Under the pieces are notes generated by a model that did no database searches, was not told the DNA's origin, and worked only from the letters and a program-made list of their open reading frames with translations. From positions 1 through 43,741 of the forward strand of contig NZ_SJEE01000042.1 in assembly GCF_006937785.1 (NCBI RefSeq): DNA of 43,741 nucleotides. Direction: 5' to 3'. This DNA is from Pseudanabaena sp. UWO311 (lineage in GTDB: Bacteria > Cyanobacteriota > Cyanobacteriia > Pseudanabaenales > Pseudanabaenaceae). Position 1 is the stretch's first letter, and each line of letters starts with the position of its first letter. The translations under genes and the position numbers were made by a program. This document shows positions 1 to 43,741 of the stretch, in pieces.

Positions 1-350
1 TCTCTTATTTACTAGAATTTAAGCCTACAAAACACAAAAAAGATCGGCATGGTCAATCGCAGGTATTCCTACTAGCGCCTAATATCTGCGATTAGCCACG
101 CCTCAAGAAACAATAGACTTTGCTTTTGACAACTTGTTCGTTTCGCGATCGCTACTCTCACGATCTATATTGTTGCTTCGCGTTCGGAATGTGCTTTTGC
201 AGTGCGATCACCTTGGTTCTAAAGACTGAGTTTCACCACTGCGATCACATGGTAAAAGAAGGACAAAGTTGCAAAACGGCGATCTCATACCCAACAACTT
301 AGAGGATTTTGTGAGTTCTATATTGCATATATGACAAGGAGGCAAACCGA
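1..350. other. Intergenic, no supported gene
   Basis: I see no convincing gene here. The one open frame (120-302, plus) is cysteine-rich, has no ribosome binding site and resembles no family I know, so it is left out. The stretch holds several HIP1-like fragments. A strong AAGGAGG ribosome binding site near 337-343 belongs to the antitoxin gene that follows. Confidence 0.6.
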
Positions 351-560
351 ATGACTGTCACCACAAAACAGCAAATCATCCAAGAAGTTGAAGCAATGTC
401 AGAAAGTGATTTGACCAAGGTTTTAAAGTTGCTGCTATCCTTTGGCTTAACTAAGCACAAGCCCCACATCACTGATGCTAAATATCCCTTGCGTGGGTTG
501 CCTGTGGAATATATCGATCCCCTAGAACCAGTTGCGATCGCTGATTGGGAATTGGCATGA
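351..560 (+). CDS. VapB-like antitoxin (short DUF2281-type protein)
   Basis: The 69-residue protein looks like the small antitoxins that precede PIN-domain toxins in cyanobacteria. Its N-terminal helix (residues 5-30) is polar and amphipathic, and its C-terminal half contains the RGLPVEYIDPLEP stretch typical of the toxin-binding tail. AAGGAGG lies about 8 bases before the ATG. The stop overlaps the ATG of the next gene as ATGA, the usual antitoxin-toxin coupling. In an intact pair the protein would neutralise the VapC ribonuclease and repress the operon. Its partner here is broken, so it is probably an orphan or relic. Family assignment is by resemblance only. Confidence 0.7.
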   Translation: MTVTTKQQIIQEVEAMSESDLTKVLKLLLSFGLTKHKPHITDAKYPLRGLPVEYIDPLEPVAIADWELA

Positions 561-885
561 TTGTTTTAGATACGCATATCTGGATCTGGTGGGTGCATGG
601 TGATACTAAGCTCAGTCTGCGATCGCTGCAATCCAAGCCCATGAGTCTGATGTAATTGGGGTAAGCGCGATATCCTGTTGGGAAATTGCCAAGTTAGTTG
701 CATACGATCGCTTGAAATTGCCTTGCGAAATTTCGGAATGCTTCGAGCAAGCTTTGTCGTATCCCGCAGTCCAATTGTTAGACCTAACGCCCGAAATTGC
801 GATCGCCTCAACTCAGTTAGTGGGTTTTTATCGAGATCCATCCAATCAAATCATTACGGCAACAGCTAAGGTGTACGACTGTCTG
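557..885 (+). pseudogene. vapC PIN-domain toxin, frameshifted and 3'-truncated
   Basis: The gene starts in ATGA overlap with the antitoxin and reads MIVLDTHIWIWW, the classic PIN N-terminus with its first acidic residue. The frame then runs into a stop at 653-655. From about 619 a second frame continues the same protein: SAISCWEIAKL carries the second acidic position and DPSNQIITATAKVYDC the third. The break sits beside the GCGATCGC at 617-624. After VYDC (about 885) PIN homology stops and the sequence becomes the 3' end of the integrase remnant on the other strand. Two lesions mean no functional toxin. An intact PIN toxin of this class would cleave RNA in a metal-dependent way. Confidence 0.75.
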
Positions 886-1452
886 TGGACTCGTTTTAAT
901 ACGCTTGATCTGATTCGTCCAAGGGTTCTCCTCAGTAACATGATATTTACCCTTAGCCCAATCCCAACAGCTTTTAAGTAACCAAAGTCTTTCTTTTGCA
1001 GTTCGGGCGGTTACATTCTCCAGTTGAAGCGCGGCAAAGTCTCCAGCTAAACGTTCTGTCACTTGATGCAATGGGACATTTAGCGATCGCTCAAGACATC
1101 TCAAAATTGGAGTATATCTAGCCTCAATCGAACGGTTAGCTAAATTTTTTTCCTTGGATTGATTCTGCGTAAACTTTGTAAATAACTCAGGAGCAGTGAT
1201 TTCTGTAGCAGTTTTTCCGAGAATTTTGGGCTTGTACTTTAGCAAAGTTGGGTCAAAATACCCCGCTTGCATATCTAGTTCGATCTCTGAGGATTTCTTT
1301 CGTGCTACGGCGTTTCCTGTTGCATCATTATTAACACCAACAGCCATCGTGTAGCGCTTGCCTTCATACTGCCATCTTAGTCTCAGCCGTCCGCAATGGT
1401 CTTCTATAGTAATTTTCATCGGGGTAAATTTCGGGGTAAAGTTACTACCCAA
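886..1452 (-). pseudogene. Tyrosine site-specific integrase, N-terminal stump
   Basis: The reading frame begins at 1452, or more likely at the ATG at 1419 (MKITIEDHCGRLRLRW). It encodes an Arm-DNA-binding domain of the DUF3596 type (about residues 1-60 from 1419) and a SAM-like core-binding domain (about 90-165, ending ENPWTNQIKRIK). The catalytic domain with the R-H-R-Y residues is absent. Homology ends at about 890, where the frame runs antisense into the vapC remnant and stops at 817. It is transcribed away from tRNA-Val, whose 3' end is about 106 bp upstream, the usual position of an integrase beside its attachment site. A deletion appears to have fused the two genes. Confidence 0.75.
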
Positions 1453-1558
1453 AACAACCCTTAACAGCCTAAATATATTGTCTTATTGACACTAGAATAT
1501 ACCTTCAGAAGTTGATCGGGACTCCCAAAAGCCTTAGTGTTATTAGCTCTCCAGCCTA

Positions 1559-1632
1559 TGAACGCAAATGGACTCGAACCATCGACCCCCACGATGTCAA
1601 CGTGGTGCTCTAACCAACTGAGCTATGCGTTC
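1559..1632 (-). tRNA. tRNA-Val (GAC)
   Basis: The minus strand folds as a full cloverleaf. The acceptor stem GAACGCA pairs with TGCGTTC, followed by discriminator A. The anticodon stem CCACG/CGTGG closes loop TTGACAT, giving anticodon GAC. The T arm contains GGTTCGAGTCC. CCA is not encoded. Its 3' end faces the integrase stump, so it is the probable attachment site of the former island. Confidence 0.95.
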
Positions 1633-1680
1633 TAACGGATTTGTAATATAACATAATGGAAGTATATTTAACAAAAATCT

Positions 1681-1938
1681 ATGAAATTAATTTTGTATAG
1701 TAAGCAAGATTGCTGTCTGTGTGAAGGGTTGCTAACAAAATTACAACAAGTTAAGCAAGTTAGCTTCGAGCTAGAAATTAGGGATATTACTAGTAACCCA
1801 AGCTGGTTCGATCGCTATCAATACGAAATCCCCGTACTTTGTCTGCTTAACGATCGCCAACAAGAACAGGAATTACCAAGATTTCCGCCGCGATCGCCTG
1901 TCGAGAAATTAGAAGTATTACTCCAGCGCTATTGCTAA
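1681..1938 (+). CDS. Glutaredoxin-like protein (DUF836)
   Basis: This 85-residue thioredoxin-fold protein opens with a beta strand (MKLILYSK) followed by D-C-C-L-C-E. The CxxC at residues 11-14 is the likely redox-active disulfide. The segment EIPVLCLL (about 49-56) matches the cis-proline strand of the glutaredoxin fold. Length and order fit the DUF836 glutaredoxin family widespread in cyanobacteria, whose substrate is not settled. It stands alone between tRNA-Val and the convergent proA-like gene, only 2 bp away, so the two transcripts must meet. No clear Shine-Dalgarno sequence is visible. Function beyond thiol-disulfide chemistry is unknown. Confidence 0.8.
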   Translation: MKLILYSKQDCCLCEGLLTKLQQVKQVSFELEIRDITSNPSWFDRYQYEIPVLCLLNDRQQEQELPRFPPRSPVEKLEVLLQRYC

Positions 1939-1940
1939 AT

Positions 1941-3254
1941 TTATTGCATCCATGAATTTGTCAACACTTGCTTAGTCGTCGTCAGCGCATAGATATCAAT
2001 CAATCCAGGATATCTGGATGCACCGCGAGTTTTTAAACTGGACATCCCCAAAGCAATCTTGGCATTGCCACTATCACCAAGCTTAAAACAGCGACTAAAT
2101 CGACTATGGGCATTGACAAAAATCGTGCTGCTATTAATACGACTAACAAAGCGATCGCGCTCGGACAAGGAGTCCGTCAGTAATACATCGGCGTGACCAC
2201 TGCTGTATTGATTAATCCATGCGATCGCCTCTTCAGTATCATTAACGATCTTAATAGCGATCGTCTCGTCTAAATAAGCCTGTCCCCAGATATCCTCGGA
2301 CTCGATCGATTGGTCAATGAGGACTTGACTTGGTTTGTCGGTTTCCTCGCTATGGGATTCTTCTAAAAATTGCCGAAAATACACGGTGGTCTCCGCGCAT
2401 CCACGCACTGTTAAACCATGTTTTTTGAGACTACTAATCCACTCACCTAGTCCATGATCGATTAAAGAGCGATCAAGCCATGACCGATGTACAACGACCT
2501 TTTCGATCGCATTAACTGCATCAGGATCTCCCTTACGACTATTAAGGATAATTTCTTTAGCAAAGTCCAACTTACCTGAAGCCGATAAATACATGTAGCA
2601 ATTACCCATTGAAATTGGTAAAGCCGAGACTGTGGCCTGCTTGCTCACCTGCTGGACAAAGCTAGGACGACCATAAGGAATAACCAAGCGTAAATATTTT
2701 TCTTGAACAATTAATTCTTTGAGCGTCACCCCTTTGGGAACACAGGTTATACATGCCTCAGGAAAACCTCTGGCAATGAGGGTATCTTTGGCGATCGCTG
2801 CGATCGCTTCTTGGGTGTTTGTACTTTCATTGCCTCCCTTGAGAATAATCGTATTACCGACTTTAAGACACATGCCTGCTGCAATTAAGCTGAGTTGCGG
2901 AAAACCCTCATAGACAAAAGCTACCACTCCAAGAGGTACACGTTGATAGCCATTAATGCCGACATGTAGTGTTAGCGGATCGGGCAGATTTGCAAGTTGG
3001 AGCAGACATTCGATCGCATTGTTAAGCCGTTCGGGAGTTAGTTTTAGCCATTCGAGTACTAATTCTGGTACTGCCATATCTCGACTTGCTTCTAAATCCA
3101 GCGTATTAGCTTCTAAAATCGCATTTTTATGCTTTTTAACGCCATTAGCAATTTCTATCAACAAACTATCCCGGTCTCTGGTAGACACTTGCATGAGTTG
3201 CAGCGCCGCCGCGTGGGATTTATAAATGAAGCCTGTAAGGTCTTCTGGTGACAT
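1941..3254 (-). CDS. Gamma-glutamyl-phosphate reductase homologue without the catalytic cysteine
   Basis: The 437-residue protein follows the ProA fold of the aldehyde dehydrogenase superfamily throughout. GVVAFVYEGFPQLSLIAAG (about 109-127) matches the nucleotide-binding region, and LVIPYGRPSFV (190-200) and ISMGNCYMYL (214-223) are also recognisable. True ProA makes glutamate-5-semialdehyde for proline synthesis using a cysteine in a P-x-x-C-N-A-x-E motif. Here that site reads P-D-A-V-N-A-I-E, with Val247 at the cysteine position. Some cyanobacteria carry two ProA genes, so this may be a divergent paralogue whose activity is lost or changed. The start at 3254 has only a weak ribosome binding site. 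Confidence 0.8.
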   Translation of the reverse strand: MSPEDLTGFIYKSHAAALQLMQVSTRDRDSLLIEIANGVKKHKNAILEANTLDLEASRDMAVPELVLEWLKLTPERLNNAIECLLQLANLPDPLTLHVGINGYQRVPLGVVAFVYEGFPQLSLIAAGMCLKVGNTIILKGGNESTNTQEAIAAIAKDTLIARGFPEACITCVPKGVTLKELIVQEKYLRLVIPYGRPSFVQQVSKQATVSALPISMGNCYMYLSASGKLDFAKEIILNSRKGDPDAVNAIEKVVVHRSWLDRSLIDHGLGEWISSLKKHGLTVRGCAETTVYFRQFLEESHSEETDKPSQVLIDQSIESEDIWGQAYLDETIAIKIVNDTEEAIAWINQYSSGHADVLLTDSLSERDRFVSRINSSTIFVNAHSRFSRCFKLGDSGNAKIALGMSSLKTRGASRYPGLIDIYALTTTKQVLTNSWMQ

Positions 3255-3273
3255 ACTCTGTAATAAATAATTG

Positions 3274-3777
3274 TTAAATATCGCGCTGACGAATCACAAG
3301 CAATCGCCATATTAGCAAACCCAAAAGGGCAAACAACAAAATAGCTAAAGGAATACCTAAAGTTGATTTTAGATTTAGTGCCCAGACAATGATTAGCGCA
3401 AAAAATAATACTGAAGCTGTGCACATCAAAATTGTTTCTAATCTAGCCTGTTGATCATTTCCACGAATAGGTTGCCATTTGCCCGTCCATTGCCATGTAT
3501 GTTGTTGAGATTCGATACCACCTAATTGCAATAGACTATAGCCGTCATTTTCTATTTGAAAGAGCAAAGAGCAGCGATCGCATCCAAAAGCGTCAGTCAG
3601 TGCGATCGGCTTTAGCTTTCCGCGTTTGCGGGGGCAAGGACAGGGGTAAATTTGTTCTAGATCAATTTTTTGAGGCTTATGAATATGCACTAGATAGTCA
3701 AGCTCAACAAGAATACTAAAGGTATGCTCAGAATGAGGATTGCATAGATTATAGAAACTTTCTATGTAAAAAATCAC
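3274..3777 (-). CDS. Conserved zinc-ribbon-like membrane protein, unknown function
   Basis: A C-P-C-P stretch is followed by G-C-D-R-C about 20 residues later, a likely four-cysteine metal-binding knuckle. The C-terminal third holds two hydrophobic segments (about residues 116-135 and 140-158). The protein would therefore carry a soluble N-terminal zinc ribbon on two membrane helices. The first 25-30 residues of the longest frame look non-coding. A GTG at 3690 (VHIHKPQKIDLEQIYPCPCP) is a more natural start and would give 138 residues. It lies 19 bp upstream of the proA-like gene on the same strand and could be cotranscribed. I do not recognise a function. Confidence 0.65.
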   Translation of the reverse strand: MIFYIESFYNLCNPHSEHTFSILVELDYLVHIHKPQKIDLEQIYPCPCPRKRGKLKPIALTDAFGCDRCSLLFQIENDGYSLLQLGGIESQQHTWQWTGKWQPIRGNDQQARLETILMCTASVLFFALIIVWALNLKSTLGIPLAILLFALLGLLIWRLLVIRQRDI

Positions 3778-4132
3778 GATTAGTTTTTTAAAATTGCGGC
3801 AAATCTACTCTTAAAAAAAATTGGTTGGTGCTTAATTTTTTTGCACTATAAGCCATAGATCAAGAAATTAATCAAAACAATTGTATAGCATTTGATGAAA
3901 ATCTCTTGCTGCCAGCATGACAGGGCAACTACGGGAGCACATTCCCTACCTGAAACAATTCATGTTCTGTAGGGGATGTGCCACAGGGTTCAGTCCCAGA
4001 CCTATGCTAAGACAGGAATTTCTTCCACGTAACATCGGTCATAACGAGAATAGTTCAAGTTAAAAAAGTTTATTCCGCAATTTACCAAGATTGCTGTATT
4101 ATTTTATTCGGTGCAAAAAACACCTTACCCAA
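3778..4132. other. Non-coding gap with a strong stem-loop
   Basis: No reading frame is supported. At 3937-3981 a 13-bp stem (GCACATTCCCTAC with GTAGGGGATGTGC, one G-U pair) closes a 19-nt loop. The loop can extend a few more pairs, and GGGTTCAGTCCC (3986-3997) can form a second small hairpin. No T-tract follows, so it is not an ordinary terminator. A non-coding RNA, possibly 6S-like, is conceivable but unproven. Confidence 0.4.
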
Positions 4133-4213
4133 GCGGATGTGGCGGAATTGGTAGACGCGCTAGATTTAGGTTCTAGTATCTTTGATGTGAGAGTTCGAGT
4201 CTCTCCATCCGCA
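4133..4213 (+). tRNA. tRNA-Leu (TAG)
   Basis: The acceptor stem GCGGATG pairs with CATCCGC, followed by discriminator A. The anticodon stem CTAGA/TCTAG encloses TTTAGGT, giving anticodon TAG. The long variable arm (TATCTTTGATGTGA) marks a class II tRNA, as expected for leucine. CCA is not encoded. Confidence 0.95.
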
Positions 4214-4255
4214 TTTCCAAAAAACAAGACGCTGTGCTTTGCATAGTATCTTGTT

Positions 4256-4738
4256 TCATTTGAGCCATTCTTCAAGGCTAGAAGTTAATTTATCGGTGAT
4301 TTGGGCAGTGAGTTGATCTCGCTTCTGTTTGCGCAGCCATTTTTGAAATTGTTTTTCGTATTCTTCGCTTTCTGGTTGGTAAGCAACCCATGTATCTAGC
4401 GCTACACCCAGTCCCCAAAATAATAGAGGATAGATAGCCCAGCCAATACTGCCAGAGGTAGACAAGTTGAGTGCGACTAAAAAAGAATTAACGATCGCAT
4501 ATTTCAATACATTTGCTTGCAAAGACTTCTTTTTATATTTGTCAAACTCTAACTGTTCTTTGCGAACAGCTTGCGTAGATTGCCATTCTTGCACGGATGC
4601 TAAGAAATCAGCTTCACTAACTCCCATGTCTGAGGCAATCTCATATATTTGCTGTTTGGTCAGGTTTTGACCGTTAGTTCTCTTGGCAAGTGCATAGCGG
4701 AGAATCTGATCGACTTGTTCTTCTGAATAAGTTTCCAT
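4256..4738 (-). CDS. 2TM-domain protein
   Basis: The 160-residue protein has a soluble N-terminus (residues 1-60, METYSEEQVDQILRYAL) that resembles a small helical domain with SHOCT/2TM-type spacing. Two hydrophobic helices follow (about 78-97 and 101-118), then a charged C-terminal helical tail. This arrangement is typical of the 2TM family often seen fused to signalling proteins. The ATG at 4738 is chosen over the upstream one at 4783 because GGAG lies about 8 bases before it and the extension is atypical. It is downstream of idi on the same strand with a GC-rich palindrome between. No catalytic motif is seen and its role is unknown. Confidence 0.65.
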   Translation of the reverse strand: METYSEEQVDQILRYALAKRTNGQNLTKQQIYEIASDMGVSEADFLASVQEWQSTQAVRKEQLEFDKYKKKSLQANVLKYAIVNSFLVALNLSTSGSIGWAIYPLLFWGLGVALDTWVAYQPESEEYEKQFQKWLRKQKRDQLTAQITDKLTSSLEEWLK

Positions 4739-4786
4739 ATTTTTCTCCATAAAGATCAATTCAAGTATAGCTATAGACATCAATTT

Positions 4787-4821
4787 TAGAGAGTGGCGGC
4801 GCTTCGCGCCGCCACTCTCTA
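4787..4821. repeat. GC-core palindrome, family 1
   Basis: It has 16-bp arms and a TTC loop around GGCGGCGC/GCGCCGCC. It lies 8 bp past the idi stop, so it would form a hairpin in the idi transcript. Confidence 0.85.
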
Positions 4822-4828
4822 TTTGTTT

Positions 4829-5371
4829 TTATCCTAGTTCAGTAATAAAGCGATCGCAGCAATCGCGCAGCCAATAGGTATAAGATGCTGGATTTTTTTG
4901 AATATCAGCTTGTAAAGTTTTTAAATCTATCCATTTCCAATCTTCTGCTTCTTCAGGATTGAGAACTGGACTGTGATCGCTATATCCTACAAATACATGA
5001 TCGAATTCATACTCAGTTAATTCATTATCTAATTCGGCATGGTATATAAAACTAAAAATTTCACGCAATTCACAATCAAAACCCATTTCTTCTTGAAGTC
5101 GGCGATGGGCGGCTAGTAAGGTTGGCTCTTCATGGCGCGGATGACTACAACAGGTATTTGTCCAGAGTCCACCTGAATGATATTTATGTTTGGCTCTTTT
5201 TTGGAGTAACAGTTGATTTTCTGAGTTGAGCACAAAAATTGAAAAAGCTCGATGCAGTAAACCTTCACGATGTGCTTGTAATTTTTCGGCAACTCCTATT
5301 TGGCGATCGCTGGTATCTACTAAAATAACTTTTTCTTCTAATTGCTGAATTATTTGTGGCGTTACATTCAT
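4829..5371 (-). CDS. Isopentenyl-diphosphate delta-isomerase, type I
   Basis: Type I IDI interconverts isopentenyl and dimethylallyl diphosphate for carotenoid, phytol and quinone synthesis. The 180-residue protein has the NUDIX-fold layout of the family. W-T-N-T-C-C-S-H-P-R (residues 70-79) supplies the active-site cysteine and metal-binding histidine, LQEEMGF (92-98) is the reduced Nudix motif, and E-Y-E-F-D-H (120-125) holds the catalytic glutamate region. Length matches the bacterial enzyme (about 180). Many cyanobacteria use the unrelated flavin-dependent type II enzyme, so this may be a replacement. It lies downstream of surE on the same strand, separated by two palindromes. Confidence 0.9.
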   Translation of the reverse strand: MNVTPQIIQQLEEKVILVDTSDRQIGVAEKLQAHREGLLHRAFSIFVLNSENQLLLQKRAKHKYHSGGLWTNTCCSHPRHEEPTLLAAHRRLQEEMGFDCELREIFSFIYHAELDNELTEYEFDHVFVGYSDHSPVLNPEEAEDWKWIDLKTLQADIQKNPASYTYWLRDCCDRFITELG

Positions 5372-5385
5372 GGCATTTACAAAAA

Positions 5386-5428
5386 TAATATTTTAAAAGC
5401 CTTGTTTTACAAGGCTTTTAAAATATTA
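5386..5428. repeat. Perfect AT-rich palindrome
   Basis: It has 19-bp arms (taatattttaaaagccttg) and a 5-base loop, and sits just before the idi start. It shares the AAAAGCCTTG core with the palindrome at 6252-6316. Confidence 0.8.
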
Positions 5429-5465
5429 TCTGGTTTTGCCCAGAGGACAAGCATGTTCAGACATA

Positions 5466-5520
5466 AAACCCGAAGAAGCGGAGAGCGGCGCTTTGCGCCG
5501 CTCTCCGCTTCTTCGGGTTT
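5466..5520. repeat. GC-core palindrome, family 1 (AAACCC ends)
   Basis: Perfect 26-bp arms run from AAACCC to GGGTTT around GCGGCGC-TTT-GCGCCGC. It lies 23 bp beyond the surE stop and is a probable terminator or MITE-like element. Confidence 0.9.
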
Positions 5521-5543
5521 CTTCACCATTTGGTGCTTTAGAA

Positions 5544-6239
5544 TCAAATGCTCATTTGTGTGACAGCTATTTTGCCAGAAAAGCAAACGTCAACATCAGT
5601 ATTAGGAGAGAGATCGCGAAGGTTATAACGACCTGTATAGGTGACGCGATCGCCATCGGATTTAAACTCTAGGGGCAATGGTTGGTTCGACTTTTCACAA
5701 AATATTATTTCAGGAGTTTCCTTACTCTCTTTTGGATCAATATGGGGCAAGTTCACATTCCAATATGACTGAGGTGGGAGTTTAATTTCTAAAAGTTGCT
5801 TAATGACCATAGCCGTTGTGTGTGCTGCCCAATCCCAATCAAAAGCTTTGCGGCGGTCTTGATAATGGGAAATAGCGATCGCAGGAATATTATGAAAAGC
5901 CGCTTCACGCACTGCTGCGACAGTACCAGACATATAGACATCCACGCCCATATTGCCACCGTGATTGATGCCTGACAGCACTAATTTCACATCACTATAC
6001 AAATGCGCGATCGCCACCCTCACACAGTCAGCAGGTGAACCCGCGATCGCATAGATATCTTCGCTGCGTTTGGCAATTGCGATCGGCTCATTCGTCGTTA
6101 CTTGGTGTCCACAGCCCGAATATTGACGAGATGGGGCTGCGATCGCGCCTTTAACTCCAAATACTAGTTCAGTAGCTTTTTGCAAAGACCAAATGCCCTC
6201 AGCATCAATGCCATCGTCATTGGTCAAAATAATTGTCAT
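5544..6239 (-). CDS. 5'/3'-nucleotidase SurE
   Basis: SurE is a metal-dependent phosphatase that removes phosphate from nucleoside monophosphates and other small phosphoesters. The 231-residue protein begins MTIILTNDDGID, with the metal-binding N-D-D at residues 7-9. SRQYSGCGH and SGINHGGNMG supply the conserved serine and asparagine ligands, and SGTVAAVREA the conserved helix. The start at 6239 is preferred because GGGAAGG lies 6-12 bases upstream; the eight-residue extension to 6263 falls in the flanking palindrome. It is downstream of ndhO, with a 31-bp-arm palindrome between them. Confidence 0.92.
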   Translation of the reverse strand: MTIILTNDDGIDAEGIWSLQKATELVFGVKGAIAAPSRQYSGCGHQVTTNEPIAIAKRSEDIYAIAGSPADCVRVAIAHLYSDVKLVLSGINHGGNMGVDVYMSGTVAAVREAAFHNIPAIAISHYQDRRKAFDWDWAAHTTAMVIKQLLEIKLPPQSYWNVNLPHIDPKESKETPEIIFCEKSNQPLPLEFKSDGDRVTYTGRYNLRDLSPNTDVDVCFSGKIAVTQMSI

Positions 6240-6251
6240 ACTACCTTCCCT

Positions 6252-6316
6252 CTTAAACAGCAATAAATTTCAAAAGCCTTGCATTGCAAGGCTTTTGAAA
6301 TTTATTGCTGTTTAAG
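6252..6316. terminator. Perfect palindrome overlapping the ndhO stop
   Basis: It has 31-bp perfect arms and an ATT loop. It includes the ndhO stop codon (6312-6314) and ends just before the surE ribosome binding site. It probably terminates or stabilises the ndhO transcript. Confidence 0.75.
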
Positions 6317-6530
6317 CTGCCTGTTCTTCTAATTGATCCTTATGCAGCCAAATTACAGGGGTTGATACTTTCCCAAATTTAATCTGGACATAATCACCAC
6401 GAAACTCTAACACTTCGCCCCAAGTCTCAAACAGGTATGACGACCAGCGAGTATCATTAGCGGTTGCTTCAGGACTATTTTCTAATTTTTCGCGAATAGC
6501 GCGAACAAGTGTGCCTTTTTTTAGTGCCAT
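6312..6530 (-). CDS. NAD(P)H-quinone oxidoreductase subunit O
   Basis: NdhO is a small thylakoid-associated subunit of the cyanobacterial NDH-1 complex, which takes electrons from ferredoxin to plastoquinone in cyclic flow and respiration. The 72-residue protein shows the family pattern. [19 protein letters not shown] forms the N-terminus, [16 protein letters not shown] the middle, and a C-terminal [10 protein letters not shown] matches the V-WL-x-x-DQLE ending. Length is that expected for NdhO. It is monocistronic or read through into surE. It is divergent from ycf34 with about 150 bp between them, a space that must hold both promoters. Confidence 0.92.
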
Positions 6531-6683
6531 AGTGTTTAATGCAACAAATTATTAAGGATTTAAAACTACTAGTAGGTATTGTATAGCAAACCGATATGTT
6601 GTTCTCAGCGCCTACAGCAGTAAAAATAAATCGACTCGAGGATTTTTTTGTTAGCATAGCCCCATGAATTAGGTATAACTGTT

Positions 6684-6932
6684 ATGTGTATCTGCATCAA
6701 CTGCACCTATGTCGATCGCTGCATCACCTATCACGCTGTTGAAGCACAACATTTGCAACCACATCTGACTGAGTATCCAGACTTTGAGGCAAACTCACCA
6801 ACGGTTAATGTCAATATTAAAACGACATCTGGAGACATCCAAATGGAATGGGATGTCGTTGGTTGTGAGAGCTTCTCAGCAGAGATGGGGAAATGGATGA
6901 AATTGCGTCCTGGGGAACTTGTTCCCACTTGA
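6684..6932 (+). CDS. Ycf34 family iron-sulfur protein
   Basis: The protein is 82 residues long, as is usual for Ycf34, a protein of cyanobacteria and red-algal plastids that binds an iron-sulfur cluster and has been linked to photosynthetic redox regulation. The N-terminal MCICINCTYVDRCITYH holds cysteines at 2, 4, 7 and 13, the cluster ligands. WDVVGCESFSAEMGKW is the conserved central-to-C-terminal block. AGG lies about 10 bases before the ATG. It points away from ndhO, and the DUF1460 gene follows 90 bp downstream on the same strand. Confidence 0.92.
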   Translation: MCICINCTYVDRCITYHAVEAQHLQPHLTEYPDFEANSPTVNVNIKTTSGDIQMEWDVVGCESFSAEMGKWMKLRPGELVPT

Positions 6933-7022
6933 TTTCAGGGATATGAAATAGAGATGTAGTATTTTGTACTGCTTCTCTATTTCTTGTAAAAGAGTTTTGG
7001 AGAAGTCATAAATTAGGAATTC

Positions 7023-7991
7023 ATGTCTCAAATTATCAAACCATTATTACTATGTACCTTACTAGGAATATCCTTTAGCGATTACTTCCTTCCTAATATT
7101 AAAGATATTGACCACAAAGATTCAGTTCTTGTAACTGCTAAAAGTAACCCATCAATCCATCAAAATTCATCTCAAAATAATTCTGAGAATCTATCGAGTT
7201 TAGATACTTCTGCAACTAAAGCCGAATATCAACGATTGATGCAGATATTAAGCGATCGCAAAATCACCATCCTTCCCATAGACGAAGTTCTGCAAACTGT
7301 TTCTACTAAATTTCTGGGTGCAACCTACCGCGAAGGTTTATTAGATCAAGATAAAACTGAAAAGCTATTCGTATCACTTACAGAATTTGACTGTGTACTA
7401 TTTGTGGAGACAGTTTTAGCATTCTCTCGCAACTTGCGATCGTCAGGTCCCAGCTACGAACACTTTGTGGAGAAGATCCAAGAAGTTCGTTATGCGGATG
7501 ATAAGCTAGATGGCTATTGCAGTCGCTTACATTATTTTTCAGAATGGATACGCGACAATCAGAAACGCAATATTGTGCGTGACCTCACATCTGAATTGGG
7601 AGGGGTTCCTCTCAATAAGAAATTAGACTTCATGAGTAGTAATTGGCAGAAATATCCACGCCTAAAAAATAATGAAGCTAATCATCAATGTATTTTAGCA
7701 ATGGAGCAGAAGATAGAACTAGAGACAAGATCGCAACCGTTACGATATATTCCATCTCGTAAGATACGTTCTATTTATTCATTACTCAAAGCTGGCGACA
7801 TTATTGCTGTGACTACGGATCTGAAAGGGCTTGATGCTACACATACAGGCTTTGTCTATCCTACTGCCAATGGAATAGGGTTCATCCATGCGTCACCATC
7901 AGGCAAAGTCAAAGTCTCTCCCGATTTACAACGTTACGTTGAAGGCGTTGATCATGCGATCGGAATTATGGTAGCGCGTCCCGTTAATTAA
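7023..7991 (+). CDS. DUF1460 protein (amidase-like cysteine peptidase fold)
   Basis: The 322-residue protein begins with a hydrophobic stretch (residues 7-20) that may be a signal peptide or anchor, followed by an Asn/Ser-rich linker. From about residue 90 it matches DUF1460, a papain-like fold (NlpC/P60 relative) annotated as N-acetylmuramoyl-L-alanine amidase-like. FDCVLFVE (about 122-129) supplies the probable nucleophilic cysteine, and ATHTGFVY (about 278-285) the histidine. RSIYSLLKAGDIIAV is the strand before the histidine. A role in cell-wall peptide cleavage is inferred from the family. AGGA precedes the ATG, and a family-1 palindrome follows the stop. Confidence 0.8.
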   Translation: MSQIIKPLLLCTLLGISFSDYFLPNIKDIDHKDSVLVTAKSNPSIHQNSSQNNSENLSSLDTSATKAEYQRLMQILSDRKITILPIDEVLQTVSTKFLGATYREGLLDQDKTEKLFVSLTEFDCVLFVETVLAFSRNLRSSGPSYEHFVEKIQEVRYADDKLDGYCSRLHYFSEWIRDNQKRNIVRDLTSELGGVPLNKKLDFMSSNWQKYPRLKNNEANHQCILAMEQKIELETRSQPLRYIPSRKIRSIYSLLKAGDIIAVTTDLKGLDATHTGFVYPTANGIGFIHASPSGKVKVSPDLQRYVEGVDHAIGIMVARPVN

Positions 7992-8007
7992 CCAAAAATT
8001 GCAAAGC

Positions 8008-8062
8008 AAAACCCAAGAGATGAGTGGTGGCGCTTCGCGCCACCACTCATCTCTTGGGTTTT
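8008..8062. repeat. GC-core palindrome, family 1 (AAAACCC ends)
   Basis: It has perfect 26-bp arms and a TTC loop within GGCGC-TTC-GCGCC. It lies between convergent genes and could terminate both transcripts. Confidence 0.9.
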
Positions 8063-8096
8063 ATATCTTAAGCAAAACTTACATTGATATATTTTG

Positions 8097-9020
8097 TTAA
8101 TATTCTGACCGTCTAATCGTTAAACATGCCCATTCTTGACGCTTCCAGAATGTGGCGATCGTCCATTTATGAGCATCAAGAGCCTCGGCAACTTTCTGTA
8201 CTTGCTCAACTAAAATTCCACTTAAAATTCCCCAGCCATTTTCGTCAACGAGCTGATCGAAATAGGGAACCATATCAACAATGATGTCAGCAAGGATATT
8301 GCAAGTAAACCCATTCGCAGGTGCAGGCATATTCGCAATCAAATCTTGAATACTGCCCTCTTGCACCCAGATTTTATCTTCAGGAATATCATTAAGTTGG
8401 CGATTGTGGTTAGTTGCCTTGATCGCCAGAATATCATTATCGATCGCATAGGTCTGACTCGCTCCAATCAGTAAAGCCCCGATACTGAGAATACCTGAAC
8501 CACAACCAACGTCAGCAACCACAATATTGTCTTCAGGTTTTGCACCCCATAAGCGCATTTCTAGGGCTTCTAAACAAAGTTGTGTAGTAGCATGAGCACC
8601 CGTACCAAAAGCGCTGCCAGGATCAAGGCGCAGAACTTTGCGATCGCTATCAGTTGGTGGATCAATCCAAGCAGGATAAATCACCAACATATCGCCAATT
8701 TCTTGTGGGCTCCAATGTTGTTTCCAGCTTGATGACCAGTCCTCATCGTTAATTACTGTCCATTGAGTAGCTGGTGCTTCGTAGTCTAACGCGATCGCAT
8801 CTTGCTTTAGCCATAAAGCAAGTGCCGCCAGATCCAAAACACTGCCCTTCTCAACTGGCAAATAACTACTAACTCTAATCTGCCCATCTTTTTTTTGACT
8901 TGCCATTCCTTGGCAGCCAAAATTTTGTAACCGCCAAAAAATCTGCTCTTCTAGAGATTGCTCGGCTATAACTTGGATTTCCCACCAACTGTTGTTTGGT
9001 GCGATCAGCGAAGGTGACAT
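8097..9020 (-). CDS. Ribosomal protein L11 methyltransferase
   Basis: PrmA trimethylates lysines and the N-terminus of ribosomal protein L11 using S-adenosylmethionine. In the 307-residue protein, the N-terminal third (WWEIQVIAEQSLEEQIFWRL) is the L11-recognition domain. RLDPGSAFGTGAHATT (about 135-150) is the PrmA signature, VADVGCGSGILSIGA (about 173-187) is the AdoMet-binding motif I, and NILADII (about 245) is motif IV. The ATG at 9020 gives the family's usual beginning; the longer frame begins with TTG and a tyrosine- and histidine-rich leader. The DUF4346 gene ends upstream on the same strand. Confidence 0.92.
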   Translation of the reverse strand: MSPSLIAPNNSWWEIQVIAEQSLEEQIFWRLQNFGCQGMASQKKDGQIRVSSYLPVEKGSVLDLAALALWLKQDAIALDYEAPATQWTVINDEDWSSSWKQHWSPQEIGDMLVIYPAWIDPPTDSDRKVLRLDPGSAFGTGAHATTQLCLEALEMRLWGAKPEDNIVVADVGCGSGILSIGALLIGASQTYAIDNDILAIKATNHNRQLNDIPEDKIWVQEGSIQDLIANMPAPANGFTCNILADIIVDMVPYFDQLVDENGWGILSGILVEQVQKVAEALDAHKWTIATFWKRQEWACLTIRRSEY

Positions 9021-9100
9021 CTGGCGCTTATGACTATGATATGAATAATTATATTTTGAGATATTATGATCGCGCAAAGCGCTGAATATCGTAACAATCT

Positions 9101-9502
9101 CTAGTCTTGGATATATTCCTGTTGCTGTAACAGCGCTAATTCTGCTCGCTGTGCTTCGCGTCCTAGATATGCAGCATGGTCAAACAGTGTAACAGGGCAA
9201 GGTTGTGTTTGTTCAAAGATTTCTACGCAGAGTTCCTTAGCAGTTCGTCCTGTGAATAAATTCACAGCTTGGCGATCAACTTTACCTTTAGCAGGAATTG
9301 GTTTACCCGTTTCTGGATCAACTGCTAAACCTTGGTCATTGATAATGTTGCTGTAGTATTTAGCGCAAATTAAATTTTGTTGGCGATCAACATAAATAAT
9401 AAAATAACCACTGGGATCAAGAGCTAGCGATCGCTTAGATAATTGAGCGTCAATGAGGTGGAGTTGTTGTGTAAGTGAGTTCGTTTCAGCAGTCAAATTC
9501 AT
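9101..9502 (-). CDS. DUF4346 protein
   Basis: The 133-residue protein fits the cyanobacterial DUF4346 family. Recognisable parts are LALDPSGYFIIYVDR, a strand pair near residue 27, VDPETGKPIPAKGKVDRQAV in the middle, and FTGRTAKELCVEIFE followed by FDHAAYLGREAQRAELAL at the end. In some other organisms this domain is joined to dihydropteroate-synthase-like proteins; standing alone, as here, its function is unknown. No membrane segment or catalytic motif is evident. It is followed by prmA on the same strand and is divergent from the kinase gene, with 159 bp between the two starts. Confidence 0.8.
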   Translation of the reverse strand: MNLTAETNSLTQQLHLIDAQLSKRSLALDPSGYFIIYVDRQQNLICAKYYSNIINDQGLAVDPETGKPIPAKGKVDRQAVNLFTGRTAKELCVEIFEQTQPCPVTLFDHAAYLGREAQRAELALLQQQEYIQD

Positions 9503-9661
9503 TAACTTTGAGGCAAGAGAATATTAATTATTAATCTTATGATACGACTTACAGCGCTCAAGTTTTGCGGAACCAACTAATCCTATACAATGAGACATAG
9601 CAAGCTTGCGATTATCAAATTTTCAAACTTGTCATAGCCTATAACTAGAGGGGTAATCGCC

Positions 9662-11395
9662 ATGCCAGCCAAAGTACTAGACGGACGCTACAAACTGATT
9701 AAACAGATTGGAGCTGGTGGATTTGGGCATACATTTATTGCTAGGGATATGCGCCGCCCTGGTTCGCCACCTTGCGTAGTTAAGCAACTAAAGCCCGCTA
9801 GTGATGATCCTAATTTTATTCGTGAGGCAAGGCGGCTATTTAACACGGAAGCAGAAACCCTAGAAAAACTTGGCAGTCATGATCAAATTCCGCAACTACT
9901 TGCCTATTTTGAGGAAGATAAGCAGTTTTTTTTAGTGCAAGAATTTGTGGAAGGGCGATCGCTTCATGACGAACTGAAAGCAGCCCTGCCTGAAGTATCA
10001 GATTTAGATAATGAATCTCAAGATCGTCTTTTTGCTGAGTTAGAAAATATTGACGCACCAATCAGAGACAAACAACTAGCCGAAGTTGAAGTGCTTAAGA
10101 TTCTGAAAGATGTTCTTGATGTCTTGGACTTTGTGCATTCTGAAGGGGTAATTCATCGGGATATTAAGCCAGACAACTTAATTCGCCGTAAGAAAGATCA
10201 AAAGATTGTGCTGATCGATTTTGGTGCGGTCAAGGCGGTGCAAGATGCTAATACGCAACTCGTAGCCAATGAAAAAGGGGAATCACGATTTACAGTGACC
10301 ATCGGGACACCTGGCTATATGCCCAGCGAGCAATGTGCAGGTCGCCCAACTTATAACAGTGATATATATGCTTTAGGCATGGTGGCGATTAAAGCGCTCA
10401 CTGGATATAGCTCAACTGATCTCCCAACCGATCCCGCTACTGGTGAGTTAGTCTGGCGAGATAAAGCAAAGGTTAGCAACGGATTAGCAATGGTATTGAC
10501 TCGGATGGTGCGCTATCACTATACGCAGCGCTACCAATCAGTGCGCGAGGTTAATCAAGGTATTAACACCTTTGCAACGATGACAGAAGTGGAGCGCCAA
10601 GCGACTACAAGCAAGATCGTTAGGTCAACAATTCTAACTGGGACAGAGAATTCAACTGTCTCCAATATTCCGACTTCATACAAATCTAGTTCTCAAACTC
10701 GTCGCTCAGTTCCTGCTCCGTCGGCTAGCTCTAATTCAGGAGTTCTCTTTCTATTTGGTGGGCTTTTAGCAGTTGTAGCAGTAATCGCGGCTTTTGCTTT
10801 ACCCGCGATGATGCGAAATAACCAACCATCGATTATTGTCAGCAATCAGCCAATTCCTGCCACTAAGCCTATCTCTACTGACCCTAGTCCTGTCCAAACA
10901 CCTACGAATACAGCTGTAAATCAAGTCCTAAATTTGGAAGCCAATAAAGAATCTTTGGTTGTCCCTAACAAAATGCTGGGAGATGCGATTCACACTTATA
11001 CAGTTCAGGCTAAATCTGGACAATTGCTGAGTACTTCGATTACAGGTACGGGACTATTGCTTACTGTTCTGAATGCTCAAGGCATACCTCTCTCCAATGC
11101 TGTTAATGTTGTGAATGCTGATGTGCCAATTCCATCTGATGGAGCCTATGTAGTTCAACTCAAAGGTATTGGAGGGACAACTGAAATTCCCTATCAATTA
11201 AAATTTAGTCTTAAGGATTCGGCGCTCGCGCAACCAACTTCCGTTCCTCCAACTCCTCCCTTAACATCTCCATTGGCATCACCAACTCCCTCACTAGGAA
11301 CACCTGTTCCAAATACTCCTACACCTGTGGCAACTCCAACACAAGCACCAACACCTCCTCCTCCACAAATAGAAATCAAAGTTAGAAATAGATAA
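9662..11395 (+). CDS. Membrane-anchored Ser/Thr protein kinase with extracytoplasmic PPC-like domain
   Basis: This is a 577-residue Hanks-type kinase. Residues 17-22 (GAGGFG) form the glycine loop, K41 the ATP lysine, HRDIKPDN 165-172 the catalytic loop and DFG 186-188 the metal loop; GTPGYMPSEQ lies in the activation region. An acidic insert (about 108-142) precedes helix E. A single membrane helix spans about 360-381. The outer part carries a domain resembling bacterial pre-peptidase C-terminal (PPC) domains (about 426-515) and a Pro/Thr-rich tail. The layout suggests a receptor kinase sensing the periplasm or envelope, but the signal is unknown. GAGGGG precedes the ATG. A short hairpin follows 4 bp after the stop. 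Confidence 0.9.
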   Translation: MPAKVLDGRYKLIKQIGAGGFGHTFIARDMRRPGSPPCVVKQLKPASDDPNFIREARRLFNTEAETLEKLGSHDQIPQLLAYFEEDKQFFLVQEFVEGRSLHDELKAALPEVSDLDNESQDRLFAELENIDAPIRDKQLAEVEVLKILKDVLDVLDFVHSEGVIHRDIKPDNLIRRKKDQKIVLIDFGAVKAVQDANTQLVANEKGESRFTVTIGTPGYMPSEQCAGRPTYNSDIYALGMVAIKALTGYSSTDLPTDPATGELVWRDKAKVSNGLAMVLTRMVRYHYTQRYQSVREVNQGINTFATMTEVERQATTSKIVRSTILTGTENSTVSNIPTSYKSSSQTRRSVPAPSASSNSGVLFLFGGLLAVVAVIAAFALPAMMRNNQPSIIVSNQPIPATKPISTDPSPVQTPTNTAVNQVLNLEANKESLVVPNKMLGDAIHTYTVQAKSGQLLSTSITGTGLLLTVLNAQGIPLSNAVNVVNADVPIPSDGAYVVQLKGIGGTTEIPYQLKFSLKDSALAQPTSVPPTPPLTSPLASPTPSLGTPVPNTPTPVATPTQAPTPPPPQIEIKVRNR

Positions 11396-11398
11396 ATA

Positions 11399-11423
11399 CA
11401 AGATGGTGCGAAGCACCATCTTG
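11399..11423 (+). terminator. Hairpin after the kinase gene
   Basis: CAAGATGGTGC and GCACCATCTTG pair around GAA. No T-tract follows, so it is a short relative of the family-1 palindromes. Confidence 0.6.
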
Positions 11424-11447
11424 ATAGTTGTTGCTAGACACGAACAT

Positions 11448-11500
11448 AAACCTCACAAGAGAATTGCGGCGCGAAGCGCCACAATTCTCTTGTGGGGTTC
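11448..11500. repeat. GC-core palindrome, family 1, with GACAGCTATG tail
   Basis: Arms of 25 bp with a few mismatches surround GCGC-GAA-GCGC. It is followed by ttggtgacagctatg, a tail almost identical to that after the copy at 14334. It lies upstream of the DUF429 start. Confidence 0.8.
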
Positions 11501-11531
11501 ACTTGGTGACAGCTATGAATTTGAGAACATT

Positions 11532-12338
11532 ATGAAAATATATGGAATTGACTTTACTAGTGCGCCTAGTAAAAATAAAGTAATCGCTTGTGTAGAAGCG
11601 AGGCTAGAAGCAGATGTTCTTAGTATTCAAAAGTTCTATCGTTTTATTGATTTTCCTTCTTTTATGGACTTTTTGACGCGATCGCCTGTCTGGATTGCAG
11701 GAGTAGATTTTCCATTAGGGCAGCCTCGAAAATTAATCGAAAACTTGCAATGGGGGAAGACTTGGGCTGAATATGTTGAGCGCGTAGGGCAGATGAGCAA
11801 ACAGGAGTTTGTCGAAACCTTAAATCAATATCGTCAAGATCGACCTGTGGGCGATCGCGAACATCTGCGTCAAACTGATAAGTTCGCAGGTGCGATTAGT
11901 CCAATGAAAGTCTATGGTGTACCTGTAGGTAAAATGTTTTTTGAAGGTGCGCCAAGAATGCTTGCCGCAGGATTTAGCATTTTGCCTTGTCATCCCACTA
12001 ACGATCCACGAAGTGTGATTGAGATTTATCCTGCGCTAATTTCAAAGAACATTATCGGTAAGCTAAGCTATAAATCTGATGATAAGCGCAAACAAACTTC
12101 GGAAATGCAATTTTTGCGGCAAGAAATAATTAATCAGGTGCGATCACCTATATGCAAATCAAAGTATGGCTTTGTTGTCGAAATTGATCAACAGGTTACT
12201 TGTGAATGTGTGAGTGATGCTTCGGGCGATACTCTTGATGCTGTACTTGCCGCAATTCAGGCAGCATCAGCTTCTCAACAACCCAACTATGGAATTCCTG
12301 AAAACTGCGATCATCTTGAAGGATGGATTTGTGCATAA
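11532..12338 (+). CDS. DUF429 family protein
   Basis: The 268-residue protein has a DUF429 profile, a predicted RNase H-like fold of unknown activity. MKIYGIDFTSAP (residues 1-12) holds the conserved early aspartate, VWIAGVDFPLGQPR (about 52-65) the second acidic strand, VIEIYPALI (about 170) the conserved glutamate, and SGDTLDAVLAAIQA the C-terminal acidic helix. This pattern of D, D, E and D is what RNase H-like nucleases use, so a nuclease role is possible but unproven. The ATG at 11532 is chosen because the upstream frame runs through the flanking palindromes. Its stop overlaps the next palindrome by one base. Confidence 0.8.
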   Translation: MKIYGIDFTSAPSKNKVIACVEARLEADVLSIQKFYRFIDFPSFMDFLTRSPVWIAGVDFPLGQPRKLIENLQWGKTWAEYVERVGQMSKQEFVETLNQYRQDRPVGDREHLRQTDKFAGAISPMKVYGVPVGKMFFEGAPRMLAAGFSILPCHPTNDPRSVIEIYPALISKNIIGKLSYKSDDKRKQTSEMQFLRQEIINQVRSPICKSKYGFVVEIDQQVTCECVSDASGDTLDAVLAAIQAASASQQPNYGIPENCDHLEGWICA

Positions 12339-12388
12339 AACCCAAAATAGAGTTGCAGCGCGAAGCGCTGCAACTCTATTTTGGGTTT
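12338..12388. repeat. GC-core palindrome, family 1
   Basis: It has perfect 24-bp arms from AAACCC to GGGTTT and a GAA loop. It begins at the last base of the DUF429 stop codon. Confidence 0.9.
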
Positions 12389-12420
12389 AAAAAAGAGCAA
12401 ACTAAAGTTTGCTCTTTTTT
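12389..12420 (+). terminator. Rho-independent terminator
   Basis: AAAAAAGAGCAAACT pairs with AGTTTGCTCTTTTTT around AA. The T-tract makes it a terminator for the DUF429 gene. Being symmetrical, it may also act on the minus strand. Confidence 0.85.
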
Positions 12421-12499
12421 ATTTGAAGTTTAGTTTATCTAATTTAAGAGTTGATGGATTTTCAGTTCCAATCATTGAAGAAACTCCAATAGCCAATCT

Positions 12500-12712
12500 C
12501 TAAGCGTGCACAACTTTGTTACTAGTTGTCTTTTTCCAACCTCTAGGCAACTTCAAATCATCAGGATCGACGTAATGACAAGCATAGTCGTCTAAACAGA
12601 TTAAAGCCCAGCCATTGCCATCGATATTAACGAGTTTGTAAGAAGCTTCCAACACAAAAAAACCTTTGTGGTTGCGGGTGTCGGGCTTTACTCTGACATT
12701 TTCTAAGATCAT
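12500..12712 (-). CDS. Small conserved hypothetical protein
   Basis: The 70-residue protein is predicted to be mostly beta strand: MILENVRVKPDTRNHKGFFV, then ASYKLVNIDGNGWALICLDDY. A basic end (KLPRGWKKTTSNKVVHA) follows. GGAAG lies about 9 bases before the ATG, which supports translation. It is soluble, has no cysteine pairs and no motif I can name. It stands alone, with a terminator region on one side and a 245-bp AT-rich space on the other. Function unknown. Confidence 0.65.
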   Translation of the reverse strand: MILENVRVKPDTRNHKGFFVLEASYKLVNIDGNGWALICLDDYACHYVDPDDLKLPRGWKKTTSNKVVHA

Positions 12713-12957
12713 TTTATTAACTTCCTTTTAAATAAAAAATTGTCACTTCGCTGTAATTAAAAAGTTATCAGCTTCAGTTATTTATATTTATGTAGCCTAG
12801 CACCCTTGACAAAAATCCCGTGTTAAGTTTTTCTGACAAAAGAGCAGCACTTATGAAGTTCTATGACGTTAGATAAAGTTATTTATTGAGTTTCAACAAT
12901 TGTGATTTACAAATGTTGACAGCAGCCCGAAATTAACAAGAATACATAGGCTGAATT

Positions 12958-13380
12958 TTAGCTTAGTACCCAATCCCTAACCTTTTCAAGGGCTTTCCAA
13001 TCTGGACGACGGCGCAATCCTTCTTCAAAATTCTCAACAATTTCTGGCTTAATATCTTTCAAAATCATTAGCCAATTTTGAGCTGCTTCAACTTGCTCTC
13101 GCACCCCTTTTTGGGATAGCTCTAACATTGCGATCGCCAGATTAATGTGACCTTGAGGATCTTCGGGAGCAATTTTGACCGCCTTCTGTCCTGCCTTGAT
13201 CGCGAGTTTGGCATTGTTGTCTAGCAAATACAACCAAGATAGACAAATCCAACCGCTAGCAACTTTGGGCTGGCGCTCACATACTTTTTCAAACACAGGA
13301 ATTAATTCTGCCGCAGATTCACCCTGTTTGTAGCGCTCTAAACCTTGAGTGAATAAATCTTCTGCAATTTCTGTATTCAT
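12958..13380 (-). CDS. TPR-repeat protein
   Basis: The 140-residue protein is all helical and contains tetratricopeptide-like units. The clearest is AKLAIKAGQKAVKIAPEDPQGHINLAIAML (about residues 60-90), preceded by a degenerate unit with ASGWICLSWLYLLDNN. TPR proteins act as docking scaffolds, and nothing here identifies a partner. The ATG at 13380 (MNTEIAEDLFTQGLERY) is preferred to a TTG four codons earlier. It is divergent from the wecG-like gene; a palindrome lies between them. Cyanobacterial homologues of this size exist but have no assigned role that I know of. Confidence 0.75.
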   Translation of the reverse strand: MNTEIAEDLFTQGLERYKQGESAAELIPVFEKVCERQPKVASGWICLSWLYLLDNNAKLAIKAGQKAVKIAPEDPQGHINLAIAMLELSQKGVREQVEAAQNWLMILKDIKPEIVENFEEGLRRRPDWKALEKVRDWVLS

Positions 13381-13471
13381 TGAGCGAATCAAAACTCCAA
13401 AGCCGTATTTTTTGCCTTAATGATAATAGCATCAAATGAGAGCACAACTCATCAATTAAAAAGTCTCACTG

Positions 13472-13508
13472 ATTTTTTGTGGCGCGGCTTTGTCGCACCA
13501 CAAAAAAT
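13472..13508. repeat. Imperfect GC-core palindrome, family 1
   Basis: Arms attttttgtggcgcggc and gtcgcaccacaaaaaat, with two mismatches, surround a TTT loop. It sits between divergent starts and so is not a terminator for either gene. Confidence 0.7.
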
Positions 13509-13525
13509 TTAAATCCCAGAACATT

Positions 13526-14326
13526 ATGAGTCAGCGTATATCCATTATTAATGTTGGCATTGACACAACAAGTTATGTAGATACTTGCGATCGCATTGCC
13601 AGTCTCGTCCAGCAGGAGACACCTAGCTACATAGTTGCTGCGAACGTGCATGTAGTAATGACAGCTTATTGGCATCAAGACTATCGCCAAGTATTAGAAA
13701 GAGCCAACATAGTCACCCCTGATGGGATGCCACTTGTATGGGGGCTGCGATCGCTAGGGGTAAAAGAACAACGGAGAGTTTACGGACCTGATCTAATGCT
13801 TGCTTGGTGCGATCGCGCAGCGCAAGAAAATATACCTATTTATCTTTTTGGCGCAACGTTCGAAACGCTTAACAAATTAGAGCAAAAATTAAAATTACGC
13901 TTTCCAGAGCTAGCGATCGCGGGTAAACATGCTCCACCTTATTTCGAGCTTGACGATCCAAACTTTGAGGAGCAGTTAGCTGAAGATATCGAAACTATTT
14001 CTAAATCAGGTGCAAAGGTTGTATTTGTTGCCCTTGGTTGTCCTAAGCAAGAATTTTGGATGAGTCAAGCTCAACCCCGATTGGCAGCAGTGATGATTGG
14101 TGTGGGCGCTGCCTTTGACTTTCATAGTGGACAGGTTTCACAAGCTCCACGTTGGATGATGGCGATCGGGCTTGAGTGGTTATATCGCTTTACTCAAGAG
14201 CCAATGCGTCTGTGGCAACGCTATTTAATCAATAATCCATGCTTTGTCGTTTTATTTGGGATACAACATTTGCAACGAATTTTTAAAAGCCCAAAAACTA
14301 AAGGAGACGTGAAGCGTCTCCTTTAG
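13526..14326 (+). CDS. WecG/TagA/CpsF family glycosyltransferase (GT26)
   Basis: Enzymes of this family add an N-acetylmannosamine-type or other sugar to a lipid-linked acceptor during exopolysaccharide or wall-polymer synthesis. The 266-residue protein has the usual size and motifs. A-A-N-V-H-V-V (about 38-44) comes first, then TPDGMPLVWGLR (64-75) with the catalytic-type aspartate, FLFGAT, and FVALGCPKQEFWM (about 170-182). The C-terminal segment WLYRFTQEPMRLWQRYL is the membrane-associating end. The ATG at 13526 starts the conserved MSQRISIINVGID. A polyprenyl-phosphate sugar transferase follows on the same strand, making a two-gene exopolysaccharide group. Confidence 0.9.
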   Translation: MSQRISIINVGIDTTSYVDTCDRIASLVQQETPSYIVAANVHVVMTAYWHQDYRQVLERANIVTPDGMPLVWGLRSLGVKEQRRVYGPDLMLAWCDRAAQENIPIYLFGATFETLNKLEQKLKLRFPELAIAGKHAPPYFELDDPNFEEQLAEDIETISKSGAKVVFVALGCPKQEFWMSQAQPRLAAVMIGVGAAFDFHSGQVSQAPRWMMAIGLEWLYRFTQEPMRLWQRYLINNPCFVVLFGIQHLQRIFKSPKTKGDVKRLL

Positions 14327-14328
14327 TT
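14296..14328 (+). terminator. Hairpin spanning the wecG-like stop codon
   Basis: AACTAAAGGAGACG pairs with CGTCTCCTTTAGTT around five bases. The stop TAG (14324-14326) lies inside the right arm. Confidence 0.65.
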
Positions 14329-14333
14329 AGATC

Positions 14334-14386
14334 AAAACCCAAAGGAGAGTTGCGGCGCGAAGCACCGCAACTCTCCTTTGGGTTTT
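14334..14386. repeat. GC-core palindrome, family 1, with GACAGCTATG tail
   Basis: It has 25-bp arms with one mismatch and a GAA loop. It is followed by cttggcgacagctatg, matching the tail after 11448-11500. Confidence 0.85.
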
Positions 14387-14500
14387 GCTTGGCGACAGCT
14401 ATGTGTCTGAACTAATTCCAAATTTGGGCAAGATAATGAGCAAGTACTTAAATAAAGCAAATTTTGTGATGCACAATCAGATTAAGAGCAAAAGAGGAAT

Positions 14501-15967
14501 ATGAGAGTGAGTAGCGATCGCAAACCAACCCAGAAGCACACCGAGCAATGTGCAAAAAAATACGACATTCGAGCTGGTAACCAGATCAAACAATGGTCTA
14601 TGGTCGAGTGCAATTGGTTGCGATCGCTATTCCTAATTGCTAGCGACACCTTGGGATTGGGCATAGCATGGCAAGTTTCTCGAAGACTTAATCAAGGATT
14701 TTCACCCTTACCACCAGAACTTAATTGGGGAGAATTTGCAGGATTTACGGGTTTGTTTTGGGCTTTTGCCGCAGCGATTGTCACAGCATTTGCCTATCAT
14801 AACTTTTACCGAGGCGAGTCCCAATGGCGTAACTATGTAAAGCAATCTCAAGTCATCAGCAGCGTTTACATGGCATCTCTAGTGGTCAGCTATTTTTATA
14901 GCCCTGGAGTTGATGCACCGCGATCGCTATTTTTCCCAGCATGGATTGGCAGCATATTAATGATTATCGGATTGCGGTTGCTATTAACTTTGCTCTTTGA
15001 TCAGTTTCCGATCGCCAGAATTCATACACCTGTCTTTATCATTGCACCTAGCGATCGCTTGTCATACTTAGCCAAAATTGTCGAAAAAAGAACTGGCTAC
15101 AAAGTAGTCGGAGTTCTCACTTCTTCTCTCGCTAATACTTCACACGCTATGCAATCCATTATTAGTTCTGGGGCAAAAGAGGTGATTGCGGAAGGATTGC
15201 CAGAAACACAACTTGCTTCTCAGTTATATTGGCAACTTCGCAATGCGGGAATTGGACTAAGGCTAGTTCCATCTAGCTTAATGCTACTTCATCGGCGCGG
15301 CACTCCAGAGATTTTTGCATCAATGCCCATGATTCGGATTGAGTCATCGCTGTTAGCGAATTGGGAATATATTTTTAAGCGCTGTTTGGATTTGGTCGCT
15401 GCCTTTTTCGGGTTAATAGTTTTATCGCCAGTATTTATTGGCGTTGCGATCGCGATTAAAACTAGCTCTAAAGGGAGCGTATTCTATACTCAAGATCGCA
15501 TTGGCTTACAGGGGCAATCTTTCCGTATGTGGAAATTTCGCAGTATGTTTATGGATGCTGATCGCCGCCAATTAGAACTAGAACACCTTAATAAAAGTTC
15601 CGATGGTGTCATGTTCAAAATCGAAAAAGATCCACGCATCATTCCAATCGGACATTTTTTACGCTCTACAAGTTTGGATGAGCTTCCGCAACTATTCAAT
15701 GTTTTAATTGGACAAATGAGTCTGGTTGGACCAAGACCTCTGCCTGTGAGGGATGTGGCAAGATTCACCAGTTGGCATCATACAAGGCATTTAGTTATGC
15801 CAGGGATTACAGGTTTATGGCAAATTTCAGGGCGATCTGATTTAGATACAATTGATGATGTAGCAAAATTAGATTTGTTCTATATAGATCGCTGGTCACT
15901 AAATTTCGATTTGGAAATTCTCATTGAAACTCTAAGGCTAGTTTTATTTGGTAAGGGGGCATATTAG
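14501..15967 (+). CDS. Polyprenyl-phosphate glycosylphosphotransferase (exopolysaccharide initiation)
   Basis: The 488-residue protein transfers a sugar-1-phosphate from a nucleotide sugar to undecaprenyl phosphate, starting an exopolysaccharide unit. Several hydrophobic helices (about 45-65, 75-97, 118-135, 145-165) form the N-terminal membrane part, followed by a CoA-binding-like region (HTPVFIIAPSDR). The bacterial sugar transferase domain begins near residue 290. It contains FYTQDRIGLQGQSFRMWKFR, TSLDELPQLFNVL, MSLVGPRP and PGITGLWQISGRSDL, all landmarks of the WbaP/WcaJ type. GAGGA sits five bases before the ATG. The sugar specificity cannot be read from sequence. Confidence 0.92.
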   Translation: MRVSSDRKPTQKHTEQCAKKYDIRAGNQIKQWSMVECNWLRSLFLIASDTLGLGIAWQVSRRLNQGFSPLPPELNWGEFAGFTGLFWAFAAAIVTAFAYHNFYRGESQWRNYVKQSQVISSVYMASLVVSYFYSPGVDAPRSLFFPAWIGSILMIIGLRLLLTLLFDQFPIARIHTPVFIIAPSDRLSYLAKIVEKRTGYKVVGVLTSSLANTSHAMQSIISSGAKEVIAEGLPETQLASQLYWQLRNAGIGLRLVPSSLMLLHRRGTPEIFASMPMIRIESSLLANWEYIFKRCLDLVAAFFGLIVLSPVFIGVAIAIKTSSKGSVFYTQDRIGLQGQSFRMWKFRSMFMDADRRQLELEHLNKSSDGVMFKIEKDPRIIPIGHFLRSTSLDELPQLFNVLIGQMSLVGPRPLPVRDVARFTSWHHTRHLVMPGITGLWQISGRSDLDTIDDVAKLDLFYIDRWSLNFDLEILIETLRLVLFGKGAY

Positions 15968-16031
15968 AGTAAGGGCTGGTATGGGAACATAGTCTTACGA
16001 AATCTACAGCAATTTTCGATCAAATGAGCCG

Positions 16032-16082
16032 CAAGATAAATCTTGAAAGCGTTGCTTAGCAACGCTTTCAAGATTTATCTTG
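16032..16082. repeat. Perfect palindrome
   Basis: Two 25-bp arms (caagataaatcttgaaagcg and onward) surround one base. Located after the sugar-transferase gene, it has no GC-core loop, so it belongs to a different palindrome type. Confidence 0.8.
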
Positions 16083-16205
16083 GTTTGGGTTTAAGCGCAA
16101 ATCGTTGTAAGTGCAGTCTCCCTGTGCTAGCGCAAGATATGCATAAATTGCTTTCCACGCAATGTTGAAAAACTAGTAATTAGGCGTGACAAAAACTAAC
16201 ATCTA

Positions 16206-16245
16206 AAAAGAAAAATCGCCCACTGCGGGGGGCGATTTTTCTTTT
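16206..16245 (+). terminator. Rho-independent terminator
   Basis: AAAAGAAAAATCGCCC pairs with GGGCGATTTTTCTTTT around eight bases. The G/C stem and T-rich end mark a terminator for the exopolysaccharide genes. Confidence 0.85.
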
Positions 16246-16412
16246 CAGATTTTAAGGGCTTTTTTGCTTAGCTACTTACTGGTAAGCTTCATTTTTCGGC
16301 GTTTTTTCGGCAAATTCTTTTGCGTAGTGTTACAAAAGACATGATTTTTGAAACCTATCCGACTATAATTCAATAGCATTAATCCTTAAAACTCTTTACG
16401 AAGGTAATTAAA

Positions 16413-16673
16413 ATGAGCGAAGAACAAAATTCAGGACTTGGCGGATTTGTAAGTGGCTTACAGCAAAAGGCTGGAGAAGTAGCTGAAGGACTCAAGGAAA
16501 AGGCTGAAGGAGTTATCGGTGAAGAAAACGTCAAAAAGGTTACTGATACTCTAAATTTGGATGTTGGTGTCATGGCTAAAGATTCTGCAGGCAAAGCAGT
16601 TGATGCACTAGAGAATCTTACTGGTCGTGACATTGATGGTGATGGCGATATTGGTGGTAAGCCACAAGCTTAG
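16413..16673 (+). CDS. Small acidic helical protein with Asp/Gly-rich tail
   Basis: The 86-residue protein begins with Gly-rich and Lys/Glu heptad-like helices (GLQQKAGEVAEGLKEKAEG), resembling CsbD-like or antitoxin-like stress proteins. It ends R-D-I-D-G-D-G-D-I-G-G-K. The D-x-D-G-D-G-D pattern looks like a single EF-hand or dockerin calcium loop. AAGG about 11 bases before the ATG and a palindrome just after the stop support a real gene. There is no membrane segment or signal. Function unknown; calcium binding is a guess from the tail. Confidence 0.7.
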   Translation: MSEEQNSGLGGFVSGLQQKAGEVAEGLKEKAEGVIGEENVKKVTDTLNLDVGVMAKDSAGKAVDALENLTGRDIDGDGDIGGKPQA

Positions 16674-16674
16674 T

Positions 16675-16729
16675 AAAACCCGAAATGATAAATCGCCCGC
16701 GCAGCGGGCTATTTATCATTTCGGGTTTT
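16675..16729. repeat. GC-core palindrome, family 1 (GCA loop)
   Basis: It has 26-bp arms with one mismatch from AAAACCCGAAATG to its complement, around GCCCGC-GCA-GCGGGC. It begins one base past the stop of the small acidic gene. Confidence 0.85.
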
Positions 16730-16752
16730 AAGGTTTCTTTTATTTAACGACA

Positions 16753-16796
16753 AATCATTAATAAAGACGGCATAAATGCCGTCTTTATTAATGATT
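16753..16796. terminator. Palindrome covering the end of the pentapeptide gene
   Basis: It has 21-bp arms (aatcattaataaagacggca and onward) and an AA centre. The pentapeptide-repeat gene's stop (16788-16790) lies within it, so it may terminate both convergent transcripts. Confidence 0.75.
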
Positions 16797-17792
16797 ATGG
16801 ATCGAACCATCGGGCATAATCGTTCCAAACAAATTTGCTTCGGATAAACTAACTCCATTCAGATTGGCAAGCCGTAAATTAGCTTTAACTAAATTAGTAC
16901 CAATCAAAAAAGCAGCATCTAGCTTTGCTGAAACCAGTTGTGCTCCTGTCAAAATTGCCCCGTTTAAATTTGCATTACTTAAAATTGCATCACTTAAGAT
17001 TGTATCTTCCAAATTACTATCACACAGATCAGCATTGCTCAGAATTGCATTGCTCAGAACTGCATTTTTTAAATTTGCGTGCCTTAAATTAGCATTACTT
17101 AAATTGGCATTACTGAGAATTGCATCAGCTAAGTTAGCATGACAAAGATTAGCCTGATTAATAGCAGCGTTGCTCAAATCACATTCTTGCAAATTAGCAT
17201 TGTTCAGATTTGCGTTGCAAAGCTTTGAGTCCGATAAATTGCTATTACTAAGATCAGCAAATTCTAGATTTGCGTTAGTTAAATCACTGCGGTGGAGATC
17301 AGCATTTGTGAGATTAACATTGCTCAAAATGGCATTGCTTAAGTTTGTCTCACTTAAATTTGCATTGCTCAAATCACTTTCGTCTAAATCTGCACCACTC
17401 AAATTAGCACCATTAAAATGAGCTTTAGTAAGATCGGCTCCTTGTAAGTTTGCCATACTCAGATCGCATCTTTCTAAACAAGCTTCTCTTAGATGAGCTT
17501 TGCTCAAATAGGCTCCACTCACCTCAGCATCTTTAAGATTTACTTTATACAAATCTGCTTCTCGCAAATTTGCTTTCACGAGATCAGAACTACTGAGATT
17601 CGCACCTAATAAATTAGCGTTACTCAAATTTGTCCAGCGCAAGTTTACTCCACTCAAATCTGCTTCGCGGAGATTGGCACGTCTTAAGTTAGTACCACTC
17701 AAATTAGGGATAATCTCAGGATTTTCTAGTCGCCATCTATTCCAACTGGCTGCTCCTTGTTTCAGTATCGCAAGATGTTCTGAGTTTCCCAT
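16788..17792 (-). CDS. Pentapeptide-repeat protein
   Basis: Nearly the whole 334-residue protein (about 28-325) is built of A(D/N)LXX pentapeptides such as ANLRE, ADLSG, VNLRW and ANLLG. These fold as a right-handed quadrilateral beta helix. The N-terminal MGNSEHLAILKQGAASWNRW is the conserved leader seen in many cyanobacterial members. There is no signal peptide, transmembrane helix or fused domain, so it is probably cytosolic. Cyanobacterial pentapeptide proteins mostly lack known function; a few related proteins mimic DNA. Internal repetition makes strong antisense frames that are not genes. Confidence 0.92.
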   Translation of the reverse strand: MGNSEHLAILKQGAASWNRWRLENPEIIPNLSGTNLRRANLREADLSGVNLRWTNLSNANLLGANLSSSDLVKANLREADLYKVNLKDAEVSGAYLSKAHLREACLERCDLSMANLQGADLTKAHFNGANLSGADLDESDLSNANLSETNLSNAILSNVNLTNADLHRSDLTNANLEFADLSNSNLSDSKLCNANLNNANLQECDLSNAAINQANLCHANLADAILSNANLSNANLRHANLKNAVLSNAILSNADLCDSNLEDTILSDAILSNANLNGAILTGAQLVSAKLDAAFLIGTNLVKANLRLANLNGVSLSEANLFGTIMPDGSIHNH

Positions 17793-18146
17793 ATGTCTCT
17801 TCCTTTTACACCATGCTCTCGTTTAGATGTAGCGGTTATTTAGAGGGTTATACTCCCATTGATTATCACTTGGCGAAACAAGAAAAAGTCAGAAATTAAG
17901 GTATTGCTGTCGCCAGTTTTATTACAATGCTTTTCGCTCAATCCAAAACAAAAAGAAGTTATTTGTTTACATGTATAGCAATGCAAGTTTTGCTTAGTAC
18001 ATAAAAACCAAAAGATAAGTGGCGGCGCTTTGCGCTGTCACTTATCTTTTGGTTTTTGATTTGTCCTAGCTATGTTTTGCATTGCAATATAGCAATGCAA
18101 AAGGAGTATACTCTAACTAGCAATAGCTATAAACCTGTGAAGAATT
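17793..18146. other. Divergent intergenic region
   Basis: It separates the pentapeptide gene (leftward) from the AAA+/iron-sulfur gene (rightward) and must hold both promoters. It contains the family-1 palindrome at 18003-18057 and a direct repeat of tatagcaatgcaa (about 17974 and 18090). No coding frame is supported. Confidence 0.6.
18003..18057. repeat. GC-core palindrome, family 1 (AAAAACC ends)
   Basis: It has 26-bp arms with few mismatches around GGCGGCGC-TTT-GCGCTGTC. It is in a divergent promoter region, not behind a gene. Confidence 0.85.
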
Positions 18147-20333
18147 ATGTCTTCCAATTATTCTGAAACTTCTTTAGAGTGGATACAAGATCGATCGCAG
18201 GTTTTGCAGCCCTATCTAATTACCAAGGCTGAGCGAGGAATTATTGGTAAGAGTCGCTATGCGATGAGGCTTCGTCAAGAGATTAAAAGTGCCAGTGAAG
18301 ATCGGCAACCAGTATTGATTCTTGGCGAACCTGGACTGGATAAAGATAATATTGCGGCTTTGATTCATTTTAATTCGGCATATAGACGGGAAGCGATCGC
18401 AAAAGTAAATTGCAGCCTTGTCCAAACCAGTGGTGCAGATTTATTTGGACGTGCAGATGGCAATCATGGGCTATTAACATATTTGGGAAAAGGAACTCTA
18501 GTTTTAAATAACATCCAAGAGCTACCCAATGAATTGCGCCCCCAGATTGTGCAGCTTCTAAAAAACGGAACCTTTAGACGAGTCGGAAGTAATGCAACCG
18601 ATGCGCCTTTAATCTGTGAATCGCGGATCATTATGGTCTCTGAAAAACGTCAATCTACCTGTGAGTCATATGTTAAACATTCGATCAAAGTTCCATCGCT
18701 GAGAGTGCGAAAAGCTGATATTAAACCACATGTGGAATATTACATTAGTTTGTTTTGTCGCGATCGCGGTATTCCTAAACCAACTATTACTGCTGAGGCT
18801 TTACGCAGTCTCCAAAGCTATGATTTCACAGGAAATTTAAAAGAACTACAATTATTGGTGGAACGAGCAATATTACAGTCACAGGGTGCGCCATCGCTAA
18901 ACGAATCAGTGTTTTGGTCAACCCAACCCAAGGGTAAAAAGTTTCGCTTTAATCTACTCAATGCCTATCCTAATCTACGTCGGTTCCTACGTAGTGAATG
19001 GTTTCCCGATCGCCTTAACTATGGATTTACGTTCACTTTTTTTGCGATCGTCGTTGCCATACTGTTTTTAGCTCCTCAAACTCGCGATCAAAATATTGCG
19101 CTTAATTTTTTTTGGGCATGGTGGTGGCCATTAATTTTAATTAGCTTTCCCTTTGTAGGAAGACTATGGTGTTCTATCTGTCCGTTTATGATTTATGGAG
19201 AGGTAGTGCAGAAGCTCTCTCTATGGCTATTTCCACGACAGCTTAAACATTGGAATCGAGATATTTCTGAACGTTGGGGTGGATGGTTTTTATTCGGTCT
19301 ATTTGTGCTGATCTACTTATGGGAAGAGCTTTGGGATTTACAAAATACTGCCTATCTTTCTGCATATTTATTGCTATTGATTACGGCTGGAGCGATGATC
19401 TGTTCGCTGATTTTTGAACGCAGGTACTGGTGTCGCTATCTCTGTCCCATTGGAGGGATGAATGGACTATTTGCAAAACTCTCAATGACGGAATTACGCG
19501 CTCAACAAGGAACTTGTTCGGCTGAATGTACGACCTATCAATGCTATAAAGGCGGCGTGAAAAAAGGCGAAGGTCTAGAGACAAATGGATGTCCGCTTTA
19601 TTCTCATCCTGCTCAATTACAAGATAATCGCGACTGTGTGCTATGTATGACTTGCCTCAAGGCTTGCCCCCATAGGTCTGTAGAGTTTAATCTTCGTCCT
19701 CCCGCAATTGAACTATGGACAACCCATGTACCACGCACCTATGAAGTTGCTTTGCTCTTGTTACTGCTTGGTGGTGCATTTTTGCATCGCTTACCAGAAA
19801 TCACCTCGTTTTTTGGTTTGCCGTCTATTACGGAAGCATTCTTTCCCCATTTGGCAGTATCTCTACTCATTCTGATTGTCGCTGCGGTAATTCCCTTAAT
19901 TACTTATGGGATCATGCGATTGCTCTACTTTCTCACAATTGTCTGGAGAAAGAATTGCGAAGACAATCAGCTTCCTTTTAGTATTACAGCCTGTAAACCC
20001 AGACCATTTATCCAGCTCGCCTATGGATACTTGCCATTAGTTCTAGGCGCAAATCTAGCGCATTATTTACGTCTATTTCTCCAAGAAGCAGGTCGGGTAT
20101 TGCCAGTTACTTGGGCGACTTTTGGGCTGGATGGTTCGACATTGCCAATTTTTATTGCTCATCCTGCGGTAATTTCCTTTTTGCAAGGAACCACATTAAT
20201 TTTCTCTGTGCTTTTGTCATGGGTGCTAACGCAAAAGATTGCCAGACAGCCTTGGCGATCGCTGATACCTCAACATTTGAGTGCGGTCATTTTAGCGATC
20301 GCTTTGTGGCTAGTTATAGTTTTCCCTACTTAA
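18147..20333 (+). CDS. Degenerate enhancer-binding-protein AAA+ domain fused to a NapH/NosR-like membrane polyferredoxin
   Basis: This is a 728-residue fusion. Residues 30-245 align along their length with the NtrC-type AAA+ domain (GIIGKSRYAMRLRQEI, GTFRRVGS, YDFTGNLKELQLLVERAIL). The Walker A site is G-E-P-G-L-D-K-D instead of GExGxGKE, and Walker B D-E is N-N (121-122). The GAFTGA loop is replaced by a short ADGNHG and no HTH follows. From about 290 come some ten hydrophobic segments with WCSICP (341-346) and WCRYLCP (428-434), cysteines at 457, 461, 466 and 482, and C497-C500-C503-C507-P, a [4Fe-4S] motif. This matches the NapH/NosR/CcoG-like quinol-to-cluster electron-transfer class. A redox-sensing or electron-input role is inference. 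Confidence 0.85.
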   Translation: MSSNYSETSLEWIQDRSQVLQPYLITKAERGIIGKSRYAMRLRQEIKSASEDRQPVLILGEPGLDKDNIAALIHFNSAYRREAIAKVNCSLVQTSGADLFGRADGNHGLLTYLGKGTLVLNNIQELPNELRPQIVQLLKNGTFRRVGSNATDAPLICESRIIMVSEKRQSTCESYVKHSIKVPSLRVRKADIKPHVEYYISLFCRDRGIPKPTITAEALRSLQSYDFTGNLKELQLLVERAILQSQGAPSLNESVFWSTQPKGKKFRFNLLNAYPNLRRFLRSEWFPDRLNYGFTFTFFAIVVAILFLAPQTRDQNIALNFFWAWWWPLILISFPFVGRLWCSICPFMIYGEVVQKLSLWLFPRQLKHWNRDISERWGGWFLFGLFVLIYLWEELWDLQNTAYLSAYLLLLITAGAMICSLIFERRYWCRYLCPIGGMNGLFAKLSMTELRAQQGTCSAECTTYQCYKGGVKKGEGLETNGCPLYSHPAQLQDNRDCVLCMTCLKACPHRSVEFNLRPPAIELWTTHVPRTYEVALLLLLLGGAFLHRLPEITSFFGLPSITEAFFPHLAVSLLILIVAAVIPLITYGIMRLLYFLTIVWRKNCEDNQLPFSITACKPRPFIQLAYGYLPLVLGANLAHYLRLFLQEAGRVLPVTWATFGLDGSTLPIFIAHPAVISFLQGTTLIFSVLLSWVLTQKIARQPWRSLIPQHLSAVILAIALWLVIVFPT

Positions 20334-20359
20334 AACGCATTACAGCGCTTTGCTGAACC

Positions 20360-20402
20360 AATAAATAGCGGTGCACGGCTTCGCCGTGCACCGCTATTTA
20401 TT
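20360..20402. repeat. GC-core palindrome, family 1 (short)
   Basis: It has perfect 20-bp arms around GGC-TTC-GCC, between two convergent stop codons. It could end both transcripts. Confidence 0.85.
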
Positions 20403-20423
20403 TAGTGGGAAGGGAGTATCTTT

Positions 20424-21524
20424 TTATGTCGCAATCATCTGATCGTATAGTTGAGCCGTTTTTTCAAGCATGATTTCGCTTGAGAAAAGTTGACGATAGC
20501 GGCTATAACCATCTTTTGCAAAGCGATCGCGTAGCTCTTGATCAGCAATTAGTTCGGCAAGCTTAACAGCCAAACTGTCAGGATCGCGAGGCATCACGAT
20601 AAAACCTGTTCGGCGATCACTTACTTGTTCAGCAATACCACCCACACGAGTTCCGACTACTGGCTTTCCTTGAGACATCGCTTCTGCACAGGCAAGACTG
20701 CAAGCTTCTTGGAGCGAAGGCAATACAAAAATGTCAAACAGTTGCATCAGGTTCGGTAAGTCATCAAGATAGCCCGTGAAAATCACGCGATCGCTTATAC
20801 CTAAATCTTGAGCTTCTTGTTTAAGAGAAGCTTCTAAATCACCATTACCTGCAATTACTAAATGCAGGTTTTCTCCTTGCAATTTTGCAAAAGCCTGAAG
20901 TAAATAGGTTAGCCCTTTTGCTTCATCTAATCGGGCTGCTGTCCCAAGGATGATTTGATTGGCTGGGTCTAGTTGAAATTTCTTGGTGAGTTCTAATGAT
21001 TTATCAGAATCGAGAATTGGCTCTTTGACTCCGTTGTAAATCAAATGGAGCTTTTTTTCACTTAATCCCAATTCCCGTAAAAGATTATATTCAGCTTCAC
21101 AAACACAAATTACGCGATCGGCAAACCAATTGCTAAACCAGCGTGACATTTGATAACTAAATTTTGCCCCTAGTCCATGAAAGCCATGTACAGTATAGAG
21201 AATAGGGACTTTCTTTAAAGCTAAATATACAGCTAGCATTAATTCGTGAGCGCCGTGAACATGCACAAGATCGATCGCCTGTTCTCTTTGGATTTCCTTG
21301 ATTCTTGCGATCAGTTCTGGAAAGCCTTTAAATACATTAATCTCCCACTTTGTGTATTCACGCTGCAAAATTGGTAAAGCTCGAAATTTGGGAGCACCTT
21401 TGCCATCTGGGGCTAATAGCGATATTTTGTAGCGATCTCGTAGTCCTTCAATGAGGCTAAGGGCTTGCTTTTCTGTGCCACCTTGATTGAGGTAAGGCAG
21501 AATGAATAAAATGTGTTTTTTCAC
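20424..21524 (-). CDS. Glycosyltransferase family 4
   Basis: This is a 366-residue GT-B enzyme. The N-terminal ILFILPYLNQGGTEKQALSL is the acceptor-side nucleotide-fold start, and DLVHVHGAHELM and VHGFHG follow. The C-terminal domain has GTAARLDEAKGLTYLLQAF and the E-x7-E motif in EACSLACAE (about 275). Members use nucleotide-diphosphate sugars with retention, mostly for exopolysaccharide or lipid glycosylation. The longest frame begins with a TTG at 21536. The GTG at 21524 (KKHILFILPY) is the more natural start, though no clear Shine-Dalgarno is seen. It faces away from the Uma2 gene and may work with the exopolysaccharide genes upstream. Confidence 0.88.
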   Translation of the reverse strand: MKKHILFILPYLNQGGTEKQALSLIEGLRDRYKISLLAPDGKGAPKFRALPILQREYTKWEINVFKGFPELIARIKEIQREQAIDLVHVHGAHELMLAVYLALKKVPILYTVHGFHGLGAKFSYQMSRWFSNWFADRVICVCEAEYNLLRELGLSEKKLHLIYNGVKEPILDSDKSLELTKKFQLDPANQIILGTAARLDEAKGLTYLLQAFAKLQGENLHLVIAGNGDLEASLKQEAQDLGISDRVIFTGYLDDLPNLMQLFDIFVLPSLQEACSLACAEAMSQGKPVVGTRVGGIAEQVSDRRTGFIVMPRDPDSLAVKLAELIADQELRDRFAKDGYSRYRQLFSSEIMLEKTAQLYDQMIAT

Positions 21525-21625
21525 TGTATATGACAATTACTTTTTGCTATGCTGTCAGCAAATTGAGTTTAGTTATAGCAGTTATAATTGAGGAAAGTCA
21601 AAACCCCAAAGATAGAGGTGTGGCA

Positions 21626-22255
21626 ATGGTGCAAGCATTAGTTAACTGCGATCGCATGACTTTTGAAGAGTTTATCGATTGGTATCCCGAAGATGGTAAG
21701 CGCTATGAGCTATATAGAGGAGCAGTTAGAGAAATGATGCCCATAGGTGATCATGAATTAACTAGTAGCTTTTTGTCTGAGGAGCTAACTTTAGAGGTTC
21801 GTAGTAATCATCCTAACTATCGAGTTAGTAGGATGTGTCTACTAAAGCCAGAAATGGCTGAGACTGGTTTTATCCCTGACGTGGTAGTGATAGATCGGCT
21901 CGAACTCGTCAACGAACCTTTGTGGCAAAAAGCTTCAGTGATTCAAAACGGCAAAACTATTCCCTTAGTCATCGAAGTTGTCAGTACTAACTGGAGCGAC
22001 GACTATGCAATCAAGCTATCGCAATATGAGGTGATGGGAATTGCGGAATACTGGATTGTGGATTATCGGGCGCTAGGGGCAGTGCGACACATTGGCAAGC
22101 CAAAGCAGCCAACGGTGACAGTTTGCAAATTAATCGAAGGAGAATATCAGCTATTTCTATTTACTTCTGGGAAACGGATTGAATCCGATATTTTACCCAA
22201 GCTAAATTTGATGACTGATACGATTTTTCAAGCTGCTATTGAGGTTGCAGGATAA
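21626..22255 (+). CDS. Uma2 family (DUF820) predicted restriction-like endonuclease
   Basis: The 209-residue protein matches Uma2, a PD-(D/E)XK-fold family greatly expanded in cyanobacteria, often with transposons, with no proven role for most members. MTFEEFIDWYPEDGKRYELYRG is the usual N-terminus, GFIPDVVVID (about 79-88) supplies the catalytic aspartate, LVIEVVS (about 112-118) the glutamate, and DDYAIKLSQYEVMGIAEYWIVD the conserved lysine helix. GAGG lies 7 bases before the ATG at 21626. The longer frame from 21530 has no ribosome binding site. It stands alone between divergent and convergent neighbours. Confidence 0.9.
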   Translation: MVQALVNCDRMTFEEFIDWYPEDGKRYELYRGAVREMMPIGDHELTSSFLSEELTLEVRSNHPNYRVSRMCLLKPEMAETGFIPDVVVIDRLELVNEPLWQKASVIQNGKTIPLVIEVVSTNWSDDYAIKLSQYEVMGIAEYWIVDYRALGAVRHIGKPKQPTVTVCKLIEGEYQLFLFTSGKRIESDILPKLNLMTDTIFQAAIEVAG

Positions 22256-22270
22256 GCCCTGCTGAAGGTC

Positions 22271-23011
22271 TCAACGAGATCCTAGACTTAATGGCATTTC
22301 GAGAGAATGCTCCAACAAAAATTCCCGATCGCATAACACCTTCTTTGTCGAACCATCATAGACAATTTTACCCTCACTCAAGACAACAGTGCGATCGCAT
22401 AGCTCTAGAACTAAGTCTAAATCGTGAGTAGCAATTAATTGAGTTTCGGGCAAAGTATGCAAAAGCTGGATTAACTGACGGCGCGATCGCGGATCGAGCT
22501 GGGCAGATGGCTCATCAAATACTAAGACCTGCGGCTGCATCGCTAAAACCCCTGCGATCGCAACTCTTTTCTTTTCACCACCAGAAAGATTATGAGATAG
22601 CCTCTCTCGATATTTTGCAACATCTAGCCCGACTGCCACCAAAGCTTCTGCTACCCTTGTTTTTAGCTCATCTCCTCGGAGTCCTTGATTCATTAGACCA
22701 AAAGCAACATCTTCCCAAACCGTTGGCATAAATAATTGATCATCTGGATTTTGAAACACTAGCCCAACAAAATTCCGAATTGCGGCGAAATTGCTGGGCT
22801 TGACGACCATCTCACCGACCACGATTTCGCCCTGCTGTGGCATGAGAATGCCGTTCAGATGCAAAAGTAATGTTGACTTTCCAGAACCATTGGCTCCAAT
22901 GAGTCCCACCCTCTCGGTTGCGGCGATCTGGAGATTAATCCCTTTTAGAGCCTGAATACCATCAGGATAGCAATAACTGAGGTTCTCAATAGAAATAGGA
23001 TTGTGATGCAA
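22271..23011 (-). CDS. Cobalt/nickel ECF transporter ATPase CbiO
   Basis: The 246-residue ATPase powers the CbiMNQO/NikMNQO metal importer. GANGSGKST (39-47) is Walker A, VFQNPDDQLF the Q-loop, LSGGEKKRVAIAGVL the ABC signature, VLVFDEPSAQLD Walker B and ATHDLDL the switch histidine. It starts with a TTG six bases past the cbiQ stop and no ATG occurs before residue 57, so a TTG start is likely. It is last in a four-gene minus-strand set. Whether Co2+ or Ni2+ is imported cannot be decided, and no cobalamin riboswitch was seen upstream of the set. Confidence 0.9.
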   Translation of the reverse strand: MHHNPISIENLSYCYPDGIQALKGINLQIAATERVGLIGANGSGKSTLLLHLNGILMPQQGEIVVGEMVVKPSNFAAIRNFVGLVFQNPDDQLFMPTVWEDVAFGLMNQGLRGDELKTRVAEALVAVGLDVAKYRERLSHNLSGGEKKRVAIAGVLAMQPQVLVFDEPSAQLDPRSRRQLIQLLHTLPETQLIATHDLDLVLELCDRTVVLSEGKIVYDGSTKKVLCDREFLLEHSLEMPLSLGSR

Positions 23012-23017
23012 AGCGCT

Positions 23018-23830
23018 TTAACTAATAAAAACTTGACCGACTATAATCAAAATCATAACGCAACTAATTGCCATGCGATCGCTCCATGTGCTCGTAACTG
23101 ATTCGAGCATGACTGGAGTACCTTGATAGCCGCGTGCTAACATCGCCTGATAAATGCGATCGCCGCGATCGTAAGTGCGGATAAACAGAACTCCTAACAT
23201 ATTGCCTAGTACCTGTCGTTGCCACGGTCGATCGTGTCGTTGGGGATTATAGAGATTTTGTGGCGCAAAATTGCGGGCAGTTGCCGCACGATGCATAGCA
23301 TTAAATTCGTTAGTTAAGACTCCAATGTAGCGATACATCGAGGTGAGAATGCTAACTAACAGTGGTGGCATTTTGAGAGTAACTAGAGCTTGGAGTAATA
23401 ATGGAATGGAAGTACTGAGAGTGAGAATATTTAATAGTAGTAAAGATAAAAACGCTTTGATACTCACACTTCCTAAAATTATTAATCCATTGGTAGTTAT
23501 TTGTAACCATCCCCATTGCCAAAGTATCTGTCCACCACCACGGAAGAGAGTTCCTAATAGAATCACGCTAATAAAGGCTAATTCGATCGCCATACGTTTG
23601 GCGAGAATTCCTAAACTAACTTTACTCCAGTAGAGAATTGGCAAAACAGCAACTCCATATACTGCCCAAGTCCACCATCTGCCCATTGGAGTTAGGGCGA
23701 TCGCAAATACCAATAGGAATATACAGATCAAGCGTGTATGTACAGCTAAGCGATTCCATAAATTTAAGCGATCGCTCAGTGTTTGACATAGGCGATCATT
23801 TGACTCAATGAGATGAATATGTAGAAGCAT
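23018..23830 (-). CDS. Cobalt/nickel ECF transporter T component CbiQ
   Basis: The 270-residue membrane protein has several helices (about 32-55, 58-75, 80-95, 105-150, 248-268) and the T-component coupling motifs. The Ala-Arg-Gly signature is here ARGYQGTP in MLARGYQGTPV (about 230-240), with AARNFAPQNLYNP before it. These cytosolic helices clasp the CbiO ATPases. A short linker of six bases leads to cbiO. The N-terminal 30 residues are polar and longer than in many CbiQ proteins. The PDGLE-domain gene lies 92 bp upstream on the same strand, separated by a hairpin. Confidence 0.9.
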   Translation of the reverse strand: MLLHIHLIESNDRLCQTLSDRLNLWNRLAVHTRLICIFLLVFAIALTPMGRWWTWAVYGVAVLPILYWSKVSLGILAKRMAIELAFISVILLGTLFRGGGQILWQWGWLQITTNGLIILGSVSIKAFLSLLLLNILTLSTSIPLLLQALVTLKMPPLLVSILTSMYRYIGVLTNEFNAMHRAATARNFAPQNLYNPQRHDRPWQRQVLGNMLGVLFIRTYDRGDRIYQAMLARGYQGTPVMLESVTSTWSDRMAISCVMILIIVGQVFIS

Positions 23831-23899
23831 AGATTTAGTTTTATAGAAGCAGACTAAAGGATACTTCTAAGCAACCTGTTTCAACTGGTTTGAGCTTTT

Positions 23900-23922
23900 A
23901 GCCCGCACTTGAGTGCAGGGCT
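23900..23922 (-). terminator. Hairpin behind the PDGLE gene
   Basis: AGCCCGCACT pairs with AGTGCAGGGCT apart from one mismatch, ending at the stop codon. It may weaken read-through into cbiQ. Confidence 0.5.
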
Positions 23923-24246
23923 TTATTTCTGTTTTGGTTCAGATTTACGTACTGTGAGTTTGCCAACTCCCCATGCTAAGCCAAATACAACTAATGTTCC
24001 TGTAATTCCCGCTAGTGCAGTTGATGCTTTCTGATCGGGAACTGACTTGACAGAATATTCATCAAAAATATTGGCAAAGGGAAGTTGTTTTGTTGATGAG
24101 TTCTCAATAGCTTTATCTTCAAATTTTAGATCTTGAGAGACTCGATCTAATCCATCTGGATCTTTGCTAGCAAAGGGTGAGATGAATGCAGCAATACTCA
24201 GTGCTAGAAATAATCCTGAGAATAGAAAAACACGATTTTTATGCAT
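23923..24246 (-). CDS. PDGLE-domain protein, CbiN-like component
   Basis: The 107-residue protein has an N-terminal helix (about 6-24), an outside loop and a C-terminal helix (about 75-97). The segment SPFASKDPDGLDRV (about 24-37) contains the PDGL core that defines the PDGLE domain, found with CbiM and CbiQ in cobalt and nickel importers. It takes the place of CbiN, the two-helix protein that helps CbiM load metal. It lies 23 bp after cbiM and before cbiQ. A weak ribosome binding site suggests translation is coupled or low. Confidence 0.85.
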   Translation of the reverse strand: MHKNRVFLFSGLFLALSIAAFISPFASKDPDGLDRVSQDLKFEDKAIENSSTKQLPFANIFDEYSVKSVPDQKASTALAGITGTLVVFGLAWGVGKLTVRKSEPKQK

Positions 24247-24269
24247 TTGTTTATGGCTTTTATGTCAAC

Positions 24270-24944
24270 CTAAAAATGATCTGATTCAGTTTGTTTAATT
24301 GCGGATAGAGGAACATCGTAAATTAGCTCAGGGCGAGTCTTCCAGATAAAGCTAGTTACTGCGAGAGTAATAAATGCTTCGCCAATGCCGATCATGAAAT
24401 GCCAAGAGAGCATAGCGGTCATTCCTAAAGCCAAGGGAACGGTGTCTGAAAGAGCCAACATTACCGCACAAACTGCCGATGCCACAACTACACTTGTCCA
24501 TGAAGCGATCGCAGTGCCAACACTCATGCCTAACCAAGTATTGCGCCCAATCAAAAATCTAATCACTCGATAGAGATAATAACCACCAAAGGTTCCAATT
24601 AATCCCATAATCGTGATATTTGCACCTAGAGCCGTCAGTCCACCATCCTGAAACATGACAGACTGCACGATGAAGACCACTGACATTACTAACGAACCCG
24701 CCCAAGGGCCAAGCAAGATACCTGCTAGAGTTCCTCCGAGTAAATGTCCAGATGTACCGCCCACAATTGGGAAATTAATCATCTGTGCGGCAAATATAAA
24801 AGCAGCACTCACTCCCATGAGCGGAACGGTACGTTCTTTATATTCTGACTGAACTCGATTAAGAGAGAGGGCAATTAAGGCGATCGCAATGCTCCCTGTG
24901 ACTAAACTTACAGGTAAACTCAGATACCCATCGGGAATATGCAT
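24270..24944 (-). CDS. Cobalt/nickel ECF transporter S component CbiM
   Basis: The 224-residue membrane protein begins MHIPDGYLS, the exact N-terminus needed for metal capture in this family, where the free amino group, His2 and nearby backbone bind Co2+ or Ni2+. GGTSGHLLGG (about 71-80) carries the other key histidine region, and SWHFMIGIGEA follows near the end. Seven or so hydrophobic helices are evident. A longer frame from 25085 would bury the MHIPDGY start and runs through a palindrome, so 24944 is the real start. PDGLE, cbiQ and cbiO follow, giving a CbiM-N-Q-O order. Confidence 0.93.
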   Translation of the reverse strand: MHIPDGYLSLPVSLVTGSIAIALIALSLNRVQSEYKERTVPLMGVSAAFIFAAQMINFPIVGGTSGHLLGGTLAGILLGPWAGSLVMSVVFIVQSVMFQDGGLTALGANITIMGLIGTFGGYYLYRVIRFLIGRNTWLGMSVGTAIASWTSVVVASAVCAVMLALSDTVPLALGMTAMLSWHFMIGIGEAFITLAVTSFIWKTRPELIYDVPLSAIKQTESDHF

Positions 24945-24997
24945 CGCCACATAGACTGGAAAAGAAAGCATCAACGCCTCGTAAGTATTAGGATAGT

Positions 24998-25052
24998 AAT
25001 CTAGAGGATATGAGAGGCGGTGGAAAGCGCCGCCTCTCATATCCTCTAGATT
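24998..25052. repeat. Palindrome upstream of cbiM
   Basis: It has 23-bp perfect arms (aatctagaggatatgagagg and onward) and a GC-rich centre. Placed about 55 bp before the cbiM start, in its leader, it could control expression. Confidence 0.8.
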
Positions 25053-25146
25053 ATGATAAAGATATTTCGCCAGTTTGGCATCCAAAATAACAGAAGATTA
25101 ATAAAGCGATTTGCGGTAGGCAAAACAAAAAATCAATACAAGTTGC

Positions 25147-26838
25147 CTAGCTAACTGCTACTTGAAAGGGTGCAACGCGCCAGAGTTGTTCTAACTTTGC
25201 CGCAGGCATTGTCAAATAAAGAATATCTCCTGCACTTAGCGAAGCCTCTAATAAATTCCATCCATGAATTGTTTGGCAAGAAGTTTCGATATAAAGCGGG
25301 ACAAAATCTGCTGTCATTGAAGCTTCACACACTGGTTTTCCGCAGAATGGATGATTGGGAGTAATCATTGTTGCGATCGCGACCCAGAGACTATCAGCGA
25401 CAATGCCATTACCGAGAATACGTCCACCTAATGCCGAGGAGGCAAAGGCAGGAGCCGCAATTTCGGGAGGACTGAGAACTGACTCAAAATCAAATACTTC
25501 CTGTGCCATGCTGGCATAGTAGGGATCGTCGTAGCGCACCACCACCCGACATCGGGGCGCAATGCCCTTAGCATTGAGTGCAATTTCGAGATTGTCTGTG
25601 TCATTGCTTGTGACCGCAAGTATACTTTCCGCTTTTTCGAGATTGGCAGCTTTGAGCGTAGTCGGCAGGCTAGCATCACCATGAAGGACGGGAATACCAT
25701 TCGCTCGCACGGTATCTAAAAAGCGATTATTTAAGTCGCGTTCTATCACCAAAACTTCGTAGCCATAGCTGACTAGTTGCAATGCTGTCTGCACGCCAAC
25801 ACTACCTAAACCGCAAACCACAATATGATTTCGCTGTGGTACTCGCGCTGCATCCCAAAAGTTTCTCAGTCTGGAGCCAAGAATAAAATCATTTAAGATT
25901 GCGTAAAAAATCCCAACTACCGCCGTACCAACCAGCATCATTACAATCGTAAAGACTTTGATGCTATCAGCAGAATGTTCCACAACCTGCTCGTTGCCAC
26001 CAGCTCCTGTAATCATACCCACCGAGAAATAGAGCGCATCTACTAACGAAACTTTCAGCTGGAAACTGGTATATACCACCGTTGCCGAAAAAATTGTGAG
26101 TAATAAGGCGATCGCAGTAAATAACACGGCTCTTCCATGCACATGAAAGTGTCGAATGCTCATGAAGAGCTTCGATATTTTCTGCAAAATCGGGCGTGAT
26201 GCAGTGCGCACACTGGGTTGTGTACCAAGTAATAGGCGATCGCCTCTTTGTAATGTACGACCATTGAGAACGGCACTCACCAGATCGACTTTGCTTTCGT
26301 CATAGGGCAAGTAATAGATCAACATGCGAGTGCGATCTTCCCAAAACTCCGATAGTGGTTTACCTAGCCAAGGATGGCGATCGTCGATATATTCTTCGTG
26401 AATCGGCCAAGTCTGGTTGAATAGTCGCAATTGCCCGATCGCTTCACTACCCATTGCGCTAAAGGCAAATACTGGCGCAGCTAGGGCTGCCACACTCATG
26501 GTCAAATGATTGGGCAATGTCAAGTCGAGACGCACGCCCAAACTGGAGTTAAACAAGCGATTAATAATCCTGACATGGGGATTAAGTACTCGCGCTTGCA
26601 TTAAAATTGTGAGGTTGCGGGTTTCATCGGCTCCCGCCAAAATCAAGGTTTGCGTGTCTCTAATTCCTGCGGCAATCAAAGTATCCGCCGCCGCCAGATC
26701 GCCAATCACTATTTCGGCATCGGGATGATGTATTGGGCGATCGTGAATGCCGACCACAAGACAGCCTTGCTGCTTCAGCAGGCTCAAAATCTTATAACCT
26801 GTTCGGTCTAGACCACAGATGATAATGCGGGGTTTCAT
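25147..26838 (-). CDS. Two-TM ion-channel-like protein with two RCK domains
   Basis: The 563-residue protein has an N-terminal TrkA-N/RCK Rossmann domain (1-205, GLDRTG at 9-14), a pore module (helix 236-257, re-entrant loop 265-283, helix 292-316) and a second Rossmann domain (337-555, GLGSVG 343-348). Each Rossmann domain is followed by a TrkA-C-like segment. This is the layout of potassium channels gated by nucleotides or ions. The filter, expected as T-V-G-Y-G, reads I-T-G-A-G-G-N (276-282), so potassium selectivity is doubtful. It stands alone, upstream of the Co/Ni importer on the same strand. Its ligand and ion are unknown. Confidence 0.85.
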   Translation of the reverse strand: MKPRIIICGLDRTGYKILSLLKQQGCLVVGIHDRPIHHPDAEIVIGDLAAADTLIAAGIRDTQTLILAGADETRNLTILMQARVLNPHVRIINRLFNSSLGVRLDLTLPNHLTMSVAALAAPVFAFSAMGSEAIGQLRLFNQTWPIHEEYIDDRHPWLGKPLSEFWEDRTRMLIYYLPYDESKVDLVSAVLNGRTLQRGDRLLLGTQPSVRTASRPILQKISKLFMSIRHFHVHGRAVLFTAIALLLTIFSATVVYTSFQLKVSLVDALYFSVGMITGAGGNEQVVEHSADSIKVFTIVMMLVGTAVVGIFYAILNDFILGSRLRNFWDAARVPQRNHIVVCGLGSVGVQTALQLVSYGYEVLVIERDLNNRFLDTVRANGIPVLHGDASLPTTLKAANLEKAESILAVTSNDTDNLEIALNAKGIAPRCRVVVRYDDPYYASMAQEVFDFESVLSPPEIAAPAFASSALGGRILGNGIVADSLWVAIATMITPNHPFCGKPVCEASMTADFVPLYIETSCQTIHGWNLLEASLSAGDILYLTMPAAKLEQLWRVAPFQVAVS

Positions 26839-26933
26839 TGCTTATGTGCGATCGCGATCGCTACCCATAGAACTATCGTAACTATTGTGAGCTATAGATG
26901 ACATTGTGACTGTAGCTGACAGCACGAATCAAT

Positions 26934-26984
26934 CCCAAATTTGTAAGGTTGCGTCCAGCAGGGACGCAACCTTACAAATTTGGG
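26934..26984. repeat. CCCAAA...TTTGGG palindrome, family 2 (copy 1)
   Basis: It has perfect 23-bp arms with inner GTAAGGTTGCGTCC. It ends tttgggtaatttatg and lies just after the PIN-like toxin gene. It matches 27820-27869 in plan and inner sequence. Confidence 0.85.
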
Positions 26985-26988
26985 TAAT

Positions 26989-27384
26989 TTATGGTAAAAA
27001 GATTCGCTTTGCGCCTCGATAATTATCAACATCAAGCGCAATTTCAATCAGCTTTTCAACACAGCGATTTCGATATTCAGACTCATTTAGTAGTCGATCA
27101 GCATTGCTAATTGTGATTACAGGCAAAGATTCTGAAGTGTTTTCCTCACGCATGACTTGCTCTAAAGAATCCTTACCTTTCATACTGCGATTTGCAGTAA
27201 GTAGAATCATCTGATTCTTTTGAGCTAATCGCCACACAACCCTATCATCGCTATCAATTGGTAAATTGATTTCTGTAAATGTGAAAAATTGGATCGGAAT
27301 AATATCAAGCCAACCTTGACTAGCGATCGCGCCAAAGAACACTAGAGCATGACCTTTGAGGTTGTGATCAATCAAGAAAATCAT
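26989..27384 (-). CDS. DUF5615-like PIN-fold toxin
   Basis: The 131-residue protein starts MIFLIDHNLKGHA, with an early aspartate on the first strand, and has QMILLTANRSM in the middle, like the xxLTxD/N strand of DUF5615 and other PIN-like toxins. It overlaps the upstream DUF433 gene by four bases (ATGA), the standard coupling of this toxin-antitoxin type. The expected activity is RNA cleavage, but the acidic set is incomplete to my eye, so catalysis is uncertain. It is bracketed with its partner by two related palindromes. Confidence 0.75.
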   Translation of the reverse strand: MIFLIDHNLKGHALVFFGAIASQGWLDIIPIQFFTFTEINLPIDSDDRVVWRLAQKNQMILLTANRSMKGKDSLEQVMREENTSESLPVITISNADRLLNESEYRNRCVEKLIEIALDVDNYRGAKRIFLP

Positions 27385-27755
27385 ACTTTGGCTTCACGAC
27401 TTGCTTTTAAAGCATGTAGTTTTGCCCAAGCTGCTTCAGTTCCAGTCTTGGGTGGTAATTTTGCAATTCGATTAATTAGTTCGCGATTTTGCTCTTCGTA
27501 ATATTGTCGCAGTTCTTCCGTTTCTCTAAGAACTCTTTGATACTCTAATTCAACTTCTGCGCGATTTTTGTCAATATAATCTAAGGCAATTTTAATTTGC
27601 TCTTCTGTTAGATCGAATAATCCTTGAATAAATTTACGCGGGTATTGAGCCGTTACGTAGTCCATCACATCGTAAAGAGTGATGCGCGTACCAGAGATCG
27701 TCAGTCCGCGCTCTGTGCGGATGATTTCTGGCTGTTGAATGGGTGATGCAACCAT
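27381..27755 (-). CDS. DUF433 antitoxin
   Basis: The 124-residue protein has a DUF433 domain: IIRTERGLTISGTRITLYDVMDYV (about 10-33) is the strand and first helix, and DLTEEQIKIALDYIDKNR (about 48-65) the helix-turn-helix part. DUF433 proteins commonly pair with DUF5615/PIN-like toxins in cyanobacteria. A long charged coiled helix follows (about 66-100), then a basic tail. GAGG lies 10 bases before the ATG. The next gene starts inside its stop, so both are cotranslated. It probably binds its own promoter in the 245-bp space upstream. Confidence 0.85.
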   Translation of the reverse strand: MVASPIQQPEIIRTERGLTISGTRITLYDVMDYVTAQYPRKFIQGLFDLTEEQIKIALDYIDKNRAEVELEYQRVLRETEELRQYYEEQNRELINRIAKLPPKTGTEAAWAKLHALKASREAKV

Positions 27756-27819
27756 ATTGAAACCTCATGGCTTTTATCTTTACTTGATACCTATCCTGAA
27801 TTATAACTTGAGTCCCAAA

Positions 27820-27869
27820 CCCAAACCCGTAAGGTTGAGCCCCGCAGCGTCACAACCTACGGGTTTGGG
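27820..27869. repeat. CCCAAA...TTTGGG palindrome, family 2 (copy 2)
   Basis: Arms of about 18 bp with small mismatches hold GTAAGGTTG and CAACCTAC. It ends tttgggtaattattatg, as in copy 1. It lies upstream of the antitoxin gene, so the pair is bracketed by the two copies. Confidence 0.8.
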
Positions 27870-28000
27870 TAATTATTATGAAAAGTCAAGTTTTCGCCCA
27901 ATCATCACTTTAATCCTATGTAGCAATGAGTCCTAAAATATGTCAAATTAGAGGATCGCAGCATAGTTAAAAATTACCTCGATAAACGAAGTTTAAATTA

Positions 28001-28984
28001 ATGACATTAAAAGTTGGAATTTTAGGATTTGGCGGATTAGGTCAGGCGGCGGCAAAGTTGCTCAGCGCCAAGCAAGAAATGCAGTTGGTCGTAGCCGCCG
28101 ATAAGGAAGGCTTTACTTACGATCGCAATGGACTCAACGCCGCAGATGCGATCGCTGCCTATCAAAGTAAAGGTTCTCTAGGTTATCTCGAATCATCGGG
28201 CATCTTGACCCAAGATAGTATTGCTGAGGCGATCGCTACGGCAAAGGATGTGGATGGTTATTTCTTGGCATTGCCAAATCTACCCAATACTTTCATGGCA
28301 AGTGTTGCCAAGCAATTTATTGCTTCAGGTTGGAAGGGTGTGCTAGTTGATGCGATCAAGCGCACTAGTGCCGTTGAGCAAATGATTGCTCTTGCTCCTG
28401 AACTCTCGGCAGCAGGAATTACTTATATGTCTGGTTGTGGCGCAACCCCAGGGTTGTTGACTGCGGCGGCTGCGATCGCAGCTCAGAGCTTTGCGGAAGT
28501 CCATAAGGTCGAGATTACTTTTGGGGTTGGCATTGCGAATTGGAATGCCTATCGCGCTACGATTCGTGAAGATATTGCGCATATGTCGGGCTATACGGTG
28601 GATATGGCTCAGGCGATGACTGATGCGGAAGTGGAAGCTCTGCTTGAAAAGACCAATGGTTTAATCGCGTTGGAAAATATGGAACATGCTGATGACATCA
28701 TGCTGGAGCGTGTGGGTATTTGCGATCGCGATCGGGTGACTGTGGGTGGTGTGGTTGATACGCGCAATCCGAAGAAGCCTTTGAGCACGAATATGAAGCT
28801 GACAGGTCGTACTTTTGAGGGCAAGATTTCGACGCATACTTTCACGCTTGGCGATGAGACGAGTATGGCGGCGAATGTGTGTGGGCCAGCGTTTGGCTAT
28901 CTCAAGGCTGGGAAGCAGTTCCATCAACGCGGTATTTATGGGTTGATGACTGCGGCTGAGGTGATGCCTGCGTTTGTCCGTTAA
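28001..28984 (+). CDS. Saccharopine-dehydrogenase-like NAD(P)-binding oxidoreductase
   Basis: The 327-residue protein has an N-terminal Rossmann fold ([18 protein letters not shown]-x-G-x-x-G at 9-14). A mid-segment [21 protein letters not shown] (about 144-164) has the C-G-x-x-P-G sequence of saccharopine-dehydrogenase-like enzymes. The C-terminal half (about 175-300) holds the dimerisation and substrate part. Similar cyanobacterial proteins are annotated only by this fold, and their substrate is unknown to me. Wobble G is frequent in the last 150 codons compared with the neighbours. It is monocistronic. No ribosome binding site of note precedes the ATG. Confidence 0.8.
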
Positions 28985-29009
28985 GTTTCTATTTGGAACT
29001 TAGAATCTG

Positions 29010-29042
29010 TAGGGTGTGTTAGCGAAAGCATAACGCACCCTA
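29010..29042. repeat. Small inverted repeat of the GTTAGCG/CGTAAC type
   Basis: AGGGTGTGTTAGCG and CATAACGCACCCT pair around a short loop after the oxidoreductase stop. The same theme recurs at 40637-40709. Confidence 0.6.
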
Positions 29043-29073
29043 TGAAAGGATTTTTGACTTCTTTAAAATGCCC

Positions 29074-29140
29074 AGATCCCCGACTTTTTTTGTGATTATG
29101 TAGAAGTGATCTGCGATCGCAAAGAAAAAGTCGGGGATCT
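29074..29140. repeat. AGATCCCCGACTTTTT inverted repeat (copy 1)
   Basis: Two 16-bp inverted arms, AGATCCCCGACTTTTT and AAAAAGTCGGGGATCT, are separated by 35 bases. The left flank reads GCCC. The same arms recur at 32641-32678 and 33470-33553. Confidence 0.85.
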
Positions 29141-29151
29141 TAATCTCTGTA

Positions 29152-32130
29152 TTACCCTTCAAGAAAACCTTTGACAGTGGCAATTACAACTTTTGCAACA
29201 GGATGATTGATAGCTTCTTCAAGTGTGGTAACGCTGCCTTCTTTGAGAGCATTGACTATTTTTTGCTGAAGTGTGGAATCTTTTTTGATTGCATTGACAG
29301 CTTCATCTTTAATGAGATTTTGTCCCTTTTCTGTATTGGGATTGTATTCTTCAGAAAGTTGATCGAGTAGCTCTTTGATTTCTTTGGCGGCTTGGGCAAG
29401 ATTGGGAGAATAGTTGTTATTTTGTATGCCAATGTTGTCACCTGCAACATTTTGATCGCCCATGATAAATTGTCCGACTGAGTTATGGAAATTTAAAGTG
29501 TTTTGAGAATCGCTCATAGTTTGCTCTTGGCTGCTAATTTGTATAGAGGGATTGTGCTGGTTGTTTTCCATGTTGAAATTAAAATTAAAGTTAAAACGCT
29601 CTTTTGGATCGTCTTCTGGATCGAGATTTTTTGTTGAATTTTGAGGTTGTGTTCGCGATGCAATATCATCAATTAATCCTAATACATCAACGTTGTCATA
29701 GCTTATTTCACATTGGACTGTAGTTACACGCTTTTCGTAGCGTCGTTTGAGGTCAGTTAGTTTATAAAAATGTGGATCTTGGCTACCTTTACAGGTAGAA
29801 CAGTTACAGGGGATGAGCTTTTGATATTTATCTTTTAGGCGTTTATAGGAATTGTGGATTTTGTCAAGTTCGTAAGTAACAGTAGTTAACAAGTCTCTTT
29901 TGTTTTTGCCAAAGACACGTATTTTAATTTCACGTTTCCCATAATTTTCTATAACTTCGGCGCGGGTGTTAATGATGTTTTTGGAATTGATGATTACGCC
30001 GCTACGCCAGACAATTTGCTTGTCCTCTTGGTTTTTCTCTATATCTTCGTGCATGGTGACGATGAACTGGCGGATTATCCCTTTAGGCATAAAGTCGTAG
30101 GTGTATCGCAAGATAAGGTTTTCAGTGTCATCCCAAGTGTATTCTGGCTGAGTTTCAGTGAGAAGCTGGGGAGCAATGTAACTACCTTTAGCTTGTGGAA
30201 TTTCGTAGCAAAGTTGAAATTTTTTCATCAACTCTAACAATTCACCGTACATTCCTTCATATTCGTCAGCGCTCCAGATCGTGGCAAGGTCTTGACGGGT
30301 AAAATGTCCGTGATTGAGGATAACTCGTGAATTGTCTAAAACGGCATATGCGGCATCAGTTCCCCATTTGGGTTTGAGAATAACGGTTTTGTATAGAGAT
30401 GAGGTTTCATCGTCTTGAAAGTGGAGACAGATACCCAGATCGTGAAGATAGTCGCTAAGTTGTAGTTTGTCCTTACGCTCTTTGAACCCATTGTCTTCGC
30501 AGATTTGCAGATATGTTTCAAGGGTGATGAAATTACGCGGATCGCTTTCAAGGATACGGCGAACTCTGACCCATGTTTTGGGTAAGGTTTGCCCAATGTG
30601 AGGGAGTTGGCTGAGATGATATTTACAAGCAGTTACAATAGCTTCTAGGTTGCGATTATTAGCAAGATTTGTTTCAAGGACATCTTTAAGATTATCAAAC
30701 TCGTCGCGTAATTGATTGACATTGATTTCCCTTTTGCGGTCTTGTTTTTCATTTTTGACAATCAGAATTGGGCTGTTGTCGCTGAGCAGTTCAACGACGT
30801 TGAGCCAATAGTAAAAGTCGGTGTCTTCTTTGCGATTATCGGCAACAAGGACATAAAGAGAGCGCTTACTTAGAAAAAATTGATGAGTTGAATGGTAGAT
30901 TTCCTGACCTCCAAAGTCCCAAATATTGATAGTAATTTGATTGCCATCTTCGCGGCAAAATGACCAATGTAATACTTCGATTCCTTTGGTACTGTCTTCT
31001 TCACAGAGTTTATAATTTGGATTGATAATCTTGTTTGCTAGTGAAGTTTTGCCTGCTCCTCCTTCACCAATAATCAGCAACTTTGCTTCATACAGATATT
31101 CTCCTCCTTCAGATTCTAATTGTTGGAAATATTCACGAATAGCATCCATACCTTTGTTAACGATCTCCATAGGCGGATTTGAGATTGGGTTTCCATATAA
31201 GTTAAATCCACTATAAATGGAAGATGAAGAAATCTTTGTTAGCTTAGTGATTGATTGAGGTAACACACTAATATTGTTACTACTTAGACCAAGGGATTGC
31301 AGATTGGTCAGCTCTGAAACCGCATCAGGAATCTCACTAATGTTGTTTTTGCCTAGAGAAAGGAATCGTAGATTGGTCAGCCCTCTGATTGCATCGGGAA
31401 TCCCACTAATGTTGTTGTCGTGTAGAGAAAGGGATTGTAGATTGGTCAGCTCTCTGATCGCATCAGGAATCCCACTAATGTTGTTGTCGTGTAGAGAAAG
31501 GGATTGTAGATTGGTCAGCCCTCTGATCGCATCAGGAATCTCACTAATTTTGTTATAGCCTAGAGAAAGGGATTGTAGATTGGTCAGCCCTCTGATCGCA
31601 TCAGGAATCTCACTAATTTTGTTATAGCCTAGAGAAAGGGATTGTAGATTGGTCAGCCCTCTGATCGCATCAGGGATCTCACTAATTTTGTTGTTGTGTA
31701 GAGAAAGGGATTGTAGATTGATAAGCCCCTTGATCGCATCTGGAATCTCACTAATATTGTTGAAATATAGATCAAGCGTTTGTAGATTGGTTAGATTAGT
31801 AATTACCTCTGGAATCTCACTAATGTTGTTATAGGGAATTTGTAGATCTTTAAGATTGACTAAATTCGCTAATTCAGAAGGCAATGTTTCAAGAGGATTG
31901 CCAACTTCTTCAGTTTCATATTCGTGTTCTAAAATGAAGAGAGTCCACCAAGTCCTTTTGGGTTGCGATTTTCCTAAAATTAATTTCTTCAAACTTTTGC
32001 ATTGACCAATAGAAGATGGCAATTCCCTTATCCCCATACCCGCCAGATCGAGTTCTTCCCAACTTTCCCGCGCAGCTTTAGCAATTAGTTCTTCTACAGA
32101 TGTAAATGGATTAGCTGAAAAGAGATTCAT
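29152..32130 (-). CDS. LRR-Roc-COR (ROCO) giant GTPase
   Basis: This is a 992-residue ROCO protein. A leading capping region (1-85) is followed by about ten leucine-rich repeats of 23 residues (about 90-300, unit D-A-I-R-G-L-T-N-L-Q-S-L-S-L). The Roc GTPase has P-loop GEGGAGKT (355-362), D-F-G-G-Q switch II (405-409) and N-E-K-Q-D (460-464). A COR domain (about 520-750) ends with a C-N-C-x-x-C knuckle. The tail (about 860-992) has FNFNFNFN, GDQNVAGDN and a helical block rich in EAINHPVAKVV. ROCO proteins dimerise through COR, with GTP-driven switching. The ATG at 32130 replaces a TTG nine bases upstream. Several LRR units are nearly identical in DNA. Confidence 0.92.
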   Translation of the reverse strand: MNLFSANPFTSVEELIAKAARESWEELDLAGMGIRELPSSIGQCKSLKKLILGKSQPKRTWWTLFILEHEYETEEVGNPLETLPSELANLVNLKDLQIPYNNISEIPEVITNLTNLQTLDLYFNNISEIPDAIKGLINLQSLSLHNNKISEIPDAIRGLTNLQSLSLGYNKISEIPDAIRGLTNLQSLSLGYNKISEIPDAIRGLTNLQSLSLHDNNISGIPDAIRELTNLQSLSLHDNNISGIPDAIRGLTNLRFLSLGKNNISEIPDAVSELTNLQSLGLSSNNISVLPQSITKLTKISSSSIYSGFNLYGNPISNPPMEIVNKGMDAIREYFQQLESEGGEYLYEAKLLIIGEGGAGKTSLANKIINPNYKLCEEDSTKGIEVLHWSFCREDGNQITINIWDFGGQEIYHSTHQFFLSKRSLYVLVADNRKEDTDFYYWLNVVELLSDNSPILIVKNEKQDRKREINVNQLRDEFDNLKDVLETNLANNRNLEAIVTACKYHLSQLPHIGQTLPKTWVRVRRILESDPRNFITLETYLQICEDNGFKERKDKLQLSDYLHDLGICLHFQDDETSSLYKTVILKPKWGTDAAYAVLDNSRVILNHGHFTRQDLATIWSADEYEGMYGELLELMKKFQLCYEIPQAKGSYIAPQLLTETQPEYTWDDTENLILRYTYDFMPKGIIRQFIVTMHEDIEKNQEDKQIVWRSGVIINSKNIINTRAEVIENYGKREIKIRVFGKNKRDLLTTVTYELDKIHNSYKRLKDKYQKLIPCNCSTCKGSQDPHFYKLTDLKRRYEKRVTTVQCEISYDNVDVLGLIDDIASRTQPQNSTKNLDPEDDPKERFNFNFNFNMENNQHNPSIQISSQEQTMSDSQNTLNFHNSVGQFIMGDQNVAGDNIGIQNNNYSPNLAQAAKEIKELLDQLSEEYNPNTEKGQNLIKDEAVNAIKKDSTLQQKIVNALKEGSVTTLEEAINHPVAKVVIATVKGFLEG
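31300..31780. repeat. 69-bp tandem repeats encoding LRR units
   Basis: Within the ROCO gene, 69-bp units (gattgtagattggtcagccc to the next such point) follow one another with very few changes, especially between about 31430 and 31700. Each encodes one 23-residue LRR. Recent unequal crossing-over is likely, so unit number may vary between strains. Confidence 0.85.
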
Positions 32131-32187
32131 AATTTTCAAGGAAAAAGTAAATAGGTAAAAGGAAAAATTGGGTTGGGTTTGGGGCGA

Positions 32188-32508
32188 TTAATTGATTCCA
32201 CCATAACGCTCCTCCAACTTTTGTTGCAAAAGAGAATTCGTTTTAGCCTTCATTTCCATCGCAAAAGCCTCATCCTCAGCGATCTGTTGTCTAATTTCCC
32301 GAAAATGATCGTGATAATAAGCCAATGCAGAATAAACATCCGACAGCGTGATAGATGGATATTGAGAGACTATTTCATCAGCAGACAAACCCATCCGTTC
32401 ATGCCAGATCGCAATGTCCTCAATCCTAATCCGTTGTCCAGCAATCCGAGGTTTACCACCGCAAACACCTTGAGTAATCTCAATATGGTTGTTAATTACT
32501 GTTGTCAT
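32188..32508 (-). CDS. DUF433 antitoxin (apparently orphan)
   Basis: The 106-residue protein is a clear DUF433 member: IEITQGVCGGKPRIAGQRIRIEDIAIWHERMGLSADEIVSQYP spans about 9-51, with the G-x-P-x-I-x-G-x-R-I signature at 17-27, and SLSDVYSALAYYHDH-like helices follow. The ATG at 32508 has GAGGGTG about 10 bases upstream; the longer frame from 32595 lacks this. DUF433 genes are normally followed by a PIN-like toxin, but the next gene on this strand is the ROCO gene, 58 bp away. It may be an orphan, or might regulate the ROCO gene. Confidence 0.85.
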   Translation of the reverse strand: MTTVINNHIEITQGVCGGKPRIAGQRIRIEDIAIWHERMGLSADEIVSQYPSITLSDVYSALAYYHDHFREIRQQIAEDEAFAMEMKAKTNSLLQQKLEERYGGIN

Positions 32509-32623
32509 GTTTAACGCACCCTCAACAAGTAATGCTGGCTTAAAAATAACATTATTTCTCTTGATTTTGGTAATACCCACCATCCAACGCCGCAAACTTC
32601 GTCAACTCAGGATCATTAGCAAC

Positions 32624-32678
32624 AGGAATTTTCAAATTCACAAAAAAAGTCGGGGATCTGGGCTTGTAGGTAATTATC
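32624..32678. repeat. 55-bp direct repeat, copy 1
   Basis: Its right 38 bases (caaaaaaagtcggggatctg and onward to attatc) are identical to 33516-33553; its left 17 differ at two positions. With copy 2 it brackets the pRiA4b-like gene. Confidence 0.85.
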
Positions 32679-32734
32679 AAGGAAAAAGTAAAAAGGTAAA
32701 ATGGGGATTTTAAAGCTATTAGGCACAACTAATC

Positions 32735-33328
32735 TCAAGAAAAATCCAATTTCCCCAGTTTGTAATTAGATAGACTTTCATTAATTTCAGCCAAGTCAAA
32801 AGCCTCAGCATCAAGCCCTTCCTCGTGATATTCCATCATTTCGGCATAATCTGGATGACTAGGATCTGACAAAATCTCTAACAGATCCATATAGCCCCAT
32901 GCTCCACCGCAATCTTCTGGAGGACAAGCTCGTTTCCCCTTAATGCAAATAGGATACTTGAGTTTGGGATCGGGAGCTAAGATTTTCTCTAAAACAATTT
33001 TATGTTGCCAACCGTCACCCATGTCATAGATATACCTGATCCAACTTTTCTCATCGGTTAACACCTGACTAATTTTAAATTTTGCTTCATCTTTAGAAGG
33101 TGTTCCAAAATCAAACAAAGCGTCATCGGGCATTAATGGCATATAACTAGCTTCACTACTTTCAAAACTGTGTAGGTGGTAATTTTGCCAAGGCATGATT
33201 GCTTGAATCACCAGATGTAGCTCATCTAACTTCATCGTACTTTCTACTAACACCCTGCGCCAAATCGGAGGGCGAATATCTTCTAAAGTAATTTTTAGTT
33301 GCAATATTGATCGGGTTGATCGGGGCAT
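32735..33328 (-). CDS. Plasmid pRiA4b ORF-3 family protein
   Basis: The 197-residue protein matches the pRiA4b ORF-3-like family, first seen on an Agrobacterium plasmid and next to mobile elements, of unknown activity. LQLKITLEDIRPPIWRRVLV (9-28) is the family opening, PWQNYHLHSFE the second conserved block, YIYDMGDGWQHKIVLEKIL (98-116) the third, and CPPEDCGGAWGYMDLLEILSDPSHPDY the C-terminal signature. It is a single-domain soluble protein. Its start is a clear ATG at 33328. The gene sits between two 55-bp direct repeats and A-rich repeats, which may record past movement. Confidence 0.9.
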   Translation of the reverse strand: MPRSTRSILQLKITLEDIRPPIWRRVLVESTMKLDELHLVIQAIMPWQNYHLHSFESSEASYMPLMPDDALFDFGTPSKDEAKFKISQVLTDEKSWIRYIYDMGDGWQHKIVLEKILAPDPKLKYPICIKGKRACPPEDCGGAWGYMDLLEILSDPSHPDYAEMMEYHEEGLDAEAFDLAEINESLSNYKLGKLDFS

Positions 33329-33498
33329 AAGTTACTTAAAAACTAAAGGATTTTAAAATTCTACTACCTAAATAATTACATCAAGCTAAGTCTTCAACTA
33401 ATCCCTAGCGATATTTCAAGGAAAAAGGAAAAAGGAAAAAGGTAAAAATTGGGTTGGGATTGGAGGTTGAGATCCCCGACTTTTTCTACTCAAGCAAA

Positions 33499-33553
33499 AG
33501 GAATTTGCAAATTTACAAAAAAAGTCGGGGATCTGGGCTTGTAGGTAATTATC
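33499..33553. repeat. 55-bp direct repeat, copy 2
   Basis: It matches 32624-32678 with two mismatches. Together with agatccccgacttttt at 33470 it also forms an inverted repeat like 29074-29140. Confidence 0.85.
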
Positions 33554-33619
33554 TATGATTTATTTGTCATTAGCAAAATCTTTGGCTATTTCCTCGCCAA
33601 AAGGCGATCTCAAACAAGT

Positions 33620-33654
33620 AAAAAGGGGAAAGAATTAAATTCTTCCCCCTTTTT
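33620..33654. terminator. Bidirectional terminator
   Basis: AAAAAGGGGAAAGAA pairs with TTCTTCCCCCTTTTT apart from one bulge. It lies about 60 bp after the stop of the iron-binding lipoprotein gene and has A- and T-tracts on both sides. Confidence 0.8.
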
Positions 33655-33715
33655 AGGGAGATTGAGAGGGATCTCTTAGGGCTTTTGAACGCAAGAAGTA
33701 ATTCTTAAGTGGTTT

Positions 33716-34621
33716 CTAAGCCTTAGCGCTAACGATCGCTTGCAATTGTGCACAAGCCTTAGCGATCGCATCAATACTTCCAGGGTTGACTAAACCATAG
33801 TAACCAAGTGTATAGACACGATTGCTAGTTACAGCATCGAGCTTATTCCAGAATGGAGCTTCTTTGAGCTTATTGATCTCACCATCACCAAAATCAACCA
33901 AAATCAACACCTTGGGATTTGTCTCTAAGATTTTCTCAGCAGAAAGAGTGATATAGCCTTTTTGTAAGCTTTGACCTTGCAATTCAGCCGCCGCATTTTC
34001 TATTTGGAACTTGGTTAGTAAGTCTCCTGCCCAACTGTTCTTATTCGGAGCAAGGATTGGTTGAGAACTCACTAAAACTAGAGTTGATTCTGGTTTAGTG
34101 GCTTTGGTCGAGATGAAAGCTTGATAGGACTGAATTAGTGCCGTGGGATCGGCTTGAATTTCGGTAGCGATCTCCTTGGTTAATTCCTCTAATGACTGCC
34201 AACTTGTAATGCGAGAGGTCATTGTCCTAATGCCTAGCTCCTTCAGCTTAGCAAGAATCTGATCGTGAAAACCCGTTGCACCGATTACCAAATCAGGCTT
34301 GAGGGCAATGATTTTCTCTAAATTTGGAGGCGTTTGTCCTTCACTAACTTGGGGGAGCTTAGACATTTCCGCATTCTCTCTCAGCAACCGACTCCCTGGA
34401 ATCCCCACTAGTTTGTTTTTATCTAATCGATAGATGATATCAGCTGAAAGTGAAGTCAAAGCAACTACCTTTGAAGCATTAGCGGGTTTAACTTCGGGAG
34501 ATTTAGCTTGTGAGCTATTGACAGCAGGTGGAACTGGGGATTGAGAAGGAATGGCAGGTGTACAGGAAACAATAAATGTGGCGACTATAAGGATAATCAA
34601 CCAATTTCTTAGCGATCGCAT
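33716..34621 (-). CDS. Fe-chelate/B12-type ABC substrate-binding lipoprotein
   Basis: The 301-residue lipoprotein belongs to the FhuD/BtuF/FecB class III binding proteins. The signal peptide MRSLRNWLIILIVATFIVSC ends in lipobox cysteine 20; a Pro/Ser-rich linker follows. KVVALTSLSADIIYRL (about 50-65) and KIIALKPDLVIGAT (about 101-114) belong to the first lobe, and LETNPKVLILVDFG and LDAVTSNRVYTL to the second. It would capture an iron chelate, haem or corrinoid and hand it to the FecCD-type permease encoded about 5 kb upstream. The ATG at 34621 places the signal peptide properly; 34645 is an alternative. Confidence 0.88.
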   Translation of the reverse strand: MRSLRNWLIILIVATFIVSCTPAIPSQSPVPPAVNSSQAKSPEVKPANASKVVALTSLSADIIYRLDKNKLVGIPGSRLLRENAEMSKLPQVSEGQTPPNLEKIIALKPDLVIGATGFHDQILAKLKELGIRTMTSRITSWQSLEELTKEIATEIQADPTALIQSYQAFISTKATKPESTLVLVSSQPILAPNKNSWAGDLLTKFQIENAAAELQGQSLQKGYITLSAEKILETNPKVLILVDFGDGEINKLKEAPFWNKLDAVTSNRVYTLGYYGLVNPGSIDAIAKACAQLQAIVSAKA

Positions 34622-34729
34622 AAATTTGCATACTTGATAAATCATCTTTGTTTAATATAAAGCTTGTTAACTTCAGAGCGTAAATTAAATAACTCGCACG
34701 ATTAAAACTGCGTTGTTATTGTGATGTAT

Positions 34730-35221
34730 TTAACTTGTGATAGTTAGGACATTAGCGATCGCTTGTTTTTGCTCAGCATCATATCCCCATTTCTCAAGAA
34801 AAGCCTTGTAATCTCCAGTATTAAAAATTGCAGAGTTCTGCATTTGAACTGCAATTGCACGAACTTCTGGCAGATCTACTTTCTCGATCAAGAGGGCTGT
34901 ACGTTTAGCCACGCGCTCAGAACCATGAGCTTGTTCGAGGTTGCCATTACGTTGATGGGTAATTGCCATTGCCGTTGACATAGCCAGATTTTTGACTAGC
35001 AATTCAGCGATCGCATTAGGCTCAGCTTGCAAAGCTTGAATGATTGCTTCGCTAGGAATATCCGCTAATTCCCATTCTCCTGTCAAAAAGCTTACAAAAA
35101 ATCCTCTCGCTCCATTTGAGGTTTTAATAAGCGCTTCAATTTCTGATTTTAGTTGTGAAGCTTCTAAATCTTTTCGTACTCGTAAAGTTTCGGTGTAGGC
35201 GATCGCGGCTTCAAAGGTCAT
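34730..35221 (-). CDS. Conserved hypothetical protein next to iron uptake genes
   Basis: The 163-residue protein is soluble and helical. MTFEAAIAYTETLRVRKDLEASQLKSEIEALIKTSNGARGF is a long amphipathic start. A block FFVSFLTGEWELADIPSEAIIQALQ follows, then a C-terminal half with SERVAKRTALLIEK and NSAIFNTGDYKAFLEKWGYD. I do not recognise a family with known function. The ATG at 35221 is chosen because the upstream frame runs through a palindrome and the MITE. It lies between a VOC gene and the binding lipoprotein, all on the minus strand, which hints at a link with iron or cofactor metabolism. Confidence 0.7.
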   Translation of the reverse strand: MTFEAAIAYTETLRVRKDLEASQLKSEIEALIKTSNGARGFFVSFLTGEWELADIPSEAIIQALQAEPNAIAELLVKNLAMSTAMAITHQRNGNLEQAHGSERVAKRTALLIEKVDLPEVRAIAVQMQNSAIFNTGDYKAFLEKWGYDAEQKQAIANVLTITS

Positions 35222-35267
35222 ATTTGTCGTAGGTTTATTACTTTTAATGTTGTTGCCATCAGTTATC

Positions 35268-35304
35268 CAAATATTCAAAATGGCGTTGCCACTTTGAATA
35301 TTTG
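35268..35304. repeat. Palindrome of the AATGGC-TT-GCC type (copy 1)
   Basis: Caaatattcaaaatggc and gccactttgaatatttg pair around gtt with one mismatch. The centre matches that of 35915-35951. Confidence 0.75.
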
Positions 35305-35322
35305 AAATCCTCTCTGGATTTA

Positions 35323-35463
35323 GAGGGTGTTTGAGAAGTCTCCTAACTAGCATAAATTTCTGCTTTCCCCCCCTTAATCCCCCCTTGCAAAGGGGGGAAA
35401 CTTAAATCCTCCCCCTTTGCAAGGGGGGATTAAGGGGGGGTAAAAAACTTCTCAAACACGCTC
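35323..35463. mobile_element. MITE with terminal inverted repeats
   Basis: The ends gagggtgtttgagaagt and acttctcaaacacgctc are inverted repeats with one mismatch. They enclose a long inverted repeat of C- and G-runs (35367-35440). TTA flanks both ends, a possible target duplication. There is no coding capacity, so a transposase would have to act in trans. Confidence 0.75.
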
Positions 35464-35471
35464 TTAGCTTT

Positions 35472-35507
35472 CAATCATAGAAAGTGTAATCACACTTTCT
35501 ATGATTG
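35472..35507 (-). terminator. Hairpin after the VOC gene
   Basis: Caatcatagaaagtgt pairs with cacactttctatgattg. It lies 3 bp past the stop of the VOC gene on the minus strand. Confidence 0.65.
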
Positions 35508-35510
35508 GTA

Positions 35511-35864
35511 TTATTTATCTGTTGCAGGTTGCAATAAACTTAGTAAATGACCTTCGGGACTACGAACGGCGGCAACTTTGCCAAAGGAAGGTTCGCGAAT
35601 ACGTCCCTCTAGCTGACCACCGAGTGATTCTAATTTAGCAATTGTCTCAACTAGATTATCCACATGAAAGCTCAGAATTGGAGAGCCTCCAGTTTTTGGA
35701 GACTCTTCCACTCCATGCATAATAATCTTCGTGCCATTGGCATCAAGTTCTGCCATGTTAGGACTCAGTTTAGTAATTTCTAAACCTAAACCTGAACTAT
35801 AGAAGTTCGCAGCAGCAGGAACATCTTTTATCATCAGCATGATATGTCGAAATTGCACGGTCAT
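35511..35864 (-). CDS. VOC family (glyoxalase/bleomycin-resistance-like) protein
   Basis: This is a 117-residue protein of two beta-alpha-beta-beta-beta units. MTVQFRHIMLMIKDVPAAANFYSSGLGLEI (1-30) is the first, and ILSFHVDNLVETIAKLESLGGQLEGRI plus RSPEGHLLSLLQP the second. Metal-binding candidates are H8, H68 and E108 or close by. VOC proteins include glyoxalases, dioxygenases and antibiotic-binding proteins, so the substrate cannot be named. AGGAGAA precedes the ATG. It follows the TonB-dependent receptor gene on the same strand, separated by a palindrome. Confidence 0.85.
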   Translation of the reverse strand: MTVQFRHIMLMIKDVPAAANFYSSGLGLEITKLSPNMAELDANGTKIIMHGVEESPKTGGSPILSFHVDNLVETIAKLESLGGQLEGRIREPSFGKVAAVRSPEGHLLSLLQPATDK

Positions 35865-35914
35865 TTTGAGATTCTCCTAATCAATATAATAAAGTGGTAC
35901 TTGCGCCTTTTATC

Positions 35915-35951
35915 CCAATCATCAAAATGGCATTGCCGTTTTGATGATTGG
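35915..35951. repeat. Palindrome of the AATGGC-TT-GCC type (copy 2)
   Basis: Ccaatcatcaaaatggc and gccgttttgatgattgg pair around att with one mismatch. It lies 8 bp past the stop of the TonB-receptor gene. The arms differ from copy 1 but the centre is kept. Confidence 0.75.
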
Positions 35952-35958
35952 AAAACTT

Positions 35959-38625
35959 TTAAAAAACAAATGTCAGCCCAGCCCTGAGACTAATTCCTGA
36001 TTGAGCAAATCTAGCGAGATCCGTTGGGGCAGGAGCCGTAACCAGTGGGCGAACGTCAGAATAAAGGAAATATTGGCTATTAAATAGATTGAAAATTCCC
36101 ATATTCAGAGTTAGCTGCGGAGTGATTTTGTAAAATCCTGTCAGGTCAATGACTGTATAACCTTGCGGTGTATAAGCATTGGCTGGTCGATTGCTTGCAA
36201 GTCGGGGTTGACCTGCAAAAGTGGCAATCAAATCGGCTCCCCAAATATTCTCAGGGGCACGATAGCGCAAGCCTGTCACCAACTTAATCGGATCAACGGT
36301 TTCCAACGGTTGATTGGTAGTTTGATTTTCACCAACCGTTAGCCCCAGAGCTGCAATCAGGCTGAATCCATCATTTGTAGGACTAAAGCGATACTCACTA
36401 CCCAATTCAATTCCAAAGGTACTTGCCTTCGCCACATTCTGAGTTTGAAATAGACTCACATTTGGAATCCCGTTAACTGTTGCAACTCCCGCACTCGCAA
36501 AGGATTCAATGAAGTTACTATAGCTATTGTAAAAACCTGTGAGATTGAAGTTGAACTGGGGATAGTTAGCTCTAACTGCAATCTCAAAAGTATCACTGGT
36601 CTCAGGTCTAAGGTTAGGATTCGATAGGGTTTGGTAACGGAAAGTGGGGCTGGTGAGATTGGTGAAGCCAGAGTTAATTTCACTATATAAGGGTGTGCGA
36701 AATCCTTTAGCATAGCGTCCTGTCAATGTCCATTCTGGCGAGGCTTGCCAAACCAATCCAAGGCTGGGTGAGATTGCCGATTCACTAAAGTCAGCGGCTG
36801 TTGCAACAGGAGAATTTCGCAGATAGATTTCATCGATTTTAGTTTTGAGTTGATAGGAATCAAATCTAAGTCCTGCAATCAATGTAAAGGTATCACTAAA
36901 ATCAATTGCATTTTGGACATAGATGCCCAAACGGAAAGTGTCTGAATCAGGAAAGTCCTTGACAGGGAAATTATCCGCGCCAACCACCTTAGTAGTGAAA
37001 ATATTTGTTCCTGTGGCATTAAAGCGATTTTCAGTACCGTTACGAACACGCTCATTACGAGTAGTAGAAATATCAATTCCATAGGTCAGAGTATTAAGAA
37101 TCTCATTGATTTTAAAACGACTTTGGAACTCTACTTCACCTCCAAGAAGGCGATCGCTAAATGTATTAGTGAGATTACGCAAACGACGGCGGTCAGCACC
37201 AGCAGCAGTTCTGACAAAATCCTGAGTACGAATTTCTTCAACATTAGAGTTTTGATAGTAGATCTGGGCTTTGGCTGCGGTCAAAAAGCTGGTGCTATTG
37301 GGATCGTTGAAATCATAGGAGATACTAAAGCGATCGCGGGAGACATTATTATCTAAAGTCTCATCCTGTCCTCGAAATCCTGTCGGTGATTGCAACCCAG
37401 TTATAGTAATAGGCGCAACTCTAAAGTTGTCGCGATTACGGAAGATCTCCGCAGCGAAACCAATTTTGCTAGTTGCATCAATACGATAGACCAATTTGCC
37501 GAGCCAGTTGTTACGCCCATTGCTACGACTATCAACAAACTCGTTACCCGTGGGAACCCTTGCCTCAGATCCATCACGGCGAGTGTAGCCGAGCAAGCCT
37601 TCCAAATTGCCATCACGGAATGCGATCGCGGCGGTATTTGTAAAACTGCGATCGGCTGTTTCCACATTAGTCGAGAGACTAGTCACCACTGATTGATCGG
37701 GGCGCTTTTTGAGTAAATCTTCGGGATCTATAGTACGGAAGCTAACCACGCCGCCCAGAGCATCGCTACCATAAAGAGCGGAAGCTGGCCCTCGGACTAC
37801 TTCAACCCGTTGCAAGCTTTCAATATCAACGTAGTCACGCCCAAGAGAAGATGTGCCAAAAGAAAACTGGGCTGGAAGCCGAATCCCATCATTGAGAATC
37901 AAAACACGGTTGCCGCCTAAGCCCCGAATATTGATATCTTGCAATCCATAGCGGCGATTATTCCCAACCGAGACGTTTGGTTCGTAACGGAAGACATCGC
38001 GCAAATCCTGAGATAGATTTTGATCGATTTTGTCAGCATCAATAACTGCGATCGACCCAGGGGTTAGCCTTGTTGGTCTAGCAGTTCTTGTACCTGTGAC
38101 CGTAATTTCTTCTTCAGGTTCACCATCACGATTGAGGCTAAAAAGCTGTCCTTGAGTTTTCAACGAAACTTCTTGGGTGGGTGGCTTGCCATTACCAAAC
38201 ACATTGACCCGCAAGGTATTCGCATCAAGTTGAGTAATGTTGATTTTGCTGATTTCAGCAGTAGGATCAGCGGCGCTAAATTCCTGCTGGTCAGGAATTG
38301 CCAGCACAGCATTGGGAATATCTGCAACCAGATTATTCCCTTCAATCCTAAATCTATTGGTGTCAATCTGAAGCGATCTCCCTTCTGCGGTTTCCAAAAT
38401 AATCTCTAGTCTTGCATCACTAGGATTGATTTGAACATTGGTAACTTGAACGGGAGAAGCTTGGGCGATTTTTATGAAAAGGGGCTTCAGCCCCTTTTCT
38501 TCATCAGGATTTTCTTTCTCATGAGAAATATTTTCAGCGATCGCTAATTCTGAGAACAAAAATAATATCGGAATACTAAGCAATAAGAATACGGCATTCT
38601 TAAGCAGAATGTGATGAAATTTCAT
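35959..38625 (-). CDS. TonB-dependent outer-membrane receptor with AMIN domain
   Basis: The 888-residue protein has a signal peptide (about 1-30, AVFLLLSIPILFLFSELAIA). An AMIN domain (about 55-165, ITQLDANTLRVNVFGNG) is the peptidoglycan-binding part often found in cyanobacterial receptors. The plug follows (about 175-300, SIAVIDADKIDQ, INIRGLGGNRVLILNDGIR and VEVVRGPASALYGSDALGGVV), then a 22-strand barrel ending in phenylalanine. Overall it resembles the haemoglobin/transferrin/lactoferrin receptor type, so haem or a siderophore is the likely ligand. The ATG at 38625 is chosen for the signal peptide; the longer frame overlaps fecE. It is encoded after FecCD and FecE. Confidence 0.92.
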   Translation of the reverse strand: MKFHHILLKNAVFLLLSIPILFLFSELAIAENISHEKENPDEEKGLKPLFIKIAQASPVQVTNVQINPSDARLEIILETAEGRSLQIDTNRFRIEGNNLVADIPNAVLAIPDQQEFSAADPTAEISKINITQLDANTLRVNVFGNGKPPTQEVSLKTQGQLFSLNRDGEPEEEITVTGTRTARPTRLTPGSIAVIDADKIDQNLSQDLRDVFRYEPNVSVGNNRRYGLQDINIRGLGGNRVLILNDGIRLPAQFSFGTSSLGRDYVDIESLQRVEVVRGPASALYGSDALGGVVSFRTIDPEDLLKKRPDQSVVTSLSTNVETADRSFTNTAAIAFRDGNLEGLLGYTRRDGSEARVPTGNEFVDSRSNGRNNWLGKLVYRIDATSKIGFAAEIFRNRDNFRVAPITITGLQSPTGFRGQDETLDNNVSRDRFSISYDFNDPNSTSFLTAAKAQIYYQNSNVEEIRTQDFVRTAAGADRRRLRNLTNTFSDRLLGGEVEFQSRFKINEILNTLTYGIDISTTRNERVRNGTENRFNATGTNIFTTKVVGADNFPVKDFPDSDTFRLGIYVQNAIDFSDTFTLIAGLRFDSYQLKTKIDEIYLRNSPVATAADFSESAISPSLGLVWQASPEWTLTGRYAKGFRTPLYSEINSGFTNLTSPTFRYQTLSNPNLRPETSDTFEIAVRANYPQFNFNLTGFYNSYSNFIESFASAGVATVNGIPNVSLFQTQNVAKASTFGIELGSEYRFSPTNDGFSLIAALGLTVGENQTTNQPLETVDPIKLVTGLRYRAPENIWGADLIATFAGQPRLASNRPANAYTPQGYTVIDLTGFYKITPQLTLNMGIFNLFNSQYFLYSDVRPLVTAPAPTDLARFAQSGISLRAGLTFVF

Positions 38626-38702
38626 ATGATGTTTGATGTCGATTTGATGTCGATAAATTGAGGGCAAGTTGGCGCTTGCCCTTTTTTGATAGCTTTGAAA
38701 GC

Positions 38703-39548
38703 TTATTTGGTAGGATCGCGACTCCTGACTAAAGTATGTGATGGCGACAGCAAGCAAATCTGTAAACCTACAGGAGTAATGATTGTCATTGCTTCCACAT
38801 CAAAAACTTGACGTAAATTTTCAGGCGTGATCGCTTGATCAGGAGTACCGATCGCGACAATTTCTCCTTTCTTCAGCATGGCAATGCGATCGCTATAACG
38901 CACCGCCAGATTAATATCATGCAGCACCGTAACAATCGACAATTGACGCTCGTGATTGAGCATTTTCAATAGTTCCAATAGCTCTAACTGATGATGCAAA
39001 TCCAAAAATGTAGTCGGCTCATCTAGCAATAGAACTTGTGGATCTTGCGCTAAGGTCAAAGCTAAAAAAGCCCTTTGACGCTCACCACCCGAAAGCTGAT
39101 CCACAGGGCGATCGCTAAATTCGATTAACTGGGTTTGCGCGATCGCAGTCTCGACCATTTCGCGATCCTCTAAACTGAGATCCCATTGCCACCAAGGTTG
39201 ATGAGGTGTACGTCCGAGGCTAACCAGTTGTCGCACCGTTAACCCTGATGGAACAACTTGTTGCTGTGGCAAAATCGCCAACTGTCGCGCTACCGATTGT
39301 GCAGATTGTTGATGAATCGCTTTGCCATCAAGTAAAACTGCGCCAGTTTGAGGCGTGAGGATACGGCTAAATAATCGTAATAAAGTTGATTTACCTGAAC
39401 CATTTGCTCCGACTAGGCTTAGCCATTCTCCTTTATGCAAAGATAGCGACACATCCTTTAAGATCGCCTGTTTGCTATAGCCACCAAAGAGATGTTTTGA
39501 TTCTAATAACGCATCAGGAATAGCATTAGAAAGATCATAATTATCCAT
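38703..39548 (-). CDS. FecE/FhuC-type ABC transporter ATPase
   Basis: The 281-residue ATPase belongs to the iron-chelate/B12 importer class. GANGSGKST (47-55) is Walker A, LAILPQQQVVPSGLTVRQLV the Q-loop region, LSGGERQRAFLAL the ABC signature, VLLLDEPTTFLD Walker B and TVLHDINLA the switch histidine. AGAGG lies five bases before the ATG at 39548, inside the end of fecCD, and the start is 2 bp after the fecCD stop, so translation is coupled. The longer frame from 39713 overlaps the permease gene and is rejected. It works with the FecCD-like permease and the binding lipoprotein. Confidence 0.93.
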   Translation of the reverse strand: MDNYDLSNAIPDALLESKHLFGGYSKQAILKDVSLSLHKGEWLSLVGANGSGKSTLLRLFSRILTPQTGAVLLDGKAIHQQSAQSVARQLAILPQQQVVPSGLTVRQLVSLGRTPHQPWWQWDLSLEDREMVETAIAQTQLIEFSDRPVDQLSGGERQRAFLALTLAQDPQVLLLDEPTTFLDLHHQLELLELLKMLNHERQLSIVTVLHDINLAVRYSDRIAMLKKGEIVAIGTPDQAITPENLRQVFDVEAMTIITPVGLQICLLSPSHTLVRSRDPTK

Positions 39549-39550
39549 TT

Positions 39551-40567
39551 CTAACCTCTCTTGCCGCGTCGATAGAGCAACAAAATAAATAGTGGTGAAC
39601 CTAACAACGCAGTAACTGCACCCACAGGCAATTCCACCGTTCCTAATCGCGACAGCAAATCTGCTAGTGTTAGCACCCATGCACCACCGATCGCCGAACA
39701 TGGCAAAATCCATCGATAATCAGAACCGACCAGTAAGCGCACACCATGTGGCACAACCAAGCCGACAAAGCCAATTAGTCCCGACATACTGACGGCACTT
39801 GCGGCAAGTAAACTTGCCACAGCACCGATCGCTAAACGCGATCGCACAAGTGAAGTTCCCAAACCTGAAGCCATATCGTCGCCGAGATTGAGCAAATTGA
39901 GCGGACGCGCTAACAAGCAACCAGCAATTAGTGCCATGCCCACATATGGCCCAACATTATTCACTTCAGCCCATCCGCGACCATTGAGACTGCCGATCAA
40001 CCAATTTAGCGCCGACTGAATCCTGCCATCATCAGCGAGTAATAGCAATGTTGTCTGAATTGCGCCAAACATCGAGCTAATCGCCACACCCGCCAAAATC
40101 AAGCGCTCGACCGATAGTCCACCACCTAAGTAGCCAAGGGTATAAACGAGTATTGCGGTAGCGATCGCACCTAGCCATGCACCCACAGGAACCAAAGTCT
40201 GCACTACACCGAGGGTAATCATTGCGATCGCGACTAGTCCTGCGCCTGCGGAAATGCCCAACACAAACGGATCGGCAAGTCCATTGCGCAGCATTCCTTG
40301 CAACAATGCGCCCGACATTCCTAGCGCCGCACCGACTACCATCGCCGCAATAATGCGCGGTAATCGCAGTTCCCAAATAATCGTTTGATTAATTGATTCG
40401 CCTTTATGCCAGAGCGCTTGCCAGAGATCATTCCAGCTAAGCGGGACGGCTCCTTGGCATAGCGAAATTGCCATCGTTAGCAGTAGTCCCATCGTTAGCA
40501 AAACTAAAGTTGGCAGGAAGCGATCGCGCAAAAGCAAATGATTAAATTTAAATTTCTGAACTGTCAT
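39551..40567 (-). CDS. FecCD family iron-chelate permease
   Basis: The 338-residue permease has about ten membrane helices. LPRIIAAMVVGAALGMSGALLQGMLRNGLADPFVLGISAG (about 70-108) is the family signature, with the coupling G-A-x-L-x-x-x-x-R-N and D-P-F-x-L-G-I-S elements. GLIGFVGLVVPHGVRLLVG (about 263-281) is the second conserved helix-loop. A single subunit type suggests a homodimeric BtuC-like permease. It is preceded by a 195-bp gap with a repeat and starts with a clear ATG. FecE follows at once. The substrate is set by the binding protein and the outer-membrane receptor. Confidence 0.93.
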   Translation of the reverse strand: MTVQKFKFNHLLLRDRFLPTLVLLTMGLLLTMAISLCQGAVPLSWNDLWQALWHKGESINQTIIWELRLPRIIAAMVVGAALGMSGALLQGMLRNGLADPFVLGISAGAGLVAIAMITLGVVQTLVPVGAWLGAIATAILVYTLGYLGGGLSVERLILAGVAISSMFGAIQTTLLLLADDGRIQSALNWLIGSLNGRGWAEVNNVGPYVGMALIAGCLLARPLNLLNLGDDMASGLGTSLVRSRLAIGAVASLLAASAVSMSGLIGFVGLVVPHGVRLLVGSDYRWILPCSAIGGAWVLTLADLLSRLGTVELPVGAVTALLGSPLFILLLYRRGKRG

Positions 40568-40636
40568 TAATCAAATCAACCTGAATAAATCTAATCCTAA
40601 CTTTTGCTAAGTAAGTTGCTGAAATTAAGCGTAGAC

Positions 40637-40709
40637 GTAGGATGGGTTAGCAATAGCGTAACCCATCATTTTTACTATTGATGCGTTACGTTGCACTAAC
40701 GCATCCTAC
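40637..40709. repeat. Double hairpin with GTAGGAT ends
   Basis: Two hairpins, gatgggtta/taacccatc (40641-40667) and gatgcgtta/taacgcatc (40680-40705), lie inside gtaggat/atcctac ends. It sits between the VOC gene and fecCD and could end the isi operon. Confidence 0.75.
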
Positions 40710-40762
40710 ATTTAATTAAGCTTTCCTACTTATAGCTATATATTCGCTAGGTGAAAAAAATA

Positions 40763-41140
40763 TCATTGTGAGTTTTCAGCAATCCTCCATAAAACACCTG
40801 AGGGATCAAAAACAACAAAGTCGCGCATTTTCCATTCCTGCTGTTTTGGTGGAATAACTCTCACCTTATACTTTTCAGCAATGTTGCGGCTTTGGAATTC
40901 AGCCCACCAACTATCAACATCTTCGACCAACAAATGCATCATTAGGTTTTCGGCAAGTTCCTTTACATAAAAATTCTGTAAGAAAAAGCCTACACCTGTA
41001 TTACCAACATTAAAGACAGCTAGTTCCGCATCTTCATAAAATATTTCAAATCCAAGGTCTAGATAAAATGACTTGGAGAGATTGAAATCTTTTGCAGGAA
41101 CAAAGGCTCTCAAGTTTATAGCATTCAAGTTAGACACCAA
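40763..41140 (-). CDS. VOC family protein coupled to flavodoxin
   Basis: The protein is 125 residues if a TTG at 41140 is used, or 124 with the GTG at 41137. No ATG occurs near the start. NLNAINLRAFVPAKDFNLSKSFYLDLGFEI is the first VOC unit and LMMHLLVEDVDSWWAEFQSR followed by FDPSGVLWRIAE the second. The start overlaps the isiB end by about ten bases, so it is probably cotranslated with flavodoxin, AGGTCTGAG acting as ribosome binding site. The typical metal ligands are not complete (no clear first histidine), and it may bind a small molecule rather than catalyse. Its place in an iron-stress operon is the best clue to function. Confidence 0.8.
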   Translation of the reverse strand: MVSNLNAINLRAFVPAKDFNLSKSFYLDLGFEIFYEDAELAVFNVGNTGVGFFLQNFYVKELAENLMMHLLVEDVDSWWAEFQSRNIAEKYKVRVIPPKQQEWKMRDFVVFDPSGVLWRIAENSQ

Positions 41141-41639
41141 ACTCAGACCTCAACAGCGCTACCCACTTTTTCAATCTTTGCTCAGTCAACTCCGATTGAT
41201 TAGTATCATCTAGAGCCAACCCAACAAATTTACCATTGCGTACTGCTTTGGATTCATCAAATTCATAACCTTCCGTTGACCAATAACCAATGGTCTTGCC
41301 TCCACGTTCTGTGATCTTTTCTTCGAGAATACCGATCGCATCTAAGAAGTTATCCGAATAGCCAACCTGATCACCACACCCGAAATAAGCAACTTTCTTC
41401 CCAGAAAAATCAACATCATCAAGTTCAGCGTACAAACCTTCCCAGTCTGATTGCAATTCACCGATATTCCAAGTCGGACAACCAACGATTAGGCAATCAT
41501 AGCCTTCAAAATCACTAGTATCGGCTTTGGCGACATCATGTAAATCCACAAGCCCAGCACCAAATGCTTTCTGAATTTCTTCAGCCGCACTCTCAGTATT
41601 TCCAGTCTGAGTACCAAAAAACAGTCCAATCTTAGCCAT
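41130..41639 (-). CDS. Flavodoxin (IsiB)
   Basis: This is a 169-residue long-chain flavodoxin. GTQTGNTES (9-17) binds the FMN phosphate, PTWNIGELQSDW (about 55-66) and YFGCGDQVGYSDNF (about 85-98, on each side of the isoalloxazine) carry the aromatic and loop residues, and the inserted segment after residue 120 marks the long-chain type. It replaces ferredoxin after photosystem I when iron is scarce. In the usual isiAB order it directly follows isiA; here a small ORF and a Crp/Fnr gene intervene, all on the minus strand. AAGGA precedes the ATG by about 12-16 bases. Confidence 0.95.
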   Translation of the reverse strand: MAKIGLFFGTQTGNTESAAEEIQKAFGAGLVDLHDVAKADTSDFEGYDCLIVGCPTWNIGELQSDWEGLYAELDDVDFSGKKVAYFGCGDQVGYSDNFLDAIGILEEKITERGGKTIGYWSTEGYEFDESKAVRNGKFVGLALDDTNQSELTEQRLKKWVALLRSEFGV

Positions 41640-41684
41640 AGTTGTATTTTTCCTTGTTTAGAATAATGAGCAAATGTTGAGAAC

Positions 41685-42338
41685 TTAAATAGGGGATTCC
41701 TGCAAAGACGAAAATGACCTTTCAGGGAAGTTTTGATGCAACGTTAAATAATGATTTTCCCAACTGAGTAACCCTTGTAGTCGCAGTTGATTGAGCGATC
41801 GCGTCATGGTTACTCTGGTCGAACTAATTGTATCGGCAATATCTTGATGGGTGAGCTTAAGGCAAATAGTCATACCGCGATCGCAAGATTTCCCAAACTT
41901 TCTAGACAACCAAATGAGAAACTTCTTGAGTTTGACATCAGTAGTGCGGCAATGAGCAATATTCAATAACTGTTGCGTTTGCTGACAATGGTCAATAATT
42001 GCGCTAGAAGCCTGTTCCCATAAAATCGATGGTAAGATTTCCACCTCAACATCATTCAAGCACTGCATCTGATAAGGATCGAGAGTTGACATGAGGCTAC
42101 CAACAATATCGCCTTCATTCCATAGTCCCAAGATAATCTGGTTGCCGTCTTCATCCCAAGTCATCGTCCGCACAATTCCAGTTTTAATGCGCCACAACAC
42201 ATCACTACGAAGTGGAATATACTCGTAACGCTTGAAATAATAGCTTTTGAGTCCATGGTTGAGAAGGTGCAAAACCCTTGGCGGCGCAAGTGGAATAGAT
42301 AAATGGTTATCTGCTAATTTAACTAATGTAGAATTCAT
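41685..42338 (-). CDS. Crp/Fnr family transcriptional regulator
   Basis: The 217-residue protein has a cyclic-nucleotide-type sensor fold (about 25-115, YEYIPLRSDVLWRIKTGIVR and GLWNEGDIVGSLM) and a winged helix (about 160-200, LTHQDIADTISSTRVTMTRSLNQL). The cAMP-binding R-x-S motif is not evident, nor are N-terminal FNR cysteines, so the signal is unknown. AGAGG lies 8 bases before the ATG. It sits between isiA and isiB, 14 bp after a small ORF and 45 bp before isiB, and should be cotranscribed with iron-stress genes. It may control these or respond to their state. Confidence 0.88.
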   Translation of the reverse strand: MNSTLVKLADNHLSIPLAPPRVLHLLNHGLKSYYFKRYEYIPLRSDVLWRIKTGIVRTMTWDEDGNQIILGLWNEGDIVGSLMSTLDPYQMQCLNDVEVEILPSILWEQASSAIIDHCQQTQQLLNIAHCRTTDVKLKKFLIWLSRKFGKSCDRGMTICLKLTHQDIADTISSTRVTMTRSLNQLRLQGLLSWENHYLTLHQNFPERSFSSLQESPI

Positions 42339-42352
42339 TGCTTGAACCTCTT

Positions 42353-42442
42353 TTATTTATGTATCAGCGCCATCAGTAGCCAAAAGTTTGCCAGATAAGT
42401 TATTGATGCGATCGTTAATAAACTGCCAAGAAACATCGCCAT
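42353..42442 (-). CDS. Candidate 29-residue hydrophobic membrane peptide
   Basis: An ATG-to-TAA frame encodes MAMFLGSLLTIASITYLANF followed by WLLMALIHK, one predicted membrane helix with a polar basic end. AGAGA lies about 8-12 bases upstream. The stop is 14 bp before the Crp/Fnr start and shares its A/G-rich leader. Size and shape recall the single-helix subunits of photosystems and NDH-1, but I do not recognise a named one. Its place directly after isiA suggests an accessory role in the iron-stress response. The frame is short, so chance is not excluded. Confidence 0.5.
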   Translation of the reverse strand: MAMFLGSLLTIASITYLANFWLLMALIHK

Positions 42443-42472
42443 GATTTTGTTCTCTAATATTTTTTAGAAAGC

Positions 42473-42521
42473 CATATTTCTACTAAGAGTTTGGCTTTGC
42501 CAAACTCTTAGTAGAAATATG
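42473..42521 (-). terminator. Perfect hairpin after isiA
   Basis: It has 23-bp arms (catatttctactaagagttt and onward) around a TTT loop (AAA in the transcript), starting 5 bp past the isiA stop. It could give partial termination or protect isiA mRNA, helping isiA outnumber downstream messages. Confidence 0.75.
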
Positions 42522-42526
42522 AACTG

Positions 42527-43558
42527 TTATTCCGCAGCCGCCATATTTAGGGCGCGACTAACGCGACCGAAATCAAAGCCGATCGCTTTCAGTGCGTGAT
42601 ACAAATGTCCTTGCAAGAATAAGAACGCCAAGATGAAATGAGCATTAGCCAGCCAGCAGCGAGGAGTATGCGCTCCGAAGGGCAATGTCACTGTGTCAGC
42701 ATAGAAAGGCATAACACTGAGCTTCACTTGCAAAATTTCGCCGTAAAATTCCACTGGATAGGCAAGAGTATTCACCGCGCAGAAGTAAGAAGCAACAAAA
42801 CCAGCTAGCGCGATACCGCCTAATGAATAAGAGAGAATTGCCTCACCAGAGAAAATCAAGACTTTCTTCGCCCAAGCCAAAGGAGGCATCACGATATGCC
42901 AAACTCCACCAGCCAAAAGCATAATTCCTACATAAATATGTCCGCCGACGAGATCTTCTAAGCTATTTACATTTGCAAAATGAGTTTGATAGCCATAAAT
43001 CACCAATGGATCAAGAGTTGGCGCAGCCACAACCCTAACAGCGTGAATAGTCGAGTCATAAAGCCCACCAAAGTACATTGCTTTTGCGGCAAGCAATAAT
43101 GCTCCTGCTCCTAAAAACAGCAAATGATGACCCAAGATGATTCCTAATTTCCGCGAATCAGTCCATTCAAAGTGAAAATTTTGGGCAAAGCCTTTTAGCT
43201 CTTTGAGACTAGCTGGGGTTTTAGTGAGGTGAAACAATGCTCCCGCCGCCAAAACTGCGGATGAGATCAGGTGTAGTGAACCAATTACAAAATAGGAATA
43301 ACTATCAATAAAGACTCCACCTTCGCCAACACCAATACCTAAAGAAGCAAGATGTGGCAGTAAAATTAAGCCTTGGCTACCCATAGGCAAATCTGCTCTA
43401 TACCATGAGATTTCATATAGGGTAAAAGCACCAGCCCAAAAAGCAATTAATGCTGCTTGAGCAACATGAGCAACGATAAAAAGACCTGAGAGATCTGCAA
43501 AACGGGCATTCCCAGCCCACCAATCAGATTTAACGTTCGGATTTTCAGAGATTTGCAT
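42527..43558 (-). CDS. Iron-stress chlorophyll-binding protein IsiA (CP43')
   Basis: The 343-residue protein has the six-helix CP43-like antenna fold without the large lumenal loop of PsbC. The helices lie at about 25-48, 88-112, 136-160, 205-228, 240-262 and 307-330. Paired histidines for chlorophyll are seen in [31 protein letters not shown] and [22 protein letters not shown]. IsiA forms rings around photosystem I and quenches excess light during iron shortage. Linkage to flavodoxin and iron uptake supports IsiA over a Pcb-type protein. A perfect hairpin follows the stop. A Fur-box-like site lies 112-130 bp upstream. Confidence 0.93.
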
Positions 43559-43669
43559 AGCTAATTAGATCAACAGTAAGTTACCAAAAAATTTGCAGTT
43601 TGAGTTGCAGCTAATAGGAATAAGTTGCAATAAATTTTCTTTGCTTATGCTACTAGAAAATTCTTTGTT

Positions 43670-43688
43670 GAGAATTACTATCATTAAA
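43670..43688 (-). promoter_or_regulatory. Putative Fur box upstream of isiA
   Basis: On the minus strand the 19-mer reads TTTAATGATAGTAATTCTC, matching 14 of 19 positions of the classical GATAATGATAATCATTATC. It lies about 112 bp before the isiA ATG. FurA repression of isiA is known in other cyanobacteria; its operation here is inferred. Confidence 0.5.
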
Positions 43689-43741
43689 AACTTAATAAAG
43701 CTTAATATTTATAAAGAAGTGGGATAGGCAGTGCGAAGCAC

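Follow-up and report, generated by a model that had tools for sequence, protein, structure and literature searches.

What does an ATPase domain of the sigma-54-activator type do in a membrane protein of a cyanobacterium? The question is raised by a gene in the window, the 43,741-nucleotide stretch of Pseudanabaena sp. UWO311 analysed here, which is present as a single copy in its own genome. The AlphaFold model of the whole protein has a mean pLDDT of 83.8, with most of the AAA+ part above 85 and the cysteine loop (residues 452–509) below 50. The gene and the features of its N-terminal head are as follows.

18147–20333, + strand: whole gene, 728 amino acids, encoding a pseudo-AAA+ head and a membrane module with Fe–S-type cysteines; clade F1
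18240–18641, + strand: AAA+ α/β domain of the sigma-54-activator type, residues 32–165 (Pfam Sigma54_activat, PF00158; E 3e-16, 60 bits against a cut-off of 20.2)
18324–18347, + strand: Walker A variant GEPGLDKD, residues 60–67, with Lys66 (157-member alignment)
18441–18497, + strand: shortened stretch at the site of the GAFTGA loop, 19 residues against 27 in the control L050 (alignment)
18498–18512, + strand: Walker B remnant LVLNN, residues 118–122, with D-E replaced by N-N
18702–18887, + strand: AAA+ lid (AAA_lid_14), residues 186–247, with no HTH family found after it (Pfam E 1e-10)

The head has retained the activator fold, as an earlier note on this DNA had proposed. Residues 27–259 of the model superpose, using VIA-align, on the activator AAA+ domains of FleQ, NtrC1 and PspF, with the best match to FleQ (Z 24.8, r.m.s.d. 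2.3 over 227 residues); together with the Pfam E-value, this rules out a chance likeness. The best sequence match of the window protein in the PDB set is VpsR (1e-19 over residues 21–246), a soluble DNA-binding protein of the activator family that is said to act without sigma-54, whereas no DNA-binding domain was found in the window protein.

To describe what the head has kept, we used an alignment of 157 distinct members, comprising 120 of the window's clade (F1), 20 of F2 and 17 of F3, with clade labels given by identity to three seeds each rather than by a tree. Nearly all are frames of at least 600 amino acids with the membrane motif (the first set started from 550), so their being fused in all 157 cases is partly by construction, and as the members are mutually related the counts below are of non-independent events. 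The alignment leaves out exact duplicates (L001, L051, L070, L076, L135, L137, L138, L141, L143 and L144), broken or cut genes (L040, L049, L145, L146, L157, L158, L177 and L182, as well as those of G044, G074, G080, G282 and G329), the full-length F3 gene L153, L147, L132 (which seems to duplicate L037), and L048 and L050, which lie outside the family. L032 and L033 have two AAA+ copies, one of which was aligned in each case.

The Walker A lysine is invariant (157/157). It is followed by Asp in 119/120 F1 and 17/17 F3 members and by Thr in 20/20 F2 members; since the normal activator control L050 carries Glu there (GETGTGKE), an acidic residue after the lysine is no defect in itself and, at the level of sequence, the Asp is a conservative change. 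The Gly preceding the lysine is kept in 37/120 F1, 20/20 F2 and 1/17 F3 members and lost in 83/120 F1. The exact string GEPGLGKD occurs in 35/120 F1 members and the window form GEPGLDKD in 15, and Asp in place of this Gly is a real departure. F2 includes intact Walker A motifs (GxxGTGKT or similar).

Walker B is more thoroughly degraded. Its catalytic Glu is found in none of the 157 relatives, and its Asp, the Mg ligand, persists in 1/120 F1, 10/20 F2 and 12/17 F3 members, having been lost in 119/120 F1. The stretch from LFG to GT spans 18–21 residues in 151/157 members; five F3 members have 11 and one F2 member has 26, compared with 27 for L050. At 19 residues the window protein has lost the GAFTGA loop, and no GAFTGA-like string occurs in the 157. 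The arginine-finger pattern FRxDLYYRL, sought by string search only, is present in L050 and in 0/157 members. Judged from the alignment, F1, F2 and F3 have all lost catalysis and sigma-54 contact but have kept the phosphate-binding lysine.

The claim that the head had lost every working part therefore stands for hydrolysis and transcription, including the N-N Walker B and the missing loop read in the window sequence, but it fails for the invariant lysine and the conservative Asp that follows it. Nor is the loss of Walker motifs universal, a point that the note had proposed to check: the catalytic Glu is gone throughout, whereas intact Walker A motifs occur in F2 and part of F2 and F3 has kept the Asp. 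Homologues with the Walker B Glu or a GAFTGA motif, which would have told against the note's proposal, were sought and number 0/157. For F1, the losses of the Walker B Asp and of the Gly before the lysine count against predicted nucleotide binding.

Compared with the bEBPs NtrC1, FleQ, PspF and NtrX, the window family shares the AAA+ fold and lid, a Walker A lysine with an acidic residue after it and a GN..EL motif near sensor II, but is without a GAFTGA-like loop, a Walker B Asp-Glu pair, an FRxDL-type string or an HTH family, and its head is fused to membrane helices. Pfam detected no DNA-binding or HTH family in the window protein up to E 1. A profile search with PF04552 (sigma-54) found none in its own genome and identified the family in 4/14 control genomes; in 97 genomes (its own and those of relatives) it returned two partial matches, which cover 38 and 33 of the 160 positions and of which one exceeds the family cut-off, and no full sigma-54. 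The absence of an HTH and of sigma-54, both put forward earlier, is thus borne out within this search.

The head is nonetheless under constraint. Between the window gene and 11 genus or family mates, dN/dS is 0.045–0.092 for the AAA+ part (10 measurable pairs) and 0.062–0.182 for the membrane part, rough ratios because dS exceeds 1 in about half of the pairs. Such low values indicate that the 'dead' AAA+ head is maintained by selection. An evolutionary relic or a cryptic transcription activator, which the homology of the head to sigma-54 activators would favour, is thereby made very improbable, as purifying selection argues against the former, and the missing contact loop, HTH family and full sigma-54 (in the 97 genomes searched) against the latter.

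The remainder of the protein is a membrane module carrying four cysteine motifs.

18945–20330, + strand: membrane module, residues 267–728, about nine predicted helices (AlphaFold and hydropathy; stand-alone homologue in Deinococcus)
19170–19184, + strand: CxxCP motif, C342 and C345, at the end of helix 2 that is predicted to be cytosolic (invariant; side assigned from K+R counts)
19431–19448, + strand: CxxxCP motif, C429 and C433, after helix 4 (invariant)
19515–19595, + strand: atypical C-x3-C-x4-C-x15-C-P motif (457, 461, 466, 482), probable [4Fe-4S] ligands (invariant; presumed cluster)
19635–19670, + strand: ferredoxin-type CxxCxxCxxxCP motif (497, 500, 503, 507), probable [4Fe-4S] ligands (invariant)

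All 12 motif cysteines are invariant in the 157 aligned relatives, so that the AAA+ part, represented by its lysine, and the cysteines are co-conserved, which the earlier note had proposed to check, with the proviso that fusion was partly a property of the frames selected. Two details required correction. First, only the second of the two supposed CxxxCP motifs (C429, C433) has that spacing, the first (C342, C345) being CxxCP. Second, the ten helices reported are too many: the helices of the model fit nine spans and hydropathy alone picks eight, span 7 (621–658) resting on the AlphaFold model. Counts of Lys plus Arg, with loop boundaries set by hand from the model, are 7, 3, 13, 4 and 3 for the predicted inner loops and 1, 0, 1, 1 and 0 for the outer loops, which predicts that the cysteine motifs, like the head, face the cytosol.

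Pfam detects Fer4_5 (best stretch 406–445, E 1.8e-9), and its Fer4 models match the ferredoxin-type motif at 497–507 below their cut-offs only. The nearest curated models to the membrane part are NapH/MauN, then NapH; TIGR02163 (NapH/MauN) gives E 7.9e-13 and 48.5 bits, far under its curated cut-off of 213.05. Modelled alone, the module reaches a pLDDT of 85.7 and a pTM of 0.85. A comparison of this model with the PDB yielded no fold match at E ≤ 0.001, which does not imply a new fold, and the best VIA superposition (Z 8.2, 118 residues, r.m.s.d. 6.5) was rejected as not informative.

The module shares with NapH/MauN and NosR/RdhC-like proteins the membrane-side cysteine motifs and the ferredoxin-type cysteines. 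Where NapH- and NosR-like proteins have two CX3CP motifs, it has one CX2CP motif (the first) and one CX3CP motif, with invariant cysteines, and as possible counterparts of their two [4Fe-4S] clusters it has one canonical and one atypical four-Cys motif, all likewise invariant. It differs from NapH/MauN and NosR in its CxxCP and atypical first-cluster motifs, its extra C-terminal helices and its cytosolic AAA+ head, accompanied by a cyclic-nucleotide-binding-type head in most F1 and F2 members, and from NosR/RdhC in that Pfam found no FMN-binding family up to E 1, and hence no FMN-binding extracytoplasmic domain, in the window protein. The module thus resembles NapH and NosR in its working parts without belonging to their families. 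PMC5928378, which also treats PceC, proposes quinol oxidation by the membrane segments of NapH, describes the CX3CP motifs as important for the function of NapH and NosR, and gives eight as the largest number of Fe found per NosR protein.

A tblastn search of plasmid records found a stand-alone homologue of the module on plasmid pDFI1 of Deinococcus ficus (WP_027463891.1, '4Fe-4S binding protein', 452 amino acids), which is 30% identical over residues 269–716. All 12 cysteines can be aligned and the CTTxxCYKG string is shared with the window protein, but the first cluster motif is one residue shorter, Phe replaces the Pro after the second membrane-side motif, and there is neither an AAA+ domain nor a cyclic-nucleotide-binding-type domain. 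The membrane module is thus able to exist alone, and both parts of the fusion are constrained.

The fusion itself is widespread. Matches at E ≤ 0.001, some of them weak or fragmentary, were found in 62 of the 97 genomes noted above. In a set of 386 genomes that spans the phylum, matches occur in 166, 104 within the window's class (its own genome included) and 62 outside; the latter are weak (best E 9.5e-19) and, among the alignments listed, cover the AAA+ part only or, mostly, the NapH-like part only. A scan of named genomes returned at least 565 relatives, the best 80 loci all being cyanobacterial by name, and plasmid NZ_CP112877.1 of P. galeata carries the same gene as G022, a genome of the window's genus. 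Both parts lie in one open frame in many genomes, so we rejected a fusion peculiar to one genome or arising from assembly. We also rejected non-photosynthetic relatives as carriers: the matches listed are separate NapH-like frames, mostly of about 430 amino acids, or activator-like domains, and the two activator-like matches whose whole sequence was read proved to be activators in tandem, in which Asp-Glu is present and the loops are near-canonical.

A division of the two parts into separate genes in close relatives was likewise sought. Among the cyanobacterial cases examined, we saw none that clearly divides the protein between two intact genes (G355 residues 511–725, G018 residues 1–42, G216 and some further partial matches lay outside this check), and the Deinococcus protein, although it has the membrane part alone, is no close relative of the window protein. 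An apparent split in G410 (L157/L177) consists of overlapping frames in a fragmented assembly; we rejected fission here, as the alignment is continuous across the frame change and the case looks like a frameshift.

The two-part architecture, although real, is an incomplete description: in the majority of F1 and F2 relatives a third part, a cyclic-nucleotide-binding-type domain that this genus lacks, precedes the AAA+ part. An N-terminal stretch of at least 140 residues, which leaves room for such a domain (lengths are those of open frames, with putative starts), is present in 102/120 F1, 19/20 F2 and 0/17 F3 members. The 18 short F1 proteins are the window protein, 14 genus or family mates (L002–L015), a further member of this family, L044, and two from other groups, L162 and L166. 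The N-terminal domains of relatives match the Crp-type family PF00027, which scored over its cut-off in 6/8 proteins scanned (the exceptions being L044, a family member, and L048, a non-member); in contrast, Pfam found no such domain in the window protein. A tblastn search with one relative's domain against L001–L015 gave a single weak match away from the gene (L005, E 0.023). At the position aligned with a Glu of CRP, which we take to be its cAMP-contacting residue, Glu occurs in 1/100 F1 and 3/19 F2 domains, making cyclic-nucleotide binding by the remaining domains doubtful.

Gene neighbourhood distinguishes the clades. Of the 23 F2 loci that could be assessed, 17 have a cysK gene in the same orientation no more than 1.2 kb downstream, and in 14 of these it is within 200 bases (24 loci were examined, one ending at a contig edge; L145, L146, L147 and L182 were counted as F2 by earlier identity and context). 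Loci L143, L160, L161, L167, L179 and L180 have no downstream cysK. At least one further marker (psbA, petC, Tll0287-like, DUF4079, DsrE, rhodanese, SQR-like, CoADR-like, DUF302, 2-nitropropane dioxygenase-like or MBL, identified from annotation and partly by eye) lies near F2 in 13/24 loci and none in 11/24. We take this set to comprise photosynthetic electron-transfer genes and probably sulfide-associated ones. Proximity of sqr and psbA is reported in PMC5061849. F1 has no widely conserved neighbour, the best family occurring in 16/80 loci, not all with full flanks; a conserved operon was therefore rejected and no partner is indicated. Among the 80 F1 loci, cysK appears in the flanks of two, adjacent in neither, and the other markers in none, leaving no sign of a shared sulfur context, and neither cysK nor another F2 marker was found in the window.

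The sulfur context suggests a role for F2. One explanation would extend it to the whole, with F2, and F1 by descent, moving electrons for sulfide, sulfite, persulfide or polysulfide and so feeding or protecting CysK. The frequent cysK and marker genes speak for this reading, as does a rise in cysK2 transcripts on exposure to polysulfide in Synechococcus PCC 7002 (PMC12466478). We consider it unlikely, given the six assessable F2 loci without cysK, the 11 without other markers and the absence of this context from F1 and the window.

Other contexts are consistent with a factor that assembles or reduces a metal site or cofactor, rather than with a conduit in energy metabolism. CcoG, MauN and NosR, on which this analogy would rest, have proposed assembly- or reductase-type roles. 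The gene of the Deinococcus ficus homologue shares 4 bases with the end of another gene, whose product is rich in His and, judged by eye, seems to be anchored. Six F3 loci from a single genus all have an SDR-like gene in front, and in 4/6 a short gene, of the FUR family in L155, follows within 25 bases. As these contexts are lineage-specific, the F2 context points to sulfur and F1 is without a widely recurring neighbour family, we regard such a role as rather doubtful.

Fe–S-type cysteines, a conserved but crippled head and the frequent position of F2 beside cysK together make the protein probably a controlled electron-transfer device. The explanation we prefer, in which our confidence is evenly balanced, is a NapH/NosR-like membrane electron-transfer protein with a cytosolic pseudo-AAA+ head that assembles or gates its redox module. 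The analysis establishes that the parts occur together in one reading frame, that their residues are conserved and under selection, and which genes surround F2. From this we infer a scheme of clusters, topology, quinone link, electron direction and gating in which the redox cysteines are cytosolic and would comprise probably two [4Fe-4S] clusters plus the CxxCP and CxxxCP motifs, with electrons exchanged between the plastoquinone pool and a partner in the cytosol. The head would derive from a sigma-54 activator but no longer have catalytic activity, a sigma-54 contact loop or a DNA-binding domain; since it keeps the fold and the nucleotide-binding lysine, it would most likely serve in oligomerisation and/or as a nucleotide-occupancy switch, which may assemble or gate the redox module. 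In most lineages the cyclic-nucleotide-binding-type domain could provide an extra input. The redox protein with a nucleotide-binding or scaffold-like head that the earlier note envisaged is supported in part and is the best-supported reading. Counted against it are the TIGR02163 score under its cut-off, the lack of a match between the membrane model and a solved fold at E ≤ 0.001, the pLDDT below 50 of the Fe–S loop and the absence of a conserved neighbour for F1.

A membrane redox sensor, in which the Fe–S module reads the quinone pool or a cytosolic reductant and the head signals to a partner, electrons being the signal only, is the strongest of the alternatives, albeit still improbable. The order of cyclic-nucleotide-binding-type domain, AAA+ domain and module mirrors that of activators with the DNA-binding part replaced, and the accessible text of PMC13421787 describes the cyanobacterial LdpA as a [4Fe-4S] protein that senses the plastoquinone redox state. 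However, twelve invariant cysteines in a NapH-like layout resemble a conduit more than a single switch, no conserved partner gene accompanies F1, and the same redox review, in its accessible text, is silent on AAA, cyclic nucleotide, NapH and polyferredoxin.

A more specific form of the preferred electron-transfer reading, which we regard as speculative and more doubtful than an assembly factor, is a nucleotide-gated electron valve, in which a pseudo-AAA+ ring would hold several Fe–S modules and ATP/ADP, together with the degenerate cyclic-nucleotide-binding domain, would open or close electron flow between plastoquinone and the cytosol. If so, F1 would couple photosynthetic electron flow to energy charge, and in F2 this valve would have been taken over for sulfide, acting together with CysK. 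A bEBP ring that controls a redox protein rather than RNA polymerase would then represent a new kind of output for ATPases of that family. More generally, a head that gates electron flow would directly link nucleotide state and the photosynthetic quinone pool.

In the open-access PMC literature searched, a scope that excludes most subscription papers, we found no description of this architecture among the papers listed, in agreement with its having been called undescribed. Term searches of four papers on sulfide and cyanobacteria (PMC5061849, PMC8002359, PMC8651085 and PMC12466478) yielded no mention of the protein under the terms used. Slr0593 of Synechocystis, entered in a published table as a 'cAMP binding membrane protein', could be an orthologue, judging only by its name. 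The two annotation names met for F2, 'cyclic nucleotide-binding domain-containing protein' and 'nitrogen assimilation regulatory protein', are generic, so that a widespread cyanobacterial membrane protein joining the transcription-activator and electron-transfer families bears only generic names in the records met. F2 often lies in apparent sulfide-adaptation gene islands of cyanobacteria, which bears on anoxygenic photosynthesis. Across the clades, the lysine kept and the Glu lost throughout, with the Asp lost mainly in F1, form a natural series of an AAA+ domain losing catalysis under selection.

The earlier note had held that cyanobacteria have no sigma-54. Two loci, L163 and L164, encode tandem sigma-54-type activators in which the Walker B Asp-Glu pair is present and the loops are near-canonical, and their hosts are judged by kinship and by the size of their genomes to be two non-photosynthetic members of the phylum. 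Given these activators, the presumed absence of sigma-54 may not hold for the phylum as a whole. An ordinary sigma-54 activator (L050, not a family member) also lies on a 3432-base contig of a fragmented cyanobacterial assembly (G090), and this contig may represent contamination.

Within F1, the clade of the gene under study, two proteins of 1121 residues (L032 and L033) harbor a tandem pair of AAA+ domains; L033 was the one scanned with Pfam. Its first AAA+ copy features GEAGVGKV and LVLDH, the latter indicating that this copy retains the Walker B aspartate. Separate cyanobacterial frames of 924-953 residues (L048 and weak matches in genomes G014, G020, G021 and G078) match the NapH-like stretch weakly.

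In the F3 clade, six loci from one genus (L155, L158 and L168-L171) have the F3 gene in a tightly spaced row: an SDR-like gene precedes it in all six, and a FUR-like gene comes after it in four. Two plasmids, pPg_03 of Pseudanabaena galeata (L132) and plasmid2 of Aulosira laxa (L133, typed as conjugative in PLSDB), carry an F2 gene paired with cysK, accompanied by psbA, petC and genes related to sulfur. This plasmid-borne set is possibly a mobile sulfide-adaptation island.

Two features lie upstream of the gene at 18147-20333 in the window:

16788-17792, reverse strand, pentapeptide-repeat-like protein (A(N/D)L repeats seen in translation)
17986-18110, hairpin-like inverted repeat directly upstream of the gene

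When the same genome was searched with the inverted repeat, both strands gave hits, 62 in all; a large share of these are paired arms of single copies. The repeat looks like a member of a MITE or REP-type family.
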